This document shows positions 1 through 64,000 of a stretch of 64,000 nucleotides of DNA, in pieces (within the stretch, counting starts at the first letter, position 1; the number at the start of each line of letters is the position of its first letter). Origin of the DNA: Pelobacter propionicus DSM 2379 (GTDB taxonomy: Bacteria; Desulfobacterota; Desulfuromonadia; Geobacterales; Pseudopelobacteraceae); assembly GCF_000015045.1 (NCBI RefSeq), contig NC_008609.1, positions 1,417,001 to 1,481,000 on the forward strand. Reading direction: 5' to 3'. The notes beneath the pieces are model-generated. The model worked only from the letters and a program-made list of their open reading frames with translations. It was not told where the DNA came from and searched no databases. The translations under genes were made by a program, and so were the position numbers.

Positions 1-437
1 GCATCGCCGAGGAGGGGGGAGGCATCAGCCACCTCTTCCTGGGGGGGGATAGCGTGCCGCGGGAGATGGAACAGGGCCAGACGCCGCTCTTGCGAGAAGC
101 TTTTCAGCAACTTGAACGCTATCTGGCGGGAGAACTGACCGATTTTTCCCTGGCGCTCATGCCGGACGGCACCCCCTTCATGCAGCGGGTGTGGCAGGAA
201 CTCCGCCGGGTGCCCTACGGCCGGACGGCCAGCTACCGGGATATCGCCACCGCACTGGGCAACCCCAAAGCCGTGCGTGCGGTGGGGATGGCCAACAACA
301 GGAATCCGATCCCCATCTTCATCCCCTGCCACCGGATCATCGGCTGTAGCGGGAAGCTGGTGGGCTACCGCGGCGGCTTGGAGATGAAGAGGCGGCTGCT
401 GGAACTGGAGAGGGGGAGAGCGTGCCCTCAGGGATAG
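1..437 (+). CDS. ogt: Methylated-DNA--protein-cysteine methyltransferase, 5' end missing
   Basis: DNA repair protein that takes the alkyl group from O6-alkylguanine onto its own cysteine. The reading frame is open to the left window edge, so the start lies outside; an internal GTG at 54 is probably not the start because homology-like sequence (GGISHLFLG) precedes it. The C-terminal catalytic domain is complete: a winged-helix part with 'PYGRTASYRDIA', an arginine-finger region (NNRNPIPIFIPCHR) and the active-site PCHR. It ends with a 10-bp tail-to-tail overlap with the permease gene on the other strand. Family assignment is strong; whether it is Ogt or a plain MGMT cannot be decided without the N-terminus. 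Confidence 0.9.
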   Translation, partial: IAEEGGGISHLFLGGDSVPREMEQGQTPLLREAFQQLERYLAGELTDFSLALMPDGTPFMQRVWQELRRVPYGRTASYRDIATALGNPKAVRAVGMANNRNPIPIFIPCHRIIGCSGKLVGYRGGLEMKRRLLELERGRACPQG

Positions 438-1306
438 AGGGTGATCAGCGCCACGCCGCAGAGCATCAGCAGTGTGCCTGCCAGTCGCCCGGCAATTCCC
501 TGCTCATGGAACAGGACGTGTCCGTAGATGACTCCCATCAGCAGGCTCAGCCGTTTCAGGGATATCATGTAGGCGACCCTGGTCATGGCTATGGCGCTCA
601 TGTGGGTCAGCACCATCAGGGCATAGAAAAGTGCGGGCAGGATAGCCTCCTTCACTGCTCCGCTGGCAAACACTCCCCGTACACCCCCCTTCATGTTCCG
701 CAGCGCAAGGGGAGTCAGCAAGAGCGTAAGAAGCGGGATGTAGATCGCGGCGAAGAAGAGGGGCGATGAAGCTGCCACGGCCTGCTTGCCCAGGGTTGAT
801 GTGACGCTGTAGATCAGGGCCACTCCCAGCATGCAGCGCGCACCCCTGTCGCGCATGGTGGCCCGCAACGGTTCCAGGAACTCCCTCCTGGCCCTGCCGA
901 GGTTGAGGCAATAGGTCCCGGTGACGATCAGCAGTACACCCGCTGTGCCGGCGCGGGAGATGCGCTCTCCCAGCAGCAGGGAGGGGACGGCCAGCAGGAA
1001 CAACGGTGTCAGGGCCAGAAGCGGCAGCGTCAGGCTCAAGGGGGAGAGCTTGAGCGCCCGGATGTAGAGCACACTTGCCAGTGCCTCCAGTGGGAGCGAC
1101 ACGAGCGTTGCACGGTAGAAGCCGGGGGCAAGGGTGGGGATCGGGATGAACGGCAGCATGGCCAAAAGAAACGGCGAAGCGAGCAGAAGCCGCAGCCAGA
1201 GGATCAGGTGTTCGTTGTGGTGCGTAAGCGCGCGTTTTGCCAGCGCATCGCTGGTGGCAAGGGAGAAGGCGCAGAGCAGGGAGAGGGGAATCCAGGGAGA
1301 GATCAT
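428..1306 (-). CDS. EamA/DMT-type membrane transporter
   Basis: A 292-residue integral membrane protein of the drug/metabolite transporter superfamily, with about ten hydrophobic segments arranged as two EamA-like halves. The substrate is unknown. I start it at the ATG at 1306 (MISPWIPLSL) because AGGAA stands at the right distance upstream and the first residues form a membrane segment; the open frame extends upstream to 1432, but that part is polar and unlike a transporter N-terminus. Its 3' end overlaps the converging methyltransferase gene by 10 bp. Confidence 0.8.
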   Translation of the reverse strand: MISPWIPLSLLCAFSLATSDALAKRALTHHNEHLILWLRLLLASPFLLAMLPFIPIPTLAPGFYRATLVSLPLEALASVLYIRALKLSPLSLTLPLLALTPLFLLAVPSLLLGERISRAGTAGVLLIVTGTYCLNLGRARREFLEPLRATMRDRGARCMLGVALIYSVTSTLGKQAVAASSPLFFAAIYIPLLTLLLTPLALRNMKGGVRGVFASGAVKEAILPALFYALMVLTHMSAIAMTRVAYMISLKRLSLLMGVIYGHVLFHEQGIAGRLAGTLLMLCGVALITLYP

Positions 1307-1677
1307 GGCTGTTTCCTGGCGATGGGGAGCGGCGCTTGTCGTGTCGGAGCGTCGTGCTTCATCTAATCCTGAAAAGGGAGCCCTTTCGTGCATGGTCTGA
1401 TATGAAGCCGGATTATTGTTTCTTCGTACCACGGGGGGGCGGGATTACAAGCGTCACGGATTCATTGCCGCGGTAGCGGCTGATCCTGTGGCCGCAGAAA
1501 GGGGGGAGGTGGCATGGTGGCGTTGCCTGTATCCCCGGCTCGCCAGCGGGGGGGGCGTTCTTTTCGTGGCCTTGGCCTTGGCGTTGAATTGCCGCGGTTC
1601 AGCAGTATAGTTGAACACGTAATCCGCTGCTGCGTATCTGGAGGCGGGACTTGAAAAAACGGAAAGGGGAGGTTGCT
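1307..1677. other. Gene-free stretch
   Basis: About 370 bases between the divergent permease and a small + strand gene. It is GC-rich with several G runs. I see no convincing coding sequence, RNA gene or strong promoter; it must contain the start signals of both flanking genes. Confidence 0.5.
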
Positions 1678-1962
1678 ATGTCGTGGTACACGTTCTCGCT
1701 CAGCAAAGATGATCTGGCCCGCTACGACGCGTCGCAAGACCTGTTCACCACCATGTATTTGACCCATGGATTGCCGCAGGGCATGGCACTATGGATCAAG
1801 CCCAACTGCGATACCGGTGAAAACATGCTCTTTGCCCAGGTTCCCGATGGTCTGAATGTGAAGGACTCGGCGTTCTTTCGCATGTTTTCCCTGACCCAGT
1901 GCTCAGGTCCGTCGATGGCCGGGTTGTCATTGCTGGTCGGAAAGGCGGGAGGAGCGCGCTAG
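1678..1962 (+). CDS. Hypothetical protein, 94 aa
   Basis: A small soluble protein beginning MSWYTFSLSKDDLARYDASQ. The start at 1678 is supported by an excellent ribosome-binding site (AGGGGAGG, 1665-1672); an upstream TTG in frame has no such site. No signal peptide, membrane segment or known motif is visible. It stands alone and is followed by a hairpin at 2037-2068. I do not recognise the family. Confidence 0.6.
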   Translation: MSWYTFSLSKDDLARYDASQDLFTTMYLTHGLPQGMALWIKPNCDTGENMLFAQVPDGLNVKDSAFFRMFSLTQCSGPSMAGLSLLVGKAGGAR

Positions 1963-2036
1963 GGAGCGGGAGCGCAGGGTGTTGAGCGCGATGCCCCCTT
2001 CTCTCGGCGAATGAACATGTTCGTGGACCGGTTGCA

Positions 2037-2075
2037 CACGGCAGGGTCTCCCTGGGAGCTCTGCCGTGTTCTGTT
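2037..2075 (+). terminator. Probable terminator hairpin
   Basis: Inverted repeat CACGGCAG (2037-2044) / CTGCCGTG (2061-2068) with an inner CTCC/GGAG pairing, followed by TTCTGTTTT. It lies between the small + strand gene and the converging diguanylate cyclase gene. Confidence 0.5.
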
Positions 2076-2209
2076 TTGGCTGGACGGAAGCTTCCCCCAC
2101 GCCTCCCTTGAGGAGTATTGACTCCCCGAAAACGATCGCTCTCTCCTCTCCATATTTCTTTGAAATCCGAAAATAGTCATATCCGGGGCTGTTAGCCGCT
2201 CCAGCCGTT

Positions 2210-3169
2210 TCAGTCGGTTACTTCCTGGCCGCAGATGCGGTTGCGTCCCTGCTGTTTGGCTTTGTAGAGTTGGGTGTCGGCCGTGGCCACCAGCTGCCCG
2301 TGCCTTGGCTCCGGTCCCGGAGACGTGACCGCCACCCCGAGGCTGATGGTGACGAAGGGCGCCGTCTCGGACGATACGTGGGGAATGGCCTGTCTGTGGA
2401 GCGCCGTCAGGATGGACTGGGCCTTGTACATGGCGCCTTCCATGTCCACCCCCGGCAAAAGACAGGCGAACTCCTCGCCGCCGTAGCGCGCGACGAGATC
2501 GTGGGGCCGCCCCAACTCTTCCCGCAGCAGCGTGGCAATCTTTCGCAGGCAGACATCCCCCTCCTGGTGGCCATAGCTGTCGTTGTACTTCTTGAAGTGA
2601 TCGATATCGATCATCAGCAGGGCCAGGGGGGCCCTGTGTCGCCGGCATTGGCGCCACTCCGCCTCCAGGCTCTCGTCGAAGCGGCGGCGGTTGGCGACAC
2701 CGGTCAGGCCGTCGATGAACGCCATGGAGCGGAGCAGGTCCGCCTGGGCCTTCATGGTCAGGTGGGTCTGGACCCTGGCGCGGACCACCGCGCTGTTGAA
2801 CGGCTTCATGATGAAGTCCACCGCCCCTGCCTCCAGTCCGCGGGTCTCTTCCTCGGGATTACCGTAGGCGGTGACGAAGATTACCGGGATATCCCGTGTC
2901 CTCTGGTCGCTCTTAAGCTGGCGACACATTTCCAGCCCGTTCATGCTCGGCATGACGATGTCCAGCATGATCAGGTCTGGCGGGTTGGTGTCGCACATCT
3001 CCAGTCCCTGCAGGGCGCTGGTTGCGATGAACACCTCGTGATCACTCCGGAATATCTCGTACAGGCTCTGGATGTTGGTCGGCTCGTCATCGACGATCAA
3101 CAGACGCGGGAGTGGTTCGGGTGCACTTGCTGCTTGTGGTTCGCTGGGTGAAGAGATGTCGGAAGTCAT
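2210..3169 (-). CDS. Response regulator with diguanylate cyclase (GGDEF) output
   Basis: A 319-residue REC-GGDEF protein that should make c-di-GMP when phosphorylated. The receiver domain (about residues 22-140) shows the acidic pair in LLIVDDE, the phospho-acceptor Asp in 'LIMLDIVMP' and the Lys in 'IMKPF'. The cyclase domain follows with DGLTGVANRR, the metal-binding 'MIDIDHFKKYND' and the active site GGEEF. An RxxD motif (RPHD) lies five residues before GGEEF, the usual position of the inhibitory I-site. The ATG at 3169 overlaps the kinase stop codon as ATGA and has an AGAGGA site inside the kinase gene, so it is chosen over the upstream ATG at 3199. It is translationally coupled to the kinase, its likely partner. 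Confidence 0.93.
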   Translation of the reverse strand: MTSDISSPSEPQAASAPEPLPRLLIVDDEPTNIQSLYEIFRSDHEVFIATSALQGLEMCDTNPPDLIMLDIVMPSMNGLEMCRQLKSDQRTRDIPVIFVTAYGNPEEETRGLEAGAVDFIMKPFNSAVVRARVQTHLTMKAQADLLRSMAFIDGLTGVANRRRFDESLEAEWRQCRRHRAPLALLMIDIDHFKKYNDSYGHQEGDVCLRKIATLLREELGRPHDLVARYGGEEFACLLPGVDMEGAMYKAQSILTALHRQAIPHVSSETAPFVTISLGVAVTSPGPEPRHGQLVATADTQLYKAKQQGRNRICGQEVTD

Positions 3170-6000
3170 GGTGATAGTTCCTCTCGAATGATTCGGCATT
3201 GGGTGGCGGCAGCGGGAAAATTGAGCCGTTTGACGGCATCGTCCAGCAGGAAGAACCGTTGGCGCAGATCCCTGCCGCAGATCCGCCTGATCCCCTCGTA
3301 TTCGTTCAGCGCCCGCATGTTGCCGACGCGCAGCAGATCTTCCATGAAAGCCAGGCGCGCGGCCACCTCTCCCCGGTCCGGGGTGATGTCAGGCAATTCC
3401 TCTCCGGCCCCCTCTCGAGGCGGGTCAAGCTCGTCGGCCAACCGGCGCAATAAGTCGCACGCCTCGGCGAAGTGCCGCTCAAGATCGTTGAGCAGGATTT
3501 CGCCCAGGGGCCGGCCTCCGCGGAGCAGCGCTTCAGCTTCGGCCGCGCAACGGGACAGTGCCATGGCGCCCAGGGTCGCCGACACCCCCTTGAGGGTATG
3601 CAGGTCGCTGGCGGCACTGTCAATCTGCCCCTGCCGCAACTGGTCGCGCACGCGTTCCGCGACTGCGGCCTGATCACGTTCAAAGGAACGGGCCAGCCGG
3701 GCATACAGGCCGCGGTTGTTGTTCAGGCGGGTGAGGGCATCTTGTGGCGAAAACTCGGGCTGTGCACCACCGAGGACTGAATCTGCCGTCTGCGGTTCCG
3801 CCTGCTTCGTGGTGTCGCCGCAGTGGGTCTGCAGGACGGCGATCAGCGTCTCCGGATCGATCGGTTTGGCAATATGGCCGTCCATGCCCGCGGCATGGCA
3901 CCGCCTGCGGTCGTCCGGGAGCGCGTTGGCGGTCATGGCGATGATGGGGAGATTGATCATGCCCAGGGCATCGCGAATCCGGCGCGAGGCTGAGTAGCCA
4001 TCCATGTCCGGCATCTGGATGTCCATCAGCACCGCGTCGAACGGGGCCTGTGCCCGGGCGATCAGGTCCAGTCCCTGGCGGCCGCTTGAGGCGACTTCGA
4101 CGCCGGCACCCTCCTGGCTGAGCAGTTCCTGGGCGATCTGTCGGTTGATGGGGTTGTCCTCCACCACCAGCAGGTGCAACCCCTTCAAGCGACTCCTCTG
4201 TCCTGCACCGTTGCGGCCGGTGTACGCGCGGCCGTTCATGGCCGGCGTGTCACCGTCCCGGCCAAGGGTGATGGTGAAGTGGAAGGTGCTCCCCTTGCCC
4301 AGCGTGCTTTCCACCTCCAGTTCGCCCCCCATCAGACGAACCAGGCGGCGACTGATGGTCAGTCCCAGACCGCTGCCGCCGAAACGTCGGGTGGTGGAGG
4401 ACTCGGCCTGCACGAATCCCGTGAAGACGCTCTCCAGTTTGTCGGCCGGGATGCCGATGCCGGTATCCTTCACCGAGAACCTGACCCGGGCCTGGTCCGG
4501 GGTGAGGGATACTACCTGGATGGTAACGACAATCCGTCCCTGCTCGGTGAACTTGACCGCGTTTCCCGTCAGGTTGAGCAGCACCTGCTGCAGCCGCAGG
4601 GCGTCCCCCAGGAGGGTGGGGGGCAGGTCGGCGTCGACGTCGAAGAGCAGTTCAACCTTCTTGTTCTGCAAGGAAGGGGAGAGGAACACCGCCAGGTTGT
4701 TCAGCAGTTCCTGGGGAAAGAAAGGAACCGTCTCCAGCTCCATCTTGTCCGCCTCGATCTTGGAAAAATCCAGGATGTCGTTCAGGATTCCCAGCAGAGA
4801 ACGGGAGGCCATCTGCACCTTTTCGATGTAGTCATGCTGCCGGGGCGAGAGCTCGGTGCGCTGCAAGAGGTGCAGCAGTCCCAGCACGGCATTCATGGGG
4901 GTGCGGATTTCGTGGCTCATGTTCGCCAGGAAGCGGCTTTTGGCCGCGTTGGCCGCCTCGGCCTCCTCGGTGCGTTGCTGCAGGGCCGTGTTCAGTTCCT
5001 CCAACCGGAACTGGGTCTGCTTGAGCTCGGTGATGTCCGAGACCAGTTCGTAAAAACCGCGGACCTGCTCCCCCTCCATGTCCGGTATGTAGTGGATCAT
5101 GGTGTGGCAGTGCTGGCCATCGGACCGTGTCAATGCATGCTGGAAGTGCTGGGGAACTCCCTCCAGCGCCCCGTGGATGAATGGCTCGATGTCTTGATAC
5201 AGCTCCGTACCCAGCAGTTCTCGTATGTGCATGCCCAGCATCTCTTCGGGACTCCTGCCGAACCAGAGCTGGTATTCGTCGTTGGCAAAGGCGCAGTACT
5301 GTTCATAGGTCCAGTATCCCACCATGCCGGGAATGACATTGGCCAGGATCTTGAGAAAACGCTCGTTGTCCCTCATGGCATGCTCGCTCTGGACCAGTTC
5401 GGTGATGTCCTTGCTCACGCCGATCAGGCATGGTGGCCTGCCCTCTTCGCGCTTCCGCAACCGGCCATGTGCCCTGATCACGCGCAGTTGGCCGTCGTCC
5501 CGGCGGAAGCGGTAGGTGGTGTCGAAGGGTGTCTTTTCGTTCAGTGCGGCACGTAGCCCCCCCTCGACCTCGACCAGGTCCTCAGGTAACACCGAGGCTC
5601 GCCAGCTTTCGTAGAGAGAGGCTGATTCATCGGCCTGTTTTCCGAGGAAGCGAAGCATGGCATCGTCGCCGTGCTCTCCGTCGCCTCCGGGTTCATACTC
5701 CCAGAACCCGATCTGGAATGTCTTCCTGACCAGGTCCAGGCGCAGCTCTTTCTCCCTCAGTTTAGCCTGAAGTTTCGACTTCCTGTCCCGGAGGTGCGCC
5801 GAATGGCGCAGGGAGAGAACCAGGAGCAGTATCGATGTCAGCAGCGCTCCCCCCAGCAGCCAGTCATTGCTGGTCGGCTGCTGGCCGAGGGAGCAGGCGC
5901 CGAGGCTCCCCACCGCCCCTAGCGCCAGAGCCAGAGCAAGGGGGGGGCGGAAACAGGCGAGTTGGTAGTGTGTTCGGGGGGGCTGTGTCCCGGTCTCCAT
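3166..6000 (-). CDS. Hybrid sensor histidine kinase (PAS-PAS-HisKA-HATPase-REC-HPt)
   Basis: A 944-residue membrane-anchored hybrid kinase. Two hydrophobic segments lie near residues 17-37 and 46-64 with only a short loop between them, so sensing is probably cytoplasmic through two PAS domains (about 85-205 and 210-330). HisKA follows with the H-box FLANMSHEIRTPMN, then an HATPase domain with the G-boxes DTGIGIP and GGSGLGLTI, a receiver domain (LLVVEDNPINR ... VLMDIQMPDMDG) and a C-terminal HPt domain with LHTLKGVSATLG. This is a complete phosphorelay in one chain. The next gene, overlapping by 4 bp, is a REC-GGDEF regulator, so the pair probably converts a signal into c-di-GMP. Confidence 0.95.
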   Translation of the reverse strand: METGTQPPRTHYQLACFRPPLALALALGAVGSLGACSLGQQPTSNDWLLGGALLTSILLLVLSLRHSAHLRDRKSKLQAKLREKELRLDLVRKTFQIGFWEYEPGGDGEHGDDAMLRFLGKQADESASLYESWRASVLPEDLVEVEGGLRAALNEKTPFDTTYRFRRDDGQLRVIRAHGRLRKREEGRPPCLIGVSKDITELVQSEHAMRDNERFLKILANVIPGMVGYWTYEQYCAFANDEYQLWFGRSPEEMLGMHIRELLGTELYQDIEPFIHGALEGVPQHFQHALTRSDGQHCHTMIHYIPDMEGEQVRGFYELVSDITELKQTQFRLEELNTALQQRTEEAEAANAAKSRFLANMSHEIRTPMNAVLGLLHLLQRTELSPRQHDYIEKVQMASRSLLGILNDILDFSKIEADKMELETVPFFPQELLNNLAVFLSPSLQNKKVELLFDVDADLPPTLLGDALRLQQVLLNLTGNAVKFTEQGRIVVTIQVVSLTPDQARVRFSVKDTGIGIPADKLESVFTGFVQAESSTTRRFGGSGLGLTISRRLVRLMGGELEVESTLGKGSTFHFTITLGRDGDTPAMNGRAYTGRNGAGQRSRLKGLHLLVVEDNPINRQIAQELLSQEGAGVEVASSGRQGLDLIARAQAPFDAVLMDIQMPDMDGYSASRRIRDALGMINLPIIAMTANALPDDRRRCHAAGMDGHIAKPIDPETLIAVLQTHCGDTTKQAEPQTADSVLGGAQPEFSPQDALTRLNNNRGLYARLARSFERDQAAVAERVRDQLRQGQIDSAASDLHTLKGVSATLGAMALSRCAAEAEALLRGGRPLGEILLNDLERHFAEACDLLRRLADELDPPREGAGEELPDITPDRGEVAARLAFMEDLLRVGNMRALNEYEGIRRICGRDLRQRFFLLDDAVKRLNFPAAATQCRIIREELSP

Positions 6001-6238
6001 AGGTCGTCCCTGGGCAATATCCTGTAAGGCGTTGGTCCGATTGTAGAACTATAGCATACGCCTTCGAGCGCAAAAGTTTTTTGTTCGCCGCGTTTCATAA
6101 AAAGAGACTGTTCCTGGTGGGCGGGAAAGTTCGCTCTAGTCCACTGATGGGTATGCTTCATGCATTCAAAAAACGGTTGCCATGACGGGACGATTCATAG
6201 CATACATAACAAACCGCAGCCCAGACAGGGGAGATGAC

Positions 6239-8956
6239 ATGCACTTTTCCATTGATTCCTATTTTCCCGACGACATTCACGAGGTGGGCGATACCGGCAT
6301 GGCCGGTTTCGAGGAGAAACGACCGCTCTATTTTTCGGGCAGCAAGAATTTTCTTTCCCATTACCGCGAAGAGATCAGGAAACGGCACAATGCCGGCGCA
6401 TCGGGCAGCGAGGTGACACATCTGATCAGCCGCATGATGGATGAGCTGATCAAGCGGCTGTTCCATTCCATCGTCGATGACCTGGACATCAGCGGCGGCT
6501 ACATGGATCATATCAACCTGGTGGCGGTGGGGGGCTATGGCCGTGGCGAGTTGAATCCCTATTCCGACATCGATATCATGTTCCTTCACGATGGCGACAT
6601 TCCGGTGGCAACGGTGGAGGATATCGCCCAGAAGCTGCTCTACTTCCTCTGGGACATGCGGCTGGATGTGGGCTATTCGGTACGCACCATCGGCGACTGC
6701 ATCGAGATGGCAGCCAGCGACGGGACGGTCAAGACCGCCCTGATGGATGCCCGCAACCTGAAGGGAAGCACGTCGCTCTTCACTGATCTGCACAAGACGA
6801 TTTTCAGCCAGATCCTGCCCCGCTCCAGCGACAAATTCATCAAGTCCAAGGTCGAGGAGATGAAGGCCCGCCGGGAAAAGTACGGTTCCACCGTCTACCT
6901 GCTGGAGCCCAACCTGAAAGAGGGGGAGGGGGGGCTGCGCGACCTGCAGACCGCCCTCTGGGTGGCGCGTATCAAGTACAAGTTCAGTGATCCCCGGGAG
7001 CTGATCGTCAAGGGTGTCGTCACCGAGGAGGAGCTGGACAGTTACTTCAGCGCCCTGGATTTTCTCTGGCGCATCCGCAACGAACTGCACTACTTCAGCG
7101 GGCGCAAGAACGAGCAGCTGACCTTCGATGCCCAGGTGCATCTGGCGCAGTTCTTCGGATATAAGCAGCATGAACGGGTCCTGGCGGTGGAGGACTTCAT
7201 GCGCGACTACTACCGCCATGCCAACCGGGTGGAATACCTGGTCTCCACCCTGGTGTCTCGCTGCGTCTGGCGCGACGAGGGGGCGCTTAAGATTCTGGGC
7301 TATTTCGTGCGCCGTCCCATCGGCGACGGCTGCTTCATCCTCAAGGGGGAGCTGATCGTTCCCGACGAGGGGGTGGTGGAACGCCAGCCGGTGGTGCTGA
7401 TGCGCATTTTCGAGCTTGCCCAGAAGCATGGCGTCGAGCTGGGTATTCCGGTCATGGGACTGGTGCGCAGGAGCCTGCATATGGTTAATGACAAGTTCCG
7501 GCGCAGCCGCGAGGTGGGCACGTCGTTCATGAACATCCTGCGGGCCCCCCGGGGTGTGGCCAGGACGCTGCGCCTGATGCACCACCTGGAGTTTCTCAAT
7601 CACTTCATCCCCGAGATGGAACTGATCTACTGCAAGGTGCAGCACGATGTCTACCATATCTTTACCGTGGACATCCATACGCTGTTCGCCGTGGAACAGG
7701 CCGAGAAAATGCTTGCGGGGGAACTGAAGAACGAACTGCGCTTCCCCTGTCAGGTGGCGGCCCAGGTCAACAAGCCGGAGCTGCTCTACCTGGCGGTGCT
7801 GCTGCATGACATCGGCAAGGGGAGTGGCGGCAGTCACGCCGACAAGGGAGCTGCCATGATACCCACCATCGCGCGGCGGCTGGGACTGTCCCGGGAGTGC
7901 AGCGAGCGGTTGGAGTTCCTGGTGCGGCGGCATCTCTATTTCGCCCATATCGCCCAGCGCCGCGACCTGGGCGACGAGAAGATGATCATTCAGTTCGCCC
8001 GGCACATGGAAACCAGTGAAAACCTGAAGATGCTCTATCTGCTGACCGTGGCCGACATCAGGGCAGTGGGGGTCGATGTCTGGACCACCTGGAAGGCGCT
8101 GCTCTTCCAGGAACTGTATGAACGTGCATTCGATGTGCTGGAGCGGGGCGACTTTCGCCTTGAGGCCAGCAGTGAACGGGTCAAGTCGGTCATGCGCAAG
8201 GTGGCGGGACTCCTTGGAAATGAATGTGCCCCCACTGCGGTTCAGGCGGAACTCAGGGCCATGCCCATGCGGCTTTTGCTCTCCCATGACCCCGATCAGA
8301 TTGCCGGTCATATCCGCCTGTTGCTGGGGCTGGGGCTGGGGGGGGCTCCGGTCCTGACCCGGCTCGTTCACAACCGGGAGAGCGGCTATTCGGAGTTCAC
8401 CATCTGCACCCATGACATGCCGGGGCTCTTTTCGCGTATCACCGGCGTCATGGCGGCCAACGGAATCAATATCCTGGGGGCGCAGATCAACACCAGCAGA
8501 AACGGCAAGGTTCTGGATATCCTTCAGGTCAACTCGCCCAGGGGAAAGATCATCGGTGACGAGAACTGCTGGAAGAAGGTGCGCGACGACACGGAACGGG
8601 TCCTTCTGGGCGAGGCCGACGTGGCGGCCATGGTGGATAAGCGACAGCGCCCCTCGCAGCTCATGGTTCGTCCCGCGCCTCGCTTTCCCACGCGTATCGA
8701 CTTCGACAACCAGGTCTCCGAAGGGTACACGGTCATAGATATCTACACCCACGACAAGGTCGGGTTGCTCTACCTGATCACCAGCACGCTGACCCAGTTG
8801 GGGCTCTACATCGGTGTCTCCAAGATATCAACCAAGGTGGATCAGGTTGCCGACGTGTTTTATGTGCGCGATATCTTTGGGCATAAGATTATGGACGAGG
8901 CAAAGCTGGAAAGCGTCAGGGAACGTCTCAAATCTGCCATTGACGGGTGGGTGTGA
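6239..8956 (+). CDS. glnD: [Protein-PII] uridylyltransferase/uridylyl-removing enzyme
   Basis: Bifunctional nitrogen sensor that adds UMP to PII when glutamine is low and removes it when glutamine is high. The 905-residue chain has the usual order: a nucleotidyltransferase domain with GGYGRGELNPYSDID near residues 98-112, a central HD domain (LLHDIGKGSGGSH, near 522) for UMP removal, and two C-terminal ACT domains (EFTICTHDMPGLFSRI near 716 and VIDIYTHDKVGLLYLI near 830) that bind glutamine. I chose the ATG at 6239 because AGGGGAG precedes it by five bases; the in-frame ATG at 6182 has no ribosome-binding site. It is a single gene with its own terminator and lies divergent from the hybrid kinase. 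Confidence 0.95.
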   Translation: MHFSIDSYFPDDIHEVGDTGMAGFEEKRPLYFSGSKNFLSHYREEIRKRHNAGASGSEVTHLISRMMDELIKRLFHSIVDDLDISGGYMDHINLVAVGGYGRGELNPYSDIDIMFLHDGDIPVATVEDIAQKLLYFLWDMRLDVGYSVRTIGDCIEMAASDGTVKTALMDARNLKGSTSLFTDLHKTIFSQILPRSSDKFIKSKVEEMKARREKYGSTVYLLEPNLKEGEGGLRDLQTALWVARIKYKFSDPRELIVKGVVTEEELDSYFSALDFLWRIRNELHYFSGRKNEQLTFDAQVHLAQFFGYKQHERVLAVEDFMRDYYRHANRVEYLVSTLVSRCVWRDEGALKILGYFVRRPIGDGCFILKGELIVPDEGVVERQPVVLMRIFELAQKHGVELGIPVMGLVRRSLHMVNDKFRRSREVGTSFMNILRAPRGVARTLRLMHHLEFLNHFIPEMELIYCKVQHDVYHIFTVDIHTLFAVEQAEKMLAGELKNELRFPCQVAAQVNKPELLYLAVLLHDIGKGSGGSHADKGAAMIPTIARRLGLSRECSERLEFLVRRHLYFAHIAQRRDLGDEKMIIQFARHMETSENLKMLYLLTVADIRAVGVDVWTTWKALLFQELYERAFDVLERGDFRLEASSERVKSVMRKVAGLLGNECAPTAVQAELRAMPMRLLLSHDPDQIAGHIRLLLGLGLGGAPVLTRLVHNRESGYSEFTICTHDMPGLFSRITGVMAANGINILGAQINTSRNGKVLDILQVNSPRGKIIGDENCWKKVRDDTERVLLGEADVAAMVDKRQRPSQLMVRPAPRFPTRIDFDNQVSEGYTVIDIYTHDKVGLLYLITSTLTQLGLYIGVSKISTKVDQVADVFYVRDIFGHKIMDEAKLESVRERLKSAIDGWV

Positions 8957-9267
8957 GAGGAAAATGAAAGGCACATGAAAAGCCCGCCAAAATTGTTCGG
9001 CGGGCTTCTGCGTTTTTACTTCTGATTTTTCCTTTTCAAGGAATCAGTCCGGCTCCTGCTGCTTCCGGACCCATACCGCCTCCTGGTGGAGAGCTATGCC
9101 CGGTGGAGTATCGTCGATGGTATCATCGCCTCCTTTGTCAGACCGTATCGGTTTTTCATCCCTGTCTACACTATAGCACCGGAAACGAAAAAAAGCAGAC
9201 TGTTTAAAAAGGAATTTATGGTGTATATTTAAGAAGTTATGCCTATGATTCGTGCGAGTGCCCCCGT
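8957..9267. other. Gene-free stretch with minus-strand gene-like signals
   Basis: About 310 bases between glnD and the converging YjbQ gene. It holds the glnD terminator at its left end. On the minus strand I see TATAGT (near 9170), a perfect AAAGGAGG near 9131 and an open, protein-like frame running to a TGA near 9051, but no standard start codon in that frame. No gene is called. Confidence 0.4.
8981..9017 (+). terminator. Rho-independent terminator of glnD
   Basis: AGCCCGCC (8981-8988) pairs with GGCGGGCT (8999-9006) and is followed by TCTGCGTTTTT. It lies 25 bases after the glnD stop codon. Confidence 0.8.
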
Positions 9268-9684
9268 CTATTCCCCGATTATCTTGACCAGCACCCGTTT
9301 GCGCCGTTTCCCGTCGAACTCCCCGTAGAAGATCTGTTCCCAGGGCCCCAGGTCAAGTTCACCCTTCGTGACCGCCACCACCACTTCGCGTCCCATGATG
9401 CTCCTTTTGAGGTGGGCATCGGCGTTGTCCTCGTAGCCGTTGTGGCGATAGCGGGAGTGCGGCTTCTCCGGCGCCAGTCCCTCGAGCCAGACCTCGAAAT
9501 CCTGATGCAGCCCGGATTCGTCGTCATTAATAAAGACGCTGGCCGTGATGTGCATGGCATTGCAGAGCAGGATCCCCTCGGCTATACCGCTCTCCCGCAG
9601 ACAGTCGGCAATGGTTGGGGTGATGTTGATCAGCTCGCGTCGCTTTCTGGTCTCAAACCAGAGTTCCCTGCGGTATGACTTCAT
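9268..9684 (-). CDS. YjbQ/UPF0047 family protein
   Basis: A 138-residue protein of the YjbQ family, small conserved proteins with a metal-binding core that have been linked to thiamine-phosphate synthase side activity; the physiological role is uncertain. Family signatures visible are [35 protein letters not shown] and the C-terminal '[13 protein letters not shown]'. The start at 9684 (MKSYRREL) is set by AAGGAG seven bases upstream; the open frame continues to 9807, but that part overlaps the pheA upstream region. It is transcribed divergently from pheA. Confidence 0.85.
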
Positions 9685-9910
9685 TCTCTCTCTCCTTGGG
9701 TGGGATGTCCCGTCCGGAACCTGTTCCTGATTCAACTTCCCTTGTATATAGCATGGCACCCTGGCGCTGGTCCATGGCCGCGCTTTCAGCGAATTGGCGC
9801 ACCCCATCGCGCCCCCGCCGGGCTGGATTCAAAATGGGTTGCTTTTTGGGTGGCAATGCACTACATTTATCCACCCGATTCAATTCCAACCTTGCGCCAG
9901 GCGGCCCCCA

Positions 9911-10990
9911 TTGCAGCAGAATACTCCGACAATTGAACAGCTTCGCGCCAGGATCGATGGTATCGACGACCAGATCGTGGCGCTCCTCAACGAACGTTCG
10001 CGGGTGGTCCTGGAGGTCGGTCGGCTCAAGTCCGGCAGCAACATGGATTTTCATGTGCCGGGGCGTGAACGCCAGATCTACGAGCGCCTGCTGAACGTAA
10101 ACCCGGGGCCGTTCCCTAACGATGCCCTGCGCAGCGTCTACCGCGAGATCATCTCTGCCAGCCTCTCCCTCGAGTCGCCCATGAAAGTGGCTTTTCTTGG
10201 TCCCAAGGCGACCTTCAGCCATCTGGCGACTATGCAGCAATTCGGCCTTTCCGCCGAGTTGGTGCCACTCAAATCCATACCAGCTGTTTTCGAAGAGGTT
10301 GAAAAGGAAAAGGCGCTCTACGGCGTGGTGCCGGTGGAGAACTCCACCGAGGGGGTCATCTCTCACACCCTGGACATGTTCGTGGACAGCGGGCTCAAGA
10401 TCACCGCCGAGATCCTGCTGGAGGTCCATCACGACCTCTTGTCGCGCACCGGTCGGTTGGAGGATGTCAAGAAGGTCTACTCCCACGTTCAGCCCATAGC
10501 CCAGTGCCGCCAGTGGCTGGAGGATAACCTGCCCGGCATACCGGTGGTTGATGTGGCTTCCACCGCCGTGGCCGCCCAGATCGTCAGCGAAGACTACTCG
10601 GCCGCCGCCATCGCCAGCGAACTGGCGGCAACGCTCTACGACCTCAAGGTCGTCAGGAGCAGGATCGAGGACCAGGTCAACAACTTCACCCGATTTCTGG
10701 TTGTCAGCCGCAAGGGGTGCGAACGCTCCGGAAACGATAAGACCTCGGTCCTCTTTTCGGTCAAGGACGAGCCGGGGATTCTCTTCCGCATGCTGGAACC
10801 CTTTGCCAAGCGCGGCATCAACCTCTCCAAGATCGAATCGCGCCCCTTCAAAAAGAAGGCCTGGGAGTACATCTTTTTTCTCGACCTGTTCGGCCACTCA
10901 TCCGATCCCCAGGTTGCGGAAGCGCTGGAAGAACTGCGGTTGTGCTGCCAGTTCCTGAAAATCCTCGGGTCGTACCCGCGGTCAATGTAA
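9911..10990 (+). CDS. pheA: Chorismate mutase/prephenate dehydratase (P-protein)
   Basis: Bifunctional enzyme turning chorismate into prephenate and then phenylpyruvate, for phenylalanine synthesis. An AroQ-type mutase domain (LRARIDGIDDQIVALLNERS) occupies the first 90 residues; the dehydratase domain follows with VAFLGPKATFSHLA and VPVENSTEGVISHTLDMF; a regulatory ACT domain (VLFSVKDEPGILFRML, with NLSKIESRP) closes the chain. The reading frame is open to an ATG at 9794, but that extension is unlike any P-protein; the TTG at 9911 puts the mutase at the N-terminus and has AGGCGG six bases before it, so I prefer it with moderate certainty. It is the first gene of an aromatic amino-acid operon; tyrA begins 14 bases after its stop. 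Confidence 0.9.
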   Translation: MQQNTPTIEQLRARIDGIDDQIVALLNERSRVVLEVGRLKSGSNMDFHVPGRERQIYERLLNVNPGPFPNDALRSVYREIISASLSLESPMKVAFLGPKATFSHLATMQQFGLSAELVPLKSIPAVFEEVEKEKALYGVVPVENSTEGVISHTLDMFVDSGLKITAEILLEVHHDLLSRTGRLEDVKKVYSHVQPIAQCRQWLEDNLPGIPVVDVASTAVAAQIVSEDYSAAAIASELAATLYDLKVVRSRIEDQVNNFTRFLVVSRKGCERSGNDKTSVLFSVKDEPGILFRMLEPFAKRGINLSKIESRPFKKKAWEYIFFLDLFGHSSDPQVAEALEELRLCCQFLKILGSYPRSM

Positions 10991-11004
10991 GGGGGCGACG
11001 CGGC

Positions 11005-11868
11005 ATGTCCTGTATTATTGAGCGGCTGGCAATAGTCGGCGTGGGACTGATCGGCGGCTCCTTCGCACGCGCGCTGCGCCAGGCCGGGGCGGTCAGGCAT
11101 GTGGTCGGCATCGGTAGATCGCGGGCCAACCTGGAGCATGCGCTTTCCCAGGGAATCGTTGACGAGATCTCCTTCAACGCGACCGAGGGGGTGGCAGGCG
11201 CCCAGTTGGTCTTCATATCCATTCCGGTCTGCTCCATCTCCGCCATGGTTGGCGCCATCGCACCGTCTCTCGCTCCCGGATGCATCGTCACCGATGGCGG
11301 CAGCGTCAAGGCCGAGATCGTCAGGGAATGCGAGAAACTGATACCCGAAGGCTGTCATTTCGTGGGGGGGCACCCTATCGCCGGAACCGAGAATTCGGGA
11401 GCCTCCGCCTCCTTTGCCACCCTCTATCAAGGTAAGCGCTGCATCCTGACCCCCACGGAACGGACGGACAGGGAGGCCTACGAGACCGTGGCCCGCTTGT
11501 GGCGGGTAGCCGGCGCCAATGTCTGCTCCATGGATCCGGAGCGCCACGACCGTATCCTGGCCGAGATATCGCACCTCCCCCATGCCGTGGCCTATGCCCT
11601 GGTGCATGCCGTGGGGACGGCCGATGCCGAGGGGGAGAATGTGCTCTCCTACAGCGCCGGCGGTTTTCGCGATTTTACCCGCATCGCCTCGTCGGACCCG
11701 GTCATGTGGCGTGACATCGCACTGATGAACCGTCGGGCGCTCCTGGCGAGCATCGACGGCTTTTCGGCGAGTCTGGCTGAGTTGCGCCGGCGGATCGACA
11801 GCGGCGACTCCCCGGGACTGGCCGAATTTTTTACCATCGCCAAGCAGTTTCGCGATGGTATCCTCTGA
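11005..11868 (+). CDS. tyrA: Prephenate dehydrogenase
   Basis: NAD(P)-dependent oxidative decarboxylation of prephenate to 4-hydroxyphenylpyruvate, for tyrosine synthesis. The 287-residue chain opens with a Rossmann dinucleotide motif (AIVGVGLIGGSFARAL), then GGHPIAGTENSG with the catalytic His, and a helical dimerisation part with DPERHDRILAEISHLPHAVA. There is no fused mutase or ACT domain. The ATG at 11005 has AAGGGGG upstream; the earlier ATG at 10942 lies inside pheA and is not needed. aroA follows after 40 bases. Confidence 0.93.
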   Translation: MSCIIERLAIVGVGLIGGSFARALRQAGAVRHVVGIGRSRANLEHALSQGIVDEISFNATEGVAGAQLVFISIPVCSISAMVGAIAPSLAPGCIVTDGGSVKAEIVRECEKLIPEGCHFVGGHPIAGTENSGASASFATLYQGKRCILTPTERTDREAYETVARLWRVAGANVCSMDPERHDRILAEISHLPHAVAYALVHAVGTADAEGENVLSYSAGGFRDFTRIASSDPVMWRDIALMNRRALLASIDGFSASLAELRRRIDSGDSPGLAEFFTIAKQFRDGIL

Positions 11869-11908
11869 ACCAAATTCTGTGCAATTGCATACCATGACTG
11901 GAGTATTC

Positions 11909-13204
11909 GTGAATTCCATCAGCATCACTCCGGGGTCATCACTGAAGGGGGAACTGGTCGTTCCCGGCGACAAATCCATCTCCCACCGCTCAATCATGCT
12001 GGGCGCAATCGCCAATGGCGTAACCACCGTACGCGGCTTTTTGCGCGGTGAAGACAACATGGCTACCATGGCTGCTTTCCGTGCCATGGGGGTGCGCATC
12101 GACGACGATGGCCACCTGCTGTCCATTCACGGCAGGGGGTTGCATGGTCTGGAGGAGCCGGGGGACGTGCTCGACTGCGGCAACTCCGGCACATCCATGC
12201 GGCTTTTGACCGGCCTCCTGGCCGGCCAGAACTTCTTTTCCGTGCTCAGCGGTGACCAGTACCTGCGCAAGCGCCCCATGAAACGGGTCGTGGAGCCGCT
12301 CTCCCGCATGGGCGCCCGCATACTGGGGCGCGCCGGGGGAAACCTGGCGCCACTTGCCATCAGCGGCGGAACCCTGAATGCCATCGGCTACGAGTCTCCG
12401 GTGTCCAGCGCCCAGATCAAGTCGGCCATCATGCTGGCCGGCCTGTACGCCGATGGCGACACCTCGGTGCGCGAACCGAGTCTCTCCCGCGATCACTCCG
12501 AGCGGATGTTCGCCCTGTTCGGGGCGTCTCTGGAAACCTTCCACAACGGCGTGACGGTCAAGGGAGGGATCGAACTGCATGCGCAGGAAATCCACGTTCC
12601 CGGTGACATCTCCTCGGCGGCGTTCTTTATCGTTGCCGCGCTGATCACGCCGGATTCCGAGCTGTTGATCCGCAACGTGGGGGTCAACCCGACCCGCACC
12701 GGCATCATCGACGTGCTGCGCTCCATGGGCGGAAGCATAGAACTGGTGGATGAACGCGAGGTTTCCGCCGAACCGGTGGCCGATATCCTGGTGCGCTCCT
12801 CCCGCCTCAAGGGGGTGCGCATCGAGGGGCAGACGGTGCCGCGCGCCATCGACGAGTTTCCCGCCATCTGCGTGGCCGCCGCCTGCGCCGAAGGGACCAC
12901 CTCCATCCGCGATGCCCGCGAGTTGCGGGTCAAGGAGACCGACCGCATCAGCGCCATGGCGGTGAATCTGCGAACCCTGGGGGTGACGGTGGACGAGTGC
13001 GACGAGGGGATGGACATCACCGGCGTGGAGCGTCTGGGCGGAGGCGTGGCCGAAAGCTTTGGCGACCATCGCATCGCCATGTCCCTGTCCGTGGCCGGCC
13101 TGGTGTCTGCGGACGCTGTCAGGGTGAACGATATCGACTGCGTATCGACCTCCTTTCCCAACTTCTTCTCCCTGCTGGAACGCTTTCGTACGGGTGCTCC
13201 ATGA
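11909..13204 (+). CDS. aroA: 3-phosphoshikimate 1-carboxyvinyltransferase (EPSP synthase)
   Basis: Sixth step of the shikimate pathway, joining phosphoenolpyruvate to shikimate 3-phosphate. Signature segments: VPGDKSISHRSIML near the N-terminus, CGNSGTSMRLL, YLRKRPMKR, and C-terminal LRVKETDRI and GDHRIAMSL. I start at the GTG at 11909 (five bases after GGAG), giving 431 residues and an N-terminus typical of the family; an ATG at 11894 is possible but lacks a ribosome-binding site. The stop overlaps the cmk start as ATGA, so the two are translationally coupled. Confidence 0.94.
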   Translation: MNSISITPGSSLKGELVVPGDKSISHRSIMLGAIANGVTTVRGFLRGEDNMATMAAFRAMGVRIDDDGHLLSIHGRGLHGLEEPGDVLDCGNSGTSMRLLTGLLAGQNFFSVLSGDQYLRKRPMKRVVEPLSRMGARILGRAGGNLAPLAISGGTLNAIGYESPVSSAQIKSAIMLAGLYADGDTSVREPSLSRDHSERMFALFGASLETFHNGVTVKGGIELHAQEIHVPGDISSAAFFIVAALITPDSELLIRNVGVNPTRTGIIDVLRSMGGSIELVDEREVSAEPVADILVRSSRLKGVRIEGQTVPRAIDEFPAICVAAACAEGTTSIRDARELRVKETDRISAMAVNLRTLGVTVDECDEGMDITGVERLGGGVAESFGDHRIAMSLSVAGLVSADAVRVNDIDCVSTSFPNFFSLLERFRTGAP

Positions 13205-13902
13205 ACCGGCAGCCACGAGGACTGGTTATCGCCATCGACGGCCCTTCCGGGGCCGGCAAGAGCACCATTGCACGCCTTCTGGCCAAGCGGCTCGGTTATC
13301 TGCAGATCGATACCGGTGCCATGTACCGTGCCGCAGCCGTACTGATCAAGCGTGCCGGTCTTGACCTGGCAGATGGCGATGCCGTTGCCCGCTTCTGCGC
13401 TGACCTGTGCGTGCGCTTGGAGACAGATGGCGGCGTGCAGCGGGTTTTCGCCAATGGCCAGGATGTCACCGATCAGATCCGTACCCACGAGGTGTCGCAC
13501 TTGACATCGCGCGTTTCGGCCTTAAGGCCGGTGCGTGACGCGCTGCTCTCGGCCCAGCGGGAGATGGGACGCCAGGGAGGGGTCGTGCTGGAGGGACGCG
13601 ATATCGGGACGGTCGTGTTTCCCGATGCCGATCTGAAGTTCTTCCTCTCCGCCACGCCCGAGGTTCGCGGAAAACGGCGCTACGATGAGCTGATCGCTCG
13701 CGGGGAGACGACCACCCTTCAGGAAACCGTTGCGGCCGTGGTTCAGCGGGACGAGCAGGATAGTCGGCGTGACATCGCCCCCCTGAGGAGGGCCGAGGAT
13801 GCCATCGACGTTGATTCCTCGGACATGGGTATCGATGAGGTGGTGGCCTGCATGGAGGCCTTTGTCCGGCAAAAATACGTCTGTGGGGAGTCAGTGGAAT
13901 GA
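13201..13902 (+). CDS. cmk: Cytidylate kinase
   Basis: Phosphorylates CMP and dCMP. The 233-residue chain has the P-loop GPSGAGKST, the following IDTGAMYRA segment, the nucleotide-binding VLEGRDIGTVVFPDADLKFF and the lid 'RRDIAPLRRAEDAIDVDSS'. It starts at the ATG overlapping the aroA stop (ATGA, 13201) and itself overlaps ispH by the same pattern at 13899. The order aroA-cmk-rpsA is widely conserved; here ispH is inserted between cmk and rpsA. Confidence 0.95.
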   Translation: MNRQPRGLVIAIDGPSGAGKSTIARLLAKRLGYLQIDTGAMYRAAAVLIKRAGLDLADGDAVARFCADLCVRLETDGGVQRVFANGQDVTDQIRTHEVSHLTSRVSALRPVRDALLSAQREMGRQGGVVLEGRDIGTVVFPDADLKFFLSATPEVRGKRRYDELIARGETTTLQETVAAVVQRDEQDSRRDIAPLRRAEDAIDVDSSDMGIDEVVACMEAFVRQKYVCGESVE

Positions 13903-14741
13903 GAGTAATCCTTGCCAAGCGAGCCGGTTTCTGCTTCGGCGTCAAGCGCGCCACACAGATGGCCTTCGAGGCGGCCGGGATGGACAAGAAAACCTATACT
14001 CTGGGTCCGATCATTCATTCGCCCCAGGTGGTCAAGAAGCTGGAAGAGATGGGGGTGCGGGCGCTGAAGGACCTGGACAGCATGGACAGCGGCACGATCA
14101 TCATCCGCTCCCACGGCGTTGCGTCCCACGAAATCGCCGAAGCCATGCAAAAGAAGCTGGAGATCGTGGATGCCACCTGCCCCTTCGTGAAAAAGGCCCA
14201 GGAGCACGTCAAGAGTCTGTCGGAAACCGGCTACGGTGTGGTAGTGGTGGGCGATGCCGACCACCCCGAGGTGCAGGGTATCGTCTCCTACGGTGGTGAC
14301 AAGGTCTTTGTGGTCGGATCGGGCGAAGAGGTCAGGAAGCTACCGATCATGAACAAGATCGGCGTGGTCGCCCAGACGACCCAGTCATTCGAGAATCTGA
14401 AGAACGTGGTTTCGGAGTGTCTCCAGCGGGGGGGCGAAATCCGCGTATTCAACACCATCTGCGACGCAACGGCTGTTCGCCAGGAGGAGGCCAAGGAACT
14501 GGCCCGCCAGGTTGACTGCATGCTGGTGGTGGGCGGTTTCAACAGCGCCAACACGCGCCGCCTGGCCGAAGTCTGCGCGGAACTGCAGCCGCGGACTCAC
14601 CACATCGAGACCGCAGCCGAGATTGACCCCGCCTGGTTCGAGGGGGTTGCCACGGTGGGAGTCACTGCCGGCGCGTCGACCCCCAAATGGATTATCGATG
14701 AGGTGATGGGCAGGATCGGGGAAATCAATAAAAAGAATTGA
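13899..14741 (+). CDS. ispH: 4-hydroxy-3-methylbut-2-enyl diphosphate reductase
   Basis: Last enzyme of the methylerythritol phosphate pathway, a [4Fe-4S] protein giving isopentenyl and dimethylallyl diphosphate. The three cluster cysteines lie in AGFCFGVKRA (near residue 12), VDATCPFVKKA (mid chain) and NTICDATAVRQ. Substrate-binding pieces RSHGV and GGFNSANTRRL are also present. The length, 280 residues, is normal for a form without the S1 fusion seen in some bacteria. It overlaps cmk by 4 bp and is followed 89 bases later by rpsA. Confidence 0.95.
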   Translation: MRVILAKRAGFCFGVKRATQMAFEAAGMDKKTYTLGPIIHSPQVVKKLEEMGVRALKDLDSMDSGTIIIRSHGVASHEIAEAMQKKLEIVDATCPFVKKAQEHVKSLSETGYGVVVVGDADHPEVQGIVSYGGDKVFVVGSGEEVRKLPIMNKIGVVAQTTQSFENLKNVVSECLQRGGEIRVFNTICDATAVRQEEAKELARQVDCMLVVGGFNSANTRRLAEVCAELQPRTHHIETAAEIDPAWFEGVATVGVTAGASTPKWIIDEVMGRIGEINKKN

Positions 14742-14765
14742 TAATTTATATATCTGTGGTAGATT
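14738..14765 (+). promoter_or_regulatory. Candidate sigma-70 promoter for rpsA
   Basis: TTGATA (14738-14743), a 16-base AT-rich spacer and TAGATT (14760-14765), about 65 bases before the rpsA start. It overlaps the end of ispH, so rpsA may be transcribed both from the upstream operon and from here. Confidence 0.4.
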
Positions 14766-14830
14766 GTCTGCTTGTTTTGTAACGAACACGCAAAGCATGA
14801 AAAAAGAAAACGTTCAGGGGGTATGGTTTA

Positions 14831-16570
14831 ATGGTTGACTTCAAACGGCTCGACGCTGCTGACAACGGTGATTTTGATGATCCGGATTCAGAACAGCAGA
14901 GTAATGAATTTGCAGAGCTTTACAAAGAAAGCCTCAAAGATAAGCCCGAGAGGGACAAGATCATAGAAGGAACGGTCGTTCGCGTTGACCAGGAAACCGT
15001 GCTCGTTGATATTGGCCTTAAGTCCGAGGGGTTTGTGTCGGCATCTGAATTCCGCGATGCCAATGGTGAGTTGACCGTGAAGGTTGGCGACGTCATACGC
15101 GTTATGATGACCCGCGAGGATGGCAAGCGTGGCTACATCCTCTCCAAGAAGAAGGCTGATTACCAGGCAGCCTGGGAAAAGATCGGCGATGCCGGCCAGG
15201 AGGGGGGCATTATCGAGGGAACCGTTACCGCCCGCGTAAACGGCGGCTTCAGTGTGGACATCTTCGGGGTTCAGGCCTTCCTGCCCGCCTCCCAGGTGGA
15301 TATCCGTCCCTCCTCCGATTCCGACAGCTACATCGGCCTCACCAGCAAGTTCAAGGTGATTAAACTCAACCAGCGTCGCGATAACATCGTCCTCTCCCGC
15401 CGCGCGATCCTGGATGAGGAGCGCGCCGCTTCCCGTGACGTGACCCTGGCCAAGCTGGAAGAGGGGCAGATCGTGGAAGGTGTCGTCAAAAACGTCACCG
15501 AATACGGCGCTTTCGTCGATCTGGGTGGTGTGGATGGCCTGCTGCACGTCTCCGACCTCTCCTGGGGAAGGGTTGGCAAGCCTGCCGACGTGCTCAAGCC
15601 GGGACAGACGGTCACCGCCAAGGTGCTCAAGTTCGACCGCACCAAGGGCAAGATCTCCCTGGGCGTCAAGCAGACCCTGCCCGATCCCTGGCTGGATGTA
15701 CCGTCCAAGTATCCGCAGGAATCCCGCATCAGCGGTCGCGTTGTCAGCCTGATGGAGTATGGCGCTTTTGTTGAGCTGGAGCCGGGCGTCGAGGGGCTGA
15801 TTCACGTATCGGAAATGTCCTGGACCAGGCGCATCCGCAGGGCCGCAGACGTGCTGTCGGTGGGAGACGAGGTCGAAGCGGTGGTACTGGGCATCGACAT
15901 GAACAACCGCAAGATCTCCCTCGGACTGAAGCAGGCCGGGGAAAACCCCTGGATGCATATCGCCGAGAAGTACTCGGTGGGCACCAAGATCGAGGGACAG
16001 ATCAAAAACATGACCGATTTCGGCATGTTCATCGGTATCGAGGATGGTATCGACGGTCTGGTCCATGTGTCCGACATCTCCTGGACCAAGAGGATCAAGC
16101 ATCCTGGCGACGTCTATGCCAAGGGTGATATCGTTCAGGCCGTCGTGCTCAAGGTCGATGTGGAGAACGAGCGTCTCTCCCTGGGCATCAAGCAGCTTGA
16201 GCCGGATCCCTGGAGCATCGCTCCCACCACCTACTGCCCCGGCGCCAAGGTGACGGGCAAGGTGACCTCCCTGACCGATTTCGGTGTCTTCGTTGAACTG
16301 GAAGAAGGCGTTGAGGGTTTGATTCACGTCTCCGAACTCTCCCGTGAAAAGGTGCCGACCGCCAAGACCTTCGCGGAAGTTGGCGACACCCTGGAGGCCA
16401 TTGTTCTCAGCTGCGATCCCAAAGAGCGCCGCATCTCGCTCTCGATCAAGGCTATGCAGGCTGCTGTCGAGAAAGAGGAGTTCGAACAGTACCTCGGTTC
16501 TCAAGGCAAGGCGACCTCCAACCTGGGCGAACTGCTGCAGCAGGAAATGAAGAACAGAAACAACAATTAA
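14831..16570 (+). CDS. rpsA: 30S ribosomal protein S1
   Basis: Ribosomal protein S1, which binds mRNA at the 30S subunit and helps start translation. Six S1 RNA-binding repeats are visible, beginning near residues 43, 125, 213, 298, 385 and 472; the last four carry the typical pattern GxVxxxxxYGAFV...GLxHVSE. The 579-residue length is normal. AGGGGG stands nine bases before the ATG. It lies between ispH and ihfB. Confidence 0.96.
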   Translation: MVDFKRLDAADNGDFDDPDSEQQSNEFAELYKESLKDKPERDKIIEGTVVRVDQETVLVDIGLKSEGFVSASEFRDANGELTVKVGDVIRVMMTREDGKRGYILSKKKADYQAAWEKIGDAGQEGGIIEGTVTARVNGGFSVDIFGVQAFLPASQVDIRPSSDSDSYIGLTSKFKVIKLNQRRDNIVLSRRAILDEERAASRDVTLAKLEEGQIVEGVVKNVTEYGAFVDLGGVDGLLHVSDLSWGRVGKPADVLKPGQTVTAKVLKFDRTKGKISLGVKQTLPDPWLDVPSKYPQESRISGRVVSLMEYGAFVELEPGVEGLIHVSEMSWTRRIRRAADVLSVGDEVEAVVLGIDMNNRKISLGLKQAGENPWMHIAEKYSVGTKIEGQIKNMTDFGMFIGIEDGIDGLVHVSDISWTKRIKHPGDVYAKGDIVQAVVLKVDVENERLSLGIKQLEPDPWSIAPTTYCPGAKVTGKVTSLTDFGVFVELEEGVEGLIHVSELSREKVPTAKTFAEVGDTLEAIVLSCDPKERRISLSIKAMQAAVEKEEFEQYLGSQGKATSNLGELLQQEMKNRNNN

Positions 16571-16596
16571 GGTATGTACGGTAGGAGAGATGCAAA

Positions 16597-16875
16597 ATGA
16601 CCAAGAGCGAACTGATTGAAAAAGTCGTGCAGGAGCACGCTGTTTTAAATATGAAAGTTTCGGAAATGCTGGTCAATACGGTCTTTGATTCAATCGAAGA
16701 TGCGCTCAGGGCTGGTGACAAGGTTGAGATTCGCGGGTTTGGCAGTTTTACCATCAGAGAACGCACGGGGCGTGAGGCACGCAACCCCAAGAGTGGCGAG
16801 GTGGTCAGCATACCGGCCAAAAAAACCCCTTTTTTCAAGACCGGCAAGGATCTCAAGGAGAGAGTCAACTGTTGA
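16597..16875 (+). CDS. ihfB: Integration host factor, beta-type subunit (HU/IHF family)
   Basis: A 92-residue DNA-bending protein. It begins MTKSELIEKV and contains the arm signature GFGSFTIRERTGREARNPKSGE with the proline-tipped beta-arm (IPAKKTPFFK). Its place directly after rpsA is where ihfB stands in many proteobacteria, which is the main reason for choosing IHF-beta over HU. The start has a clear GGAGA site. Confidence 0.9.
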   Translation: MTKSELIEKVVQEHAVLNMKVSEMLVNTVFDSIEDALRAGDKVEIRGFGSFTIRERTGREARNPKSGEVVSIPAKKTPFFKTGKDLKERVNC

Positions 16876-16912
16876 TGAACATCGGGCTCTTGTCCGACGG
16901 TTGCCATGACCT

Positions 16913-16999
16913 GCCCGGATGGCGGAATTGGTAGACGCAAGGGACTTAAAATCCCTCGGTCGAAAGATCGTGCCGGTTCGATCCCGGCTCCGGGCACCA
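16913..16999 (+). tRNA. tRNA-Leu (anticodon UAA)
   Basis: An 87-base class II tRNA with encoded CCA. The acceptor stem GCCCGGA (16913-16919) pairs with TCCGGGC (16989-16995); the anticodon loop CTTAAAA gives TAA; there is a long variable arm and a normal T arm (GGTTCGATCC). An integrase remnant lies just downstream. Confidence 0.96.
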
Positions 17000-17030
17000 A
17001 TAGGTAGTACGACATAGTTCAGAGAAGTCC

Positions 17031-17063
17031 AAAAGCCCTTGAGAAATCAGGGGCTTTTTTTTT
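17031..17063 (+). terminator. Terminator after tRNA-Leu
   Basis: AAAGCCC and GGGCTTT pair around a GAAA loop, extended by TGA/TCA, and run into a row of nine T. Confidence 0.85.
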
Positions 17064-17207
17064 GCGTTGTCCGGTGTTGTTCACTGTGGTGCGGTGTGAT
17101 CCAATAGTTTTGGGGGTATATCGTAAACGGCTGGAGGTATATTTTAGAAACCCAAGGCGCTTTAACTAAAACACGAAAGACTCGAAAAAAATGTCTTGCT
17201 CTGGATA

Positions 17208-17370
17208 GGGGCGATTCCGATTGCTGACGTGAGGGGAAGGGACGTGCTTTCGATCCTTCGGCGGACAGAGGCACGCAACATACTGGATACGGCCCACCGG
17301 GTGAAAATGGATTGTGGTCAGGTGCTCCGTTATGCCGTGGCTACGGGACGTGCTGAGGGCGGACCTGAGA
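17208..17370 (+). pseudogene. Remnant of a P4-type phage integrase
   Basis: A short open frame in this stretch encodes RRTEARNILDTAHRVKMDCG and QVLRYAVATGRAEGGP. This matches the middle region of P4/DUF4102-type tyrosine recombinases, where a segment like RRIEARGALDTAHRL..CGQVFRYAVATGRAERDP is typical. The N-terminal DUF4102 part and the catalytic R-H-R-Y region are absent. It lies about 200 bases 3' of tRNA-Leu on the same strand, the usual place for such integrases, so it is probably what remains of a lost island. Confidence 0.7.
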
Positions 17371-17473
17371 GGAGCGCTACCTCCGGTGAAGGGTGGGCTG
17401 ATGAAGGATGGCATATCCCGCGTTCTGAATGGACAGATCGATTAGCAATTCAAAACAGAAGGAACCTGATTAT

Positions 17474-17585
17474 CACGCGAAGACGCTGAGAACACAGCGG
17501 AAATCCGAATAGTGAAGTAAATCGAAAATCCTTTTCTTTCAGCTTGTTTCAGTCTTTCTTCGTGCCCTTTGTGTCTCCGTGTGAG
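17474..17585. repeat. Paired inverted 'gaagac' intergenic repeat, copy A
   Basis: CACGCGAAGACGCTGAGA (from 17474) and, about 60 bases on, CTTCGTGCCCTTTGTGTC (from 17558), which is a similar sequence in inverted orientation. A related pair stands at 55861-55999. Confidence 0.45.
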
Positions 17586-17609
17586 ATCCGGTTGTGGGTT
17601 TAGTTCCGT

Positions 17610-18899
17610 TCACCTGTCCAGCCCCAGGTCCTGTCTGATGATGGTCTCCAGGGTGGCGTCCAGCAGTTCCTTTCGGCAGTCCACGCAATCCATTGTTCCC
17701 GTCTTCAGCCTGGCCAGGAAGCGGCAGCCGCCGAAGCAGAGCGGCAGGTAGGCGCACTCCAGGCACTCTTCGTTCTTCCACAGGTCCAGATTGTGGGACT
17801 CCCGGTAATCGTTGATCCCCTCGGCCAGGGAGCCGACCTTAAGTGACTCATCCCCCATGAAGATCGGGCACTTGTAGATGCCGCCATCCCAGTTCACCAC
17901 CAGGTCGTTTTCGAACTCCACCACGCAGGCGCCAGCCTTCAGTTTCGGCACCGGGAAGCTGCGGCGGATGGTCTCGGCCCGCAGGAACAGCCCGGCCTGA
18001 AAGGTCCAGGAATCGCCGCTGGCCAGGCAGGCGGAGCCCAGGTCGCCGGCTACGCTTCCGTCGGCCCTTGGCACCACCGGCGAGAAGCCGACCGCCTTGA
18101 ACCTGGCCGGATCGATCCCTTCGGCAATCAGCAGGTCCAAAAGCTCCGGGAAACGGCGGTAGTTCTCCCGGGTGTAGTTGCCCCCCAGGTCGATGGGCAG
18201 GATGTCGTGGATGGCGCGAATGTTCTCCATGATGGTGGCGAAGCTCTCCTGGCCGGAGACGAAGGGGCGCTGGCTGTCGTGGATGTCCGGCGGGCCGTCC
18301 AGGGTGAGGCGCACCGCAGCCAGTCCCAGGGGGAGCAGCTCCTCCACCACGGGCCGGGTCAAAAGCGTCCCGTTGCTGAAGATGTTGAACTGGAACGTCA
18401 CGCCATGTTCACCGGCGGCCCTTTGCAGGGCGGTGGCGATGCGTTTCAGAAGCGTAAGCTGTAGCAGCGCCTCGCCGCCGTAGAAATCCACGGTCAGATC
18501 CAGCCCCTGGGCCATGCGTTCGTTCAGGCGCCGGATCAGCAGGTCGGCAATGGCGTCGTCCATGGTCTGCTCCCCCCGGAAGGGGGCCTCGAAGCAGTAG
18601 GGGCAGGCCAGGTTGCACGCCATGGTCAGGGCGACCACCACCGCCAGATGGCGGCTCTCCTTGTTGATGCGGGTGAAGGTCTCGCGCATCTCCTCCTTCT
18701 CCGCCTCCCGGTCCTCCACCAGCACCCCCAGGCGCTGCAGGGTCTCGCGCTCTTCCTCTTCCATCTCCCCGCCGTCCCGCACCCGCTGCCACAGTTCGTC
18801 GGACAGCTCCATCACGGCGCAGCGCCGGGTGGCCAGGAGCAAAAGTCGCCCCGGCTTGTCCGGGCAGGGGAAGGTGGTGACGTAGTGCGAAAGCTGCAT
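17610..18899 (-). CDS. Radical SAM/SPASM peptide maturase (geopeptide-maturase type), intact copy
   Basis: A 429-residue radical SAM enzyme with a C-terminal SPASM domain, of the kind that modifies ribosomally made peptides. The radical SAM cluster motif CNLACPYC (CxxxCxxC) stands near residue 94, with YGGEAL, the usual glycine-rich SAM-contact segment, about 45 residues later. The SPASM part holds at least eight cysteines, including GACVVEF, YKCPIF, EECLECAYLPLCFGGC and DCVDCRKELL, enough for two auxiliary [4Fe-4S] clusters. From memory this resembles the family named 'geopeptide radical SAM maturase' in Geobacter-like bacteria; this is not checked. GAGGA precedes the ATG. No precursor-like ORF stands next to it: its upstream DNA past about 19,001 is RAYT-type repeat. 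A near-identical truncated copy lies at 21163-22059. Confidence 0.9.
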   Translation of the reverse strand: MQLSHYVTTFPCPDKPGRLLLLATRRCAVMELSDELWQRVRDGGEMEEEERETLQRLGVLVEDREAEKEEMRETFTRINKESRHLAVVVALTMACNLACPYCFEAPFRGEQTMDDAIADLLIRRLNERMAQGLDLTVDFYGGEALLQLTLLKRIATALQRAAGEHGVTFQFNIFSNGTLLTRPVVEELLPLGLAAVRLTLDGPPDIHDSQRPFVSGQESFATIMENIRAIHDILPIDLGGNYTRENYRRFPELLDLLIAEGIDPARFKAVGFSPVVPRADGSVAGDLGSACLASGDSWTFQAGLFLRAETIRRSFPVPKLKAGACVVEFENDLVVNWDGGIYKCPIFMGDESLKVGSLAEGINDYRESHNLDLWKNEECLECAYLPLCFGGCRFLARLKTGTMDCVDCRKELLDATLETIIRQDLGLDR

Positions 18900-19000
18900 G
18901 AATTTTTCCTCGCAGGCATTGAATGATGTGAACTCGTTGCTTTTAGTTCAGGCGGAAGGTGTCAGGAGAAAGGTGAATGCGTTGTTACCATCTTCAATTC

Positions 19001-19016
19001 TTCAATGCCTGACCCC
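19001..19016 (+). repeat. RAYT-type repeat TTCAATGCCTGACCCC, copy 1
   Basis: A 16-base unit found three times in 2.2 kb: here, inverted at 20023-20038 (where it contains the transposase stop codon) and at 21170-21185 (where it replaces the end of the truncated maturase). Shorter relatives (GGCATTGAA, TTCAATGCC) occur near 18914, 21018 and 21103. Confidence 0.7.
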
Positions 19017-19146
19017 ATAGTTCCATGCCTTGGGAGCACCAGGGCGAGTCACCGGGGCGCCTCTTGCTTATCGATTTAAAATCTGGGGTTTTTGTGATTT
19101 CCCGATCCCTTGCACGACTGCCCACCTGCCGATACAGGGGAAGGAA

Positions 19147-19653
19147 TCAGCCGGACATTTCTGGCTGCTGTGGCGACACCATACCCTTCAGCGAGAGTGT
19201 CAGGGTCATCGGTTGCGTGGGGGAGGCAATGAAGCCGTGGTGTTCATAGAACATCTTGGCTTCTTCGGATATGGCATGGACGAGCAAACCTCGAATTCCG
19301 AGAATTCCGCCCGCCTGCATCGTTCTGATAACGGCATCCTGGAGCAGCGCAACGCCGAGTCCCTTGCGGTGAAAATCACGATCAACGGCCAGGCGTCCAA
19401 GAATGGCCATGGGAACCGGATCGGGCATGTTGCGCCGAAGAGGCCCGGGTGTATCGCTTACCGCCAGCGCTCCGGATGCCAAACAGTAATAGCCGACAAC
19501 ACGTTGCCCTTCCGCTGCAACATAGGTACGGGAAGCTCCGCTTACCTGGTTGGAATATGCCCGGTGTCGCAGCCAGTCGTCCAGACTGGCAACGCCGCAG
19601 GAAAAGCTGCCGGTGTGGTGCTCTCTCGTCAGCAGTGCCGGAGCTGATATCAT
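19147..19653 (-). CDS. GNAT acetyltransferase toxin (TacT/AtaT-like)
   Basis: A 168-residue GNAT-fold protein. Family members paired with DUF1778 antitoxins acetylate the amino group of charged tRNAs and stop translation. Visible features: FSCGVASLDDWLRHRAYSNQ near the N-terminus, typical of this toxin group, the acetyl-CoA loop 'VDRDFHRKGLGVALLQDA' (RxxGxG/A type), and 'MFYEHHGF' near the C-terminus. The ATG at 19653 overlaps the antitoxin stop as TAATG and has GGGAG five bases upstream; a GTG at 19665 is less likely. The pair stands between the two maturase copies. Confidence 0.88.
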   Translation of the reverse strand: MISAPALLTREHHTGSFSCGVASLDDWLRHRAYSNQVSGASRTYVAAEGQRVVGYYCLASGALAVSDTPGPLRRNMPDPVPMAILGRLAVDRDFHRKGLGVALLQDAVIRTMQAGGILGIRGLLVHAISEEAKMFYEHHGFIASPTQPMTLTLSLKGMVSPQQPEMSG

Positions 19654-19940
19654 TACGGCTCCCACGGCCTGCTGGCCTGCATCAGGCGGTTAAACCCTTC
19701 GCCACTGGGGGGATGGTCGAGAGCTTGGAGAAAGTGCTCGTATGTTTCACGATCCACTCGCACCAGGGTCTGGTCAAGCACTGCATCCTCGGCCGCCCGC
19801 CGTGCCGCATCGATCATGAAATCCGAGCGTGTTTTCCCCTGTGTCTTCGCCGCCCTGTCAATCAAGGCTCGGATATCGCCCCGTACGCGCAGATTTACGG
19901 CACAGGTTCGGCTGTCAGTTTCTGGTGAGGTCGATGGCAT
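19653..19940 (-). CDS. DUF1778 antitoxin (TacA-like)
   Basis: A 95-residue antitoxin with an N-terminal ribbon-helix-helix DNA-binding part (VNLRVRGDIRALIDRAA, followed by KTQGKTRSDFMIDAARRAAE) and a C-terminal toxin-neutralising tail. The start at 19940 (MPSTSPETD) is chosen for its GAGAGGG site; the open frame extends to 19994 without support. Antitoxin first, toxin second with a one-base overlap is the standard order. A palindrome at 19987-20005 is a likely site for autorepression. Confidence 0.88.
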   Translation of the reverse strand: MPSTSPETDSRTCAVNLRVRGDIRALIDRAAKTQGKTRSDFMIDAARRAAEDAVLDQTLVRVDRETYEHFLQALDHPPSGEGFNRLMQASRPWEP

Positions 19941-19986
19941 GGTACCCTCTCTTTCTTTCGATACAGGTAATAGCACACCAATCGTT

Positions 19987-20005
19987 AGATACACAATGTA
20001 TATCT
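19987..20005 (-). promoter_or_regulatory. Palindromic operator candidate of the toxin-antitoxin operon
   Basis: AGATACACAATGTATATCT is an almost perfect palindrome 47 bases before the antitoxin start. On the minus strand it overlaps a possible -35 (TTGTGT), with CTATTA 17 bases on as a weak -10. Inference: binding site of the ribbon-helix-helix antitoxin. Confidence 0.45.
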
Positions 20006-20022
20006 GGTGTCAGTGCGTCAGT

Positions 20023-20038
20023 GGGGTCAGGCATTGAA
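20023..20038 (-). repeat. RAYT-type repeat TTCAATGCCTGACCCC, copy 2
   Basis: Inverted relative to the copies at 19001 and 21170. The TGA inside the unit is the stop codon of the Y1 transposase, so the repeat forms the element's left end. Confidence 0.7.
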
Positions 20039-20986
20039 GGTTTGAACCTGCCGCAGCTTCCGGCAGAGACGCGAGATCTTGTCGGCAATCTCCGGATCGT
20101 TTCTGCGCCGGTTTTCCATCCGCTTTGCCGCGCAGCTCAGCGTCGATGGCTCGCGACGCAGCCGGAGCGCCAATTCGGCAAGTGTTCCGCTGCCGAGTTC
20201 CAGTGTGGCCCAGGCGGCGAGGCTGCGAGCTTCGGATGCCGTGTGTTCCTGCCCCTGTGCGTACAGGCGCTTCTCATTGACGCCGCAGAGCCTCTTCACC
20301 GCCTCGATGATGGTGTCCATATCCGGTTTCCTCTCAAGGGGAGCGTCCTGTCGGATCAGGATCGTCTCCGTGAAGAAGGTGTCTCCCAACAGGCGGCTGT
20401 CGATGCTCTTCTCGCCGTGGAATTCCGGCCGTCTTCCCTCGTCTGCTCGCTCGGTGACAAAGCGTGAGAATAGGTCGCGCGCAGTGTCGGCCGAAGAAGA
20501 GAACAGCGAAAGCACCGGCTCGGGGTCGATCCAGGCGACGGTCTCTTTTCCCAGATACGCCCCGTGGCTGCTCCAGGGGTACGCCTCGGCACTGGCCGTC
20601 ATTCCCGCCCGGACCGGATTCAGGTGGATGTAAGCGGCCAACTCCAGCAGAAAGGCATCCGCGTCGACCAGGATGGCCTTGTACCTTCCCTGGAAGAGGT
20701 GCCCCGTTTGTCTATGGCGCCGGTTATGCCACTGGGTGTAGCGCTGGGAGATGCACTGCATGATCCGCGAAAGAGGGATGTCGGCGACCTGGATTGCCAG
20801 GTGGATGTGGTTGCTCATCAGGCAGAAGGCGAGTATCCGGTGTCGGTAGCGATCCTGTGAAGCCGCGATGATTTCGTACAGCCTGCGACGGTCCCGGTCG
20901 TCGGTAAAGATGTTTTGGCGCGCGTTGCCACGCATGATCACGTGATAGACAGCACCGGGTTCATGGATGCGCGTTTTCCTTCCCAT
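20027..20986 (-). CDS. REP-associated tyrosine (Y1/HUH) transposase, RAYT
   Basis: A 319-residue single-strand transposase of the IS200/IS605-related RAYT group. It opens with HEPGAVYHVIMRGNARQNIF, carries the HUH metal site in 'CLMSNHIHLAIQV', a candidate catalytic Tyr in 'SQRYTQWHNRRHR' and 'GHLFQGRYKA', then LAAYIHLNPVRAGM, all typical of the family. The C-terminal third has a DnaA-like helix-turn-helix (ARSLAAWATLELGSGTLAEL). The frame is intact, but no good ribosome-binding site precedes the ATG. Its last codons lie inside the repeat at 20023-20038; sister repeats flank the neighbouring rearrangement, so this protein is the likely agent of the local reshuffling. Confidence 0.9.
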   Translation of the reverse strand: MGRKTRIHEPGAVYHVIMRGNARQNIFTDDRDRRRLYEIIAASQDRYRHRILAFCLMSNHIHLAIQVADIPLSRIMQCISQRYTQWHNRRHRQTGHLFQGRYKAILVDADAFLLELAAYIHLNPVRAGMTASAEAYPWSSHGAYLGKETVAWIDPEPVLSLFSSSADTARDLFSRFVTERADEGRRPEFHGEKSIDSRLLGDTFFTETILIRQDAPLERKPDMDTIIEAVKRLCGVNEKRLYAQGQEHTASEARSLAAWATLELGSGTLAELALRLRREPSTLSCAAKRMENRRRNDPEIADKISRLCRKLRQVQTFNA

Positions 20987-21162
20987 GGTGCAATGGTAGC
21001 ATGCATCTTCAACGGTTCAATGCCGGGTATCAGGCGGGGATTTTGTGATGTCGGCGGAGGGTGAAGCTGCGCAGATTGAGATTATGGAGACTGTGGGGCA
21101 GGCATTGATGAATTGAATGTGCAGCCAAGTTTCGGGCTTCGTGCCAAAGAGCTGCTCGAAGT

Positions 21163-22059
21163 TCAATGGTTCAATGCCTGACCCCGCGGGGTGCCCCCCA
21201 GGTCGCCGGCCAGGCTTCCGTCGGCCCGGGGCACCACCGGCGAGAAGCCGACCGCCTTGAACCTGGCCGGGTCGATCCCCCGGGCGATCAACAGGTCCAG
21301 AAGCTCCGGGAAGCGGCGGTAGTTTTCGCGGGTGAAGTTGCCCCCCAGGTCGATGGGCAGGATGTCATGGATGGCGTGGATGTTCTCCATGATGGCGGCG
21401 AAGCTCCCCCTGCCGGAGACGAAGGGGCGCTGGCTGTCGTGGATGTCCGGCGGGCCGTCCAGGGTGAGGCGCACCGCAGCCAGCCCCAGGGGGAGCAGCT
21501 CCTCCACCACGGGCCGGGTGAGCAGGGTGCCGTTGCTGAAGATGTTGAACTGGAACGTCACGCCATGCTCAAGGGCGGCCCTTTGCAGGGCGGTGGCGAT
21601 GCGCTTCAGAAGCGTAAGCTGCAGCAGTGCCTCGCCACCGTAGAAATCCACGGTCAGATCCAGCCCCTGGGACATGCGCTCGCTCATGCGCCGGATCAGC
21701 AGGTCGGCAATGGCGTCGTCCATGGTCTGCTCCCCCCGGAAGGGGGCCTTGAAGCAGTAGGGGCAGGCCAGGTTGCACTCCATGGTCAGGGCCGCGACAA
21801 CGGACAGGTGGCGGCTCTCCCGGTTGATCCGGTCGAAGGTCTCCCGCATCTCCTCCTTCTCCGCCTCCCGGTCATGCACCAGCACCCCCAGGCGTTGCAG
21901 GGTCTCGCGCTCTTCCTCTTCCATCTCCCCGCCGTCCCGCATTCGCTGCCACAGTTCGTCGGACAGCTCCATCACGGCGCAGCGCCGGGTGGCCAGGAGG
22001 AGCAGACGCCCCGGCTTGTCCGGGCAGGGGAAGGTGGTGACGTAACATGATGGCTGCAT
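21163..22059 (-). pseudogene. Second radical SAM maturase copy, SPASM domain lost
   Basis: A 298-residue product whose first 290 residues match the intact copy at 17610-18899 with roughly twenty-odd substitutions (my alignment by eye). The CNLACPYC cluster motif and YGGEAL are kept. After 'AGDLG' the match ends and nine unrelated residues (TPRGQALNH), encoded by a RAYT-type repeat, lead to a stop; the roughly 130-residue SPASM region is missing. The start at 22059 has AAGGAG upstream. It retains the promoter side of the locus, including the candidate precursor peptide gene. It is probably inactive as a maturase, although a radical SAM core without SPASM cannot be excluded. Confidence 0.85.
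21170..21185 (+). repeat. RAYT-type repeat TTCAATGCCTGACCCC, copy 3
   Basis: Same 16 bases as at 19001-19016. It sits exactly where the second maturase copy loses its homology to the first. Confidence 0.7.
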
Positions 22060-22247
22060 GGTGGCTCCTTGCGGGGGCATATTTTGAAGATTTGAACCTG
22101 CTGCTGTTTGTTCAGGCGTAACGTGCCGGTCGAAAAGAGAGGGTGTTGGTTTCATCTTCACTGCCAGACCCCACGCTTACACAGGATGGTGCCGTAGTGA
22201 AGAACATCGGATGACCGTGTGTGGGAGAACCGCACAGGGTGATGAGG

Positions 22248-22268
22248 GAGGGCAGGGGGGCTGCCCTC
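22248..22268 (-). terminator. Hairpin between candidate precursor and maturase copy
   Basis: GAGGGCAG (22248-22255) and CTGCCCTC (22261-22268) form an 8-bp stem with a five-base loop, 35 bases after the small peptide gene on the minus strand. No T run follows, so it may be an attenuator that lets the peptide be made in excess over the maturase. Confidence 0.35.
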
Positions 22269-22302
22269 TTGAGAATGTGCATGATAAGGAATATTTCCTC
22301 GG

Positions 22303-22434
22303 TTACCGCTTGAGTCTTACGATTGCTGCTGTACAAGTGCATGCGAGTTCCGATTCCGGCTCATGCCCCTCTGTCAAGACATGCAGATCCTCTTTTCGAG
22401 CCTGCTCTTTTTGTCGTTCCTTGGACACGGGCAT
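22303..22434 (-). CDS. Candidate radical-SAM-modified precursor peptide, 43 aa
   Basis: A short gene read codon by codon: it begins MPVSKERQKEQARKEDLHVL, continues TEGHEPESELACTCTAAIVR and ends LKR. It is preceded by AAAGGGGGTG; a GTG two codons on is an alternative start. The first thirty residues are charged and helical, as in RiPP leaders, and the last thirteen are hydrophobic with a Cys-Thr-Cys pair, as in a core peptide. It lies upstream of the truncated maturase on the same strand and divergent from a TonB receptor. Function is inference from size, composition and position; I cannot confirm that it belongs to a named precursor family. Confidence 0.55.
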   Translation of the reverse strand: MPVSKERQKEQARKEDLHVLTEGHEPESELACTCTAAIVRLKR

Positions 22435-22523
22435 CACCCCCTTTCAATAAAATGTTTGTGTTCGTTCATACAGTCTGGACAAACGGCTTTTGAATCTGAT
22501 ATGGTGCTGATTCGAACTATGCC

Positions 22524-24404
22524 ATGAATTTCATTAAACCGCCACATATTTTGAATTCCACACTATTTTCCCTTCTTCTGCTGTTTGGGGTGGCGCTTCC
22601 CTGTGCTCGGGCTGAGAAGGCGGAGGATACCAGTGCGCTGTTCAGTGCTTGGCAGGAATCTTCATCCTCCAGCGCCACCCGCTCCCCCAAGCCGCTCTCC
22701 CTGACAGCCGAAAATACGACAATAATCACCCAAAAGGAGATCGAGTCCCTCAACGCCCATACCCTGGCCGACGTTCTGGCCACAATACCGGGCATCCAGA
22801 CTCAAAATTATGGCGCAGCTGGTGGCCTTACAAGCGCCAGCATCCAGAGTGCGAGAAATTATCACGCGTTGGTGATGGTCGATGGGATCCCTCTAAACAA
22901 CTTGAGTGAAAACTTCTCCGATGTGGCCATGGTCCCGGCGCGGATCATCGAGCGGATCGAGGTTGTCAAGGGGGCGGCTTCCTCGGCCTGGGGACAGGCG
23001 CTGGGCGGGGTGATCAACGTTATCACCAAAACGCCGGATCAGAGAAAGATTGGCGGTGTTGCAACCTCCTCCTATGGCGAGGGGGCGACGGCCGACAGCA
23101 GCATTGAACTGAGCGGAACAGTTGACCGCCTGGGCTACTATTTCTCCGGCGGGTATCTGGGATTCAAGAATATCCCTCAACATATCACCACCGATTCCAA
23201 TAACGTCTATGCCAAGCTGACCTACGATCTTTCGGACCAGGGACAGGTGTGGGGTACGTTCAGCCACAGTCATGGCAACCGCACCAATCTGTATATTCCC
23301 CGCTCCGACTGGGACCTGAGGGAAGAACAGAAAACCACCTATATCTACGCCTCCCTCGGCATGCGGCGCAAACTGAGCGACAGCCTGGAGCTGGAAATCA
23401 GCGGACGCCACGCCTACCGCAACTTTGATACCGTTGACACCAACATCAGCGACGGTTTGCCCTGGTCCTGGTCATCCCAGCCCCGCCTGTTGACCAAGGA
23501 AAGGGTCTACGGCGCCAGCGCCAAGCTTATCTGGAGAGAGAGTAACAACCTGCTGGTTGTGGGGGGAGATTTCGAGCATGTCAAGCTCTCCGCAAACGGG
23601 ACTTATGACTATCCGCTCACGCCCGTTTCCCGTTCGGAAGACCGCTGGGGTTTTTTCCTGAACGATACGTACACTATTGGCGACCTGGCAGTGACCGTCG
23701 GCGCCCGTTTCGACCGCCCCAAGACCACATCCGACCAGTTCAGCCCCTCCCTGGGCGTCACCTACAAACTGAGTGAAACCACCCTGCTGCGCGGCTACAC
23801 GGCGCGCGGCTACAGCCTCTGGGCGTTGACATTTGACGACACGCCGGCGGAAAAGGTCTGGACATCCCAAATTGGGATCGAAACTACTGCTGTCCCGTAT
23901 CTGTGGCAGAAATTGACTCTCTTCCGCAACCAGATGTGGAGTTTTACGACTTGGAATGATAGCGCCGGCATATACGAGTCGGACCGTCGTATGGCGTTGG
24001 GAGTGGAATATGAGATTCGCACCACGCCCGTTTTCAATACCTCCATTGGAGCCGGTTACACCTTTACGGATACGGAGTTGTCAAAAAACCATGACTACGA
24101 GTCAGGAGTTCCCCGTCATACCGTGCAGGTGTCGTTGCGCTACGATGACAAGACCTTTCGCGGTGTCCTGACCGGACGCCACATCTTCTGGAACACGCAA
24201 CCAAGTTCCGAACCGCTCTATAACGGTGACTATGGCGGTATGATCTGGGACCTGCACCTGGGCGCCACGTTGGTGAAGCGTGAGGAGCGGTCGCTGGAAG
24301 TGTTCTTCTCCGGTCGCAATCTCTTCGACGGATCACAAACACCAAGTAATTATTGCGTCTATCCCGGCCGCTGGTTCGAGGGTGGAGTGAGGGTACGGTT
24401 TTGA
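22524..24404 (+). CDS. TonB-dependent outer-membrane receptor (BtuB/CirA-like)
   Basis: A 626-residue receptor with a signal peptide (LLLLFGVALPCARA), a plug domain (TITQKEIESLN-like start, DVLATIPGIQTQNYG, VMVDGIPLNN, IERIEVVKGAASSAWG, GGVINVITK) and a 22-strand-type barrel ending in Phe (GGVRVRF), the sorting signal for outer-membrane proteins. No TonB box can be fixed with certainty. The substrate is unknown. The downstream gene starts at the stop codon of this one (TTGA) and encodes a periplasmic binding protein, followed by a sensor kinase, so the three may form an uptake or sensing unit. It is divergent from the candidate peptide gene. Confidence 0.9.
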   Translation: MNFIKPPHILNSTLFSLLLLFGVALPCARAEKAEDTSALFSAWQESSSSSATRSPKPLSLTAENTTIITQKEIESLNAHTLADVLATIPGIQTQNYGAAGGLTSASIQSARNYHALVMVDGIPLNNLSENFSDVAMVPARIIERIEVVKGAASSAWGQALGGVINVITKTPDQRKIGGVATSSYGEGATADSSIELSGTVDRLGYYFSGGYLGFKNIPQHITTDSNNVYAKLTYDLSDQGQVWGTFSHSHGNRTNLYIPRSDWDLREEQKTTYIYASLGMRRKLSDSLELEISGRHAYRNFDTVDTNISDGLPWSWSSQPRLLTKERVYGASAKLIWRESNNLLVVGGDFEHVKLSANGTYDYPLTPVSRSEDRWGFFLNDTYTIGDLAVTVGARFDRPKTTSDQFSPSLGVTYKLSETTLLRGYTARGYSLWALTFDDTPAEKVWTSQIGIETTAVPYLWQKLTLFRNQMWSFTTWNDSAGIYESDRRMALGVEYEIRTTPVFNTSIGAGYTFTDTELSKNHDYESGVPRHTVQVSLRYDDKTFRGVLTGRHIFWNTQPSSEPLYNGDYGGMIWDLHLGATLVKREERSLEVFFSGRNLFDGSQTPSNYCVYPGRWFEGGVRVRF

Positions 24405-25294
24405 GAATACTCATCGCTCTCATACTCGCCCTGGCGACCCTGCTCCCCTGCCTGGCCCAGGCCTACGACGTGCTGCTCTTGGTCAGCCGCCGCGACCAGG
24501 CCTCGGAAGAGGTGCTGAAAGGCTTCCGCGCTGGCTGCTCCTCCTCCCACCGCACCCTGGTGCTGTCCGATTACGCCGAGGTCGACCTGACCCGCATCCT
24601 GCGGGAGGAGAATCCCCGCCTGATCCTGACCCTGGGCGATGCTGCTCTGAAGGCGGCCCGCCGGGTGAGCCGCACGCCGGTGGTCTCGCTGATGGCCCTG
24701 GGTGTGCGTCAGCAGGCTGCCCTGCAGTCAAACCTGACCGGCATCGATATGTTCGCCTCGCCGGAGAGCTATATGGAACTGTTCAAGAAGCTGAAGGTGA
24801 GCCGCGTGGGGGTAGTGTACGATCAGGCCAGGAGTGGCTGGTACCTGCGCAAGGCCCGCCAGGCGGCGGAAAAGGCCGGTATCACCCTGGTGACCCGCGA
24901 GGTGGATTCGTCCCGCGATGCCCTGGAAAAACTCGCCTCCCTGTCCGGCAAGGTGGACGCCCTCTGGATGCTGCCGGACGTCACGGCGGTGACCCGCGAA
25001 ACCAGCGAGGCTTACTTCCGCTTCGGCCAGAGCCAGTCGGTGCCGGTGGTCTCCTTCTCCGCCAGTTACCTGGGGCTGGGCGCCGGCGCGGTGGTGGAGA
25101 TCGACCGCAAGGACCTGGGGCGCCAGGCCTGCGATATGGTTGATGATCTGCTGAAAAAGGGCAGGGGCTCCGACATGCCCCTGGCATTCCCCCGCAACAC
25201 CTCCACCAGAATGAACCCCGACGTGATCAGGCACCTGGGTTCCGGGATCGTGTCTGGCCACCAGATCAGCCTGGCTGCGCTGTTCGGGGAGTAG
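24401..25294 (+). CDS. ABC-type substrate-binding protein (PF04392-like)
   Basis: A 297-residue secreted protein: signal peptide (ILIALILALATLLPCLAQA) then a two-lobed binding fold with LILTLGDAALKAARRV, RVGVVYDQ, DALWMLPDVTAVT and VPVVSFSASYLGLGAGAVVE, typical of the ABC_sub_bind family. The TTG at 24401 overlaps the receptor stop (TTGA) and has GTGAGGG upstream, so the genes are coupled. No permease or ATPase gene is nearby; the protein probably hands a ligand to the sensor kinase encoded next, or serves a transporter elsewhere. Confidence 0.85.
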   Translation: MRILIALILALATLLPCLAQAYDVLLLVSRRDQASEEVLKGFRAGCSSSHRTLVLSDYAEVDLTRILREENPRLILTLGDAALKAARRVSRTPVVSLMALGVRQQAALQSNLTGIDMFASPESYMELFKKLKVSRVGVVYDQARSGWYLRKARQAAEKAGITLVTREVDSSRDALEKLASLSGKVDALWMLPDVTAVTRETSEAYFRFGQSQSVPVVSFSASYLGLGAGAVVEIDRKDLGRQACDMVDDLLKKGRGSDMPLAFPRNTSTRMNPDVIRHLGSGIVSGHQISLAALFGE

Positions 25295-25528
25295 GCGGCC
25301 GGGGCAGGCGGGCCTGTCATTCCGTGTCGCCCCGTCCCATGGCTTCTGCCCGCTGGTGTGCTGAACCGGGAGAAAAGTGCTTGAAATGACATCTCGTATG
25401 TTTTATGTATAAACCCTCCTTTTGTACTCCCAACCACCAGGGCCTGCGTGTCGTGTGAGGAGCGCGTCTTTCCTCTGTTTCGTTCTGCCGGATGAGAAAC
25501 GACGGTAAATATCCAATAGGGAACCGAC

Positions 25529-27544
25529 GTGTCACCACTTGCGCATCTGAACACATTCCGCTACAGCTTCCAGTACAAACTCTTCCTGATCTTTACCCTT
25601 TTGACCGGGCTGGTCTGCATCCTCTTCAGTACCCTGTATGTTGTTAGCGAAATCAGTGACGCGCGCAGCGTCGCAGCGGAGCAGCTGCGCCTGCAGGCGG
25701 CCGGGCTGGGGGATGAAATCCGTCTGGCGCTGTACGCCGGAAACCGCGAGACCCTGAACCAGTTTGCGCGGGATGCCGCCCGCAATCCCCTTATTCGCCG
25801 GGTGGTGATCAGCGACGCCGCTGGCAGGGGGCTGGCCGTCATCGTTTCGGAAAAGAGCGGCGACCGGTCGGAGCCGATCCGCGAGACCGTGACCGTTGCC
25901 GGCAGTACCATGGGACTCTCCGTGGACGATGCCCTGAACGGCGAACGGGAAAAGGCGCCATCCGCCATCGGCACGGTGCGGCTGGAGCGGACAAGCGCCG
26001 ATCTGGTGGCCTCGGCGCGCCAGATGACGTTGACCATCTGCTTGCTGGGATTCGGTTTCTGGCTATTGGTGTCCCTGCTCTGCCATCAGGTGCTGCGCAG
26101 GGTGACCGCCTCCTTCAACGCCCTGATGCGCGGCCTGGAACGGGTGCGGCAGGGACAGTACGATACGCGCATCGCGGTGCGCAGCGACGACGAGCCGGGC
26201 AGGGCGGGACACGCGGTCAACGAGCTGGCTGCCTCCCTGCGGATGCGGGAAGAGGAGAACAGGCGCCTCAACCAGGAGCTGATGGATGCCATGGAGGAGG
26301 AACGCGCTGCCCGTAACCAGCTGGCCGCCATAAACCAGACCCTGGAACGGGAGATGGCCGAACGCATCCAGGCCGAACAGGCGCTGCGCGAGAGCGAGAG
26401 CAACCTGCGCACCCTGATGGACATGATGCCGGTGGGGGTCTCCTGGTCACAACCGGACGGCAGGGTGGAGTATGTCAACGACTTCATCGTCAAGTCCAGC
26501 GGCTTCGGCAGGGACGAGTTCCCCATGGCCGACGACTGGTTCTGCCGGGTGTTCCCCGACCCTGAGTATCGCGCCCACATCGCCGAACTGCGCCTGGACG
26601 CCCTGGCCTGCGCCGCAGCTGGGGAAGAGATCCCCTCCTACGAGGCGCGGGTGACCTGCCGGGACGGTTCGGTGCGCCATGTGCTCTTCCGGCACCAGAT
26701 CTGCATGGGGCGCAACGTGGCCATCATGGTGGATATCACCGAGCGCGAGCTGTTCCAGGAACAGATGATCAAGAGCCAGAAGCTGGAATCCCTGGGTGTC
26801 CTGGCGGGCGGGATCGCCCACAATTTCAACAACGTGCTTACCGGCGTGATGGGCTATATCTCCTTTGCGCGCATGTTCCTGGATCCGTCCCACAAGTCCC
26901 ACGCGGCCCTGGGCCATGCCGAGGAGGCCTCCCGCCGGGCGGCCGGCATGGCCAACCAGCTGCTGACCTTTGCCCGCGGAGGGGAGCCGATCAAACGCCG
27001 GGCGTCGCTGAAGAGGCTGGTGGATGAGTGCCTCTCCCTGGCCCTGAACGGCACTACGGTGCGCCGGGTGGTGGATATCCCGGACGACCTGCACGCGGTG
27101 ATGGCCGACGAAGGGCAGATCACGCAGGTGTTCCACAACATCATCCTGAACGCAGCCCAGGCAATGGGCGAGGGAGGGGTGCTGAGGGTGCGGGCCGAGA
27201 ACATCAGCATGGCCCGCGGCCGCCGCCCCGGTGCGCCCCAGGAACCCTACATCAGGATCTCCTTCACCGATCAGGGCGAGGGCATCCCCGCCACGATCCT
27301 GCCCAAGATCTTCGACCCCTACTTCACCACTAAATCCACCGGAACCGGCCTGGGGCTGGCGTCGGCCCACTCCATCGTCAGCAGGCACGGCGGCATGATC
27401 GCGGTGGATTCCGAGCCGGGCAGGGGTACCTGCTTCTCCATCTCGCTCCCTTCCACCGGCGAGAGGCTGCTGCCGGGGGGGGATGTCACCCGCAGGCTGA
27501 ACCCCGGCGGCCAGGGGGGGGGGCAGGATTCTGGTGATGGATGA
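25529..27544 (+). CDS. Sensor histidine kinase (HAMP-PAS-HisKA-HATPase), frameshifted before its receiver
   Basis: A 671-residue membrane kinase: a first membrane segment near 17-40, a periplasmic sensor region of about 130 residues, a second membrane segment near 170-190, HAMP, coiled coil, a PAS domain (about 290-405), the H-box GGIAHNFNNVLTG and ATPase boxes FTDQGEGIPATILPKIFDPY, STGTGLGLASAH. The chain ends in a meaningless tail (QDSGDG) just after a run of ten G (27514-27523). One G fewer would join it in frame to the receiver domain encoded at once downstream ([16 protein letters not shown]), giving a hybrid kinase of about 802 residues. It probably senses through the substrate-binding protein encoded before it. 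Confidence 0.9.
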   Translation: MSPLAHLNTFRYSFQYKLFLIFTLLTGLVCILFSTLYVVSEISDARSVAAEQLRLQAAGLGDEIRLALYAGNRETLNQFARDAARNPLIRRVVISDAAGRGLAVIVSEKSGDRSEPIRETVTVAGSTMGLSVDDALNGEREKAPSAIGTVRLERTSADLVASARQMTLTICLLGFGFWLLVSLLCHQVLRRVTASFNALMRGLERVRQGQYDTRIAVRSDDEPGRAGHAVNELAASLRMREEENRRLNQELMDAMEEERAARNQLAAINQTLEREMAERIQAEQALRESESNLRTLMDMMPVGVSWSQPDGRVEYVNDFIVKSSGFGRDEFPMADDWFCRVFPDPEYRAHIAELRLDALACAAAGEEIPSYEARVTCRDGSVRHVLFRHQICMGRNVAIMVDITERELFQEQMIKSQKLESLGVLAGGIAHNFNNVLTGVMGYISFARMFLDPSHKSHAALGHAEEASRRAAGMANQLLTFARGGEPIKRRASLKRLVDECLSLALNGTTVRRVVDIPDDLHAVMADEGQITQVFHNIILNAAQAMGEGGVLRVRAENISMARGRRPGAPQEPYIRISFTDQGEGIPATILPKIFDPYFTTKSTGTGLGLASAHSIVSRHGGMIAVDSEPGRGTCFSISLPSTGERLLPGGDVTRRLNPGGQGGGQDSGDG

Positions 27545-27938
27545 CGAGGAAAGCATCCGCGAGTTCGCCCGGGAGAGCCTGCTGTTCCTGGGCTACCGGG
27601 TGAGCTGCTGTGCCGACGGCAGGGATGCGCTGCGGCTCTACCGGGCGGCCAATGAGGCCGACGACCCGTTCTTCGCCGCCATCCTGGACCTGAACGTGGC
27701 GGGCGGCATGGGGGGCGAGGAGGCGGCCCGCCGGATCCTGGATTTCGATCCATCGGCCAGATTGATCGTATCCAGCGGCTATGCCTATGACCCGATCATG
27801 GCGGCGTACCGGCAGCACGGCTTCTGCGCTGCCGTGTCAAAGCCGTACAAGGTCGACCAGTTGGAGCAGGAATTGAACTTCCTGAAGCGGGAGTCGCCGG
27901 AGTCGGAATCCTGCATGGAGTGCGTGCCCCTGACTTAG
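27534..27938 (+). CDS. Receiver domain split from the kinase by a poly-G frameshift
   Basis: A response-regulator receiver domain of about 130 residues: acidic MDDEES, a likely phospho-acceptor Asp in '[11 protein letters not shown]', SSGYAYDP and Lys in '[11 protein letters not shown]'. The frame is open back into the kinase gene ([10 protein letters not shown]), and no ribosome-binding site precedes the GTG at 27534, so I think it is naturally the C-terminal part of the kinase. It could still be made from the ATG at 27537 by coupled translation. Confidence 0.8.
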
Positions 27939-27992
27939 GGGAGAGAAAAGGCTTGCAAGCCATGGCCTGAGGTGGTAGAAAATATATCTTTT

Positions 27993-28069
27993 CGGGGAGT
28001 AGCGCAGCCTGGCAGCGCACCTGCCTTGGGAGCAGGGGGTCGCTGGTTCGAATCCAGTCTCCCCGACCA
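27993..28069 (+). tRNA. tRNA-Pro (anticodon UGG)
   Basis: A 77-base tRNA with encoded CCA: acceptor CGGGGAG (27993-27999)/CTCCCCG (28059-28065), anticodon stem CCTGC/GCAGG, loop CTTGGGA giving TGG at 28027-28029, T arm GCTGGTTCGAATCCAGT. Its 3' 46 bases are repeated at 37858-37903, marking it as the integration site of the element that follows. Confidence 0.96.
28024..28069 (+). repeat. Attachment site, left (within tRNA-Pro)
   Basis: 46 bases from the anticodon loop to CCA of tRNA-Pro, identical to 37858-37903. The mismatch just outside (G at 28023, T at 37857) fixes the left limit, and the bases after CCA differ too (G versus C). Confidence 0.92.
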
Positions 28070-28079
28070 GATAAAACAG

Positions 28080-28120
28080 GGACTTATAGCAAATTGCTAT
28101 AAGTCCTTTTGTTTTTTTTT
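28080..28120 (+). terminator. Terminator of tRNA-Pro supplied by the element
   Basis: GGACTTATAGC (28080-28090) pairs with GCTATAAGTCC (28096-28106) and runs into TTTTGTTTTTTTTT. It lies inside the element and replaces the terminator now stranded at 37911-37950. Confidence 0.85.
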
Positions 28121-28128
28121 GGTTCCAT

Positions 28129-28149
28129 GTAACCTCTTGTGTAACCTCT
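28129..28149 (+). repeat. Integrase arm-type site candidate, left
   Basis: GTAACCTCTTGTGTAACCTC plus T: a double GTAACCTCT unit, identical over 21 bases to 37707-37727 at the other end of the element. Its position at both ends, beside the att repeats, suggests arm-site binding by the integrase. Confidence 0.55.
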
Positions 28150-28181
28150 GTCTACAATGCTGCCCCCTTTCGCGCTCGGCA

Positions 28182-28220
28182 CAAAAAAAGCCCGGCCCCC
28201 ATGTGAAGGGAAACCGGGCT
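28182..28220 (-). terminator. Terminator for the minus-strand genes at 28230-28921
   Basis: On the minus strand AGCCCGG (28220-28214) pairs with CCGGGCT (28195-28189), then TTTTTT. Confidence 0.7.
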
Positions 28221-28229
28221 GTGCTATTC

Positions 28230-28388
28230 CTAGTTGCTAGAGAACATCCCTCCGCCGAAAACGTCTCGCCTGTCTCCTTGCCCTCCAACCACCTTCATGC
28301 TCCCGCGCTTTTCCACAATGCCTGTGGACAACCTCTGTACCACCCTGGGGATGGAACCGATTTCAGGCTGCGTCATAGGCGGTTGCAT
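28230..28388 (-). CDS. Hypothetical small protein, 52 aa
   Basis: Begins MQPPMTQPEIGSIPRVVQRL and ends GGGMFSSN. It lies 59 bases after the larger minus-strand gene and ends ten bases before a terminator, so the two look like one transcript. Upstream there is only a weak AGG site. No motif is recognised; it may be a real accessory protein of the element or chance. Confidence 0.4.
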   Translation of the reverse strand: MQPPMTQPEIGSIPRVVQRLSTGIVEKRGSMKVVGGQGDRRDVFGGGMFSSN

Positions 28389-28447
28389 CGGATTGCCTGG
28401 CAAATGAGCGTGGCGGCATCGATGATACGGGGCTGGATGAGCGCCGG

Positions 28448-28921
28448 CTAGCAATCATCCCTGGAAAGTTCTTCCAGGATCCAGTTGAGCTCCGTCTGTT
28501 TTTGCTCACAGTCCCAGAACTCCTGAAATTCCTCGCGGTGTTCAGGGTCAACCCCATCCATCCATTTTTGATACGCCCTCTCAAGCCGCCGCTGTATCTC
28601 GGGGCTTCCGTTGATATACGCCAGCTTCTGTTCCTCTGTATCCTCGAACTCCAGCCACGTCGCCATTGCCCTTTCCCATGCTGTGTTCCCTGCCAGTGTC
28701 AGGGCCTGTTCGTATTCCGTGTGGCTTGAATACTGTTTATTCATCACCACGGATGCCAGCGCATCTGCTTCTTCCAGGAACGCTTCCACCATCGCCTCGT
28801 TGTGATCCTCCAGCACACGTTGCAGCATCCCGGATTCCTTCAGCTCCTGGTACATGCCCGGCGCCCGGTCCTTCATGGCTTGCTCGATCATGCGTAACTG
28901 TCTCGGTGTGTTCAGTACCAT
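28448..28921 (-). CDS. Hypothetical protein of the element, 157 aa
   Basis: A soluble, acidic, mostly helical protein beginning MVLNTPRQLRMIEQAMKDRA. The start at 28921 is fixed by GAGGAGGG just upstream; the open frame to 29155 above it has no support. There are many Glu and Gln residues and no Cys pattern or membrane segment. It is the left-most sizeable gene of the element. I do not recognise a family; similarity searches against satellite and prophage proteins would help. Confidence 0.65.
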   Translation of the reverse strand: MVLNTPRQLRMIEQAMKDRAPGMYQELKESGMLQRVLEDHNEAMVEAFLEEADALASVVMNKQYSSHTEYEQALTLAGNTAWERAMATWLEFEDTEEQKLAYINGSPEIQRRLERAYQKWMDGVDPEHREEFQEFWDCEQKQTELNWILEELSRDDC

Positions 28922-29495
28922 GGATATCCCTCCTCGCCCCCTCAATGCTACCACGTTAACGCCGGAATTGCGGAGCGATGACCAAGGCGAAATCGTGGGA
29001 AGCGAGCCTGGCAATATCAAGCCAAAGAGCAGCAGGCACCCATGCTCGAACCCTGGCAACGGCATCCCCCGGTGTGGCCTTGGGGCTTTGCGGGCTGGTG
29101 GCTCCGCTGATTTGGATACGACGGATTTAAGGGGTGAAGTCGTGGCCTTCGTCACGATGACAATCTACCGGGGGAATCCGAACCGGCCTCATGCTTTGCC
29201 GTGTTGTTTTCGGCGTCTCTGGCTGGTGTGGGTGCAACACATGGGGAAAGATCTGGGCGCGACTTCGAAAGCAGCTCAGGGGCGCGCCTGCTTCGTCTGG
29301 CGACATGTTCCGTTGCCTGGACCACTACGGGTGGGCCGCCATCCACCAAACGGCAATAACACCCTGGCATCCTCTTCCCTGGCCTTGGGTGTTGGTCGGC
29401 CCGCGATCCGATCATGCCCGCCGGTGTGAGACGCACGGGACAGGATCAATGCAATCCTCCGGGAGACAGGAACCATGAAAAAAACGATTCTCCAG

Positions 29496-29516
29496 AGGGG
29501 GTATACCCCCTTTTTT
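29496..29516 (+). terminator. Palindrome with T run, terminator or operator
   Basis: AGGGGG-TATA-CCCCCT is a perfect palindrome followed by more T. The very short loop is unusual for a terminator, so an operator role is also possible. Confidence 0.35.
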
Positions 29517-29746
29517 CGTTTCGGCCGATGTACTTATACCCTCCCCTTCTTGGGCGCGCGCAATTTTTTAGAGGAATTTTTCAGAGGGAAGTTAATAGGT
29601 GGGATAGGTCCGGTGGTAATCATTGGTGAGTGGCTAATCAATGGTGAGCACAAATAACCAATAATATCGAATACTTATAAAAAAATAAATCTTGCAATCT
29701 CCTGATGGCAGGCGTATGTAAACAGCAACAACATTCATCAAGCCTC

Positions 29747-29766
29747 ATGTCTTTTCATTAAGACAT
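29747..29766 (+). promoter_or_regulatory. Inverted repeat, operator candidate
   Basis: ATGTCTT (29747-29753) and AAGACAT (29760-29766) with a six-base spacer, about 115 bases before the RHH-like gene. A likely binding site for one of the element's regulators (inference). Confidence 0.35.
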
Positions 29767-29879
29767 TCGGCGTGGTAACAATGTCGCTGGATAGGTTACG
29801 GCTGATCCCCGTGGCCGACAAGCCGGTTCCCGGCCGGCTTCCAGCGATTTTCACCGGGGCGCTTACAGGAGGCGTGAAG

Positions 29880-30119
29880 ATGACAGAGAATCAAAACGTT
29901 GGAGAACATGTTTCTGTCGAGTTCGGGGACGCATTGAAGTGGGTCGCCGTGACACCGTCAAACGAACAGATCACCGTGAGAGTAGGGGCGGACAGAAAGA
30001 AGCAGCTGCTGGAGTTGAGCTTAAAAACCGGCGTACAGGCGGCGAGCTTGGTTCGTAGCTGGATATTCGAAAAACTTGATGAGGCTCAGTCCTGCAAAGG
30101 GGGCTCTAAATGCCGGTAA
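29880..30119 (+). CDS. Small ribbon-helix-helix-like protein, 79 aa
   Basis: Begins MTENQNVGEHVSVEFGDALK. The second half (ITVRVGADRKKQLLELSLKT, then GVQAASLVRSWIFEKLDEAQ) looks like an RHH/CopG fold: a strand with alternating residues, then two helices separated by a turn. AGGAGG seven bases before the ATG at 29880 fixes the start; the frame is open upstream to a GTG at 29772. First gene of a three-gene + strand operon in which each start overlaps or nearly touches the previous stop. Probably a DNA-binding regulator. Confidence 0.65.
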   Translation: MTENQNVGEHVSVEFGDALKWVAVTPSNEQITVRVGADRKKQLLELSLKTGVQAASLVRSWIFEKLDEAQSCKGGSKCR

Positions 30120-30280
30120 CCATCATCGACCTGATAACCAAACTCAAATCGGAACTGGAGAAGCACGGCAACATCGCCGTCAAGATATCTGGGGAAACCG
30201 TCACCAGCATCGAAGTAGTAGAGGCTATGGAGTGCGACGGCATTGATTTACCGGCGTATCTCGACATCGTGGGGGCATAA
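30110..30280 (+). CDS. Hypothetical small protein, 56 aa
   Basis: Translated directly from the sequence: starts MPVTIIDLITKLKSELEKHG and ends LPAYLDIVGA. It overlaps the previous gene by ten bases, has AAAGGGGG before its ATG, and its stop is one base before the next start. The regular pattern (helix, strand with AVKISGETVTSIEVVE) looks like a real folded protein. Function unknown. Confidence 0.6.
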   Translation: MPVTIIDLITKLKSELEKHGNIAVKISGETVTSIEVVEAMECDGIDLPAYLDIVGA

Positions 30281-30281
30281 C

Positions 30282-30479
30282 ATGTCAGCAGGAGCCGAGA
30301 CCGAACCGGTCACCATGACGATCACCGAGGCATGCCGGCGCCACGCGGGGCTGAATCATTCCACGCTGCAAATCATGTGCATCCGGAAACAGATCAGGGC
30401 ACAGAAGGTGGGGAAACGCTGGCATATCCCGGTCGCTGAACTGGATCGGGTGTTCCTGGGGATTAAGCCCAGGAGATAA
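30282..30479 (+). CDS. Excisionase/MerR-type helix-turn-helix protein, 65 aa
   Basis: Begins MSAGAETEPVTMTITEACRR. The pattern ITEACRRHAGLNHSTLQIMC, then IRKQIRAQKVGKRWHIPVAE, ending LDRVFLG, is that of the small winged-helix excisionase-like family (HTH_17). In an integrated element such a protein often directs excision or represses the integrase. The start lies one base after the previous stop. A bidirectional terminator follows. Confidence 0.7.
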   Translation: MSAGAETEPVTMTITEACRRHAGLNHSTLQIMCIRKQIRAQKVGKRWHIPVAELDRVFLGIKPRR

Positions 30480-30491
30480 CTTGCGGGATTT

Positions 30492-30638
30492 TTATTGCCG
30501 CCAACAAGAGAGCCCCCTGCCGGTGATGGTAGAGGGCTCTTTATTTTCAGTTTCAGACGGCGCCAGCAGCTCATGTGACTCATTGATAAGTATGACTTCA
30601 AGATCTCCTTCAGATCTAATAACAGCTATATTCACCAT
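30492..30638 (-). CDS. Hypothetical small protein, 48 aa
   Basis: Read from the minus strand: starts MVNIAVIRSEGDLEVILINE, continues SHELLAPSETENK and ends LSCWRQ. AAAGGA stands seven bases before the ATG, a good site for such a short gene. Its last part overlaps the hairpin that terminates the converging operon. No known motif. Confidence 0.5.
   Translation of the reverse strand: MVNIAVIRSEGDLEVILINESHELLAPSETENKEPSTITGRGLSCWRQ
30509..30546 (+). terminator. Terminator of the three-gene operon
   Basis: AGAGCCC (30509-30515) pairs with GGGCTCT (30534-30540), followed by TTATTTT. It overlaps the end of the converging small gene. Confidence 0.65.
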
Positions 30639-30736
30639 GGCACATTCCTTTTATTTAGCAAAACCTCGCTTCAAAGACATCGATGTAATCCTCATTAGCC
30701 TGCAAATTTTGTTATAGTTTTTTGCATCCATCGACT

Positions 30737-31297
30737 CTATTTTCTAATAACCAAAGTACCCGCCATAATGTCATGGAGTGCTTGCTTTTTCTGGGTAAGG
30801 CCAGCCATAATGTAGCCAATACATAAGATTATCGTTGATAAATATTTCCCCCAATATCGTCTATTCGCCTCATCAGATGAAATTCTTCCGCCATTAAGGT
30901 CGGTGACAATAAGCCCTAATGCAACTTTTCCAGCTGTTGCTTGCTTTGATGATGTCTCAAGAAGAGTGAAGTAACACCAATTCAAAATAATACCAGTGAT
31001 AAAACATAATATTTTAGCTATTGCTTTAAGATTTACATATCCTGCAGCATCCAAAGGACCAAAAATAATATGAACTGTGATACCAAAGATTACAACTATG
31101 ATATATAAAATAATTGTTTCACCAATCAATAAGATAACAAAATCAATTAAGGTAGCAACAAACCTTATCCAAAATCCGGCATAAACTCTAATCGCAGCCT
31201 GTTGCTTAACTGAAGATATTTCTTTCAACTGAAAACCGCATGATGAGCAAAAACCAGCGTTGTCTTGATTTTCAGAACCACAATTAGAACAGAACAT
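30737..31297 (-). CDS. Zinc-ribbon/RDD-family membrane protein
   Basis: A 186-residue protein with an N-terminal zinc ribbon (CSNCGSENQDNAGFCSSCG) and an RDD membrane domain with about four hydrophobic segments: 'AGFWIRFVATLIDFVILLIG' with the family's Arg and Asp, a second segment near 66-90, ILCFITGIILNWCYFTLLE, and IILCIGYIMAGL, ending QALHDIMAGTLVI, a typical RDD end. The gene is clearly more AT-rich than its neighbours, suggesting separate origin as cargo. AAGGAG precedes the ATG. The function of such proteins is unknown. Confidence 0.8.
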   Translation of the reverse strand: MFCSNCGSENQDNAGFCSSCGFQLKEISSVKQQAAIRVYAGFWIRFVATLIDFVILLIGETIILYIIVVIFGITVHIIFGPLDAAGYVNLKAIAKILCFITGIILNWCYFTLLETSSKQATAGKVALGLIVTDLNGGRISSDEANRRYWGKYLSTIILCIGYIMAGLTQKKQALHDIMAGTLVIRK

Positions 31298-31626
31298 TTG
31301 GTACTCCTTGATTAGGGTAACGGCCCCCGGTCAACATCCCAAACGGGATATTTAGTGTGTGAACATGAAAATTGACTATCTGTAGCCCCCGTTTCAGCAA
31401 CACGGGAGCAACCATTCAACCTCTTGACCTTGTCACATTATTTCACGCCAATTCGTTATTCAACCGTAAAATCCTCATTCTATAAAAAAGACCGATCCTT
31501 ATATGGACCGGCCTCCGTTGCTGGTAGCGTTCATGGCGCCGGAGCAACTACACCCCCGCGAGCAGCGTCCCGTCAGCCACCACAAGGCAGAACCGCGGTG
31601 AGTTACGTCGTAGCAGTTTGCCCGGG
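31298..31626. other. Gene-free stretch
   Basis: About 330 bases between the RDD gene and the terminase-like gene, both on the minus strand. It holds the promoter side of the RDD gene and a terminator at 31484-31513. I see no coding sequence. Confidence 0.5.
31484..31513 (-). terminator. Terminator of the element's main minus-strand operon
   Basis: On the minus strand GGCCGGTCC (31513-31505) pairs with GGATCGGTC (31498-31490), two of nine pairs being G-U, loop ATATAA, then six T. Confidence 0.65.
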
Positions 31627-32313
31627 TTACTGATATGCGCTCAGATCGACCGGCATTGTGTCGATGTTCAGGTTGACATTCTTGACCTTAGCTGCGGGAT
31701 ACTCGTCCGCCAGCCGAAATGACATATCCAGCGCTCTCAAACTTACGCCGGGGTCCGCTGCATCGACGTGTTCAGCCAGTTTCGCACAACGGTATGTCCT
31801 GGTGAGACCTGCGCGGTTCATCTCTTCTTCAATCGCAAGCTGCACCTGCGGCAACCCCATCAGCTTCCGGGCAATCTCCTTGGAAGAGGCGCGTGAAGTC
31901 GTGTCGTAAACTTGGTCTACCGCGTTTGTGGGTGATTCGCCTTTTACAATGCGAACAACGGCCGCCGCCTGCTTTTCGGTGAGCTGGTCAATAGCCCTCG
32001 GCACCCCTGGCTGAAGTCGCTTAAGCCGTTTGGAAATTGCGGCCGGACTGCATCCAAAATGCGCCGCCAGTTCCCTCCCTGTTGCTCCTGCGTTGAATCG
32101 GTCAATCAGTTCCTGGTCGTTGATTTTTCGGCCGGTGGGGAGTCTCTGCGGGTTTGTGGGTTGGTTGTCAGCCCGCGATGGTTTACGGGTTAATAGTGGG
32201 TCCGGGTTAACCGAGAATGGTGAATATGCTTCAAGTCCGGTGTCGCCACCTCCCGTGGTGGTGGTCTCCGGGGCTTCGTCCGGCAGGATGGCGAATGGGT
32301 CAAAATTTTCCAT
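31627..32313 (-). CDS. Helix-turn-helix protein, possible small terminase subunit
   Basis: A 228-residue protein beginning MENFDPFAILPDEAPETTTT. A proline- and threonine-rich N-terminus is followed by a helix-turn-helix (INDQELIDRFNAGATGRELA, AHFGCSPAAISKRLK) and a segment ARKLMGLPQVQLAIEEEMNR, AGLTRTYRCAKLAEHVDA that resembles phage terminase small-subunit-like proteins. AGGAGG fixes the start at 32313. Phage satellites often carry their own small terminase to redirect packaging, which would suit its position, but the assignment is tentative; it may be a simple regulator. Confidence 0.6.
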   Translation of the reverse strand: MENFDPFAILPDEAPETTTTGGGDTGLEAYSPFSVNPDPLLTRKPSRADNQPTNPQRLPTGRKINDQELIDRFNAGATGRELAAHFGCSPAAISKRLKRLQPGVPRAIDQLTEKQAAAVVRIVKGESPTNAVDQVYDTTSRASSKEIARKLMGLPQVQLAIEEEMNRAGLTRTYRCAKLAEHVDAADPGVSLRALDMSFRLADEYPAAKVKNVNLNIDTMPVDLSAYQ

Positions 32314-32366
32314 GAGGTTTCCTCCTCGTGGGGCAGGTGCTACCCCGCCCCACTGGTTTGTAGTGA

Positions 32367-32873
32367 TCATAGCTCCGGGTCGTATGGCTCCAATCCGCAG
32401 TACTCGCCGTATGTCAGCTCCGATTCCGGCAAGGCGGCGAAATCCAACCGGCGACTCGTGAACCGGTGCCACACCGGGCCGGGGAAGTCTCCGGGGCGCA
32501 TGTGGGCAAGCCCTTCAAGCTGGGGCAGGTTTGGCGGGCGCGTCCGGCCAAGGGCGGAGTTATACCGATCCGCGAATTGCCGCCGAGCCTCCAAGACTTC
32601 GAGTCGGTTCCGCTCCTGGCGCTGACGTTCCAACTCAGAGCGCTCCAGTTTGGCGAAGTGTTCCAAGGCGACGCTGTTGTCCTCGTTGGCGATCTCCCGG
32701 AGCTTCGGCAGTTCGACAGCCATGGTATCGAGTTCCTCGCCGGAAATTACACCCAGTGCATAGTCCATCATCAGCTTGGAGCGGCTGGCCTCGATCTCGG
32801 CAATTCGGTTGACGGCCTTCCCGTGGCGGGTGTGGATCCTGGTTTGTGCGGTGCGGATTTCTTCGAGTGTCAT
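32367..32873 (-). CDS. Hypothetical coiled-coil protein of the element, 168 aa
   Basis: Begins MTLEEIRTAQTRIHTRHGKA and is rich in Glu, Arg and Leu (about residues 20-110), suggesting a long coiled coil. The C-terminal part is Pro-rich (RTRPPNLPQLEGLAHMRPGD). AAAGGAG eight bases before the ATG fixes the start. It stands between the Cys-rich small gene and the terminase-like gene, in an all-minus-strand operon. Function unknown. Confidence 0.65.
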   Translation of the reverse strand: MTLEEIRTAQTRIHTRHGKAVNRIAEIEASRSKLMMDYALGVISGEELDTMAVELPKLREIANEDNSVALEHFAKLERSELERQRQERNRLEVLEARRQFADRYNSALGRTRPPNLPQLEGLAHMRPGDFPGPVWHRFTSRRLDFAALPESELTYGEYCGLEPYDPEL

Positions 32874-32892
32874 TGGTGTTTCTCCTTTAAAA

Positions 32893-33042
32893 TTAACGTT
32901 GTAGACCACAGATACCCCATTCGCGGCGGTCAACACGGTCGTTGCTTCGCTTCCAGACGGCGCAACGCCTCCCAACACAGTTGGTCTTAGTGAGCGGGCA
33001 GAACATCTGTATAGCCTCTGTTTCATGGATTTCGTTGAACAT
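32893..33042 (-). CDS. Cys-rich small protein, 49 aa
   Basis: Read from the minus strand: begins MFNEIHETEAIQMFCPLTKT, continues NCVGRRCAVWKRSNDRVDRR and ends EWGICGLQR. The CPLxxxxCxxxxCxxW pattern with a further C near the end recalls small metal-binding proteins seen in many prophages. AGGGGA precedes the ATG. It lies 19 bases before the next gene of the operon. Confidence 0.6.
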   Translation of the reverse strand: MFNEIHETEAIQMFCPLTKTNCVGRRCAVWKRSNDRVDRREWGICGLQR

Positions 33043-33066
33043 AAACTTCCCCTTTCTTCATGGTTG

Positions 33067-33172
33067 GGGGGACAGTGGGGACAGTTAGTAGGTTTTTCCG
33101 TAAAATCTCGCGTAGAAGAATTTATATAAGGAATTTACTGGAAAAGCCCCTCAACCCTCCCCACTGTCCCCC
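33067..33172. repeat. 15-bp inverted repeat with tandem GGGGACAGT units; possible origin
   Basis: GGGGGACAGTGGGGA (33067-33081) is repeated inverted at 33158-33172. The left arm contains two tandem copies of GGGGACAGT; the right arm one inverted copy. The 76 bases between include AT-rich TTTATATAAGG. It lies directly after the primase/helicase gene, a plausible place for the element's replication origin (inference). Confidence 0.5.
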
Positions 33173-33175
33173 GTG

Positions 33176-34750
33176 TTAGAACGGTCTACCGTTATCGTTG
33201 GTTTCCATCCAATGCTGGTCAGCTTCACTGGCTATAAGCCCCAATCCCCTCCAGCGGATTGTCCCGTGAGATTTCTCCTTGGAAAACCCGGCGTCGGTCA
33301 ACATCCTGCCGAACTTCGTAGTGGTGACGTTCCGCCAACCGGAAAATTCCGCAAATGACCTCAGCAACGCTGCTGCCGGGGCCGTCATACCTACATCCCG
33401 GTGGCAATATTCAGCGATCCATTGGCCAAAAACATCCTCGGCTTGCCGGTATTCAGTCACGGCGGCCTTGACGGATTCCGGTGGGTTCAACCCTTGTCGT
33501 TGCCAGTCGAGGCAGCCCCGCACGGCCCAAGCCAAGATCCCAGGTAGTTCCTGGAGTAGCTTTTTCTGGAGATGGGGGTCGCGCTCCTCGGGGGGGATGA
33601 CGACGTTGAAGCTGACCAAGTGGAACCGCCGCCAGATACCGTGATCGGTTCCACGGATCTTCGGACGATGATTACCAATCAACAAAGGTTTGAACTGGGG
33701 TACATATGAGAAAAATTCGCCATACAAGAAGCGGCACGATATGGCGTCCTCACCTGTGAGCTGCTTAATCTGTGCCTCAGCGAGACGTTCGCCGTCGTCG
33801 AATTCGGAGACAACCACTAACCGCGATCCTCGCAATCCCGCCAGGTCGTTTGTTGGGCTGCGGCGGTCTCTTACCATGAGCAGCTCGGCCCCGGCGGTGC
33901 TGGCATAATCTCCACACAAAGCACGGAACACATTTGCGAGAACGGATTTGCCGTTCGCTCCGAGACCGTAGAAAAAAAGCAGAACCTGCTCGCCGGTTAG
34001 GCCGGTCAGGCAATACCCAGCGAACCGCTGGATGTAGGAGATGATCTCCTTGTCACTGGCAAAAATGCGGTCCAGGAACGCCAGGAATTTGGGGCATTCG
34101 GCGGTGGGATCGTACTCGATAAAAACAAGGCGCGTCAGGAAATTCGCCGGATCGTGGGGCAGTAACGCCCCTGATTCAAGGTCGATGGTGCCGTTCAGAA
34201 CGGTCAGCAACATTGGGTGCCGGTCTAACTCGGCGGAAGCTACCGACAGCTCCGGGCGCTGCTTACAGGCCTCAAGCAGCGTGGCCTGACGGGGGTGAGC
34301 CTCCAACTTCAGAAGGGCTTTCAGCTCTTCGGTGCGGACAAGGAAATCCGAGTTATACAGGGCTTTGCGGTATAGGTTTTTAAGTAATTCTCTGATAAAC
34401 GGGAAGCCTCCGCCCGGGGCATCCGTTGTCCACCGGCGCCCATCGAAGGCAAGCCACTTGCCGGATTCGGACCAGTACCGCAATTGGTCACGAAACATTG
34501 CCGCGAACCGTTCGGAAAGCCGAAGATCTGTGAACTGATCACCGGCATTGCTTACGGGGAGGGCGACCGGGGGCTGTATTCCTGCCGGGACTTGGCCGGA
34601 GTAGGGGATCATTTCACCGGTGGTGGCGTCCTTTGTGAATATCGGACGGTCTTCAAGACTCTCGCTGAATTCGGAGAGGGGAACGTAGTCGTTCACGATG
34701 AGGTCACCATCAAAAACGTAAATTTCAGATGGTTGGGGAACATTATTCAT
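33176..34750 (-). CDS. P4-type primase/SF3 helicase (D5 family)
   Basis: A 524-residue replication protein. The region from about residue 85 to 200 matches the D5 N-terminal domain (RYWSESGKWLAFDGRRW; LNGTIDLESG); the SF3 helicase core has Walker A GLGANGKSV near residue 270, the acidic segment VVVSEFDDGERL, and the sensor-like KPLLIGNHRPKIRG, followed by GIWRRFHLVSF. The C-terminal part (AVTEYRQAEDVFGQWIAEYC) is typical of phage/plasmid primases of the P4 family. A full primase active site is not obvious in the short N-terminus, so it may be a helicase only. It overlaps the upstream gene by 4 bp (ATGA). Confidence 0.9.
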   Translation of the reverse strand: MNNVPQPSEIYVFDGDLIVNDYVPLSEFSESLEDRPIFTKDATTGEMIPYSGQVPAGIQPPVALPVSNAGDQFTDLRLSERFAAMFRDQLRYWSESGKWLAFDGRRWTTDAPGGGFPFIRELLKNLYRKALYNSDFLVRTEELKALLKLEAHPRQATLLEACKQRPELSVASAELDRHPMLLTVLNGTIDLESGALLPHDPANFLTRLVFIEYDPTAECPKFLAFLDRIFASDKEIISYIQRFAGYCLTGLTGEQVLLFFYGLGANGKSVLANVFRALCGDYASTAGAELLMVRDRRSPTNDLAGLRGSRLVVVSEFDDGERLAEAQIKQLTGEDAISCRFLYGEFFSYVPQFKPLLIGNHRPKIRGTDHGIWRRFHLVSFNVVIPPEERDPHLQKKLLQELPGILAWAVRGCLDWQRQGLNPPESVKAAVTEYRQAEDVFGQWIAEYCHRDVGMTAPAAALLRSFAEFSGWRNVTTTKFGRMLTDAGFSKEKSHGTIRWRGLGLIASEADQHWMETNDNGRPF

Positions 34751-34983
34751 CGACGCCCCCCCTTGACCCGGCGAAACAATTGATTCCGTGTGTTCAGGAG
34801 AGTTCTTGCGTTGGCCATGATTCCGGCTTCATACCGCAGTACAACGTCTATGACCTCAGATGTTTCTGGAAATGTGAACGTCGCTATCGCAGATTCATCG
34901 AATGAAATTTCTGGATCAATTCTAGCGATAGTTTTGATCGCGCTGGCCTGTTCGATGTTTCTCGTTTGGTAGGTTCTGGCCAT
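34747..34983 (-). CDS. Hypothetical protein, 78 aa
   Basis: Begins MARTYQTRNIEQASAIKTIA; rich in Ala, Ile and Thr, ending in a basic tail (RRVKGGRR). GGGAGGG seven bases before the ATG at 34983. Its stop overlaps the helicase start, and the alpA stop lies three bases before its own start, so all three genes are translated together. No motif recognised. Confidence 0.6.
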   Translation of the reverse strand: MARTYQTRNIEQASAIKTIARIDPEISFDESAIATFTFPETSEVIDVVLRYEAGIMANARTLLNTRNQLFRRVKGGRR

Positions 34984-34985
34984 GA

Positions 34986-35333
34986 TCAACCCTCCCTGGT
35001 TGCGGAAGGCTTGCGTCCCCGACGGGCACCGGGGGCGACAGGCCGGACGTTTTCAGGAGTGACAACCTGGCGTGACTCGACCCAGGCCATGACCTCGGAT
35101 AGTCGATATCCCACCGAGTTGGCCCCGAGTCGGATTCGGCTCGGGAAGTTCCCAGCCTTCTCGTCGCGCCAGATTGAGGCAAGGGAGCGGCCGGTTATAG
35201 TTGAGGTTTCTTTGGGGCGAATGATGCGGTCAACAAAAGAAGAGGGGATCGCCAGGTCAAGAAGGCGGTCAGGGGTTGAGCCAGTCCCTTTCAAGCGGAC
35301 AGTTTTGCCTGGGGATGGAACGGAAGTTGTCAT
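34986..35333 (-). CDS. AlpA-family transcriptional regulator
   Basis: A 115-residue protein with a central AlpA-type helix-turn-helix: RPKETSTITGRSLASIWRDE followed by KAGNFPSRIRLGANSVGYRL and SEVMAWVESR. In P4-like elements AlpA proteins control integrase or excision genes. N- and C-terminal extensions are basic and low-complexity. GAGGTG stands seven bases before the ATG. It heads the replication operon of the element. Confidence 0.9.
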   Translation of the reverse strand: MTTSVPSPGKTVRLKGTGSTPDRLLDLAIPSSFVDRIIRPKETSTITGRSLASIWRDEKAGNFPSRIRLGANSVGYRLSEVMAWVESRQVVTPENVRPVAPGARRGRKPSATREG

Positions 35334-35445
35334 AGTGTTTCACCTCGGAAATGAATTCCTTGCGCAAGGTGAGCACACTATTTCACGGGATTTAAGAGAG
35401 GTTTGACCTATAAAAAGGAGGGGGTTTTCGTAGGGTAGACCCCGA

Positions 35446-35838
35446 TCAAAACAGGTCGGGGTATTTGCGTTGCAGGGATAGGGAGTTTTCCCATTCGGAT
35501 TTGAGGATTGCGACTTTGCGCATATTGGTCACCGCCGCCTGTATGGTCTTGTCGGAAAGGCAGAAGGACTCACACAATCCTGGGATAATTTCTCCGTATA
35601 GCTGGCCGGTTTCATCCCGGCGTTGTTGAAACTCTTTCCAAATTTCAAAATCCCTTACGTCTTTACGTGATGGTCTGTTCGTCTTGACTAGGTGTACGAG
35701 CGCACGGGTAAGGGATTCTATCGCGTCATAGGGGAGGGCGTCTCCGATGTCTGTAACTGCTTTGCTCCGCTGCTCTTGGTCAAGGGTGATCCACTCGGCA
35801 AGCATCAGGGTGAACGTCTCAACAAATTTCTGTGTCAT
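35446..35838 (-). CDS. Hypothetical protein of the element, 130 aa
   Basis: Begins MTQKFVETFTLMLAEWITLD. AGGAG precedes the ATG at 35838; the upstream open frame to 35928 is not supported. The C-terminal half (LCESFCLSDKTIQAAVTNMR, KVAILKSEWENSL) could form a helix-turn-helix. It stands alone upstream of alpA, with about 110 bases between them, so it may be a regulator, but I do not recognise the family. Confidence 0.6.
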   Translation of the reverse strand: MTQKFVETFTLMLAEWITLDQEQRSKAVTDIGDALPYDAIESLTRALVHLVKTNRPSRKDVRDFEIWKEFQQRRDETGQLYGEIIPGLCESFCLSDKTIQAAVTNMRKVAILKSEWENSLSLQRKYPDLF

Positions 35839-36300
35839 GGCGGTGCGCTCCTGATGCGACCACGGTTGATGATCGCAGGGGAAACCTCCGCGGGAAGGTG
35901 GCTTATCGTCTGGCCGGACTATCCCCACGAAAGTCTGTTACTGCGTAATGCTCAGATATCCATCCAGCTCTGGCGAGTCCGCCGGCAGTCCCCCCATAAT
36001 CCCCCCCCCATCTGCTTCCAGTATCTCGTGCTGAGTCTTCCGTGGTGACGTGCCAGCCGCTTAAGCGCCAAGGCCGCGCGCCAGTGGTAATCCAGGTGTT
36101 CAACCTACGCTCACCATTGCCGCCCGCCTCTGGTCGCCGCTGCCGGCATGTTCACAGGCGTTGTGCGTTTGTCTGCGTCATTACCACTCCTTGTTACTGC
36201 GTAATAATTACCACAGGCTCCTGGTTCCAACCAATTGAGGCGTGTACTTATCTGAAGAGGATTGGGTGAGAGGTAATCAGCTTGTACTAGTTTCCCTGTT
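35839..36300. other. Gene-free control region with 14-bp direct repeats
   Basis: About 460 bases between the integrase 3' end and the 130-residue gene. It holds two copies of TGTTACTGCGTAAT (35936-35949 and 36192-36205), each with the palindrome TTAC-TGC-GTAA, and repeated ATTACCAC/GTGGTAAT motifs (near 36080, 36180 and 36208). No convincing gene. Confidence 0.5.
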
Positions 36301-37662
36301 TCAAGCGGCTTTATGTGTCAATGGCACCACATTATCTTTCTGACCGGTGATGATAGATTTCAATTTTCTTTCCCATGCCTCAAGGGCTTTCTGCCGCTCT
36401 TTGTCGTATTTATTCTTGTTGTATGTCTTGATCTCGCCTTTCTTGAGATGGGCAAGCACTGCATCAACAATTTCGTCTGAAAAGCCAATTTCTGAAAGAA
36501 TCGTTGCACACGTACGGCGCAAGTCATGAGGGCAAAACTTTTCGATATCAAGTTTCTTGTCATCCGGGATGATAAATTTTTTCTTGTCTTTAGACTGGTG
36601 GCTGGATTTTTTCCAAGTTGCGGGTTTTGGTTTTACCGTGTGCGTAAGCAGGTTGCGCCGCAAAGCATAAGCAACGGCCCTTTCCGTGATAGGCGTGTCA
36701 ATTGGCTGTTCGTTGACATTGGTCCGGATCTTCGGGGAGGGGAAAATATATCCTTCCTTCTCCCGGATCAGCGAGAGTGTCATATCAGTCAGGTATATGC
36801 GTTGCTTTCTCGGTACTTCCTTGGTGATCTTGGTTTCTTTGGGAGAAAATTCCCACCAGCGACCGCTGATCTCAGATGAGTGCATTGAAGCGACCTCGCC
36901 CGGTCTCTGACCAGTTAACAGGGTCAGTTTTAGTATCCGTCGAACATCTTCCGATATCATACACCGGTCAATTCCTCCCCAAAATGCCTTGATTTCAGTC
37001 TCTGTCAGTGTCCTTTCCTTCGATTTGGTAGTTGGCAGTTCATCGCCTTTCTCGAACCCATAACAGGGCGTTGTCGGAATCAGTTCCTGCTTTACGCCGT
37101 ACCGGAACATGCGCCGGATGATTTTAAAAGTATTGGTGATGATGCCATCACCGCGCCCCTGCATACCGTCCAGCAACTGAATTACGTCACGACGAATAAC
37201 GTCTTTTGCTTTTCTGTCGCCCCATAATGGCAGTACATCCTTTTCAAGTATCCGCTTGTCTTCTTGCCACGACTTCTTGTTCTTCATGGCATACCGCTCA
37301 ATGTACCTCGTAATGAGCTGCTTTACGGTAGGGTTTTCCAGTTCTTCTTTTTCCTTTGCTGCCATTTCTCGCCGCTCGCGTTCTGGGCTGTAGTGCCACG
37401 AAAAACCGTGCTCTTGAGGATCGGTCCTTTCACGGCTCAAGACCTTTCTGGCATCTGCCGCCCGTTCACGTGCCTCTGATAAACTGACAGCCGGATAATC
37501 CCCGAGATTCATCTGGCGGCGCTTTCCCGCAATCGTGTAAATAAAAACAAAAATCCGAAGCCCGGATGGAAGCACGCGGACGCCAAAGCCGTCACCCTCA
37601 CGCACCTGATACATCTTCTCTTTTGGTTTCAGGTTTCTGATTCCGGTATCCGTGAATTTCAT
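36301..37662 (-). CDS. int: Tyrosine-family integrase of the tRNA-Pro element
   Basis: A 453-residue site-specific recombinase. N-terminal DUF4102-like arm-binding domain (GIRNLKPKEKMYQVREGDGF, LRIFVFIYTIAGKRRQMNLG, YPAVSLSEARERA), core-binding domain, and catalytic domain with Arg in 'LTGQRPGEVASM', 'CPHDLRRTCATIL' (His and Arg), a further His in 'LAHLKKG' and the nucleophile Tyr in 'KTYNKNKYD'. The ATG at 37662 has GGGAGG at five bases. It lies about 195 bases from attR, the standard arrangement, and arm-type repeats stand between it and attR. Confidence 0.95.
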   Translation of the reverse strand: MKFTDTGIRNLKPKEKMYQVREGDGFGVRVLPSGLRIFVFIYTIAGKRRQMNLGDYPAVSLSEARERAADARKVLSRERTDPQEHGFSWHYSPERERREMAAKEKEELENPTVKQLITRYIERYAMKNKKSWQEDKRILEKDVLPLWGDRKAKDVIRRDVIQLLDGMQGRGDGIITNTFKIIRRMFRYGVKQELIPTTPCYGFEKGDELPTTKSKERTLTETEIKAFWGGIDRCMISEDVRRILKLTLLTGQRPGEVASMHSSEISGRWWEFSPKETKITKEVPRKQRIYLTDMTLSLIREKEGYIFPSPKIRTNVNEQPIDTPITERAVAYALRRNLLTHTVKPKPATWKKSSHQSKDKKKFIIPDDKKLDIEKFCPHDLRRTCATILSEIGFSDEIVDAVLAHLKKGEIKTYNKNKYDKERQKALEAWERKLKSIITGQKDNVVPLTHKAA

Positions 37663-37686
37663 ATCATCCTCCCAGGGAGCTGGCAA

Positions 37687-37727
37687 AGAGGTTACACTTT
37701 TCTCGTGTAACCTCTTGTGTAACCTCT
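37687..37727. repeat. Integrase arm-type site candidates, right
   Basis: An inverted AGAGGTTAC (37687-37695) followed by the double GTAACCTCT unit (37707-37727) identical to 28129-28149. A further AGGTTACA lies near 37807. Confidence 0.55.
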
Positions 37728-37857
37728 TGATATGTGGTTGTCAATGAAACACTATGAAATAGCATAACGAATAACATCATAATAAACAAGAATAAAATGC
37801 TGAATCAGGTTACAAGGAAGAAAGGTAGCGAAATACTATGATTCGCAGGAATCACTT

Positions 37858-37903
37858 CCTTGGGAGCAGGGGGTCGCTGGTTCGAATCCAGTCTCCCCGA
37901 CCA
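37858..37903 (+). repeat. Attachment site, right
   Basis: 46-base exact copy of the tRNA-Pro 3' part at 28024-28069. It lacks the 5' half of a tRNA, so it is not a functional tRNA gene. Confidence 0.92.
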
Positions 37904-37910
37904 CAAAAGT

Positions 37911-37950
37911 AAGGGGTTACGTCATACGGCGTAACCCCTTGTTGTTTTTT
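37911..37950. terminator. Original tRNA-Pro terminator, now beyond attR
   Basis: AAGGGGTTACG (37911-37921) pairs with CGTAACCCCTT (37930-37940), then GTTGTTTTTT. It may also stop pgi transcripts arriving from the right. Confidence 0.8.
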
Positions 37951-38041
37951 GAACTTGGTGCGGAGCCTGCCGCGCCAGGGTGATGCGTGTTTCGTGCCTC
38001 CCCTTCTTCAGGCAGTCCTTGTCTGGCCGGTCACAACCGGC

Positions 38042-39631
38042 TCAGGTCCCCATGGAAAAGCGCCACTCTTCCACGGCGCTCGTTCTTTCAACCACCACGC
38101 CCCGCTCCGGGTTGGCCGCCAGGTGGCGCAGGATGGCGAAGATCTCCTCGGTCCGCTCAGACCTGCCCAATCCCGCTGCGATCTCTCCCGCGGTCATGGC
38201 GCGTCCCTGTGCCGTCAGATAATCCCGCAGCTCTCTCTGCAGCTCGATGACCGCTCCGGCGGCCTTCTTGCCCGCTTCAACCCCCGGCTGATGGTAGGCG
38301 TTGATGTTGATCAGGCTGGCGTATAGCCCTACGCAGCGCTCGAACAGGGCGATCAGGGCGCCGATGGTGAACGGGTCGATGCGCTCCACGCTGATGGTCA
38401 GGGACTGGCGCCCCTTGTCGTGCAGCGCCGTGCGGGTGCCCTGCAGGAAGCCGAACAGGAAGTCGCCGCTGGTGACCCCCTCTTCCACCTCCAGGGATGA
38501 AGCGTCCCGGTCTCTCAGCACCTGGATGAAGGTGACGAAGAAGTTGTCCAGGCCGTCGCGCAGCTGCTGCACATAGGCGTGCTGGTCGGTGGATCCCTTG
38601 TTGCCGTAGACGGCGATCCCCTGGTTGACGATCCTTCCCTCCCGGTCCAGCTCCTTGCCTAGGGACTCCATCAAGAGTTGCTGCAGGTAGCGGGAGAAGA
38701 GCAGCAGCCGGTCACGGTAGGGGAGCATGACCAGGTCCCGCTCCCCGCGGCCGTTGCCGGCGTAATGCCACATCAGCGCCATCAGGGCCGCCGGGTTGGA
38801 ACTTGTCTCCGTCCGGCGGGTGAGGGCGTCGCAGGCCGCGGCCCCCTGCAAGAGGGCGCTGATGTCGATCCCCTGCAGGGCGGCCGGCAGCAGCCCCACC
38901 GCCGAGGTCACCGAGGTGCGTCCACCGACCCAATCCCACATGGGGAAGCGCTCCAGCCACCCCTGATCGCGGGCCAGACGGTCCAGCTGGCTGTCTTTAC
39001 CGGTTATGGCCAGGGCGTGGCGGGCGAAGTCCAGCCCCCGTTGCCGGTAGGCGGCCATGGCTTCCAGCATGCCGTTGCGGGTCTCCTTGGTGGAGCCGCT
39101 CTTGGAGATGACGATGACCAGGGTTCTGGCCAGGTCGTCACCAATCTCGGCCATGACCCGGTCCATGCCGTCAGGGTCGGTGTTGTCCAGGAAATGGGGT
39201 TTGAGCGGATCGTTGGGGGAGGAGAGGGCGTCGGCCACGAACTGGGGCCCCAGGGCCGAGCCGCCGATGCCGATGATCAGCATGCGGGTGAAACTCCCGC
39301 TATTCTGGCTGGTTATGCCGCCGGAGTGGATGCGATGGCAGAAGAGGAGAATCCGTTCCAGGGTCTCCTCGATCTCGCGCCGGATATCGTCCCGGGGCGC
39401 CAGGGAGGGGGTGCGCAGCCAGTAGTGCCCGACCATGCGCCCCTCGTCCTGGTTGGCTTGTGCCCCCCCCTCCAGCGCCGCCATTTCGGCGTAGGCCTTC
39501 TGCATGGCAGGTTCCATGCGCTCCAGGAAACCATCGTCGTGGTTCATGCGGCTGATATCCAGGGACAGGCCGATTTCGGGGCAGAGACAGAGGGATTGGC
39601 AGTAGCGCTCCCACAGGCTGGTTGGGGTCAT
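38042..39631 (-). CDS. pgi: Glucose-6-phosphate isomerase
   Basis: Interconverts glucose 6-phosphate and fructose 6-phosphate in glycolysis and gluconeogenesis. The 529-residue chain shows [13 protein letters not shown], the phosphate-binding [28 protein letters not shown], and '[19 protein letters not shown]' with catalytic residues near the subunit interface. AAGGAG precedes the ATG by six bases. It stands as a single gene between the tRNA-Pro terminator and an uncharacterised membrane-anchored protein. Confidence 0.95.
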
Positions 39632-39772
39632 GACAGGCTCCTTGGTGAGTGATGTTGTATAACCGTTTCATACAACAGGGAGTCTGTCAACCTGGCGGGG
39701 CGGTTTTTTCGGTCCGGTTCCGGTTGCGCCGGAGCAGGGTCAACGTACAGCGGACAGAGGGGAGATTCCCGG

Positions 39773-41173
39773 TCAGGGAGTCCCGCCATAGGCCGGGCAT
39801 TGATCGATGCGCCGGTCTATCTCCCGAACCAGTTCGCGGTAGCGCCTGCTGTCCACACCACCGAATTGCCGTTCAAAGCCGGCCCTGGTGATATTCTCGG
39901 GAAGGTCGGCGATGATGGGGAAAAAGAGCTCCTCCGCGGGGGGCGCGGAAAAACGCTCCTGCAGTCGACGCGCGCTCTCCGCTGATCCGGTGCAGACCTC
40001 GGCGAAACGGATGCCGGCACGATCCGCGGTCAGATCGATAAAACTGAACCCGCTGCCGCCTCTTCCGGCGTCCAGCAGTTCCTTGAATTCACCGATGGCG
40101 GCTGTGGCCCCCTGATCCGTCAGCAGTTTCAGTCCGGCCGAGACGATGAAATGGAGGCGCAGGTCCTCCCGTCCTCCCAGCTGAACATTCCGGGACTGTG
40201 GCCTGCGCTCCCGCAGTTCGGGATCCAGGCTGACTCCGGCCAGCTTGCCGAAACGGTAGTCTCCCAGGAAAATGGCAAGGGCCAGAAGCGCCGCACTGTT
40301 CTCCCGGATCGGGTTGCTGCCCGCTGACCTGTCGCGGGCGAGCCGGAAGAGGGGGGCAAGGTAATCGGCAACCGATGAAGGGGTGGTTGCCGGCAGGTGT
40401 TGGTCGAGCTCCAGCAGTCGGGCATAGTAGGCGCTGACACGGGAGTTGTCCCAATGCGTGTCACCTGTGCCGGTGAGATCGCGTATGTCGGACAGTTTGG
40501 CCTGCAGGCGTTGTAGCCGCTGCTTCAACTGCGGCACCGAGCGCAGGTTGACCCTGACCGTTTCCGCGCTGATGTCCAGCGATTGTACCGAATTCATCAG
40601 CGCCGTCCCCTCGCCGTTGCCCAGACCCAGGTTGAGGACTCCGCGCAGCAGCGCCTGCGCCGGGCGCCGGGGCAGGTCGAGCCTGCCTGTCTTCATCGAG
40701 CCGATGTGCAACCCCTGTGTGCCAGGCAGCAGTTCTCCCTGGAGGTTCAGGTAGCGCCCCAGCGGATTGGGCGGCAGCTGTATACTCAGCCGCAGCGACA
40801 GGAACCAGGGACTCACTCGGACCCTTCCCGAGAATCTGGGGACGGCTCTGTGCACCAGCGTCATCACCGCGTTCAGGTCGTCCTGCGATGCTGAAATCGA
40901 GGTGGTTTCCCGTTGAGAGTTGAGAACCTCGAGAACGGCCTTTGCCAGGCTCTTGGCGCGTTGTGCGGAATCGACACTTGGCAGCGAAGTCTCCACAACC
41001 AGCGGTTCGTTTTCCACTGCCAGGACGGCCAGGAGCAACAGTAATCCCAGGGGAACCACGAAGAGGAGGGTACCCAGGAGCAGGAAGCGCCGCTTCCTCT
41101 TCGAGGCAGCTGTGTCTGGCGGTTCGGCTTGAAGCGGTCGCGATGAAGGTGAATTGCGGGAGTTGTCGGTCAT
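39773..41173 (-). CDS. Hypothetical membrane-anchored protein, about 466 aa
   Basis: One hydrophobic segment near the N-terminus (FLLLGTLLFVVPLGLLLLLA) follows a short basic cytoplasmic tail (KRKRRF); the rest, about 400 residues, is likely periplasmic and has no motif I know. Segments such as SQDDLNAVMTLVHRAVPRFS, GRVRVSPWFLSLRLSIQLPP suggest a beta-rich domain, and GDYRFGKLAGVSLDPELRER is a possible conserved core. The start is uncertain: the ATG at 41173 lacks a good ribosome-binding site, and the frame is open to 41296. It lies downstream of the helicase gene on the same strand. Confidence 0.7.
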   Translation of the reverse strand: MTDNSRNSPSSRPLQAEPPDTAASKRKRRFLLLGTLLFVVPLGLLLLLAVLAVENEPLVVETSLPSVDSAQRAKSLAKAVLEVLNSQRETTSISASQDDLNAVMTLVHRAVPRFSGRVRVSPWFLSLRLSIQLPPNPLGRYLNLQGELLPGTQGLHIGSMKTGRLDLPRRPAQALLRGVLNLGLGNGEGTALMNSVQSLDISAETVRVNLRSVPQLKQRLQRLQAKLSDIRDLTGTGDTHWDNSRVSAYYARLLELDQHLPATTPSSVADYLAPLFRLARDRSAGSNPIRENSAALLALAIFLGDYRFGKLAGVSLDPELRERRPQSRNVQLGGREDLRLHFIVSAGLKLLTDQGATAAIGEFKELLDAGRGGSGFSFIDLTADRAGIRFAEVCTGSAESARRLQERFSAPPAEELFFPIIADLPENITRAGFERQFGGVDSRRYRELVREIDRRIDQCPAYGGTP

Positions 41174-41293
41174 GGATGGTTCGTGGGGCACGGCGTCATG
41201 TACTTTGTTGTCGCCATCAATTGAAAACGTCGAAAAAATAAAGCCGTGTGGTGCGATTGGTATTGATACGCACCCCCGGCAAAAGTGGCGGAG

Positions 41294-41325
41294 CACAAAG
41301 GGCCGCTGTGACGCGGCCCTTTGTG
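41294..41325 (-). terminator. Strong hairpin after the helicase gene
   Basis: CACAAAGGGCCGC (41294-41306) pairs perfectly with GCGGCCCTTTGTG (41313-41325) around a six-base loop. No clear T run follows on the minus strand, so termination may be partial. Confidence 0.55.
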
Positions 41326-41331
41326 TATCGG

Positions 41332-42759
41332 CTATTCCGTTGTCGCTGCCTCCGGCGCGGGCTGCTGCTCCTGCCCCTCTCCGGACGGTTTCGTCTTTCT
41401 CCTGCGGCGGCGCTTCTTTGCCGGCGCGGCCTCGTCGGCACCAGCGCCCTGGCTTGTGGCCGGCTGCTGCCGGGGCGCGGCGGCAGCGGCAGTCTCAGAG
41501 CCCTTGCCCGACGGTGTCCGTTTCTGTCGGGAGCTGGTTTTTCCCCGCTCGGGCCGTGCCTCCTTCCCCCGGGAAGGAAGGGGGGCCCGCTTCGGTCGGG
41601 CGACCCGTTTGAAATCGGTGACGAACAGTTCGTCTTCGGCCCACTCGCAGGGAATCTTAGCCTTGATGTACTCCTCGATGGCCTCCAGGTAGAGGGCGCC
41701 GTCCTCGTCGGCAAGGGAGATGGCCTTGCCCTGGGCGCCGGCCCGGGCGGTGCGGCCGATGCGGTGGACGTAGTCCTCGCAGTCCTGGGGCAGGTCGTAG
41801 TTGACCACATGGGTGACCCCGTCGATGTGCAGGCCGCGGGAGGCCACGTCGGTGGCGATCAGGATCGGCAGCTCGCCGCTCTTGAACTGCTCCAGGATGC
41901 GCAACCGCTTCTTCTGGTCCACATCGCCGGAGATCAGGCGGCAGGGGAAGCCGTTGGCGTTCAGGCGGTCATGCAGGTATTCCCCCTCGCGCTTGGTGTT
42001 GATGAAGATCATGGTCCGCTCCATGCCGTCCCGGCGCAAAAGCCCCAGGAGCAGCGGGAACTTCTCCTTGCGCGACGCGTGGTAGATGACCTGCTCCACG
42101 TTTTCGGCGGTCATCTTTTCGGGCGTGACCGAGACCTTCTCCGGCATGTTCATGAATTCGTAGGCCAGCTCCATCACCCGCTGGTTGAGGGTGGCGGAGA
42201 ACATCAGGTTCTGGCGCTTGTCGAAGGGGGGGAGGCGGCGCAGGATGAAACGCAGGTCGGCGATGAAGCCCATGTCGAACATGCGGTCGGCCTCGTCGAT
42301 CACCAGCATCTCGATCTGCTTCAGGCTGTAGACCTTCTGCTTCAGGTAGTCGATCAGGCGGCCCGGGGTGCCGATGATCACGTCGGCCCCCTCGCGCAGG
42401 GCGTCGCGCTGCTTCATGTAGTCCACGCCGCCGTAGATGGCCTGGATGGTAAGGCCGCACTGTCTGCCCAGGAGTTGGGCGTCCTGCTCGATCTGCACCA
42501 CCAGTTCGCGGGTGGGGGCCAGGATCAGCGCCCGGGGATGATGGGTGCCCTCTGGCGGGCTGTCCTTCAACAGGCGGGTGAACAGGGTGACCAGGAAGGC
42601 GGCTGTCTTGCCGGTTCCGGTCTGGGCCTGGCCGGCAACATCCTTGCCGGAGAGGGAAATGGGGAGGGTGCGCTCCTGAATCGGGGTGCAGTCGACAAAG
42701 CCGGCGTCCGCCAATCCATTCTGCAGCGGTTCCGGCAGGGGTAATTCACTAAATTTCAT
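41332..42759 (-). CDS. rhlB: DEAD-box RNA helicase, RhlB/RhlE group
   Basis: A 475-residue ATP-dependent RNA helicase. All core motifs are present in order: Q motif (FVDCTPIQERTLP), AQTGTGKT, PTRELVVQ, GTPGRLIDYL, DEAD (VIDEADRMFDMGF), SAT, IFINTKREGEYL, ATDVASRGLHID and HRIGRTARAG. The C-terminal 90 residues are low-complexity, basic then Ala/Gln-rich (AKKRRRRRKTKPSGEG), a likely RNA- or RNase-E-binding tail. Start region and DRM-F-MGFI resemble RhlB more than RhlE, but the symbol is provisional. Confidence 0.9.
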   Translation of the reverse strand: MKFSELPLPEPLQNGLADAGFVDCTPIQERTLPISLSGKDVAGQAQTGTGKTAAFLVTLFTRLLKDSPPEGTHHPRALILAPTRELVVQIEQDAQLLGRQCGLTIQAIYGGVDYMKQRDALREGADVIIGTPGRLIDYLKQKVYSLKQIEMLVIDEADRMFDMGFIADLRFILRRLPPFDKRQNLMFSATLNQRVMELAYEFMNMPEKVSVTPEKMTAENVEQVIYHASRKEKFPLLLGLLRRDGMERTMIFINTKREGEYLHDRLNANGFPCRLISGDVDQKKRLRILEQFKSGELPILIATDVASRGLHIDGVTHVVNYDLPQDCEDYVHRIGRTARAGAQGKAISLADEDGALYLEAIEEYIKAKIPCEWAEDELFVTDFKRVARPKRAPLPSRGKEARPERGKTSSRQKRTPSGKGSETAAAAAPRQQPATSQGAGADEAAPAKKRRRRRKTKPSGEGQEQQPAPEAATTE

Positions 42760-42880
42760 TCATCTTCCTTATCTGTTGGGTATACGTCGTGACGGGTCAC
42801 CTGCGTACCATATACCCTGCGCCCTGCTCTGGCAACGGAAACCTTTCCGCGACCCGGGCGCAACTAGTGAAAAACAACAG

Positions 42881-42910
42881 AAAAAAGCCCGTGGCGCGGG
42901 GCCACGGGCT
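42881..42910 (-). terminator. Terminator of htpG
   Basis: On the minus strand AGCCCGTGGC (42910-42901) pairs with GCCACGGGCT (42895-42886) and runs into TTTTT, 30 bases after the htpG stop. Confidence 0.85.
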
Positions 42911-42939
42911 CTTGGAAGCCGGGATCTGGTTCTGAATGA

Positions 42940-44877
42940 CTATTTCGTTGCGGCCTTGACCATCAGCTCACTCACCAGGCGGGTGAAGCGTAAGGGGTCC
43001 TTGATGGGGGAGCCTTCCGTCAGCAGGGCCTGATCGTAGAGCAGGTCGGCGTAGTCAGTCAGGCGGGCATCCTCCTTGTTCTCCCTGAAGATCTCGGTCA
43101 TGATCTTCATGATCGGGTGATCCGGGTTCAACTCCAGCACCCGCTTTGAGTCGGGAACCGGCTGGTTCATGGCTTTCAGGATCCGCTCCATGTTGGCGTT
43201 GATGCCGTACTCGTCGGCCACCAGGCAGCAGGCGCTGTCGGTCAGGCGCTTGGAGAGGCGGGCGTCCTTGACCCTGTCCTCCAGGTGGCTCTTGATGAAG
43301 GAGATCAGGTCGCCGTACTCCTTGCGGGCCTCTTCCTGTTTGGTTTCCTTCTCCTTCTTCTCTTCCTCGCTGTCCAGGTCCACGTCGCCGCGGTCAACGG
43401 CCTTGAGCTTCTTCTCCTTGTACTCGGTCAGGGCCTGAACCACCCATTCGTCAACCGGATCGGTCAGGAAGAGCACCTCGTATCCCTTGGCCTTGAAGGC
43501 CTCCAGATGGGGCGAGATTTTCAGGGTGGCGCGGCTGTCGCCGGTGATGAAGTAGATCTCCTGCTGGGCTTCGGGCATGCGCTCCACGTATTCCTTGAGG
43601 CTGGTGAAGCTCCCCGCCTCGGTGGCGGTGCTTTCGAACAGCGCCAGTTCCTGCAACTTCTCCTTGTTGGCGTAGTCGAAGTGCAGTCCCTCCTTGAGCA
43701 CCGGGCCGAACTCCTTCCAGAAGTTCACGTACTCGTCGAAGTTCTTCTCCTTGACCTCGGCCAGGGTGGAGAGGATCTTGCCCACCAGGCTCTTCTGGAT
43801 GCGCTTGATCTGTACGTCCTCCTGCAGGATCTCGCGGGAGACGTTCAGCGGCAGGTCGCTGGAGTCCACCACCCCCTTGACGAAGCGCAGGTAGTCGGGC
43901 AGCAGCTCTTCGCAGCGGTCGGTGATGAAGACCCGCTTCACGTACAGCTGCAGCCCCTTCTTGCGGTCGGCCATGAACAGGTCGAAGGGTTTCTTGGCGG
44001 GGAGGTAGATCAGGGCCTTGAACTCGCTGATCCCCTCGGCCGAGAAGTGGATGGTGTTGAAGGGGTTTTCGAAGTCGTGGGAGATATGCTTGTAGAACTC
44101 CTGGTATTCCTCCTCCGTGACCTCGCTCTTGGGGCGGGCCCAGATGGCCTTCATGGAGTTCAAGGTCTCTTCCACGGTCTTCTCGATGGTGCCGGCCCCT
44201 TCGATCTCCTCGCCGTCCACCCCCTTGGGCGTTTCGGTGCGGGTGATGTCCATGACCACCGGATACTGGATGTAGTCGGAGTACTTCTTGACGATGGAGC
44301 GGATCTTCCACTCCTCCAGATACTCCTTGAACTCATCTTTTAAGTGCAGGACGATCTCCGTGCCGCGCCGATCGAGGCTGCACTCCTCGATGGTGTAGCT
44401 GCCATCGCCGATGGATTCCCAGCGGCAGCCATCGCTGGCAGTGCCCCCCTTGCGGGTCTCCAGGATGACCCGGTCGGCCACCATGAACGAGGCGTAGAAG
44501 CCGACCCCGAACTGGCCGATCAACTCGGGATTGTCCGTGGCGGACTTGTCTTTGAGCGCCTGCATGAAGGCCTTGGTTCCGGAGCGGGCGATGGTGCCGA
44601 TGTTCTCCTCCACCTCTGCCATGGTCATGCCGATGCCGTTATCAAGGATGGTCAGGGTGCCGGCGTCCTTGTCCGGGATCAGCTTGATCTTCCAGTCGCT
44701 GTTCCCCTCCAGAAGCTCCTCGTTGGAGTGGGCTTCGAAGCGGATCTTGTCGATGGCGTCGGATGAATTTGAGATCAGCTCGCGCAGGAAGATGTCGCGG
44801 TTGGAGTAGAGCGAATGGATCACCAGGTCGAGCAGCTGTTTAACCTCGGTCTGGAACTGTTTGGTGGTTTTGGACAT
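42940..44877 (-). CDS. htpG: Chaperone protein HtpG (Hsp90)
   Basis: ATP-dependent chaperone of 645 residues. The N-terminal GHKL ATPase domain has [39 protein letters not shown] and [17 protein letters not shown]. The middle domain shows [13 protein letters not shown], and the C-terminal dimerisation domain holds [22 protein letters not shown] stands before the ATG. Single gene with its own terminator; the flanks (helicase and phosphatase) are unrelated. Confidence 0.97.
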
Positions 44878-44998
44878 GACTCGTGATTCTCCTTTAAACG
44901 AATGGAAATGGCACGCTACAACATAATAAGCGGGTGGTTATTTTTCAAGGGGGGGCACGCGGAAAGTCATCCGCTGTTTCACCGCGGCCGGATTCGAG

Positions 44999-46675
44999 TT
45001 ATTGCAGCTCTGCCGTGACCAGGTCGATTGCCTGGCGGGGAAGGAACACCTTGCCCAGTTTTTCGGCCATAACCACGATGCCTTCCAGTTCGATTGTTTT
45101 GCCGTTCACCAGCACCAGGTTTTTGGCCAATGGCAACCGCGCCGTTGCAGTCCCCTTGCTGACCGTCAACACGGGATTGGTTGCATCGCTTAGGTCGATG
45201 CTGGTGGAAAAGCCTTCTGCCCGGAAGGCTGCCGAAGCCTCGACAAACAGGCGCTTGTTGATTTCCGGGAAGGTGAAGCCCAGTTTGCCGGCCACATACG
45301 TGCCAAGAGCGCTGTTTTCCCACAGGCCGCTGATACGCCCGGGGCCATAGGAGAACAGGTAGGGGTCGCCTCCGGTGTGCCCGCCGGTGGTCCAGCCAAG
45401 CCGGGCACGCCTGGACAGCATGCTCCCCATAACTTTCTGCAGTGCCTTGCCCGGGCGCGATTTCCGGATCGAGGCGATTTCGTCGGCGCTCAGGTCGGTG
45501 ATTCCCCAACTGTCGGCAAAGGCTGCCCTGATGGCGGCTTCGGAATTGCTCTTTTCGATACGCCTGCCCAGTCCCTCGGCGGTCAACCTGGCCTTGCGCA
45601 TCGGCGCCACGACAAAATCATCATCAGTCGTGGAATAGTGGGGGTCGGAACGGACGCCGATGGACAGGCCACCGGTGGTATGGTCGGCCACGCTGATCAC
45701 CAGGGTAGTGCCGTCTGCCTCGGCAAAATCCAGGGCCGCCTTGACCGCGTCGTCGTAGGCGATCAGATCGCTCACCACGCCGGCCGGATCGTTGTCGTGG
45801 GCCGCCCAGTCAATCTTGGAGCCTTCAACGAACAGGAAAAACCCCCTGTCTTTGCCTTTTGAGCTGCTGGACAGGGTTTCCAGGGCCTTGGTGGTCATCT
45901 CAGCCAGTGACGGCTCGCCGGGAGCAGTGGTGGCGCGGTCGATGTCGTAGGCCATGGCATCTTTGGCAAACAGGCCAAAGATCTTCTGGCCCGAAGCCGC
46001 CAGCATCTGGTCACGGTTGGTAACATACGCATACCCCTTGGCTTTGACCACCTGGACCAGGTTTTCATTGTCCGTTCGGACACCTCCGCCGACCCCCTTG
46101 GGCAACAGATACTGCTCACCACCGGAAAGCACCACGTCCATATCCTGGTATACCTGTTGCTCGCCGATTTCCAGGTAATTGCTGCGGTCGTGGGTGTGTG
46201 CCGTAAAGTCGGCCGGCGATGCATGCTGCACATTTGACGTTGCCACGACACCCGTCGCGCGACCCGTCAGTTTGGCTCCTTCCAAGACCGTGGCCAGGGG
46301 TACGTATGCCATGGCAGGGTCACAATCAACGCCCGCAATGGTCACATTCCAGGGATACACGGCAATGCCCTTGTCGCTTCCCTTCTGGCCGGTGGCATAA
46401 CTGGTGGAACCGGGCGCCGAGTCGGTAATGATGGAATCGGCGCCGTAGGTCCGGATGGCGCCGCTCAGAATGGCGTCGGAAGCAAGGCGTTTGCCCTTGA
46501 CCCATCGCGCCAGGGGCCAGGCCTCGTTGGCCGTGCCGTCACTCAACAGGAATATGACGTTTTTCACCTGCCCGGCGTCACGGTTCCCGCTTAGCGCACC
46601 AGGTGAACCGCATGCGCATGCGCTGAGCGCAAAACCTATGGCGATCAATGCGGTAACAACAGTTGTCTCTCCCAT
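44999..46675 (-). CDS. phoA: Alkaline phosphatase, lipoprotein
   Basis: A 558-residue phosphomonoesterase of the PhoA superfamily. The N-terminus (ALIAIGFALSACACGSPG) looks like a lipoprotein signal with a lipobox LSAC. Metal and active-site segments: LLSDGTANEAWP, the nucleophile Ser in 'TDSAPGSTSYATGQKG', THDRSN, 'VEGSKIDWAAHDNDPAG', 'ISVADHTTGGL' and 'TTGGHTGGDPYLFS'. The last 130 residues form an extra C-terminal domain. GGGAGG precedes the ATG. It stands alone; I see no pho box I could defend. Confidence 0.92.
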   Translation of the reverse strand: MGETTVVTALIAIGFALSACACGSPGALSGNRDAGQVKNVIFLLSDGTANEAWPLARWVKGKRLASDAILSGAIRTYGADSIITDSAPGSTSYATGQKGSDKGIAVYPWNVTIAGVDCDPAMAYVPLATVLEGAKLTGRATGVVATSNVQHASPADFTAHTHDRSNYLEIGEQQVYQDMDVVLSGGEQYLLPKGVGGGVRTDNENLVQVVKAKGYAYVTNRDQMLAASGQKIFGLFAKDAMAYDIDRATTAPGEPSLAEMTTKALETLSSSSKGKDRGFFLFVEGSKIDWAAHDNDPAGVVSDLIAYDDAVKAALDFAEADGTTLVISVADHTTGGLSIGVRSDPHYSTTDDDFVVAPMRKARLTAEGLGRRIEKSNSEAAIRAAFADSWGITDLSADEIASIRKSRPGKALQKVMGSMLSRRARLGWTTGGHTGGDPYLFSYGPGRISGLWENSALGTYVAGKLGFTFPEINKRLFVEASAAFRAEGFSTSIDLSDATNPVLTVSKGTATARLPLAKNLVLVNGKTIELEGIVVMAEKLGKVFLPRQAIDLVTAELQ

Positions 46676-46943
46676 GGTTCCTCCCCTGCCACAACAGAAG
46701 TGGCATCACCATATCATGTGCAATGGCTCTTCGTCTTTGAAACGTTTGTGGCGCCATGCCTGGCCTGCGGCAGCGGCGCGGCAGGTCGGGATTGCTGTTG
46801 ACTCCCGTCGGCGCGGGCAGTAGTATCCCGCTTATGCCCCATAAGACCCGCATCATTTTCCACGGTTTTGCCCTGCGACATCTGCCGCTGTTGCCTGAAC
46901 GGCGGTTCCAAAGCCGGCCTCGCGCCGTTTCATCATCTTTGTC

Positions 46944-47261
46944 ATGAGCGATACTTTTGATGACGACCAGCAGTGGGATTCCCTCTGCAAGCAGTGCGGC
47001 CGCTGCTGCTTCGAAAAACTGGAGGATAGCAGGGGCAGGATCATCTACACCCAGACCGCCTGCCGCTATCTGGACGTGATCACCCGCCGGTGCAAGATCT
47101 TTGAGCGCCGCTTCGAGATCAATCCCCACTGCGTCAAGCTTACCCCCGAACTGGTGCCCCAGTTGCACTGGCTCCCCCCGGACTGCGGTTATTGTCCGAA
47201 ACCGGAAAAGTTTACCCGAAAAGCCAGCCGCGATCGCCGGAAACGGGGCAGGGGGAAATAG
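46944..47261 (+). CDS. YkgJ/YcgN-type Cys-rich protein (putative metal-cluster binding)
   Basis: A 105-residue protein with the family pattern WDSLCKQCGRCCFEKL near residue 15, TACRYLDVITRRCKIFERRF, PHCVKL and LPPDCGYCP. Such cysteine sets are thought to bind iron-sulphur or zinc clusters; the role is unknown. The basic tail RKASRDRRKRGRGK is unusual. The ATG has no obvious ribosome-binding site, so the true start is uncertain, though the homology begins at once. Confidence 0.85.
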   Translation: MSDTFDDDQQWDSLCKQCGRCCFEKLEDSRGRIIYTQTACRYLDVITRRCKIFERRFEINPHCVKLTPELVPQLHWLPPDCGYCPKPEKFTRKASRDRRKRGRGK

Positions 47262-47362
47262 GATGGGGGGGGCGCCAGGGGGATCGCCCAAGGCTGGTCC
47301 CTGGACCGAGTTCAGACGGCCGGAATGGGGGTGAAGGGGTGGGGGGGCCGGGAGCAAGAGTT

Positions 47363-48409
47363 TCAGAGTAACCTCTTGTCGTTGCACTCCTCCCACTCGC
47401 AGCGCGGGATGGAGAGGAACAGATCGGCAATATCCGGGTCGAACTGGCTGCCGCGGCATCTGGTGACCTCGTCGGTAACGCTGTCGAAGGGAAGTGCCCC
47501 GCGATAGGGGCGGTCGCTTGTCATGGCGTCCAGGGTATCCACCAGCGCAAAGATGCGGGCGCCGATGGGAATTTCTTCCCCCTTGAGGCCGTTGGGATAG
47601 CCTCTGCCGTCGAAGCGCTCGTGGTGGTTGAGGATGATCTCTGCTGGCGCCTTGAGGAAACGTATCTGGGACAGGATGTCGTAGCCGACCTGGGGGTGGC
47701 GGTGTATTTCGCGCCATTCCTGTTCATTCAATTCGCTCGGCTTGAGCAGGGTTTTGTCGGTGATGCCGATCTTGCCGATGTCGTGCAGCAGAGCGCCCTT
47801 GGCCAGTTGCTCCCGCCTGTGCGCATCAACTCCCATTCTGGCCGCAAGCAGCTTGGAATAGTTCATCACCCGTTCCGAATGTGAACCGGCTTCCTTCTCC
47901 CGGGCATCAAGCGCCTTGACCAGCGCCGTCAAGGTGTCGTTATACGCACTCTGGAGTTCGAACATGGTGCTTCGCACCTGCTCGGTCTGGGCCATTACCC
48001 TGGATTCCAGGCTGGCCTGGTTCTTTTTTTTTTCCAGGGCAAGTTGTCGGCGCTCGATCAGGTTTCTGACCGTCAGTATGACCCTGGTGATGCTGAAGGG
48101 TTTGGCGATATAGTCGTCAGCCCCCAGGCTGATGCATTCCAGGGCGGTTTGGGTGTCGGTCAGTCCCGTGATCATCAGCACGGCTATGTCCTCGTCGATC
48201 TGCTTCAGATCCCTGAGCAGCTCCATGCCACTTCTGCCCGGCATCATGATGTCCGATATGACCAGATCCATCTGCTGCACGTCCATGATGCCGAAGGCCT
48301 CGTCCACATTCGTTGCAGTATGGCAGGTGAAGCCCTCGTAGGTCAGCGCCGTTGTGAGCAGTTCCCTGACCAGTAGTTCATCATCCACTATCAGTATGTT
48401 TTCATTCAT
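47363..48409 (-). CDS. HD-GYP response regulator (c-di-GMP phosphodiesterase)
   Basis: A 348-residue REC-coiled coil-HD-GYP protein that should degrade c-di-GMP on phosphorylation. The receiver shows ILIVDDELLVREL, 'LVISDIMMPGRSGMELL' with the acceptor Asp, and 'YIAKPF'. The output domain has 'GALLHDIGKIGI' (HD), 'EIHRHPQVGYDIL' and 'NHHERFDGRGYPNGL' with the GYP signature. The start at 48409 (MNENILIV) has GGAG at seven bases; the frame is open to 48469. It counteracts cyclases such as those at 2210 and 51303. Confidence 0.95.
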   Translation of the reverse strand: MNENILIVDDELLVRELLTTALTYEGFTCHTATNVDEAFGIMDVQQMDLVISDIMMPGRSGMELLRDLKQIDEDIAVLMITGLTDTQTALECISLGADDYIAKPFSITRVILTVRNLIERRQLALEKKKNQASLESRVMAQTEQVRSTMFELQSAYNDTLTALVKALDAREKEAGSHSERVMNYSKLLAARMGVDAHRREQLAKGALLHDIGKIGITDKTLLKPSELNEQEWREIHRHPQVGYDILSQIRFLKAPAEIILNHHERFDGRGYPNGLKGEEIPIGARIFALVDTLDAMTSDRPYRGALPFDSVTDEVTRCRGSQFDPDIADLFLSIPRCEWEECNDKRLL

Positions 48410-48775
48410 GCCGTTGCTCCATCGGGTAGCGTCGCGCAAGGGCGTGCTCCGATATGCGTTCACCGCCACACATGCCTGCCAGTAGTTTCAGGACTCTATC
48501 ATCAATTTGTTCTGTTTTCAAATAATTTTAATAATGTTATTTTGTTCTGAATTTGGCTGATGGACTGTTGCCCATGTTTCCCTTTGCTGCGGATGACTAC
48601 GCCTGCCCGGATAGGGGGATGATTCCTTCACCGCTCTGCCGGCGGCAGCTTGCAATGACTGCATGACGGGACATGGAGCCGGAAGCATCTCCGACGAACG
48701 CTGGAGGCTCGTATGCGAATCTACACACCCATGACCGGCGCCGGTTGGCATGCTTCCGGCACTGACCGCTGAAGG
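48410..48775. other. Gene-free stretch
   Basis: About 370 bases between the divergent HD-GYP and comEC genes. An AT-rich segment (48515-48545) probably carries promoters. I see no RNA gene, and a c-di-GMP riboswitch consensus was looked for by eye without success. Confidence 0.45.
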
Positions 48776-51208
48776 ATGGCCGTGGCAGAGGGGAAACATC
48801 CGCTGCTGATGCCGTTTCTGGCCCTGTCAACCGGGCTCGTTCTAGGGGACAGGTATGCCCTCTCCCTGCCTGTCTCCGCCGTGGCGGCCGCTTTCCTGGC
48901 CCTGCTGCTTTCCTGCTTCGTCCGCCACCGCCTGGTCCAGGGTAGCTGCACGTTCCTCTTCTTCCTCGTCTGGGGCCTGTATGTCCTGCCCCTCTGGACG
49001 ACGCCCCCGGAAGCGGAGCGTTCCATCCTGAGATACGAGAGGCGGGGGGCGGTGGTCGTCGAAGGGGTGATCCGTTCCCTGCCAATGGTTGCCGGCACTC
49101 CCGGCGGATCTTCCACCCGCTTCGTGCTGGAGACGTCCGGCGTCGTCCGCGACGGCCGCCTCGCGCCGGCCAGCGGCAGGCTGATGGTCTACGTACGCTC
49201 GGGCGAGGTCAGCCCCGGGCGCGGCGACCTGGTCCGTCTGCTGATGCGCATCTCCACTCCCCACCTGCTGGGCTTGCCGGGGGAATTCGATTTCGGCCGC
49301 TATCTTGCCCATCAGGGAATCGTGGCCAGCGCCAGTGTGGCCAGGGCGGATGACCTGCTGCTGATGCGGGGCGGCGTGCAGGACCGGCTTGTGGCCAGCG
49401 TCGATCGCCAGGCGCGGTTGATGGGCGATTTTATCCGCGCCTGTCTGCCGGACCAGCGGGTTTCGTCGGTGGTGGCCGCGCTTCTGATCGGGGACCAGCG
49501 GCGCATAGCGGATGATCTCTCCCGCGCCTATACCCGTGCCGGGGTCAGTCATATCCTCTCCATCTCCGGCTTTCATGTGGGGATTCTGGCCTTCGTCGTT
49601 GCCCAGGCTGTCCTCCTGATCGCCACCCGCTTTGAAACGCTGGCCCTGCGCTTCAACCTGCGCCGGGTCGCGTTGCTGTCGTCTCTGCCGGCCATGCTGC
49701 TCTACCTGCTTCTGACCGGGGTTGCTCCCGCAACTGCCCGTTCGGTGGTCATGCTGGCGCTCTTCGTGCTGGCCCTGTACGTTGAGCGGGAGACCGATCC
49801 GGTCAATGCCCTGCTGGTGTCGGCCATGATGCTGGTGGTGGTGAACCCTCCCTCGCTGTTTCATATCTCGTTCCAGCTCTCCTTCCTGGCGCTGTGGGGG
49901 ATGGTGCTGCTTGTGCCCCGGATCATGGGACGCTTCGGCTCCATCCGGCGCGGATGGGCGCGGAGCCTGCTGCGCTTCTGCGCCGTTTCCTGCGCCGCGT
50001 CCATCGCCACCGTCGTGCCGCTGCTGTACGTCTTTAATCAGGCCTCGCTGAACGGAATCCTGGCCAATTTTCTGGTGGTGCCCCTGCTGGGCTACGGCGC
50101 GGTTCTGGCCGGGTTCTGCTCCCTGCTCCTGGTTCCGGTCTGCGCTCCCCTTGCCCGGCTCTTCATGTGGGCTACGGGAAAGCTGGTAGCCGTCTCCAAC
50201 CGGTTGGTGGAGGAGTTCGCCCGCCTTCCCCTGATCACCTTCGGCGGCATAACCGCCCTGGATATGCTGGCATTTCTGCTGTTCATGGGGCTGGCCACCT
50301 TTGTGCGCCCCGGCCGCGTCAGGACGACCCTCTGCCTGCTGACGCCGCTTCTGGCCATCGCGATTCATTTCTCAACGCCTCCCCTGGCCGACGGCCGCCT
50401 GCATGTCACCATGCTGAGCGTGGGGCAGGGCGAATCGCTGCTGATCCGTCTTCCCCCGGGGGAGGCCATGCTGGTGGACGGGGGAGGGTTCCCGCCCGAC
50501 AGCGGCCGGGATTTCGGTGAGCGCATCCTGGGGCCGGCCCTGCTCAGGCTGGGGGTGCGGCGCATCGACTACATGGTCATGACCCACGCCCACCCGGATC
50601 ACCTGGGCGGTCTCTCCTTCGTGGCCCGGACCCTGCCGGTGGGGCAGTTCTGGGAGCCTGTGCCAGGCGGGGATGGCGGTGCGTACGCCGAGTTGCGGGC
50701 CGGTCTGGAATCGCGGGGGATTCCCCGGCGGCTGCTGGCGGCCGGCGACACCCTGCCTCTGCCCGGCGGCGTGACCATGGCGGTGCTCTCTCCCCCGGTT
50801 AGCCAGCGGGAACGGCGGGGAGAGACGGACGATGGGGAGATGAATGAACAGTCGCTGGTCTTCCGGCTTACCTATGGAGAGCATTCCTTCCTCTTTACCG
50901 CCGATGCCGGCTTTGCCACGGAGCGGCGCATGCTCGGTCAGGGAGTGGAACTGGCAAGCCACCTGCTCAAGGTGGGGCATCACGGCAGCCGCTTCTCCAC
51001 CTCGGAGGAGTTTCTGGCCCGTGTTTCTCCCAGAATTGCCCTGATTTCAGCGGGCAGCCGCAACGCTTTCGGGCTGCCGTCTCCCCGCACCCTGGCGCTC
51101 CTGCGGCGGCGGGGTGTTGCCGTCTACCGCACCGATCTTGACGGCACGGTGGAACTGGTCAGCGATGGAAGGTGCCTGGCCGTCGGCACCCCCTGGCGTC
51201 CCAATTGA
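48776..51208 (+). CDS. comEC: DNA internalisation competence protein ComEC/Rec2
   Basis: An inner-membrane channel protein of about 810 residues for uptake of single-stranded DNA. The N-terminal DUF4131-like part includes an OB-type segment; the central competence domain has 'GVSHILSISGFHVGIL' and many membrane helices; the C-terminal metallo-beta-lactamase-like domain has SVGQGESLLIRLP, 'MTHAHPDHLGGL' and LLKVGHHGSRFSTSEE. The ATG at 48776 or the GTG at 48782 (GAAGG six bases before) may be the start. This suggests the organism could be transformable. Confidence 0.93.
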   Translation: MAVAEGKHPLLMPFLALSTGLVLGDRYALSLPVSAVAAAFLALLLSCFVRHRLVQGSCTFLFFLVWGLYVLPLWTTPPEAERSILRYERRGAVVVEGVIRSLPMVAGTPGGSSTRFVLETSGVVRDGRLAPASGRLMVYVRSGEVSPGRGDLVRLLMRISTPHLLGLPGEFDFGRYLAHQGIVASASVARADDLLLMRGGVQDRLVASVDRQARLMGDFIRACLPDQRVSSVVAALLIGDQRRIADDLSRAYTRAGVSHILSISGFHVGILAFVVAQAVLLIATRFETLALRFNLRRVALLSSLPAMLLYLLLTGVAPATARSVVMLALFVLALYVERETDPVNALLVSAMMLVVVNPPSLFHISFQLSFLALWGMVLLVPRIMGRFGSIRRGWARSLLRFCAVSCAASIATVVPLLYVFNQASLNGILANFLVVPLLGYGAVLAGFCSLLLVPVCAPLARLFMWATGKLVAVSNRLVEEFARLPLITFGGITALDMLAFLLFMGLATFVRPGRVRTTLCLLTPLLAIAIHFSTPPLADGRLHVTMLSVGQGESLLIRLPPGEAMLVDGGGFPPDSGRDFGERILGPALLRLGVRRIDYMVMTHAHPDHLGGLSFVARTLPVGQFWEPVPGGDGGAYAELRAGLESRGIPRRLLAAGDTLPLPGGVTMAVLSPPVSQRERRGETDDGEMNEQSLVFRLTYGEHSFLFTADAGFATERRMLGQGVELASHLLKVGHHGSRFSTSEEFLARVSPRIALISAGSRNAFGLPSPRTLALLRRRGVAVYRTDLDGTVELVSDGRCLAVGTPWRPN

Positions 51209-51302
51209 TCCGTGCGGCTTAATTGCCGTTTGACAGTGGTTTCATAACGCGGTACTAATACATTCTTGACTGATTTCAAACCCATGGGCAGAGATTGATC
51301 GC

Positions 51303-52667
51303 ATGCGCAGAATACTGGTAGTCGAAGATGACCGGTTCTTCCGTGACCTGTTTTACGACCTGCTGGTCGGCCAGGGATACGATGTGGATCGTGCCTCAAG
51401 CGGGGAGGAGGGGCTCGACAGGCTATCGACGTATGCCTTCGACCTGGTCGTCACCGATCTGGTCATGCCCGGTGTGGACGGCATGGACATCCTTGCCAGG
51501 GCCCGGGAGAACGATCCTTCCGCGGACGTGATCATGGTTACCGGCAATGCCAACCTGGAATCGGCCATCTTCGCCCTCAAGCATGGCGCCCGCGATTATT
51601 TCGTCAAACCGATCAACCCCGACGAGTTCCTCCACTCCGTGGCCCAGTGCCTGGAACAACGCCGCATTCTGGACGAGAACGAAGAGCTGAAAAGCATGCT
51701 CAACCTGTACCAGATCAGCCAGGCCATTGCCGGCTGCCTGGACATGGAGCGTCTTCAGCACCTTATCTTTGATGCCTTCACCCGTGAAATCGGTACCAGC
51801 CGCGGCATGTGCCTCTTTGCCACGGAAACTGGCCTGGAGCTGTGCGAGGTCAAGGGAGTCGAGACCGCCGTGGCGGAGCGCTGCATCGCCTCTGTCCTGG
51901 AACGACTGTCAGAGGATCACCCTGATGAGTGCAACTCCCTGCGGATAAGCTTCCAGGGCGGTGGCGATGATTCGGGGATCGAGGCGGCAATCCTGATTCC
52001 GCTGCGCGGCAAAGGGAGCCAGCGGGGGGTTGTGGTGGCGTTCAACGAGCCGGGGCTGGGCCTTCCCGAATTAGGCGCCAGGAAGAAGAATATCCTCTTC
52101 CTGCTGGAACAGTCGCTGCTGGCGCTGGAGAATGCCAGCAGCTATTCCCTGGCAAAGGACATGCTGTTCATCGACGACCTGAGCGGGCTCTACAACCAGC
52201 GCTATCTGGAGGTGGCGCTGGAACGGGAGATGAAGCGCATCGGGCGCTTTTCCTCCCAGCTGGCCGTTCTCTTCCTGGATATGGATTCGTTCAAGCAGGT
52301 CAACGACACCCATGGGCATCTGGTGGGGAGCCGCGTGCTCAAGGAGATGGGCACGCTTTTGAGGCTGTCGGTGCGCGATGTGGACGTGGTCATCCGCTAT
52401 GGCGGGGACGAGTACACCGCCATCCTGGTGGAGACATCGCCGGCCATTGCCGCCAATGTCGCCGAGCGTATACGATCCATGGTCGCGTCCCACGTCTTCC
52501 TGGCTGACGAGGGGTACGACATCCGTCTGACCTGCAGCATCGGCTATTCCTGCTGCCCCGAAGACGCCCTGACCAAGGAAGAACTGCTGGAGATGGCCGA
52601 CCAAGCCATGTACACCGGCAAGGGGCGCGGAAAAAACTGCGTTGTCCGCTTCACCAAGACCTCCTGA
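51303..52667 (+). CDS. Response regulator with REC-GAF-GGDEF architecture
   Basis: A 454-residue c-di-GMP synthase regulator. Receiver: ILVVEDDRFFRDL, 'LVVTDLVMPGVDGMDIL' with the acceptor Asp, and 'YFVKPINPDEF'. A GAF-like domain occupies about residues 135-285. The cyclase domain has DDLSGLYNQRYLEV, 'FLDMDSFKQVNDTHGHLVG' and the active site GGDEY, a conservative change from GGDEF. An RxxD motif (RDVD) five residues before it suggests product inhibition. The last part is 'ADQAMYTGKGRGKNCV'. The gene ends 43 bases before hisS. Confidence 0.93.
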   Translation: MRRILVVEDDRFFRDLFYDLLVGQGYDVDRASSGEEGLDRLSTYAFDLVVTDLVMPGVDGMDILARARENDPSADVIMVTGNANLESAIFALKHGARDYFVKPINPDEFLHSVAQCLEQRRILDENEELKSMLNLYQISQAIAGCLDMERLQHLIFDAFTREIGTSRGMCLFATETGLELCEVKGVETAVAERCIASVLERLSEDHPDECNSLRISFQGGGDDSGIEAAILIPLRGKGSQRGVVVAFNEPGLGLPELGARKKNILFLLEQSLLALENASSYSLAKDMLFIDDLSGLYNQRYLEVALEREMKRIGRFSSQLAVLFLDMDSFKQVNDTHGHLVGSRVLKEMGTLLRLSVRDVDVVIRYGGDEYTAILVETSPAIAANVAERIRSMVASHVFLADEGYDIRLTCSIGYSCCPEDALTKEELLEMADQAMYTGKGRGKNCVVRFTKTS

Positions 52668-52710
52668 TTTTCCCGTTTTTCCCCCACATCACATCAGATC
52701 GAGGAATTCT

Positions 52711-53955
52711 ATGGCCATCACGGCAATCAAGGGTTGTAACGATATCCTGCCGGAGGAGTCCGGCAGATGGCAGTACATCGAGCAGGCCGCTCGCCGCATC
52801 TTCGAACGCAACGGCTTTTCCGAGATTCGCGTACCGATCATGGAGAAGACCGAGCTGTTCTGCCGCTCCATCGGCGACACCAGCGACATCGTGGAAAAGG
52901 AGATGTACACCTTCACCGACAAGGGGGAGAACAGCGTCACCCTGCGTCCCGAGGGAACCGCCGGTGTCATGCGCGCCTACATCGAGCACAAGATGCACGC
53001 CCAGGACCCGCTGGCCAAGCTGTACTACCTGGGCCCCATGTTCCGCTACGAGCGCCCCCAGAAGGGGCGCTACCGCCAGTTCCACCAGATTGGCGCCGAG
53101 GTCACTGGCGTCACCGACCCGCTGGTGGATGCCCAGGTGCTGAACATGCTCTGCGCCTTTTTTCACGAGATCGGCCTGGACGAGCCGACCCTGCAGATCA
53201 ACTCCCTGGGCTGCCCCGACTGCCGCCCCGCCTACCGCGCGGCGCTGATGGAGTTTCTTCAGGGGAGGCTGGACCGGCTCTGCGACGACTGCAAGCGGCG
53301 CTTCACGGTCAACCCGCTGCGCACCCTGGACTGCAAGTCGGCAGGCTGCGCCGAGGCCACGAAAGGGGCGCCGGCCATGCTGGATCATCTCTGCACCGCC
53401 TGCGACGACCACTTCAGCAGCGTCAAGCGCTACCTGGACCTAACCGGCAGCCGCTACAGCATCAACCCGCGCATGGTCAGGGGGCTTGACTACTACACCC
53501 GCACCACCTTCGAGCTGGTCACCGGGCTTCTGGGCGCCCAGTCGGCCGTGGCCGCCGGCGGTCGCTACGACGGCCTGATCTCCCAGCTGGGTGGGCCTTC
53601 CATCCCCGGCATCGGTTTCGCCATGGGGGTGGAGCGGGTGGCGTTGCTCTTGGGCGAGCGCGACTTCTCCCGCAGACCGGACCTGTTCATCGCCACCATG
53701 GGGGCTGGCCAGCGTGACAAGGCCTTCTGCCTGTTGACGAAGCTGCAGAATCAGGGCATCCGAGTGGAGATGGATTACGAAGGGAAGAGCCTGAAGAGCC
53801 AGATGCGCCGGGCCGACAAGCTGCGGGCGCGCTTCAGCGTGGTCATCGGAGAGAACGAGCTGGCCACGGGGCGGGCCAGCTTCAAGCGCATGGAGGACGG
53901 CGTGCAGAACGAGGCGGCGTTGGAGGCTGACGACATCGTGACGCTGCTCGCCTAG
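52711..53955 (+). CDS. hisS: Histidyl-tRNA synthetase
   Basis: Class II aminoacyl-tRNA synthetase of 414 residues. Motif 2 region RPEGTAGVMRAYIEHKM and YERPQKGRYRQFHQIGAE; histidine-specific loops 'MVRGLDYYTRTTFE' and 'AAGGRYDGLI'; motif 3 'GIGFAMGVERVALLL'; C-terminal anticodon-binding domain with VVIGENELATGRASFK. The ATG at 52711 follows AGGAATTCT; the open frame to 52642 overlaps the cyclase gene and is not supported. A strong bidirectional terminator follows. Confidence 0.96.
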   Translation: MAITAIKGCNDILPEESGRWQYIEQAARRIFERNGFSEIRVPIMEKTELFCRSIGDTSDIVEKEMYTFTDKGENSVTLRPEGTAGVMRAYIEHKMHAQDPLAKLYYLGPMFRYERPQKGRYRQFHQIGAEVTGVTDPLVDAQVLNMLCAFFHEIGLDEPTLQINSLGCPDCRPAYRAALMEFLQGRLDRLCDDCKRRFTVNPLRTLDCKSAGCAEATKGAPAMLDHLCTACDDHFSSVKRYLDLTGSRYSINPRMVRGLDYYTRTTFELVTGLLGAQSAVAAGGRYDGLISQLGGPSIPGIGFAMGVERVALLLGERDFSRRPDLFIATMGAGQRDKAFCLLTKLQNQGIRVEMDYEGKSLKSQMRRADKLRARFSVVIGENELATGRASFKRMEDGVQNEAALEADDIVTLLA

Positions 53956-53982
53956 GAAAAAGCCGGATATACTCTTCAAACC

Positions 53983-54018
53983 GAAAACGGGCAGCCTGAT
54001 AGCAGGCTGCCCGTTTTC
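53983..54018. terminator. Bidirectional terminator between hisS and the M3 peptidase gene
   Basis: GAAAACGGGCAGCCTG (53983-53998) pairs perfectly with CAGGCTGCCCGTTTTC (54003-54018) around a four-base loop; A- and T-rich on both sides, between converging genes. Confidence 0.88.
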
Positions 54019-54038
54019 GTGTCACCCTAGGTGTAAAA

Positions 54039-55808
54039 TTACAAAACTGCCTTCAGCTCCTGAATCAACCCTCCCAGGAAGTCATACCCCTTCTGCCAGA
54101 AATCTCCGGCGGTGATGTCGATGCCTGCCAGTCGGGCCGTCTCCGTCGGGGAGAGGGCGCCACCGGATTCCAGAAGCGAGCGATAGCCCGGCTTGAAGCT
54201 CTCCCCTTTCTCGCAATAATTCTGGAACAGGGCCAGCACCAGCAGTTCGGCAAAGGTGTAGGAGTAGCAGTAGAAGCGGCTGTGGATGAAGTGGCTGATG
54301 TAACTCCAGCCCCAGCTGTAGGCCGGGATCATCTCCACCGCGTTGCCGAACAGCTTTTCGTTCTCCTCCAGCCAGATGCGGGAGACACGGTCGTTGGTGA
54401 GCAGCCCCTTGCTGCGCTCGGTGTGCAGGCGCAGTTCGAAACGGGTCAGCACGGTCTGGCGGAAGGTGGTGGCGATGATGTCCTCTATTTTGGCGCAGAG
54501 CAGCGATTTTCGCAGCAGCGGATCGCTCTCGCTGTCCAGCAGCCTGCGGGTCAACAGCATCTCCCCGAACACCGAGGCTGTCTCCGCCAGGGGGAGTGGG
54601 GCGTGGTAGTTGAGCATGTTCTGTTTCTGGGAGAGGACGAAGTGCAGGCCGTGACCGGCCTCATGGGCGATGGTGGCCAGGTCGCGCAGGGTGCCGGTGA
54701 AGTTGAGCAGCAGGAATGGCGGCGTCTGGGGGGAGATGCCCATGGCGAAGGCGCCACCGGACTTGCCGGGGCGCGGCATGACATCCACCCGTCGCTCCGT
54801 GAAGAAATCGGCCACGATACGGCCGAATTCGGCGTCGTAGGCGCCGTAGGAGGCCACCACCAGGTCCCGCGCCTCGTCGAATTCGTAGCTCTTTCTGGAC
54901 TCCGCAAGCGGGGCGTAGATGTCGCAGTTGCGGATCTTTTCCATCCCCAAAAGCCCCGCCTTGAGGCGGAAGTACTCCTGGGCCAGGCCGTAGTTGGCCT
55001 CGGTGACCGCCATCAGGTGCTCCACCGCCTCGTCCGGGATCTCGTTGCCGATGTTGGTGGGCTGGATCGGCGAACTGTAGCCGCGCAGCTCCATCTCCTG
55101 GCCGTGGTCCAGGGCCATGTTGTTGAAAACGGCGTTAAAGACGATGCCGTTCTGGCCATGCTTCTCCAGGAAGGTGGTCATGGCCCGGAAGCGCACATCG
55201 GGGTCGTGGTGGTGTAAAAGGGAGAGCAGCTCTTCGCCGGTGAACTCTCGCACCTGGCCATCCAGCTCCATGGAGTAGCGCAGGGAGGCGGAGAGCTCGT
55301 CGAACAGCCGGGTGAAGGCGCTGACGCCGGTCAGGTTCTTGCGGGTAAGCAGCCGCTCCTCGTTCTCCTTCAGGGTGTAGGGACGGAACTTACGGATGCC
55401 GTTCAGGAAGTGGACGTAGGGCGCCGCCTGGGGGAGTGAACAGAGCGCCTGGAAGGGGGCGTCATCCAGGTTCATCAGCTCCAGGTCGAAGAAGAGCAGC
55501 TGCTGGGAGAGGCGGCTGCCCAGCTCGCTGCAGCGCTGGGAGAGGGAGAGGGTGGTCTCGTTGGACGAATCGGCGGCGAACAGCAGATGGGCATAGCAGA
55601 ACGGCTTTGCCATGCGCACCTGCAGCGCCTCGTATTCCCGCACCGCCTCCAGCAGGGAAGAGGGTTGCAGCTGGGCGATCTTCTCGAAATAGCGTTCCCG
55701 GAAGTCGGCGGCCAGGGCGTCGAAGGAGCCCAGGTCTGCCTCCAGTTCGGCCGAATCGGGGGCGGGGTAGAGCAGGGCGGTGTTCCAGGTCAGGTCGGCT
55801 GTGGTCAT
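54039..55808 (-). CDS. pepF: Oligoendopeptidase F-type M3 metallopeptidase
   Basis: A 589-residue cytoplasmic zinc peptidase cutting small peptides. The zinc-binding motif HEAGHGLHF (HExxH) lies near residue 385 with the following acidic helix (LAETASVFGEMLL). The N-terminal region has LYPAPDSAELEADLGSFDAL, normal for the family, and the C-terminal region 'YCYSYTFAELLVLALF' is also conserved. GGAGGAG stands eleven bases before the ATG, a little far. It converges on hisS. Confidence 0.93.
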   Translation of the reverse strand: MTTADLTWNTALLYPAPDSAELEADLGSFDALAADFRERYFEKIAQLQPSSLLEAVREYEALQVRMAKPFCYAHLLFAADSSNETTLSLSQRCSELGSRLSQQLLFFDLELMNLDDAPFQALCSLPQAAPYVHFLNGIRKFRPYTLKENEERLLTRKNLTGVSAFTRLFDELSASLRYSMELDGQVREFTGEELLSLLHHHDPDVRFRAMTTFLEKHGQNGIVFNAVFNNMALDHGQEMELRGYSSPIQPTNIGNEIPDEAVEHLMAVTEANYGLAQEYFRLKAGLLGMEKIRNCDIYAPLAESRKSYEFDEARDLVVASYGAYDAEFGRIVADFFTERRVDVMPRPGKSGGAFAMGISPQTPPFLLLNFTGTLRDLATIAHEAGHGLHFVLSQKQNMLNYHAPLPLAETASVFGEMLLTRRLLDSESDPLLRKSLLCAKIEDIIATTFRQTVLTRFELRLHTERSKGLLTNDRVSRIWLEENEKLFGNAVEMIPAYSWGWSYISHFIHSRFYCYSYTFAELLVLALFQNYCEKGESFKPGYRSLLESGGALSPTETARLAGIDITAGDFWQKGYDFLGGLIQELKAVL

Positions 55809-55860
55809 TGGTCAGGGTTCTCCTCCGGTCATGGACATTCCAAAAAAAACGGCGAATCAT

Positions 55861-55999
55861 CTCACGCTAAGGCGCGAAGACGCAAAGAAATCACATGGGT
55901 GCACAACAACCATGCTGCACCGAACAGGTTGATGTAACCGTTTCGCTGTTTCGGTATATGCATCCGTTTTTCTTCGCGAACTTGGTGGCTTTGCGTGAA
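55861..55999. repeat. Paired inverted 'gaagac' intergenic repeat, copy B
   Basis: CTCACGCTAAGGCGCGAAGA (from 55861) and, inverted, CTTCGCGAACTTGGTGGCTT (from 55972), about 85 bases apart. Related to the pair at 17474-17585. The stretch 55809-56086 holds no gene. Confidence 0.5.
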
Positions 56000-56086
56000 C
56001 GGTTGCTATTTACGGGTTCGGCAGAGTACTACGGAAGCGGAGGGGCGTCAAGGCGGGTGTGGGCCGCTTTGCGGCGGCAGGCGGAG

Positions 56087-58111
56087 CTAGAAGCGGTACT
56101 CCAGCTTGAAGGTGACCGTGCGGCCATCCTGGGGGATCAGGGCCACCGGATAGCTGGTCTCCACATGATCGTTGGATCCGGGATTGGTGTAGCTCTCGTT
56201 AAGCAGGTTGCGCACCGAGATGGTCGCGTCCAGGTTTTTGACCAGCAGGTTGCGGGCCAGGGCGGTCAGGTGCAGCAGGGTGTAGTCGCCCCCCTTGACC
56301 CCGGCCACCAGGGTTTCCACCTGGGACAGGTACTGCAGTTCTCCCGACAGGGTCAGGCGGCGGTTGAGGAAGTCGCGGGAGAGTTTCGCCTTGATCAACG
56401 ATTCAGGCGAGTTGGTCAGGCCTGTGTCGTTCTCCACATCCCGCGCCCGTTGATAGCTGTAGCCCAGCCTGCCGGACCAGGCCTCCCAACTCCACTCCCG
56501 CTCCAGTTCGAAGCCGGTGATCCTGACCCTGTCCGTATTCTCGAAGCGCATGGTGCCGTCGCTCCCCACGGCCTGGTTGATCAGGTTCTTGATGGAGTAA
56601 TGGAACCAGGTCATTGAGAGCCGCTGGCCCGGGCCGTGGTAGTACTCCAGCACCAGCTCGTGGCTGAGCATGGACTCCTCTTTCAGATCCGGGTTGTCGT
56701 GTATGTTGCTGCCGGAATCCTTGTAGTCGGTCTCGTAAGCGTTGGGGGCGCGAAATGACCTGCCGAACAGGTACTTGGCAACCAGGTCGTCAGTGATCTT
56801 GTAGATCAGGGCCGCCTTGGGGTTGAAGGTGTGCAGGGAGGGGGAGAAGTAGTCATAGCGTACCCCCGCATCCAGCAGCAGGTTGGGGGAAATGCGCCAC
56901 TCGTTCTGCAGGAAAACTCCCAGGCTGTGCTGGGGGGAGTGCAGGTTCAGGGTGGTGCCGTCCGCCTTCGTCTTTGTGCGCTGGTCCCTGAGCAGGGCAT
57001 AGTGGTAGTCGATCCCCCCCACCAGGTGGTTGTCGAAGGGGAGTTTCCTGCTGATCACCAGCTCTCCCCCCAGCACGGCGCTTTTGGTGTAATCGTAAAA
57101 TGTCTGGTCGGCCGGGGTATAGATGTAGCGTTCCTTATAGAAGTAGCCGTTGTAGTAGGTGCGCGCCTTCAGGGAATCCCCCGAGCCGTTTCCTCTCGTG
57201 TAGCTCAGGTCGGCGAAGGAACGCTCGTCCCAGGAAGTGTTGCCGTCATCGTTGAAAACGACGTCAAAGGCGCCGGTGGGCACCCCCTTCCTGCGGCGGG
57301 AGAAACCGCCCAGCAGGGTCAGGTCGCCCTTCTCGGCCTTGAGGAAGAAGCTGCCGTTCCCCTCGTAGTCGCAGTCCCTGCTCCTGCCGTTGTTGTTGGC
57401 CGGATCGTCGTAGGCGCTGAAATACAGGTCGTTGCCCGGCGCGTGGTCGAGGGTGCCGGAGACCAGCAGGGACCAGTCCTTGCCCCGGGGATCTGCCTCG
57501 GCGGTGATCCGTCCGCTTACCCTGGTGCGGGTGTCCACCGAAGAGGCGACGTTGACCCCGTTTCTCTTGGCCGAGGTGGTGATGACGTTCACCGTCAGCA
57601 GGAAGGCGTTGTTGCCGTACAGCGAGTTGCTCGGCCCGCGGATGATCTCGATGCGCTCCACCAGGTCCATGTCCAGGGGGAAGTCCGTTCCCAGCGGCGC
57701 CTGGTGGTACACCTCGTCGTTCAGCCTGATGCCGTCCAGAAGCACCAGTACCCGGGTGTTGTAGTCCCCCGGCATGGAAAATCCCCGGTAGCCGATGTAC
57801 GCGTAATTCCGGTCATAGGTCATGTTGATGCCGGTCTCCCCCTGCAACGCCTCGGACAGGGTGCGGTAGCCGTATTTTCGGATGGCGGCGGCGTCGATGA
57901 TGCTGACCCTGGCCGGCGCCTCGCTGGCCTCCTGCTCGTAGCGGGAACTGCCGGTGACGGACATGATCTTGACCTGCAGCAGTTCCTCCAGGGAAAGCTG
58001 GGTGAGCTCCTCCCCGTCATCAAAGACAAGGACCGGTGAACAGGAGAGCAGGCCGAACAGCAGAATGGTCCGTGCCATGCGGAGAGCCTGGCAAAGCAGG
58101 GGGTGCCCCAT
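56087..58111 (-). CDS. TonB-dependent outer-membrane receptor
   Basis: A receptor of about 674 residues. A hydrophobic N-terminus (ARTILLFGLLSCSPVLVF) serves as signal; the mature part begins with LTQLSLEELLQVKIMSVTGS, a pattern seen in many TonB receptors of this group, then the plug (SIIDAAAIRKYGYRTLSEAL; VLVLLDGIRLND; VERIEIIRGPSNSLYG) and barrel, ending in Phe (TFKLEYRF). The start is uncertain: ATGs at 58195, 58111 and 58078 all lack good ribosome-binding sites; 58111 gives the most natural signal peptide. The ligand is unknown; no transporter genes stand near. Confidence 0.88.
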   Translation of the reverse strand: MGHPLLCQALRMARTILLFGLLSCSPVLVFDDGEELTQLSLEELLQVKIMSVTGSSRYEQEASEAPARVSIIDAAAIRKYGYRTLSEALQGETGINMTYDRNYAYIGYRGFSMPGDYNTRVLVLLDGIRLNDEVYHQAPLGTDFPLDMDLVERIEIIRGPSNSLYGNNAFLLTVNVITTSAKRNGVNVASSVDTRTRVSGRITAEADPRGKDWSLLVSGTLDHAPGNDLYFSAYDDPANNNGRSRDCDYEGNGSFFLKAEKGDLTLLGGFSRRRKGVPTGAFDVVFNDDGNTSWDERSFADLSYTRGNGSGDSLKARTYYNGYFYKERYIYTPADQTFYDYTKSAVLGGELVISRKLPFDNHLVGGIDYHYALLRDQRTKTKADGTTLNLHSPQHSLGVFLQNEWRISPNLLLDAGVRYDYFSPSLHTFNPKAALIYKITDDLVAKYLFGRSFRAPNAYETDYKDSGSNIHDNPDLKEESMLSHELVLEYYHGPGQRLSMTWFHYSIKNLINQAVGSDGTMRFENTDRVRITGFELEREWSWEAWSGRLGYSYQRARDVENDTGLTNSPESLIKAKLSRDFLNRRLTLSGELQYLSQVETLVAGVKGGDYTLLHLTALARNLLVKNLDATISVRNLLNESYTNPGSNDHVETSYPVALIPQDGRTVTFKLEYRF

Positions 58112-58505
58112 GGATAAAGGCGATTTCGCGGCTATGGGGTGGGTGGGTGCAGGCATGCGGTTTCCGGCGTTTCTCCTGGGCTTTTGCATGGCCATGGTTG
58201 CCCGAGCGGCACTCCCGGGGAATGGTGGCGGATAATCGGGAAAAACAGAGTAACGTTAAAGTCTTTACCATAGGTATGGGGGTGAGTCCATGCAAAAACT
58301 GTGTGGCTGTTACCGCGCTTTCGAGGCGTCCCTGATGCGGATTCGATGCTGTAGTAATGGAGACCATGTCACGATGATGTCCCCGGTTTAATTGCTTTGA
58401 CTCTTTTTATGGTTGGCGTAGAATCCCGGCCCGCCTGACCCGCTGCGGGCCGGTTTGCAGGGGCGAGGTGGTGTGGGATACCTGGATGTATGGAAGGAGT
58501 GTTCG
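58112..58505. other. Divergent promoter region
   Basis: About 390 bases between the TonB receptor and the TauE-type permease. It holds a strong promoter and a 5' leader hairpin for the permease (58397-58453). The receptor side shows no promoter I can defend. Confidence 0.5.
58397..58453 (+). promoter_or_regulatory. Promoter and leader hairpin of the TauE-type gene
   Basis: TTGACT (58397-58402), 16-base spacer, TAGAAT (58419-58424). Just after the presumed start of transcription CCGGCCCGC (58426-58434) pairs with GCGGGCCGG (58445-58453). The hairpin may be regulatory or protect the mRNA. Confidence 0.55.
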
Positions 58506-59300
58506 ATGCTGTCGTGGTTGTTGTACCTTGTACTCGGTTCCGGCGCCGGAATCCTGGCCGGTCTGCTGGGGGTGGGGGGAGGGCTGGTGATCGTGCCGCT
58601 GCTGGTTTTTGCCTTTAGCGGCCAGGGCTTTCCCGAAGCCCATCTGCTGCACATGGCTTTGGGAACCTCCCTGGCCACCATCATGTTCACCTCCGTGGCC
58701 AGCATGCGGGCCCACCATAGCCGCAATGCCGTTGACTGGCCGGTGGTGCGGCGCATCTCACCGGGGATCGTGGCCGGCACCTTCCTTGGTTCCTGGGTGG
58801 CGGCCCACCTGACAACCGGCTTCCTGAAGATCTTCTTCACCTGCTTCATGTATTTCGTGGCTGCCCAGATGTTGCTCAATGTCAGTCCGCCGGCCGGCCG
58901 CCGGATCCCCGGCAGTTCCGGGCTGATCGGCGCCGGCTCCCTGATAGGCATGGTTTCCAGCCTGGTGGGGATCGGCGGCGGAACCCTGTCGGTGCCCTTT
59001 CTGCAGTGGTGCAACCTCCCCTTCAAGACCGCCATCGGCACATCGGCAGCCATCGGCTTTCCCATTGCCCTGGCCGGCACGGTGGGGTATATTGTCAACG
59101 GCCTGTTTGTGCCGGACCTTCCCACAGCGAGCCTCGGGTTCATCCACCTCCCGGCCCTGGTCGGAGTGGCCGCGGCCAGTTTCCTGACTGCTCCCCTGGG
59201 CGCCAGGCTGGCCCACAGCCTGCCGGTCCCCAAGCTTAAGAAGATCTTCGCGCTGCTGCTGATCGCCACCGGAACCAAGATGCTGTTCAGCCTGCTGTGA
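58506..59300 (+). CDS. TauE/SafE-family membrane permease
   Basis: A 264-residue integral membrane protein with about eight segments. Two family repeats are visible: GILAGLLGVGGGLVIVPLLV near the N-terminus and MVSSLVGIGGGTLSVPFLQW at mid chain, plus ALGTSLATIMFTSVAS and 'AIGTSAAIGFPIALAGTVGY'. Members export sulphite, sulfoacetate or similar organosulphur anions; the substrate here is unknown. AAGGAG six bases before the ATG at 58506 fixes the start. Confidence 0.9.
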   Translation: MLSWLLYLVLGSGAGILAGLLGVGGGLVIVPLLVFAFSGQGFPEAHLLHMALGTSLATIMFTSVASMRAHHSRNAVDWPVVRRISPGIVAGTFLGSWVAAHLTTGFLKIFFTCFMYFVAAQMLLNVSPPAGRRIPGSSGLIGAGSLIGMVSSLVGIGGGTLSVPFLQWCNLPFKTAIGTSAAIGFPIALAGTVGYIVNGLFVPDLPTASLGFIHLPALVGVAAASFLTAPLGARLAHSLPVPKLKKIFALLLIATGTKMLFSLL

Positions 59301-59337
59301 ACTATCTGAATACAGACGTTTTTTTGAAAGGAACATG

Positions 59338-60411
59338 ATGCGCAAGGAATCACTGAAATTTCTGGAAAAACTCCTCGATGCCCCCAGTCCCTCCGGCTAT
59401 GAGCAGCCTGCCCAGCGGGTCTTTCGCGAGTATGTGGCCCCTTTCTGCGACGAACTGACCACCGATGTCATGGGCAACGTGTTCGCCCGCGTGGCGGGCC
59501 AGGGAGAGAACCTGCCGCGGGTGATGGTGGTGGGCCACACCGACGAGATCGGCCTGCAGGTCAAGTACATCGACGACAAGGGCTTCCTCTATTTCGCGGC
59601 GGTCGGGGGGGTGGATGCCCACCTGACGCCTGGCAAACGGGTCAATGTGCACACGGCAGGAGGCCCCCTGCCAGGCGTGATCGGCAAGAAGCCGATCCAC
59701 CTGATGGACACCAAGGACCGCGAGACCGTGGTCAAGCTGGAGTCCCAGTACATCGATATCGGCGCCAGCGACAAGGAAGAGGCCCAGAAGCTGGTCAGGG
59801 TGGGGGATGCGGTAACCTTTGCCAGTTCGTTCACCCGTCTGCACGGTGACCGGGTGGCCTCGCGCGGTTTCGACGACAAGGCCGGCTGCTTCGTGGTGGC
59901 CGAGGTGCTGCGCCTGGTGAAGGCATCAGGCAGGAAGCTGAATCTGGACCTGTACGGCGTCTCGTCGGTTCAGGAGGAGATTGGCCTGCGCGGCGGGACC
60001 ACCAGCAGCTACAGCGTGAACCCCGATGTGGGCATCTGCGTGGAGGTGGATTTTGCCACCGACCAGCCTGACGTGGAGAAGAAGCACAACGGCGAGGTGG
60101 GGCTGGGTAAGGGGCCGATCCTGGCCCGCGGCGCCAACATCAACCCGCGCCTGTTCGAACTGCTCTGCGAGACCGCCGAGAGCGAGAAGCTCGTCATCCA
60201 GCACACCGCCAGCCCCCGGGCCACCGGCACCGATGCCAACGTGATGCAGATCTCCCGTGGCGGCGTTGCCACCGCCCTGGTGAAAATACCGCTGCGCTAC
60301 ATGCACACCCCCATCGAGACCGTGGCGCTCAGCGACCTGGAAAACGCGGCCAAGCTGATCGTGGCAACTCTGGATCGGATAACCTCGCGGGATGAGTTCG
60401 TGCCGAAATAA
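59338..60411 (+). CDS. M42-family aminopeptidase
   Basis: A 357-residue cobalt- or zinc-dependent peptidase of the M42 (glutamyl aminopeptidase/tetrahedral peptidase) family. Metal and catalytic segments: 'MVVGHTDEIGLQVKYI' (His, Asp), 'ASRGFDDKAGCFV' (bridging Asp), 'VSSVQEEIGLRGG' (Glu pair), 'ICVEVDFATDQP' and 'RYMHTPIETV' (His). Two ATGs lie in tandem (59335 and 59338); AAAGGA sits best for the second. It probably trims peptides in the cytoplasm, like the M3 enzyme nearby. Confidence 0.92.
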   Translation: MRKESLKFLEKLLDAPSPSGYEQPAQRVFREYVAPFCDELTTDVMGNVFARVAGQGENLPRVMVVGHTDEIGLQVKYIDDKGFLYFAAVGGVDAHLTPGKRVNVHTAGGPLPGVIGKKPIHLMDTKDRETVVKLESQYIDIGASDKEEAQKLVRVGDAVTFASSFTRLHGDRVASRGFDDKAGCFVVAEVLRLVKASGRKLNLDLYGVSSVQEEIGLRGGTTSSYSVNPDVGICVEVDFATDQPDVEKKHNGEVGLGKGPILARGANINPRLFELLCETAESEKLVIQHTASPRATGTDANVMQISRGGVATALVKIPLRYMHTPIETVALSDLENAAKLIVATLDRITSRDEFVPK

Positions 60412-60425
60412 CCCCCATCTCCACC

Positions 60426-60452
60426 CCTCCCTCCCCGTGAAGGGGAGGGAGG
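60426..60452 (+). terminator. Hairpin after the M42 peptidase gene
   Basis: CCTCCCTCCCC (60426-60436) pairs with GGGGAGGGAGG (60442-60452). There is no T run; partial termination or an mRNA-end structure is likely, and the cupin gene may be read through. Confidence 0.45.
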
Positions 60453-60477
60453 AACGTCAGCTGAAAAGGAGAGCGTC

Positions 60478-60828
60478 ATGCGGATAAAGAATTTCACCGA
60501 TGTAACGGCAACCAAGATCGACAACGATCAGGCCAGGGGGATTAGCGCGCGGGTGGTGATCGGCAGGGAGGATGGCGCCGAGAACTTCTGCATGCGGGTC
60601 TTCCAACTGGCGCCGGGAGGATGCACCCCCAAACACGCCCATGCCTGGGAACACGAGATCTTCGTCCACGAGGGGGATGGCGGGATCTTCGGCAACGGCG
60701 CCTGGCACCCCTTCCTGAGGGGGACGGTGGTGTTGGTGGAGGCCGATGAGGAGCACCAGATCAGAAACAGCGGCACTGAAACGTTGACCTTCGTTTGCCT
60801 GGTTCCCTCCACGGCGCCGGAGCTGTAG
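60478..60828 (+). CDS. Cupin-domain protein
   Basis: A 116-residue single-domain cupin. Motif 1 is 'APGGCTPKHAHAWEHEIFVH' with two His and a Glu as metal ligands; motif 2 is 'PFLRGTVVLVEADEEHQI' with a further His. The enzymatic or binding role is unknown. AAGGAG six bases before the ATG is near-ideal. Confidence 0.88.
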   Translation: MRIKNFTDVTATKIDNDQARGISARVVIGREDGAENFCMRVFQLAPGGCTPKHAHAWEHEIFVHEGDGGIFGNGAWHPFLRGTVVLVEADEEHQIRNSGTETLTFVCLVPSTAPEL

Positions 60829-61029
60829 TACTCGGTAACCAGAATCCGGTGACTCCTGGGGAGTCTGTCCGCAGTACTCGGTTTCGGCCCGTTCATTCCA
60901 TCGCACCTCCCGGTGCGGAGCCGTATGTCGGTTATGGTGGGGCCGGGGGATTCCCCCCGGCTACCCGATGTAACTGGCCATTTTCTGTCGTCCTGTGGCA
61001 ATCCCTCGAAGACCTTGTGTGCTACGATC

Positions 61030-63258
<2,229 letters not shown>

Positions 63259-63418
63259 TCAGATGTGGATAGGTGGCTAACGAGGGATTACATAGCTTGT
63301 CACCTTATACCACAAAGCTGGCGGGGTATTGGTGCACGTCACCTGATTGCCCAGATGGGCGGGATTATGTTGTACGTGCCTCACCATTTGCCATGGCCTT
63401 GCTCGTGGAGCAGCGGCG

Positions 63419-63526
63419 CACTGGAATCACCGGGAGGACAGCGATGACTACTCCACCCGGTCGGGCAACCTGTTCCGGCTGATGAACGCCGAGCAGCAGG
63501 TGCTGTTCGGCAATGCCGCCCGGGCC
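63419..63526 (+). pseudogene. Fragment of a monofunctional catalase gene
   Basis: An in-frame stretch encodes HWNHREDSDDYSTRSGNLFR, then LMNAEQQVLFGNAARA. This matches the segment near the C-terminus of clade-type haem catalases (pattern ..RHxDDYxQPGNLFRLMxxxQQxxLFxNTARA). The sequence before and after in all frames shows no further catalase homology, so only about 36 codons remain. It points to an earlier KatA/KatE-type gene next to katG. Confidence 0.7.
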
Positions 63527-63569
63527 CCAGAGCGCTCTCCGAGATGCCGGCCTGACCGTTGACCAAAAC

Positions 63570-63613
63570 AGAAACGACAGAGGGCGCCTTTCGGGGCGCC
63601 CTCTGTCGTTTCT
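63570..63613. terminator. Strong bidirectional terminator
   Basis: AGAAACGACAGAGGGCGCC (63570-63588) pairs with GGCGCCCTCTGTCGTTTCT (63595-63613), a perfect 19-bp stem. It serves the methyltransferase gene arriving from the right and perhaps once the lost catalase gene. Confidence 0.8.
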
Positions 63614-63631
63614 GGTACTGTTCCGTATCCG

Positions 63632-64000
63632 TTACGGTTCGTTTCGGATCAGCCGCTCCTCAGGCGGTGTGAAGAAGCGGCTGCCCAGCTCCTCCTCGAC
63701 CCCCAGCATGCGAAGCAGGTCATTCAAGCGCTGCGCCGGTTTGCGGCGGGGCAGGTCCTTGTATTCGGCCATGATCAGCTCGTTCTTCAGGGAGTGTTCC
63801 CATCCCACCAGCTCGGTCACGTTCACCTGGTAGCCGTGGGCCTCCAGTTGCAGGCAGCGCAGCACGTTGGTGACCAGGCTGCCGAACTCCCTGGTGTGCA
63901 GCGGCCGCCGCCAGAGTTCGGCCAGGCTGCTGGCCAGGGCCTTTCCCTTGTTCCTGCGCAGCACGGCTGCCACCTCGGCCTGGCAGCAGGGGGCCAGCAC
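63632..64000 (-). CDS. C-terminal part of a SAM-dependent methyltransferase-like protein, cut by window end
   Basis: The frame is open at the right edge; an internal ATG at 64000 is not the true start. The visible 122 residues begin MLAPCCQAEVAAVLRRNKGK and contain a helical region LASSLAELWRRPLHTREFGS and VTELVGWEHSLKNELIMAEY. The 'APCCQ' motif and following layout resemble a family of class I methyltransferases (PF13679-like), from memory and unchecked. It ends 19 bases before the strong terminator. Confidence 0.6.
   Translation of the reverse strand: MLAPCCQAEVAAVLRRNKGKALASSLAELWRRPLHTREFGSLVTNVLRCLQLEAHGYQVNVTELVGWEHSLKNELIMAEYKDLPRRKPAQRLNDLLRMLGVEEELGSRFFTPPEERLIRNEP

Follow-up and report, generated by a model that had tools for sequence, protein, structure and literature searches.

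The locus

The window, i.e. the whole stretch of 64,000 nucleotides that was analysed, carries on its minus strand a short open reading frame (22303-22434) which is very probably a real precursor, that of a small enzyme-modified peptide of a bacterial class about which little is known. It lies between a divergent gene for a TonB-dependent receptor and two copies of a radical SAM maturase gene, only one of which is intact. The features of the locus are as follows.

17610-18899, minus strand: intact geopeptide radical SAM/SPASM maturase (TIGR04280, 696.8 bits; TIGR04085 SPASM, 51.1 bits)
19003-19016, plus strand: REP-like repeat CAATGCCTGACCCC (motif match)
20023-20036, minus strand: REP-like repeat (motif match)
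20027-20986, minus strand: REP-associated tyrosine transposase between the maturase copies (NF047646, 83.6 bits, cut-off 80; PF01797)
21163-22059, minus strand: truncated radical SAM maturase copy without the SPASM region (TIGR04280, 421.6 bits, positions 1-287 of 428; alignment)
21172-21185, plus strand: REP-like repeat at the 3' end of the truncated maturase (motif match)
22248-22268, minus strand: hairpin between precursor and maturase copy, without a T-run (fold GAGGGCAG-CCCCC-CTGCCCTC)
22303-22434, minus strand: predicted geopeptide-type precursor with a Cys-x-Cys core, CTC (profile rank and own-genome profile match)
22435-22444, minus strand: ribosome-binding sequence AAAGGGGGTG (direct reading; aligned with relatives)
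22476-22482, minus strand: element TTGTCCA upstream of the precursor, common to many relatives (7-mer count)
22524-24404, plus strand: divergent TonB-dependent receptor (PF07715, PF00593; 851 bits with a cassette-receptor profile that includes it)
24353-25294, plus strand: ABC-type substrate-binding protein (PF04392, 57.1 bits; 412 bits with a cassette profile that includes it)
25529-27544, plus strand: sensor histidine kinase with a HAMP domain (PF02518 and PF00672 pass their cut-offs, HisKA stays below)
27534-27938, plus strand: single-domain response regulator (PF00072, 38.8 bits, cut-off 30.2)

The preliminary description had placed a candidate precursor upstream of, and on the same strand as, a maturase copy of the geopeptide type, with a hairpin between the two. 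The hairpin is real, albeit without a T-run, and the type of the maturase is borne out by the TIGR04280 scores of both copies. The position of the precursor stands as well, with the correction that the adjacent copy is truncated and that the intact one is found at 17610-18899. Because the copy next to the precursor has lost its SPASM part, maturation of the peptide, if the system works, would be in trans, by the intact maturase, which is 3.4 kb away and has no precursor of its own.

Other features of the window are recorded here as separate observations. A GNAT acetyltransferase gene and a TacA1-type antitoxin gene, likely a toxin-antitoxin pair, occupy positions 19147-19994, flanked by REP repeats that lie between the maturase copies. 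A 49-base direct repeat (28021-28069 and 37855-37903, 98 percent identical) has as its first copy the 3' end of a tRNA-Pro, so that an integrated element between the repeats is possible. A second TonB receptor is encoded at 56087-58195, which is not of the cassette type described below at E<=1e-80.

The candidate precursor

By direct reading, the open reading frame translates as MPVSKERQKEQARKEDLHVLTEGHEPESELACTCTAAIVRLKR, and its sequence, its strand and the AAAGGGGGTG in front of the ATG are as originally described. The length of 43 residues, counted from that ATG, is another matter. Only a few bases separate the ATG at 22434 from the GGGGG, and the ribosome-binding sequence is common, by alignment, to the precursor and nine relatives; since most relatives start further downstream of this shared sequence than the window ATG, the GTG at 22428 (41 residues, MSKERQ...) appears to be the likelier start.

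Upstream of the precursors, the 7-mer TTGTCCA was found within 160 bases in 20 of 74 regions (window included), against 0.5 expected from dinucleotide shuffles, and the shorter TGTCCA in 25 of 74, at -30 to -77 before the precursors. A sigma-54 promoter at this place found no support overall: the median best score was 4.6, as compared with 6.0 in shuffled sequence, although a few loci did score high.

The identity of the precursor is supported by a profile of 57 relatives from which the window peptide was excluded. It gave the peptide 19.6 bits (E 5.1e-5), the first rank among 1,579 open reading frames of the window, the next best reaching 7.5 bits and the best of 45,210 open reading frames of reversed sequence 11.6 bits. 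With a profile of 58, the window peptide included, it was the only match at E<=0.001 in its own genome (an assembly of 4,241,119 bases in 3 contigs). The next-best candidate there (E 0.07) has an internal stop; thus, no better precursor, which would have spoken against the original proposal, was found elsewhere in the genome.

The peptide found no match in Pfam, NCBIfam or PHROGs, nor in a plasmid collection. TIGR04281 was tried as a precursor model and set aside, as it describes a different family (peripla_PGF_1). TIGR04229, the NCBI model of the geopeptide precursor, matches 30 of the 58 aligned precursors at E<=10, does not match the window peptide, has no match at E<=0.001 in its genome, and passes its curated cut-off (30 bits) in 7 of 57 genomes, the present one not among them; the profile of 58 finds a precursor in 45 of the 57. 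The window peptide is, therefore, not a member of TIGR04229 as curated. It does carry a leader motif and a C-terminal Cys motif and lies upstream of a (truncated) TIGR04280 gene on the same strand, which makes it a member, with a rare core type, of the wider geopeptide-type precursor family defined here.

Relatives of the precursor

Contigs were scanned with 25 aligned maturases, and the best 80 of 301 loci were used, 79 of them belonging to relatives in Geobacter and Desulfuromonadales or to Deltaproteobacteria not further specified, and the last to a Nitrospinia MAG. After four loci with less than 400 bases upstream (L045, L063, L076 and L107) had been set aside, a precursor-like peptide was recognised upstream of 75 of the 76 testable maturases (among the best 80 of 301 loci), 73 by motif search, one (L109) by a Cys-Cys search and one (L078) by reading. 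In the Nitrospinia locus (L118; maturase at 961-2256, 42 percent identical), no precursor was recognised in the 966 upstream bases. The 57-peptide profile recovers the same 75 loci, a partly circular result as most of them trained it, and adds three copies at other places in L077, L100 and L117.

The expectation that homologous small open reading frames would stand beside other maturases of the family was thus confirmed, whereas that of a conserved CTC core behind a variable leader needs amending in both its parts. The leader motif [LIVMF]x[VI][LIVH]xxG, beside the core, is present in 75/75 relatives (a partly circular count, a similar motif having found most of them), while the core is of the CC type in 69 relatives, CxC in 3, CCC in 2 and CxCC in 1. 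Two more CxC peptides come from the window and from an orphan locus, L135. In 71 of the 77 peptides, the last Cys is 7-10 residues away from the C-terminus (range 2-12), and the core sequence after the Cys motif varies widely.

Across 57 whole genomes (the present one included), a set that partly overlaps the training loci, the profile of 58 finds 59 precursors, 56 of them within 3.5 kb of a maturase match. The three others are in G008, where the contig ends soon after, in G011, 178 bases from a contig end, and in G004, the last being a true orphan (L135). Of the 47 genomes with a maturase, 44 also have a precursor, versus 1 of the 10 that lack a maturase (Fisher p 2e-7, each genome counted as independent); this single precursor is on a contig of 6,126 bases, which runs on for about 430 bases past it.

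Between precursor and maturase, the window has a long spacer of 246 bases. Among 73 spacers no longer than 400 bases (window included; L055, with a 490-base spacer, dropped, and L078 and L109 outside the set), a hairpin is predicted in 70 versus a mean of 10.0 in mononucleotide-shuffled copies, and a T-rich tail follows it in 38 versus 0.4.

Two of the related loci deserve separate mention. At L135:6429-6542, a CxC precursor (CIC) is found beside a TonB receptor and a binding protein, without an adjoining maturase, two maturases being encoded elsewhere in that genome. At L078:8849-10000, the precursor is about 1.1 kb from the maturase, with repeated GGGTCGCCC motifs and a transposase-like open reading frame (called by eye and without a Pfam match) in between, an arrangement that parallels the window.

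The maturase

The intact maturase matches TIGR04280 over its full length (positions 1-427 of 428) and above the curated cut-off of 400 bits, and the TIGR04085 SPASM match covers residues 325-404. A CxxxCxxC motif, a SPASM region and an RRE-like N-terminus, by which radical SAM/SPASM RiPP maturases are recognised, are all found in it. The cysteines invariant in 34 aligned maturases are 95, 99 and 102, and 291, 325, 344, 379, 382, 388, 392 and 408. The structural model (mean pLDDT 92.8) finds its best PDB matches in 5why and 5wgg (TM-scores 0.65-0.70; about 20 percent identity), i.e. an enzyme that is also the nearest solved structure by sequence, the title of which names thioether bond formation, and which is known as CteB. 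In our reading, the N-terminal 75 residues are RRE-like by the order of their elements, a reading drawn solely from secondary-structure order and the full-length structure match; the modelled fold would support a leader-guided modification, perhaps a thioether. In a phage collection, four records contain distant maturase matches, at most 32.1 percent identical.

The receptor, binding protein and kinase cassette

A stronger result than the precursor call itself is the set of receptor, binding protein and kinase that travels with the geopeptides. Where 4 kb or more of upstream sequence is present (67 loci), a TonB receptor of the window type is encoded between -5.5 and +6 kb of the maturase in 67/67, a PF04392 binding protein in the same range in 60/67 and a kinase, counted from -8.5 kb, in 51/67; the cassette profiles were built from the same loci they counted, and the last two counts were possibly lowered by contig ends. 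Of these 67 loci, 55 have the receptor gene on the upstream side, divergently oriented and no more than 3.5 kb away, and most of the other 12 have it downstream of the maturase. Beyond these genes, a cluster of sigma-54-type regulators (one member scanned) is found in 26 of 81 loci; no exporter or leader peptidase is evident, and no other cluster of open reading frames occurs in more than 7 of the 81, a count in which the clustering could split diverse families.

The association is also seen when counted from the side of the receptor. The genome of the window encodes 15 plug-domain proteins and has 5 PF04392 matches, of which only the pair adjoining the precursor reaches the cassette thresholds; indeed, the single cassette-type receptor at E<=1e-80 is the one beside the precursor (the profiles include this pair). 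Among the 47 genomes with a maturase, 45 have a cassette-type receptor, versus 3 of the 10 without a maturase (Fisher p 1.5e-5). Out of 83 such receptors in the 57 genomes, 62 have a maturase match no more than 6.5 kb away, or 64 when a precursor within 3 kb is also counted; the 19 others have neither nearby, although one of them (L136) has a remnant. Conversely, 59 of 67 maturase matches have a cassette-type receptor within 6.5 kb, the other 8 including contig pieces. In L136 (6509-6715), a leader-like sequence overlaps a maturase remnant in another frame and adjoins a cassette-type receptor, which looks like the relic of a natural deletion.

Receptor and maturase have, moreover, been inherited together. 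In all 21 testable cases (28 labelled), the receptor is closer to the receptor of the locus elsewhere whose maturase is nearest than to that of the second locus in its own genome, and the distances of receptors and maturases are correlated over the 67 loci (Mantel r 0.68; none of 2,000 permutations as high). This co-inheritance shows a stable unit, not a mechanism, since linked inheritance alone gives the same pattern. No single clade unites the receptors of CxC peptides, the smallest group that contains them all having 17 tips, 12 of them with CC; they pair the window with L089 and L135 with L057. L135, with a precursor, a receptor and a binding protein but no adjoining maturase, shows that the receptor can stay with the peptide alone.

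Proposed function and alternatives

Taken together, the genes of the conserved cassette, being those of a receptor and a sensor, suggest that the cell imports the mature peptide or senses it from outside. Our main reading, to which we give a probability of roughly 0.6, is that the open reading frame encodes a geopeptide-type RiPP precursor matured in trans, the product of which would be a ligand taken up or sensed by the cells that make it. Within the intact maturase (17610-18899), the RRE-like N-terminal domain would bind the leader motif in trans, and the SPASM radical SAM centre would modify the Cys-x-Cys region, most likely by a thioether as in CteB. The product would then leave the cell by an unlinked route, be captured by the producer's own TonB receptor and be bound in the periplasm by the binding protein, which would report it to the histidine kinase and response regulator. 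Such a peptide ligand could be either a metal-binding peptide or a signal. Against uptake or sensing count the lack of a conserved exporter among the 81 loci, the 19 of 83 receptors that stand alone, the receptors in 3 of 10 maturase-free genomes, the 8 of 67 maturases without one and the congruent trees that linked genes give without any functional link; PF04392, too, also contains ordinary transport proteins.

A broader version, in which geopeptides in general would be the RiPP ligands of a self-contained circuit of release, return through the TonB receptor, periplasmic binding and readout by the histidine kinase, is put forward tentatively and is, in our estimate, rather less probable than its contrary. 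If true, it would amount to a Gram-negative relay for a peptide pheromone or for the sensing of metals, widespread among the relatives of Geobacter. With its conserved receptor, binding protein and kinase, the orphan peptide family becomes a system of uptake or sensing that can be tested, in a group of environmental anaerobes.

The alternative that survives best, although it is unlikely, is that the product serves as a redox cofactor inside the cell or in the periplasm, in the manner of PQQ or mycofactocin, the receptor importing the product of others or being only loosely linked. SPASM enzymes make cofactors too, and the lack of an evident exporter among the 81 loci would fit a product that stays inside. 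There is also a precedent for the import, in that PQQ enters through the TonB receptor PqqU (PMC12124388), and a PQQ transporter is a weak match of the window receptor (E 6e-5). The wide variation of the core after the Cys motif is, however, unlike a cofactor of fixed structure, and no further family that might use such a cofactor occurs in more than 7 of the 81 loci.

It has also to be considered whether the system is decaying in this strain, with the adjacent maturase broken by a REP-linked duplication and the precursor a relic. The maturase copies share 18037-18996 and 21197-22160 at 89 percent DNA identity, a stretch that takes in about 100 bases before the start codons, with the precursor outside. 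The repeat CAATGCCTGACCCC has 3 matches in the window versus 0.09 expected, and a 15-base REP form with at most one mismatch occurs in 9 places genome-wide, three of them at the maturase locus; in our reading, the pair probably arose by a REP-linked duplication with 3' loss in one copy. That the truncated copy ends at a REP repeat, that a broken remnant exists elsewhere (L136) and that changes polarised with L089 are 17 nonsynonymous to 15 synonymous in the truncated lineage versus 10 to 20 in the intact one (7 unresolved) all speak for decay. The branch difference is, however, small, the copies have dS 0.213 and dN 0.047 over 286 codons (dN/dS 0.22), an intact maturase is present, and the precursor retains its leader motif, its Cys-x-Cys, a type shared with L089, and its C-terminal length; a dead system seems improbable to us.

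Somewhat more doubtful still is an antimicrobial that enters competitors via TonB receptors, with the linked receptor and sensor serving recognition or immunity. Known peptide antibiotics do enter in this way, and variable cores with co-inherited receptors would be in keeping with it, but no immunity gene or exporter recurs among the 81 loci, and kinase and binding protein fit sensing better. Finally, that a frame so short, and without a match in Pfam, NCBIfam or PHROGs, arose by chance is very hard to reconcile with its 19.6 bits, as against at most 11.6 in the 45,210 control frames, and with a position between TonB receptor and maturase that is the same as in relatives. A peptide ligand taken up or sensed by its producer remains our preferred reading.

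Comparison with known systems

The nearest characterised enzyme, of the CteB type (5wgg, 5why), resembles the intact maturase in combining radical SAM and SPASM parts and in being its closest relative by sequence and fold, and differs from it by an identity of about 20 percent; the precursor of CteB itself is of the SCIFF type, unlike a geopeptide-type precursor. With the geopeptide system of TIGR04229/TIGR04280, the window shares a maturase over the TIGR04280 cut-off, and departs from it in a peptide that TIGR04229 does not match and that has Cys-x-Cys instead of Cys-Cys. This variant and a maturase presumed to act in trans are natural tests of substrate recognition.

In the open-licence literature, no paper was found for 'geopeptide', a result from which absence from print cannot be inferred, nor one that joins radical SAM RiPPs and TonB receptors with Geobacter or histidine kinases. 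TIGR04280 and TIGR04229 are not mentioned among the matches listed, and among those listed for the broader literature on such systems no title describes a geopeptide-TonB system. PMC4289311 and PMC3023750, on RiPP mining in anaerobes and on mycofactocin, mention Geobacter in passages that contain nothing on the geopeptide locus.

Methanobactin gene clusters encode ribosomally derived copper-binding peptides, and TonB-dependent receptors are mentioned with them 12 times (PMC3621798); in these points they are akin to the proposed geopeptide-type system. In the case of PQQ, the likeness is that the product is taken up by a TonB receptor, PqqU (PMC12124388). The TonB receptor has a role with methanobactin too, but the modifying enzymes are different and produce heterocycles, and we know of no radical SAM maturase in those clusters. 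PQQ is the product of a radical SAM/SPASM pathway, yet a small fixed cofactor, and to our knowledge without a linked binding protein and kinase. LuxP/LuxQ, as far as we know, involves other protein families and another ligand, with neither TonB receptor nor RiPP; its likeness to the cassette lies in a periplasmic binding protein placed next to a sensor kinase.
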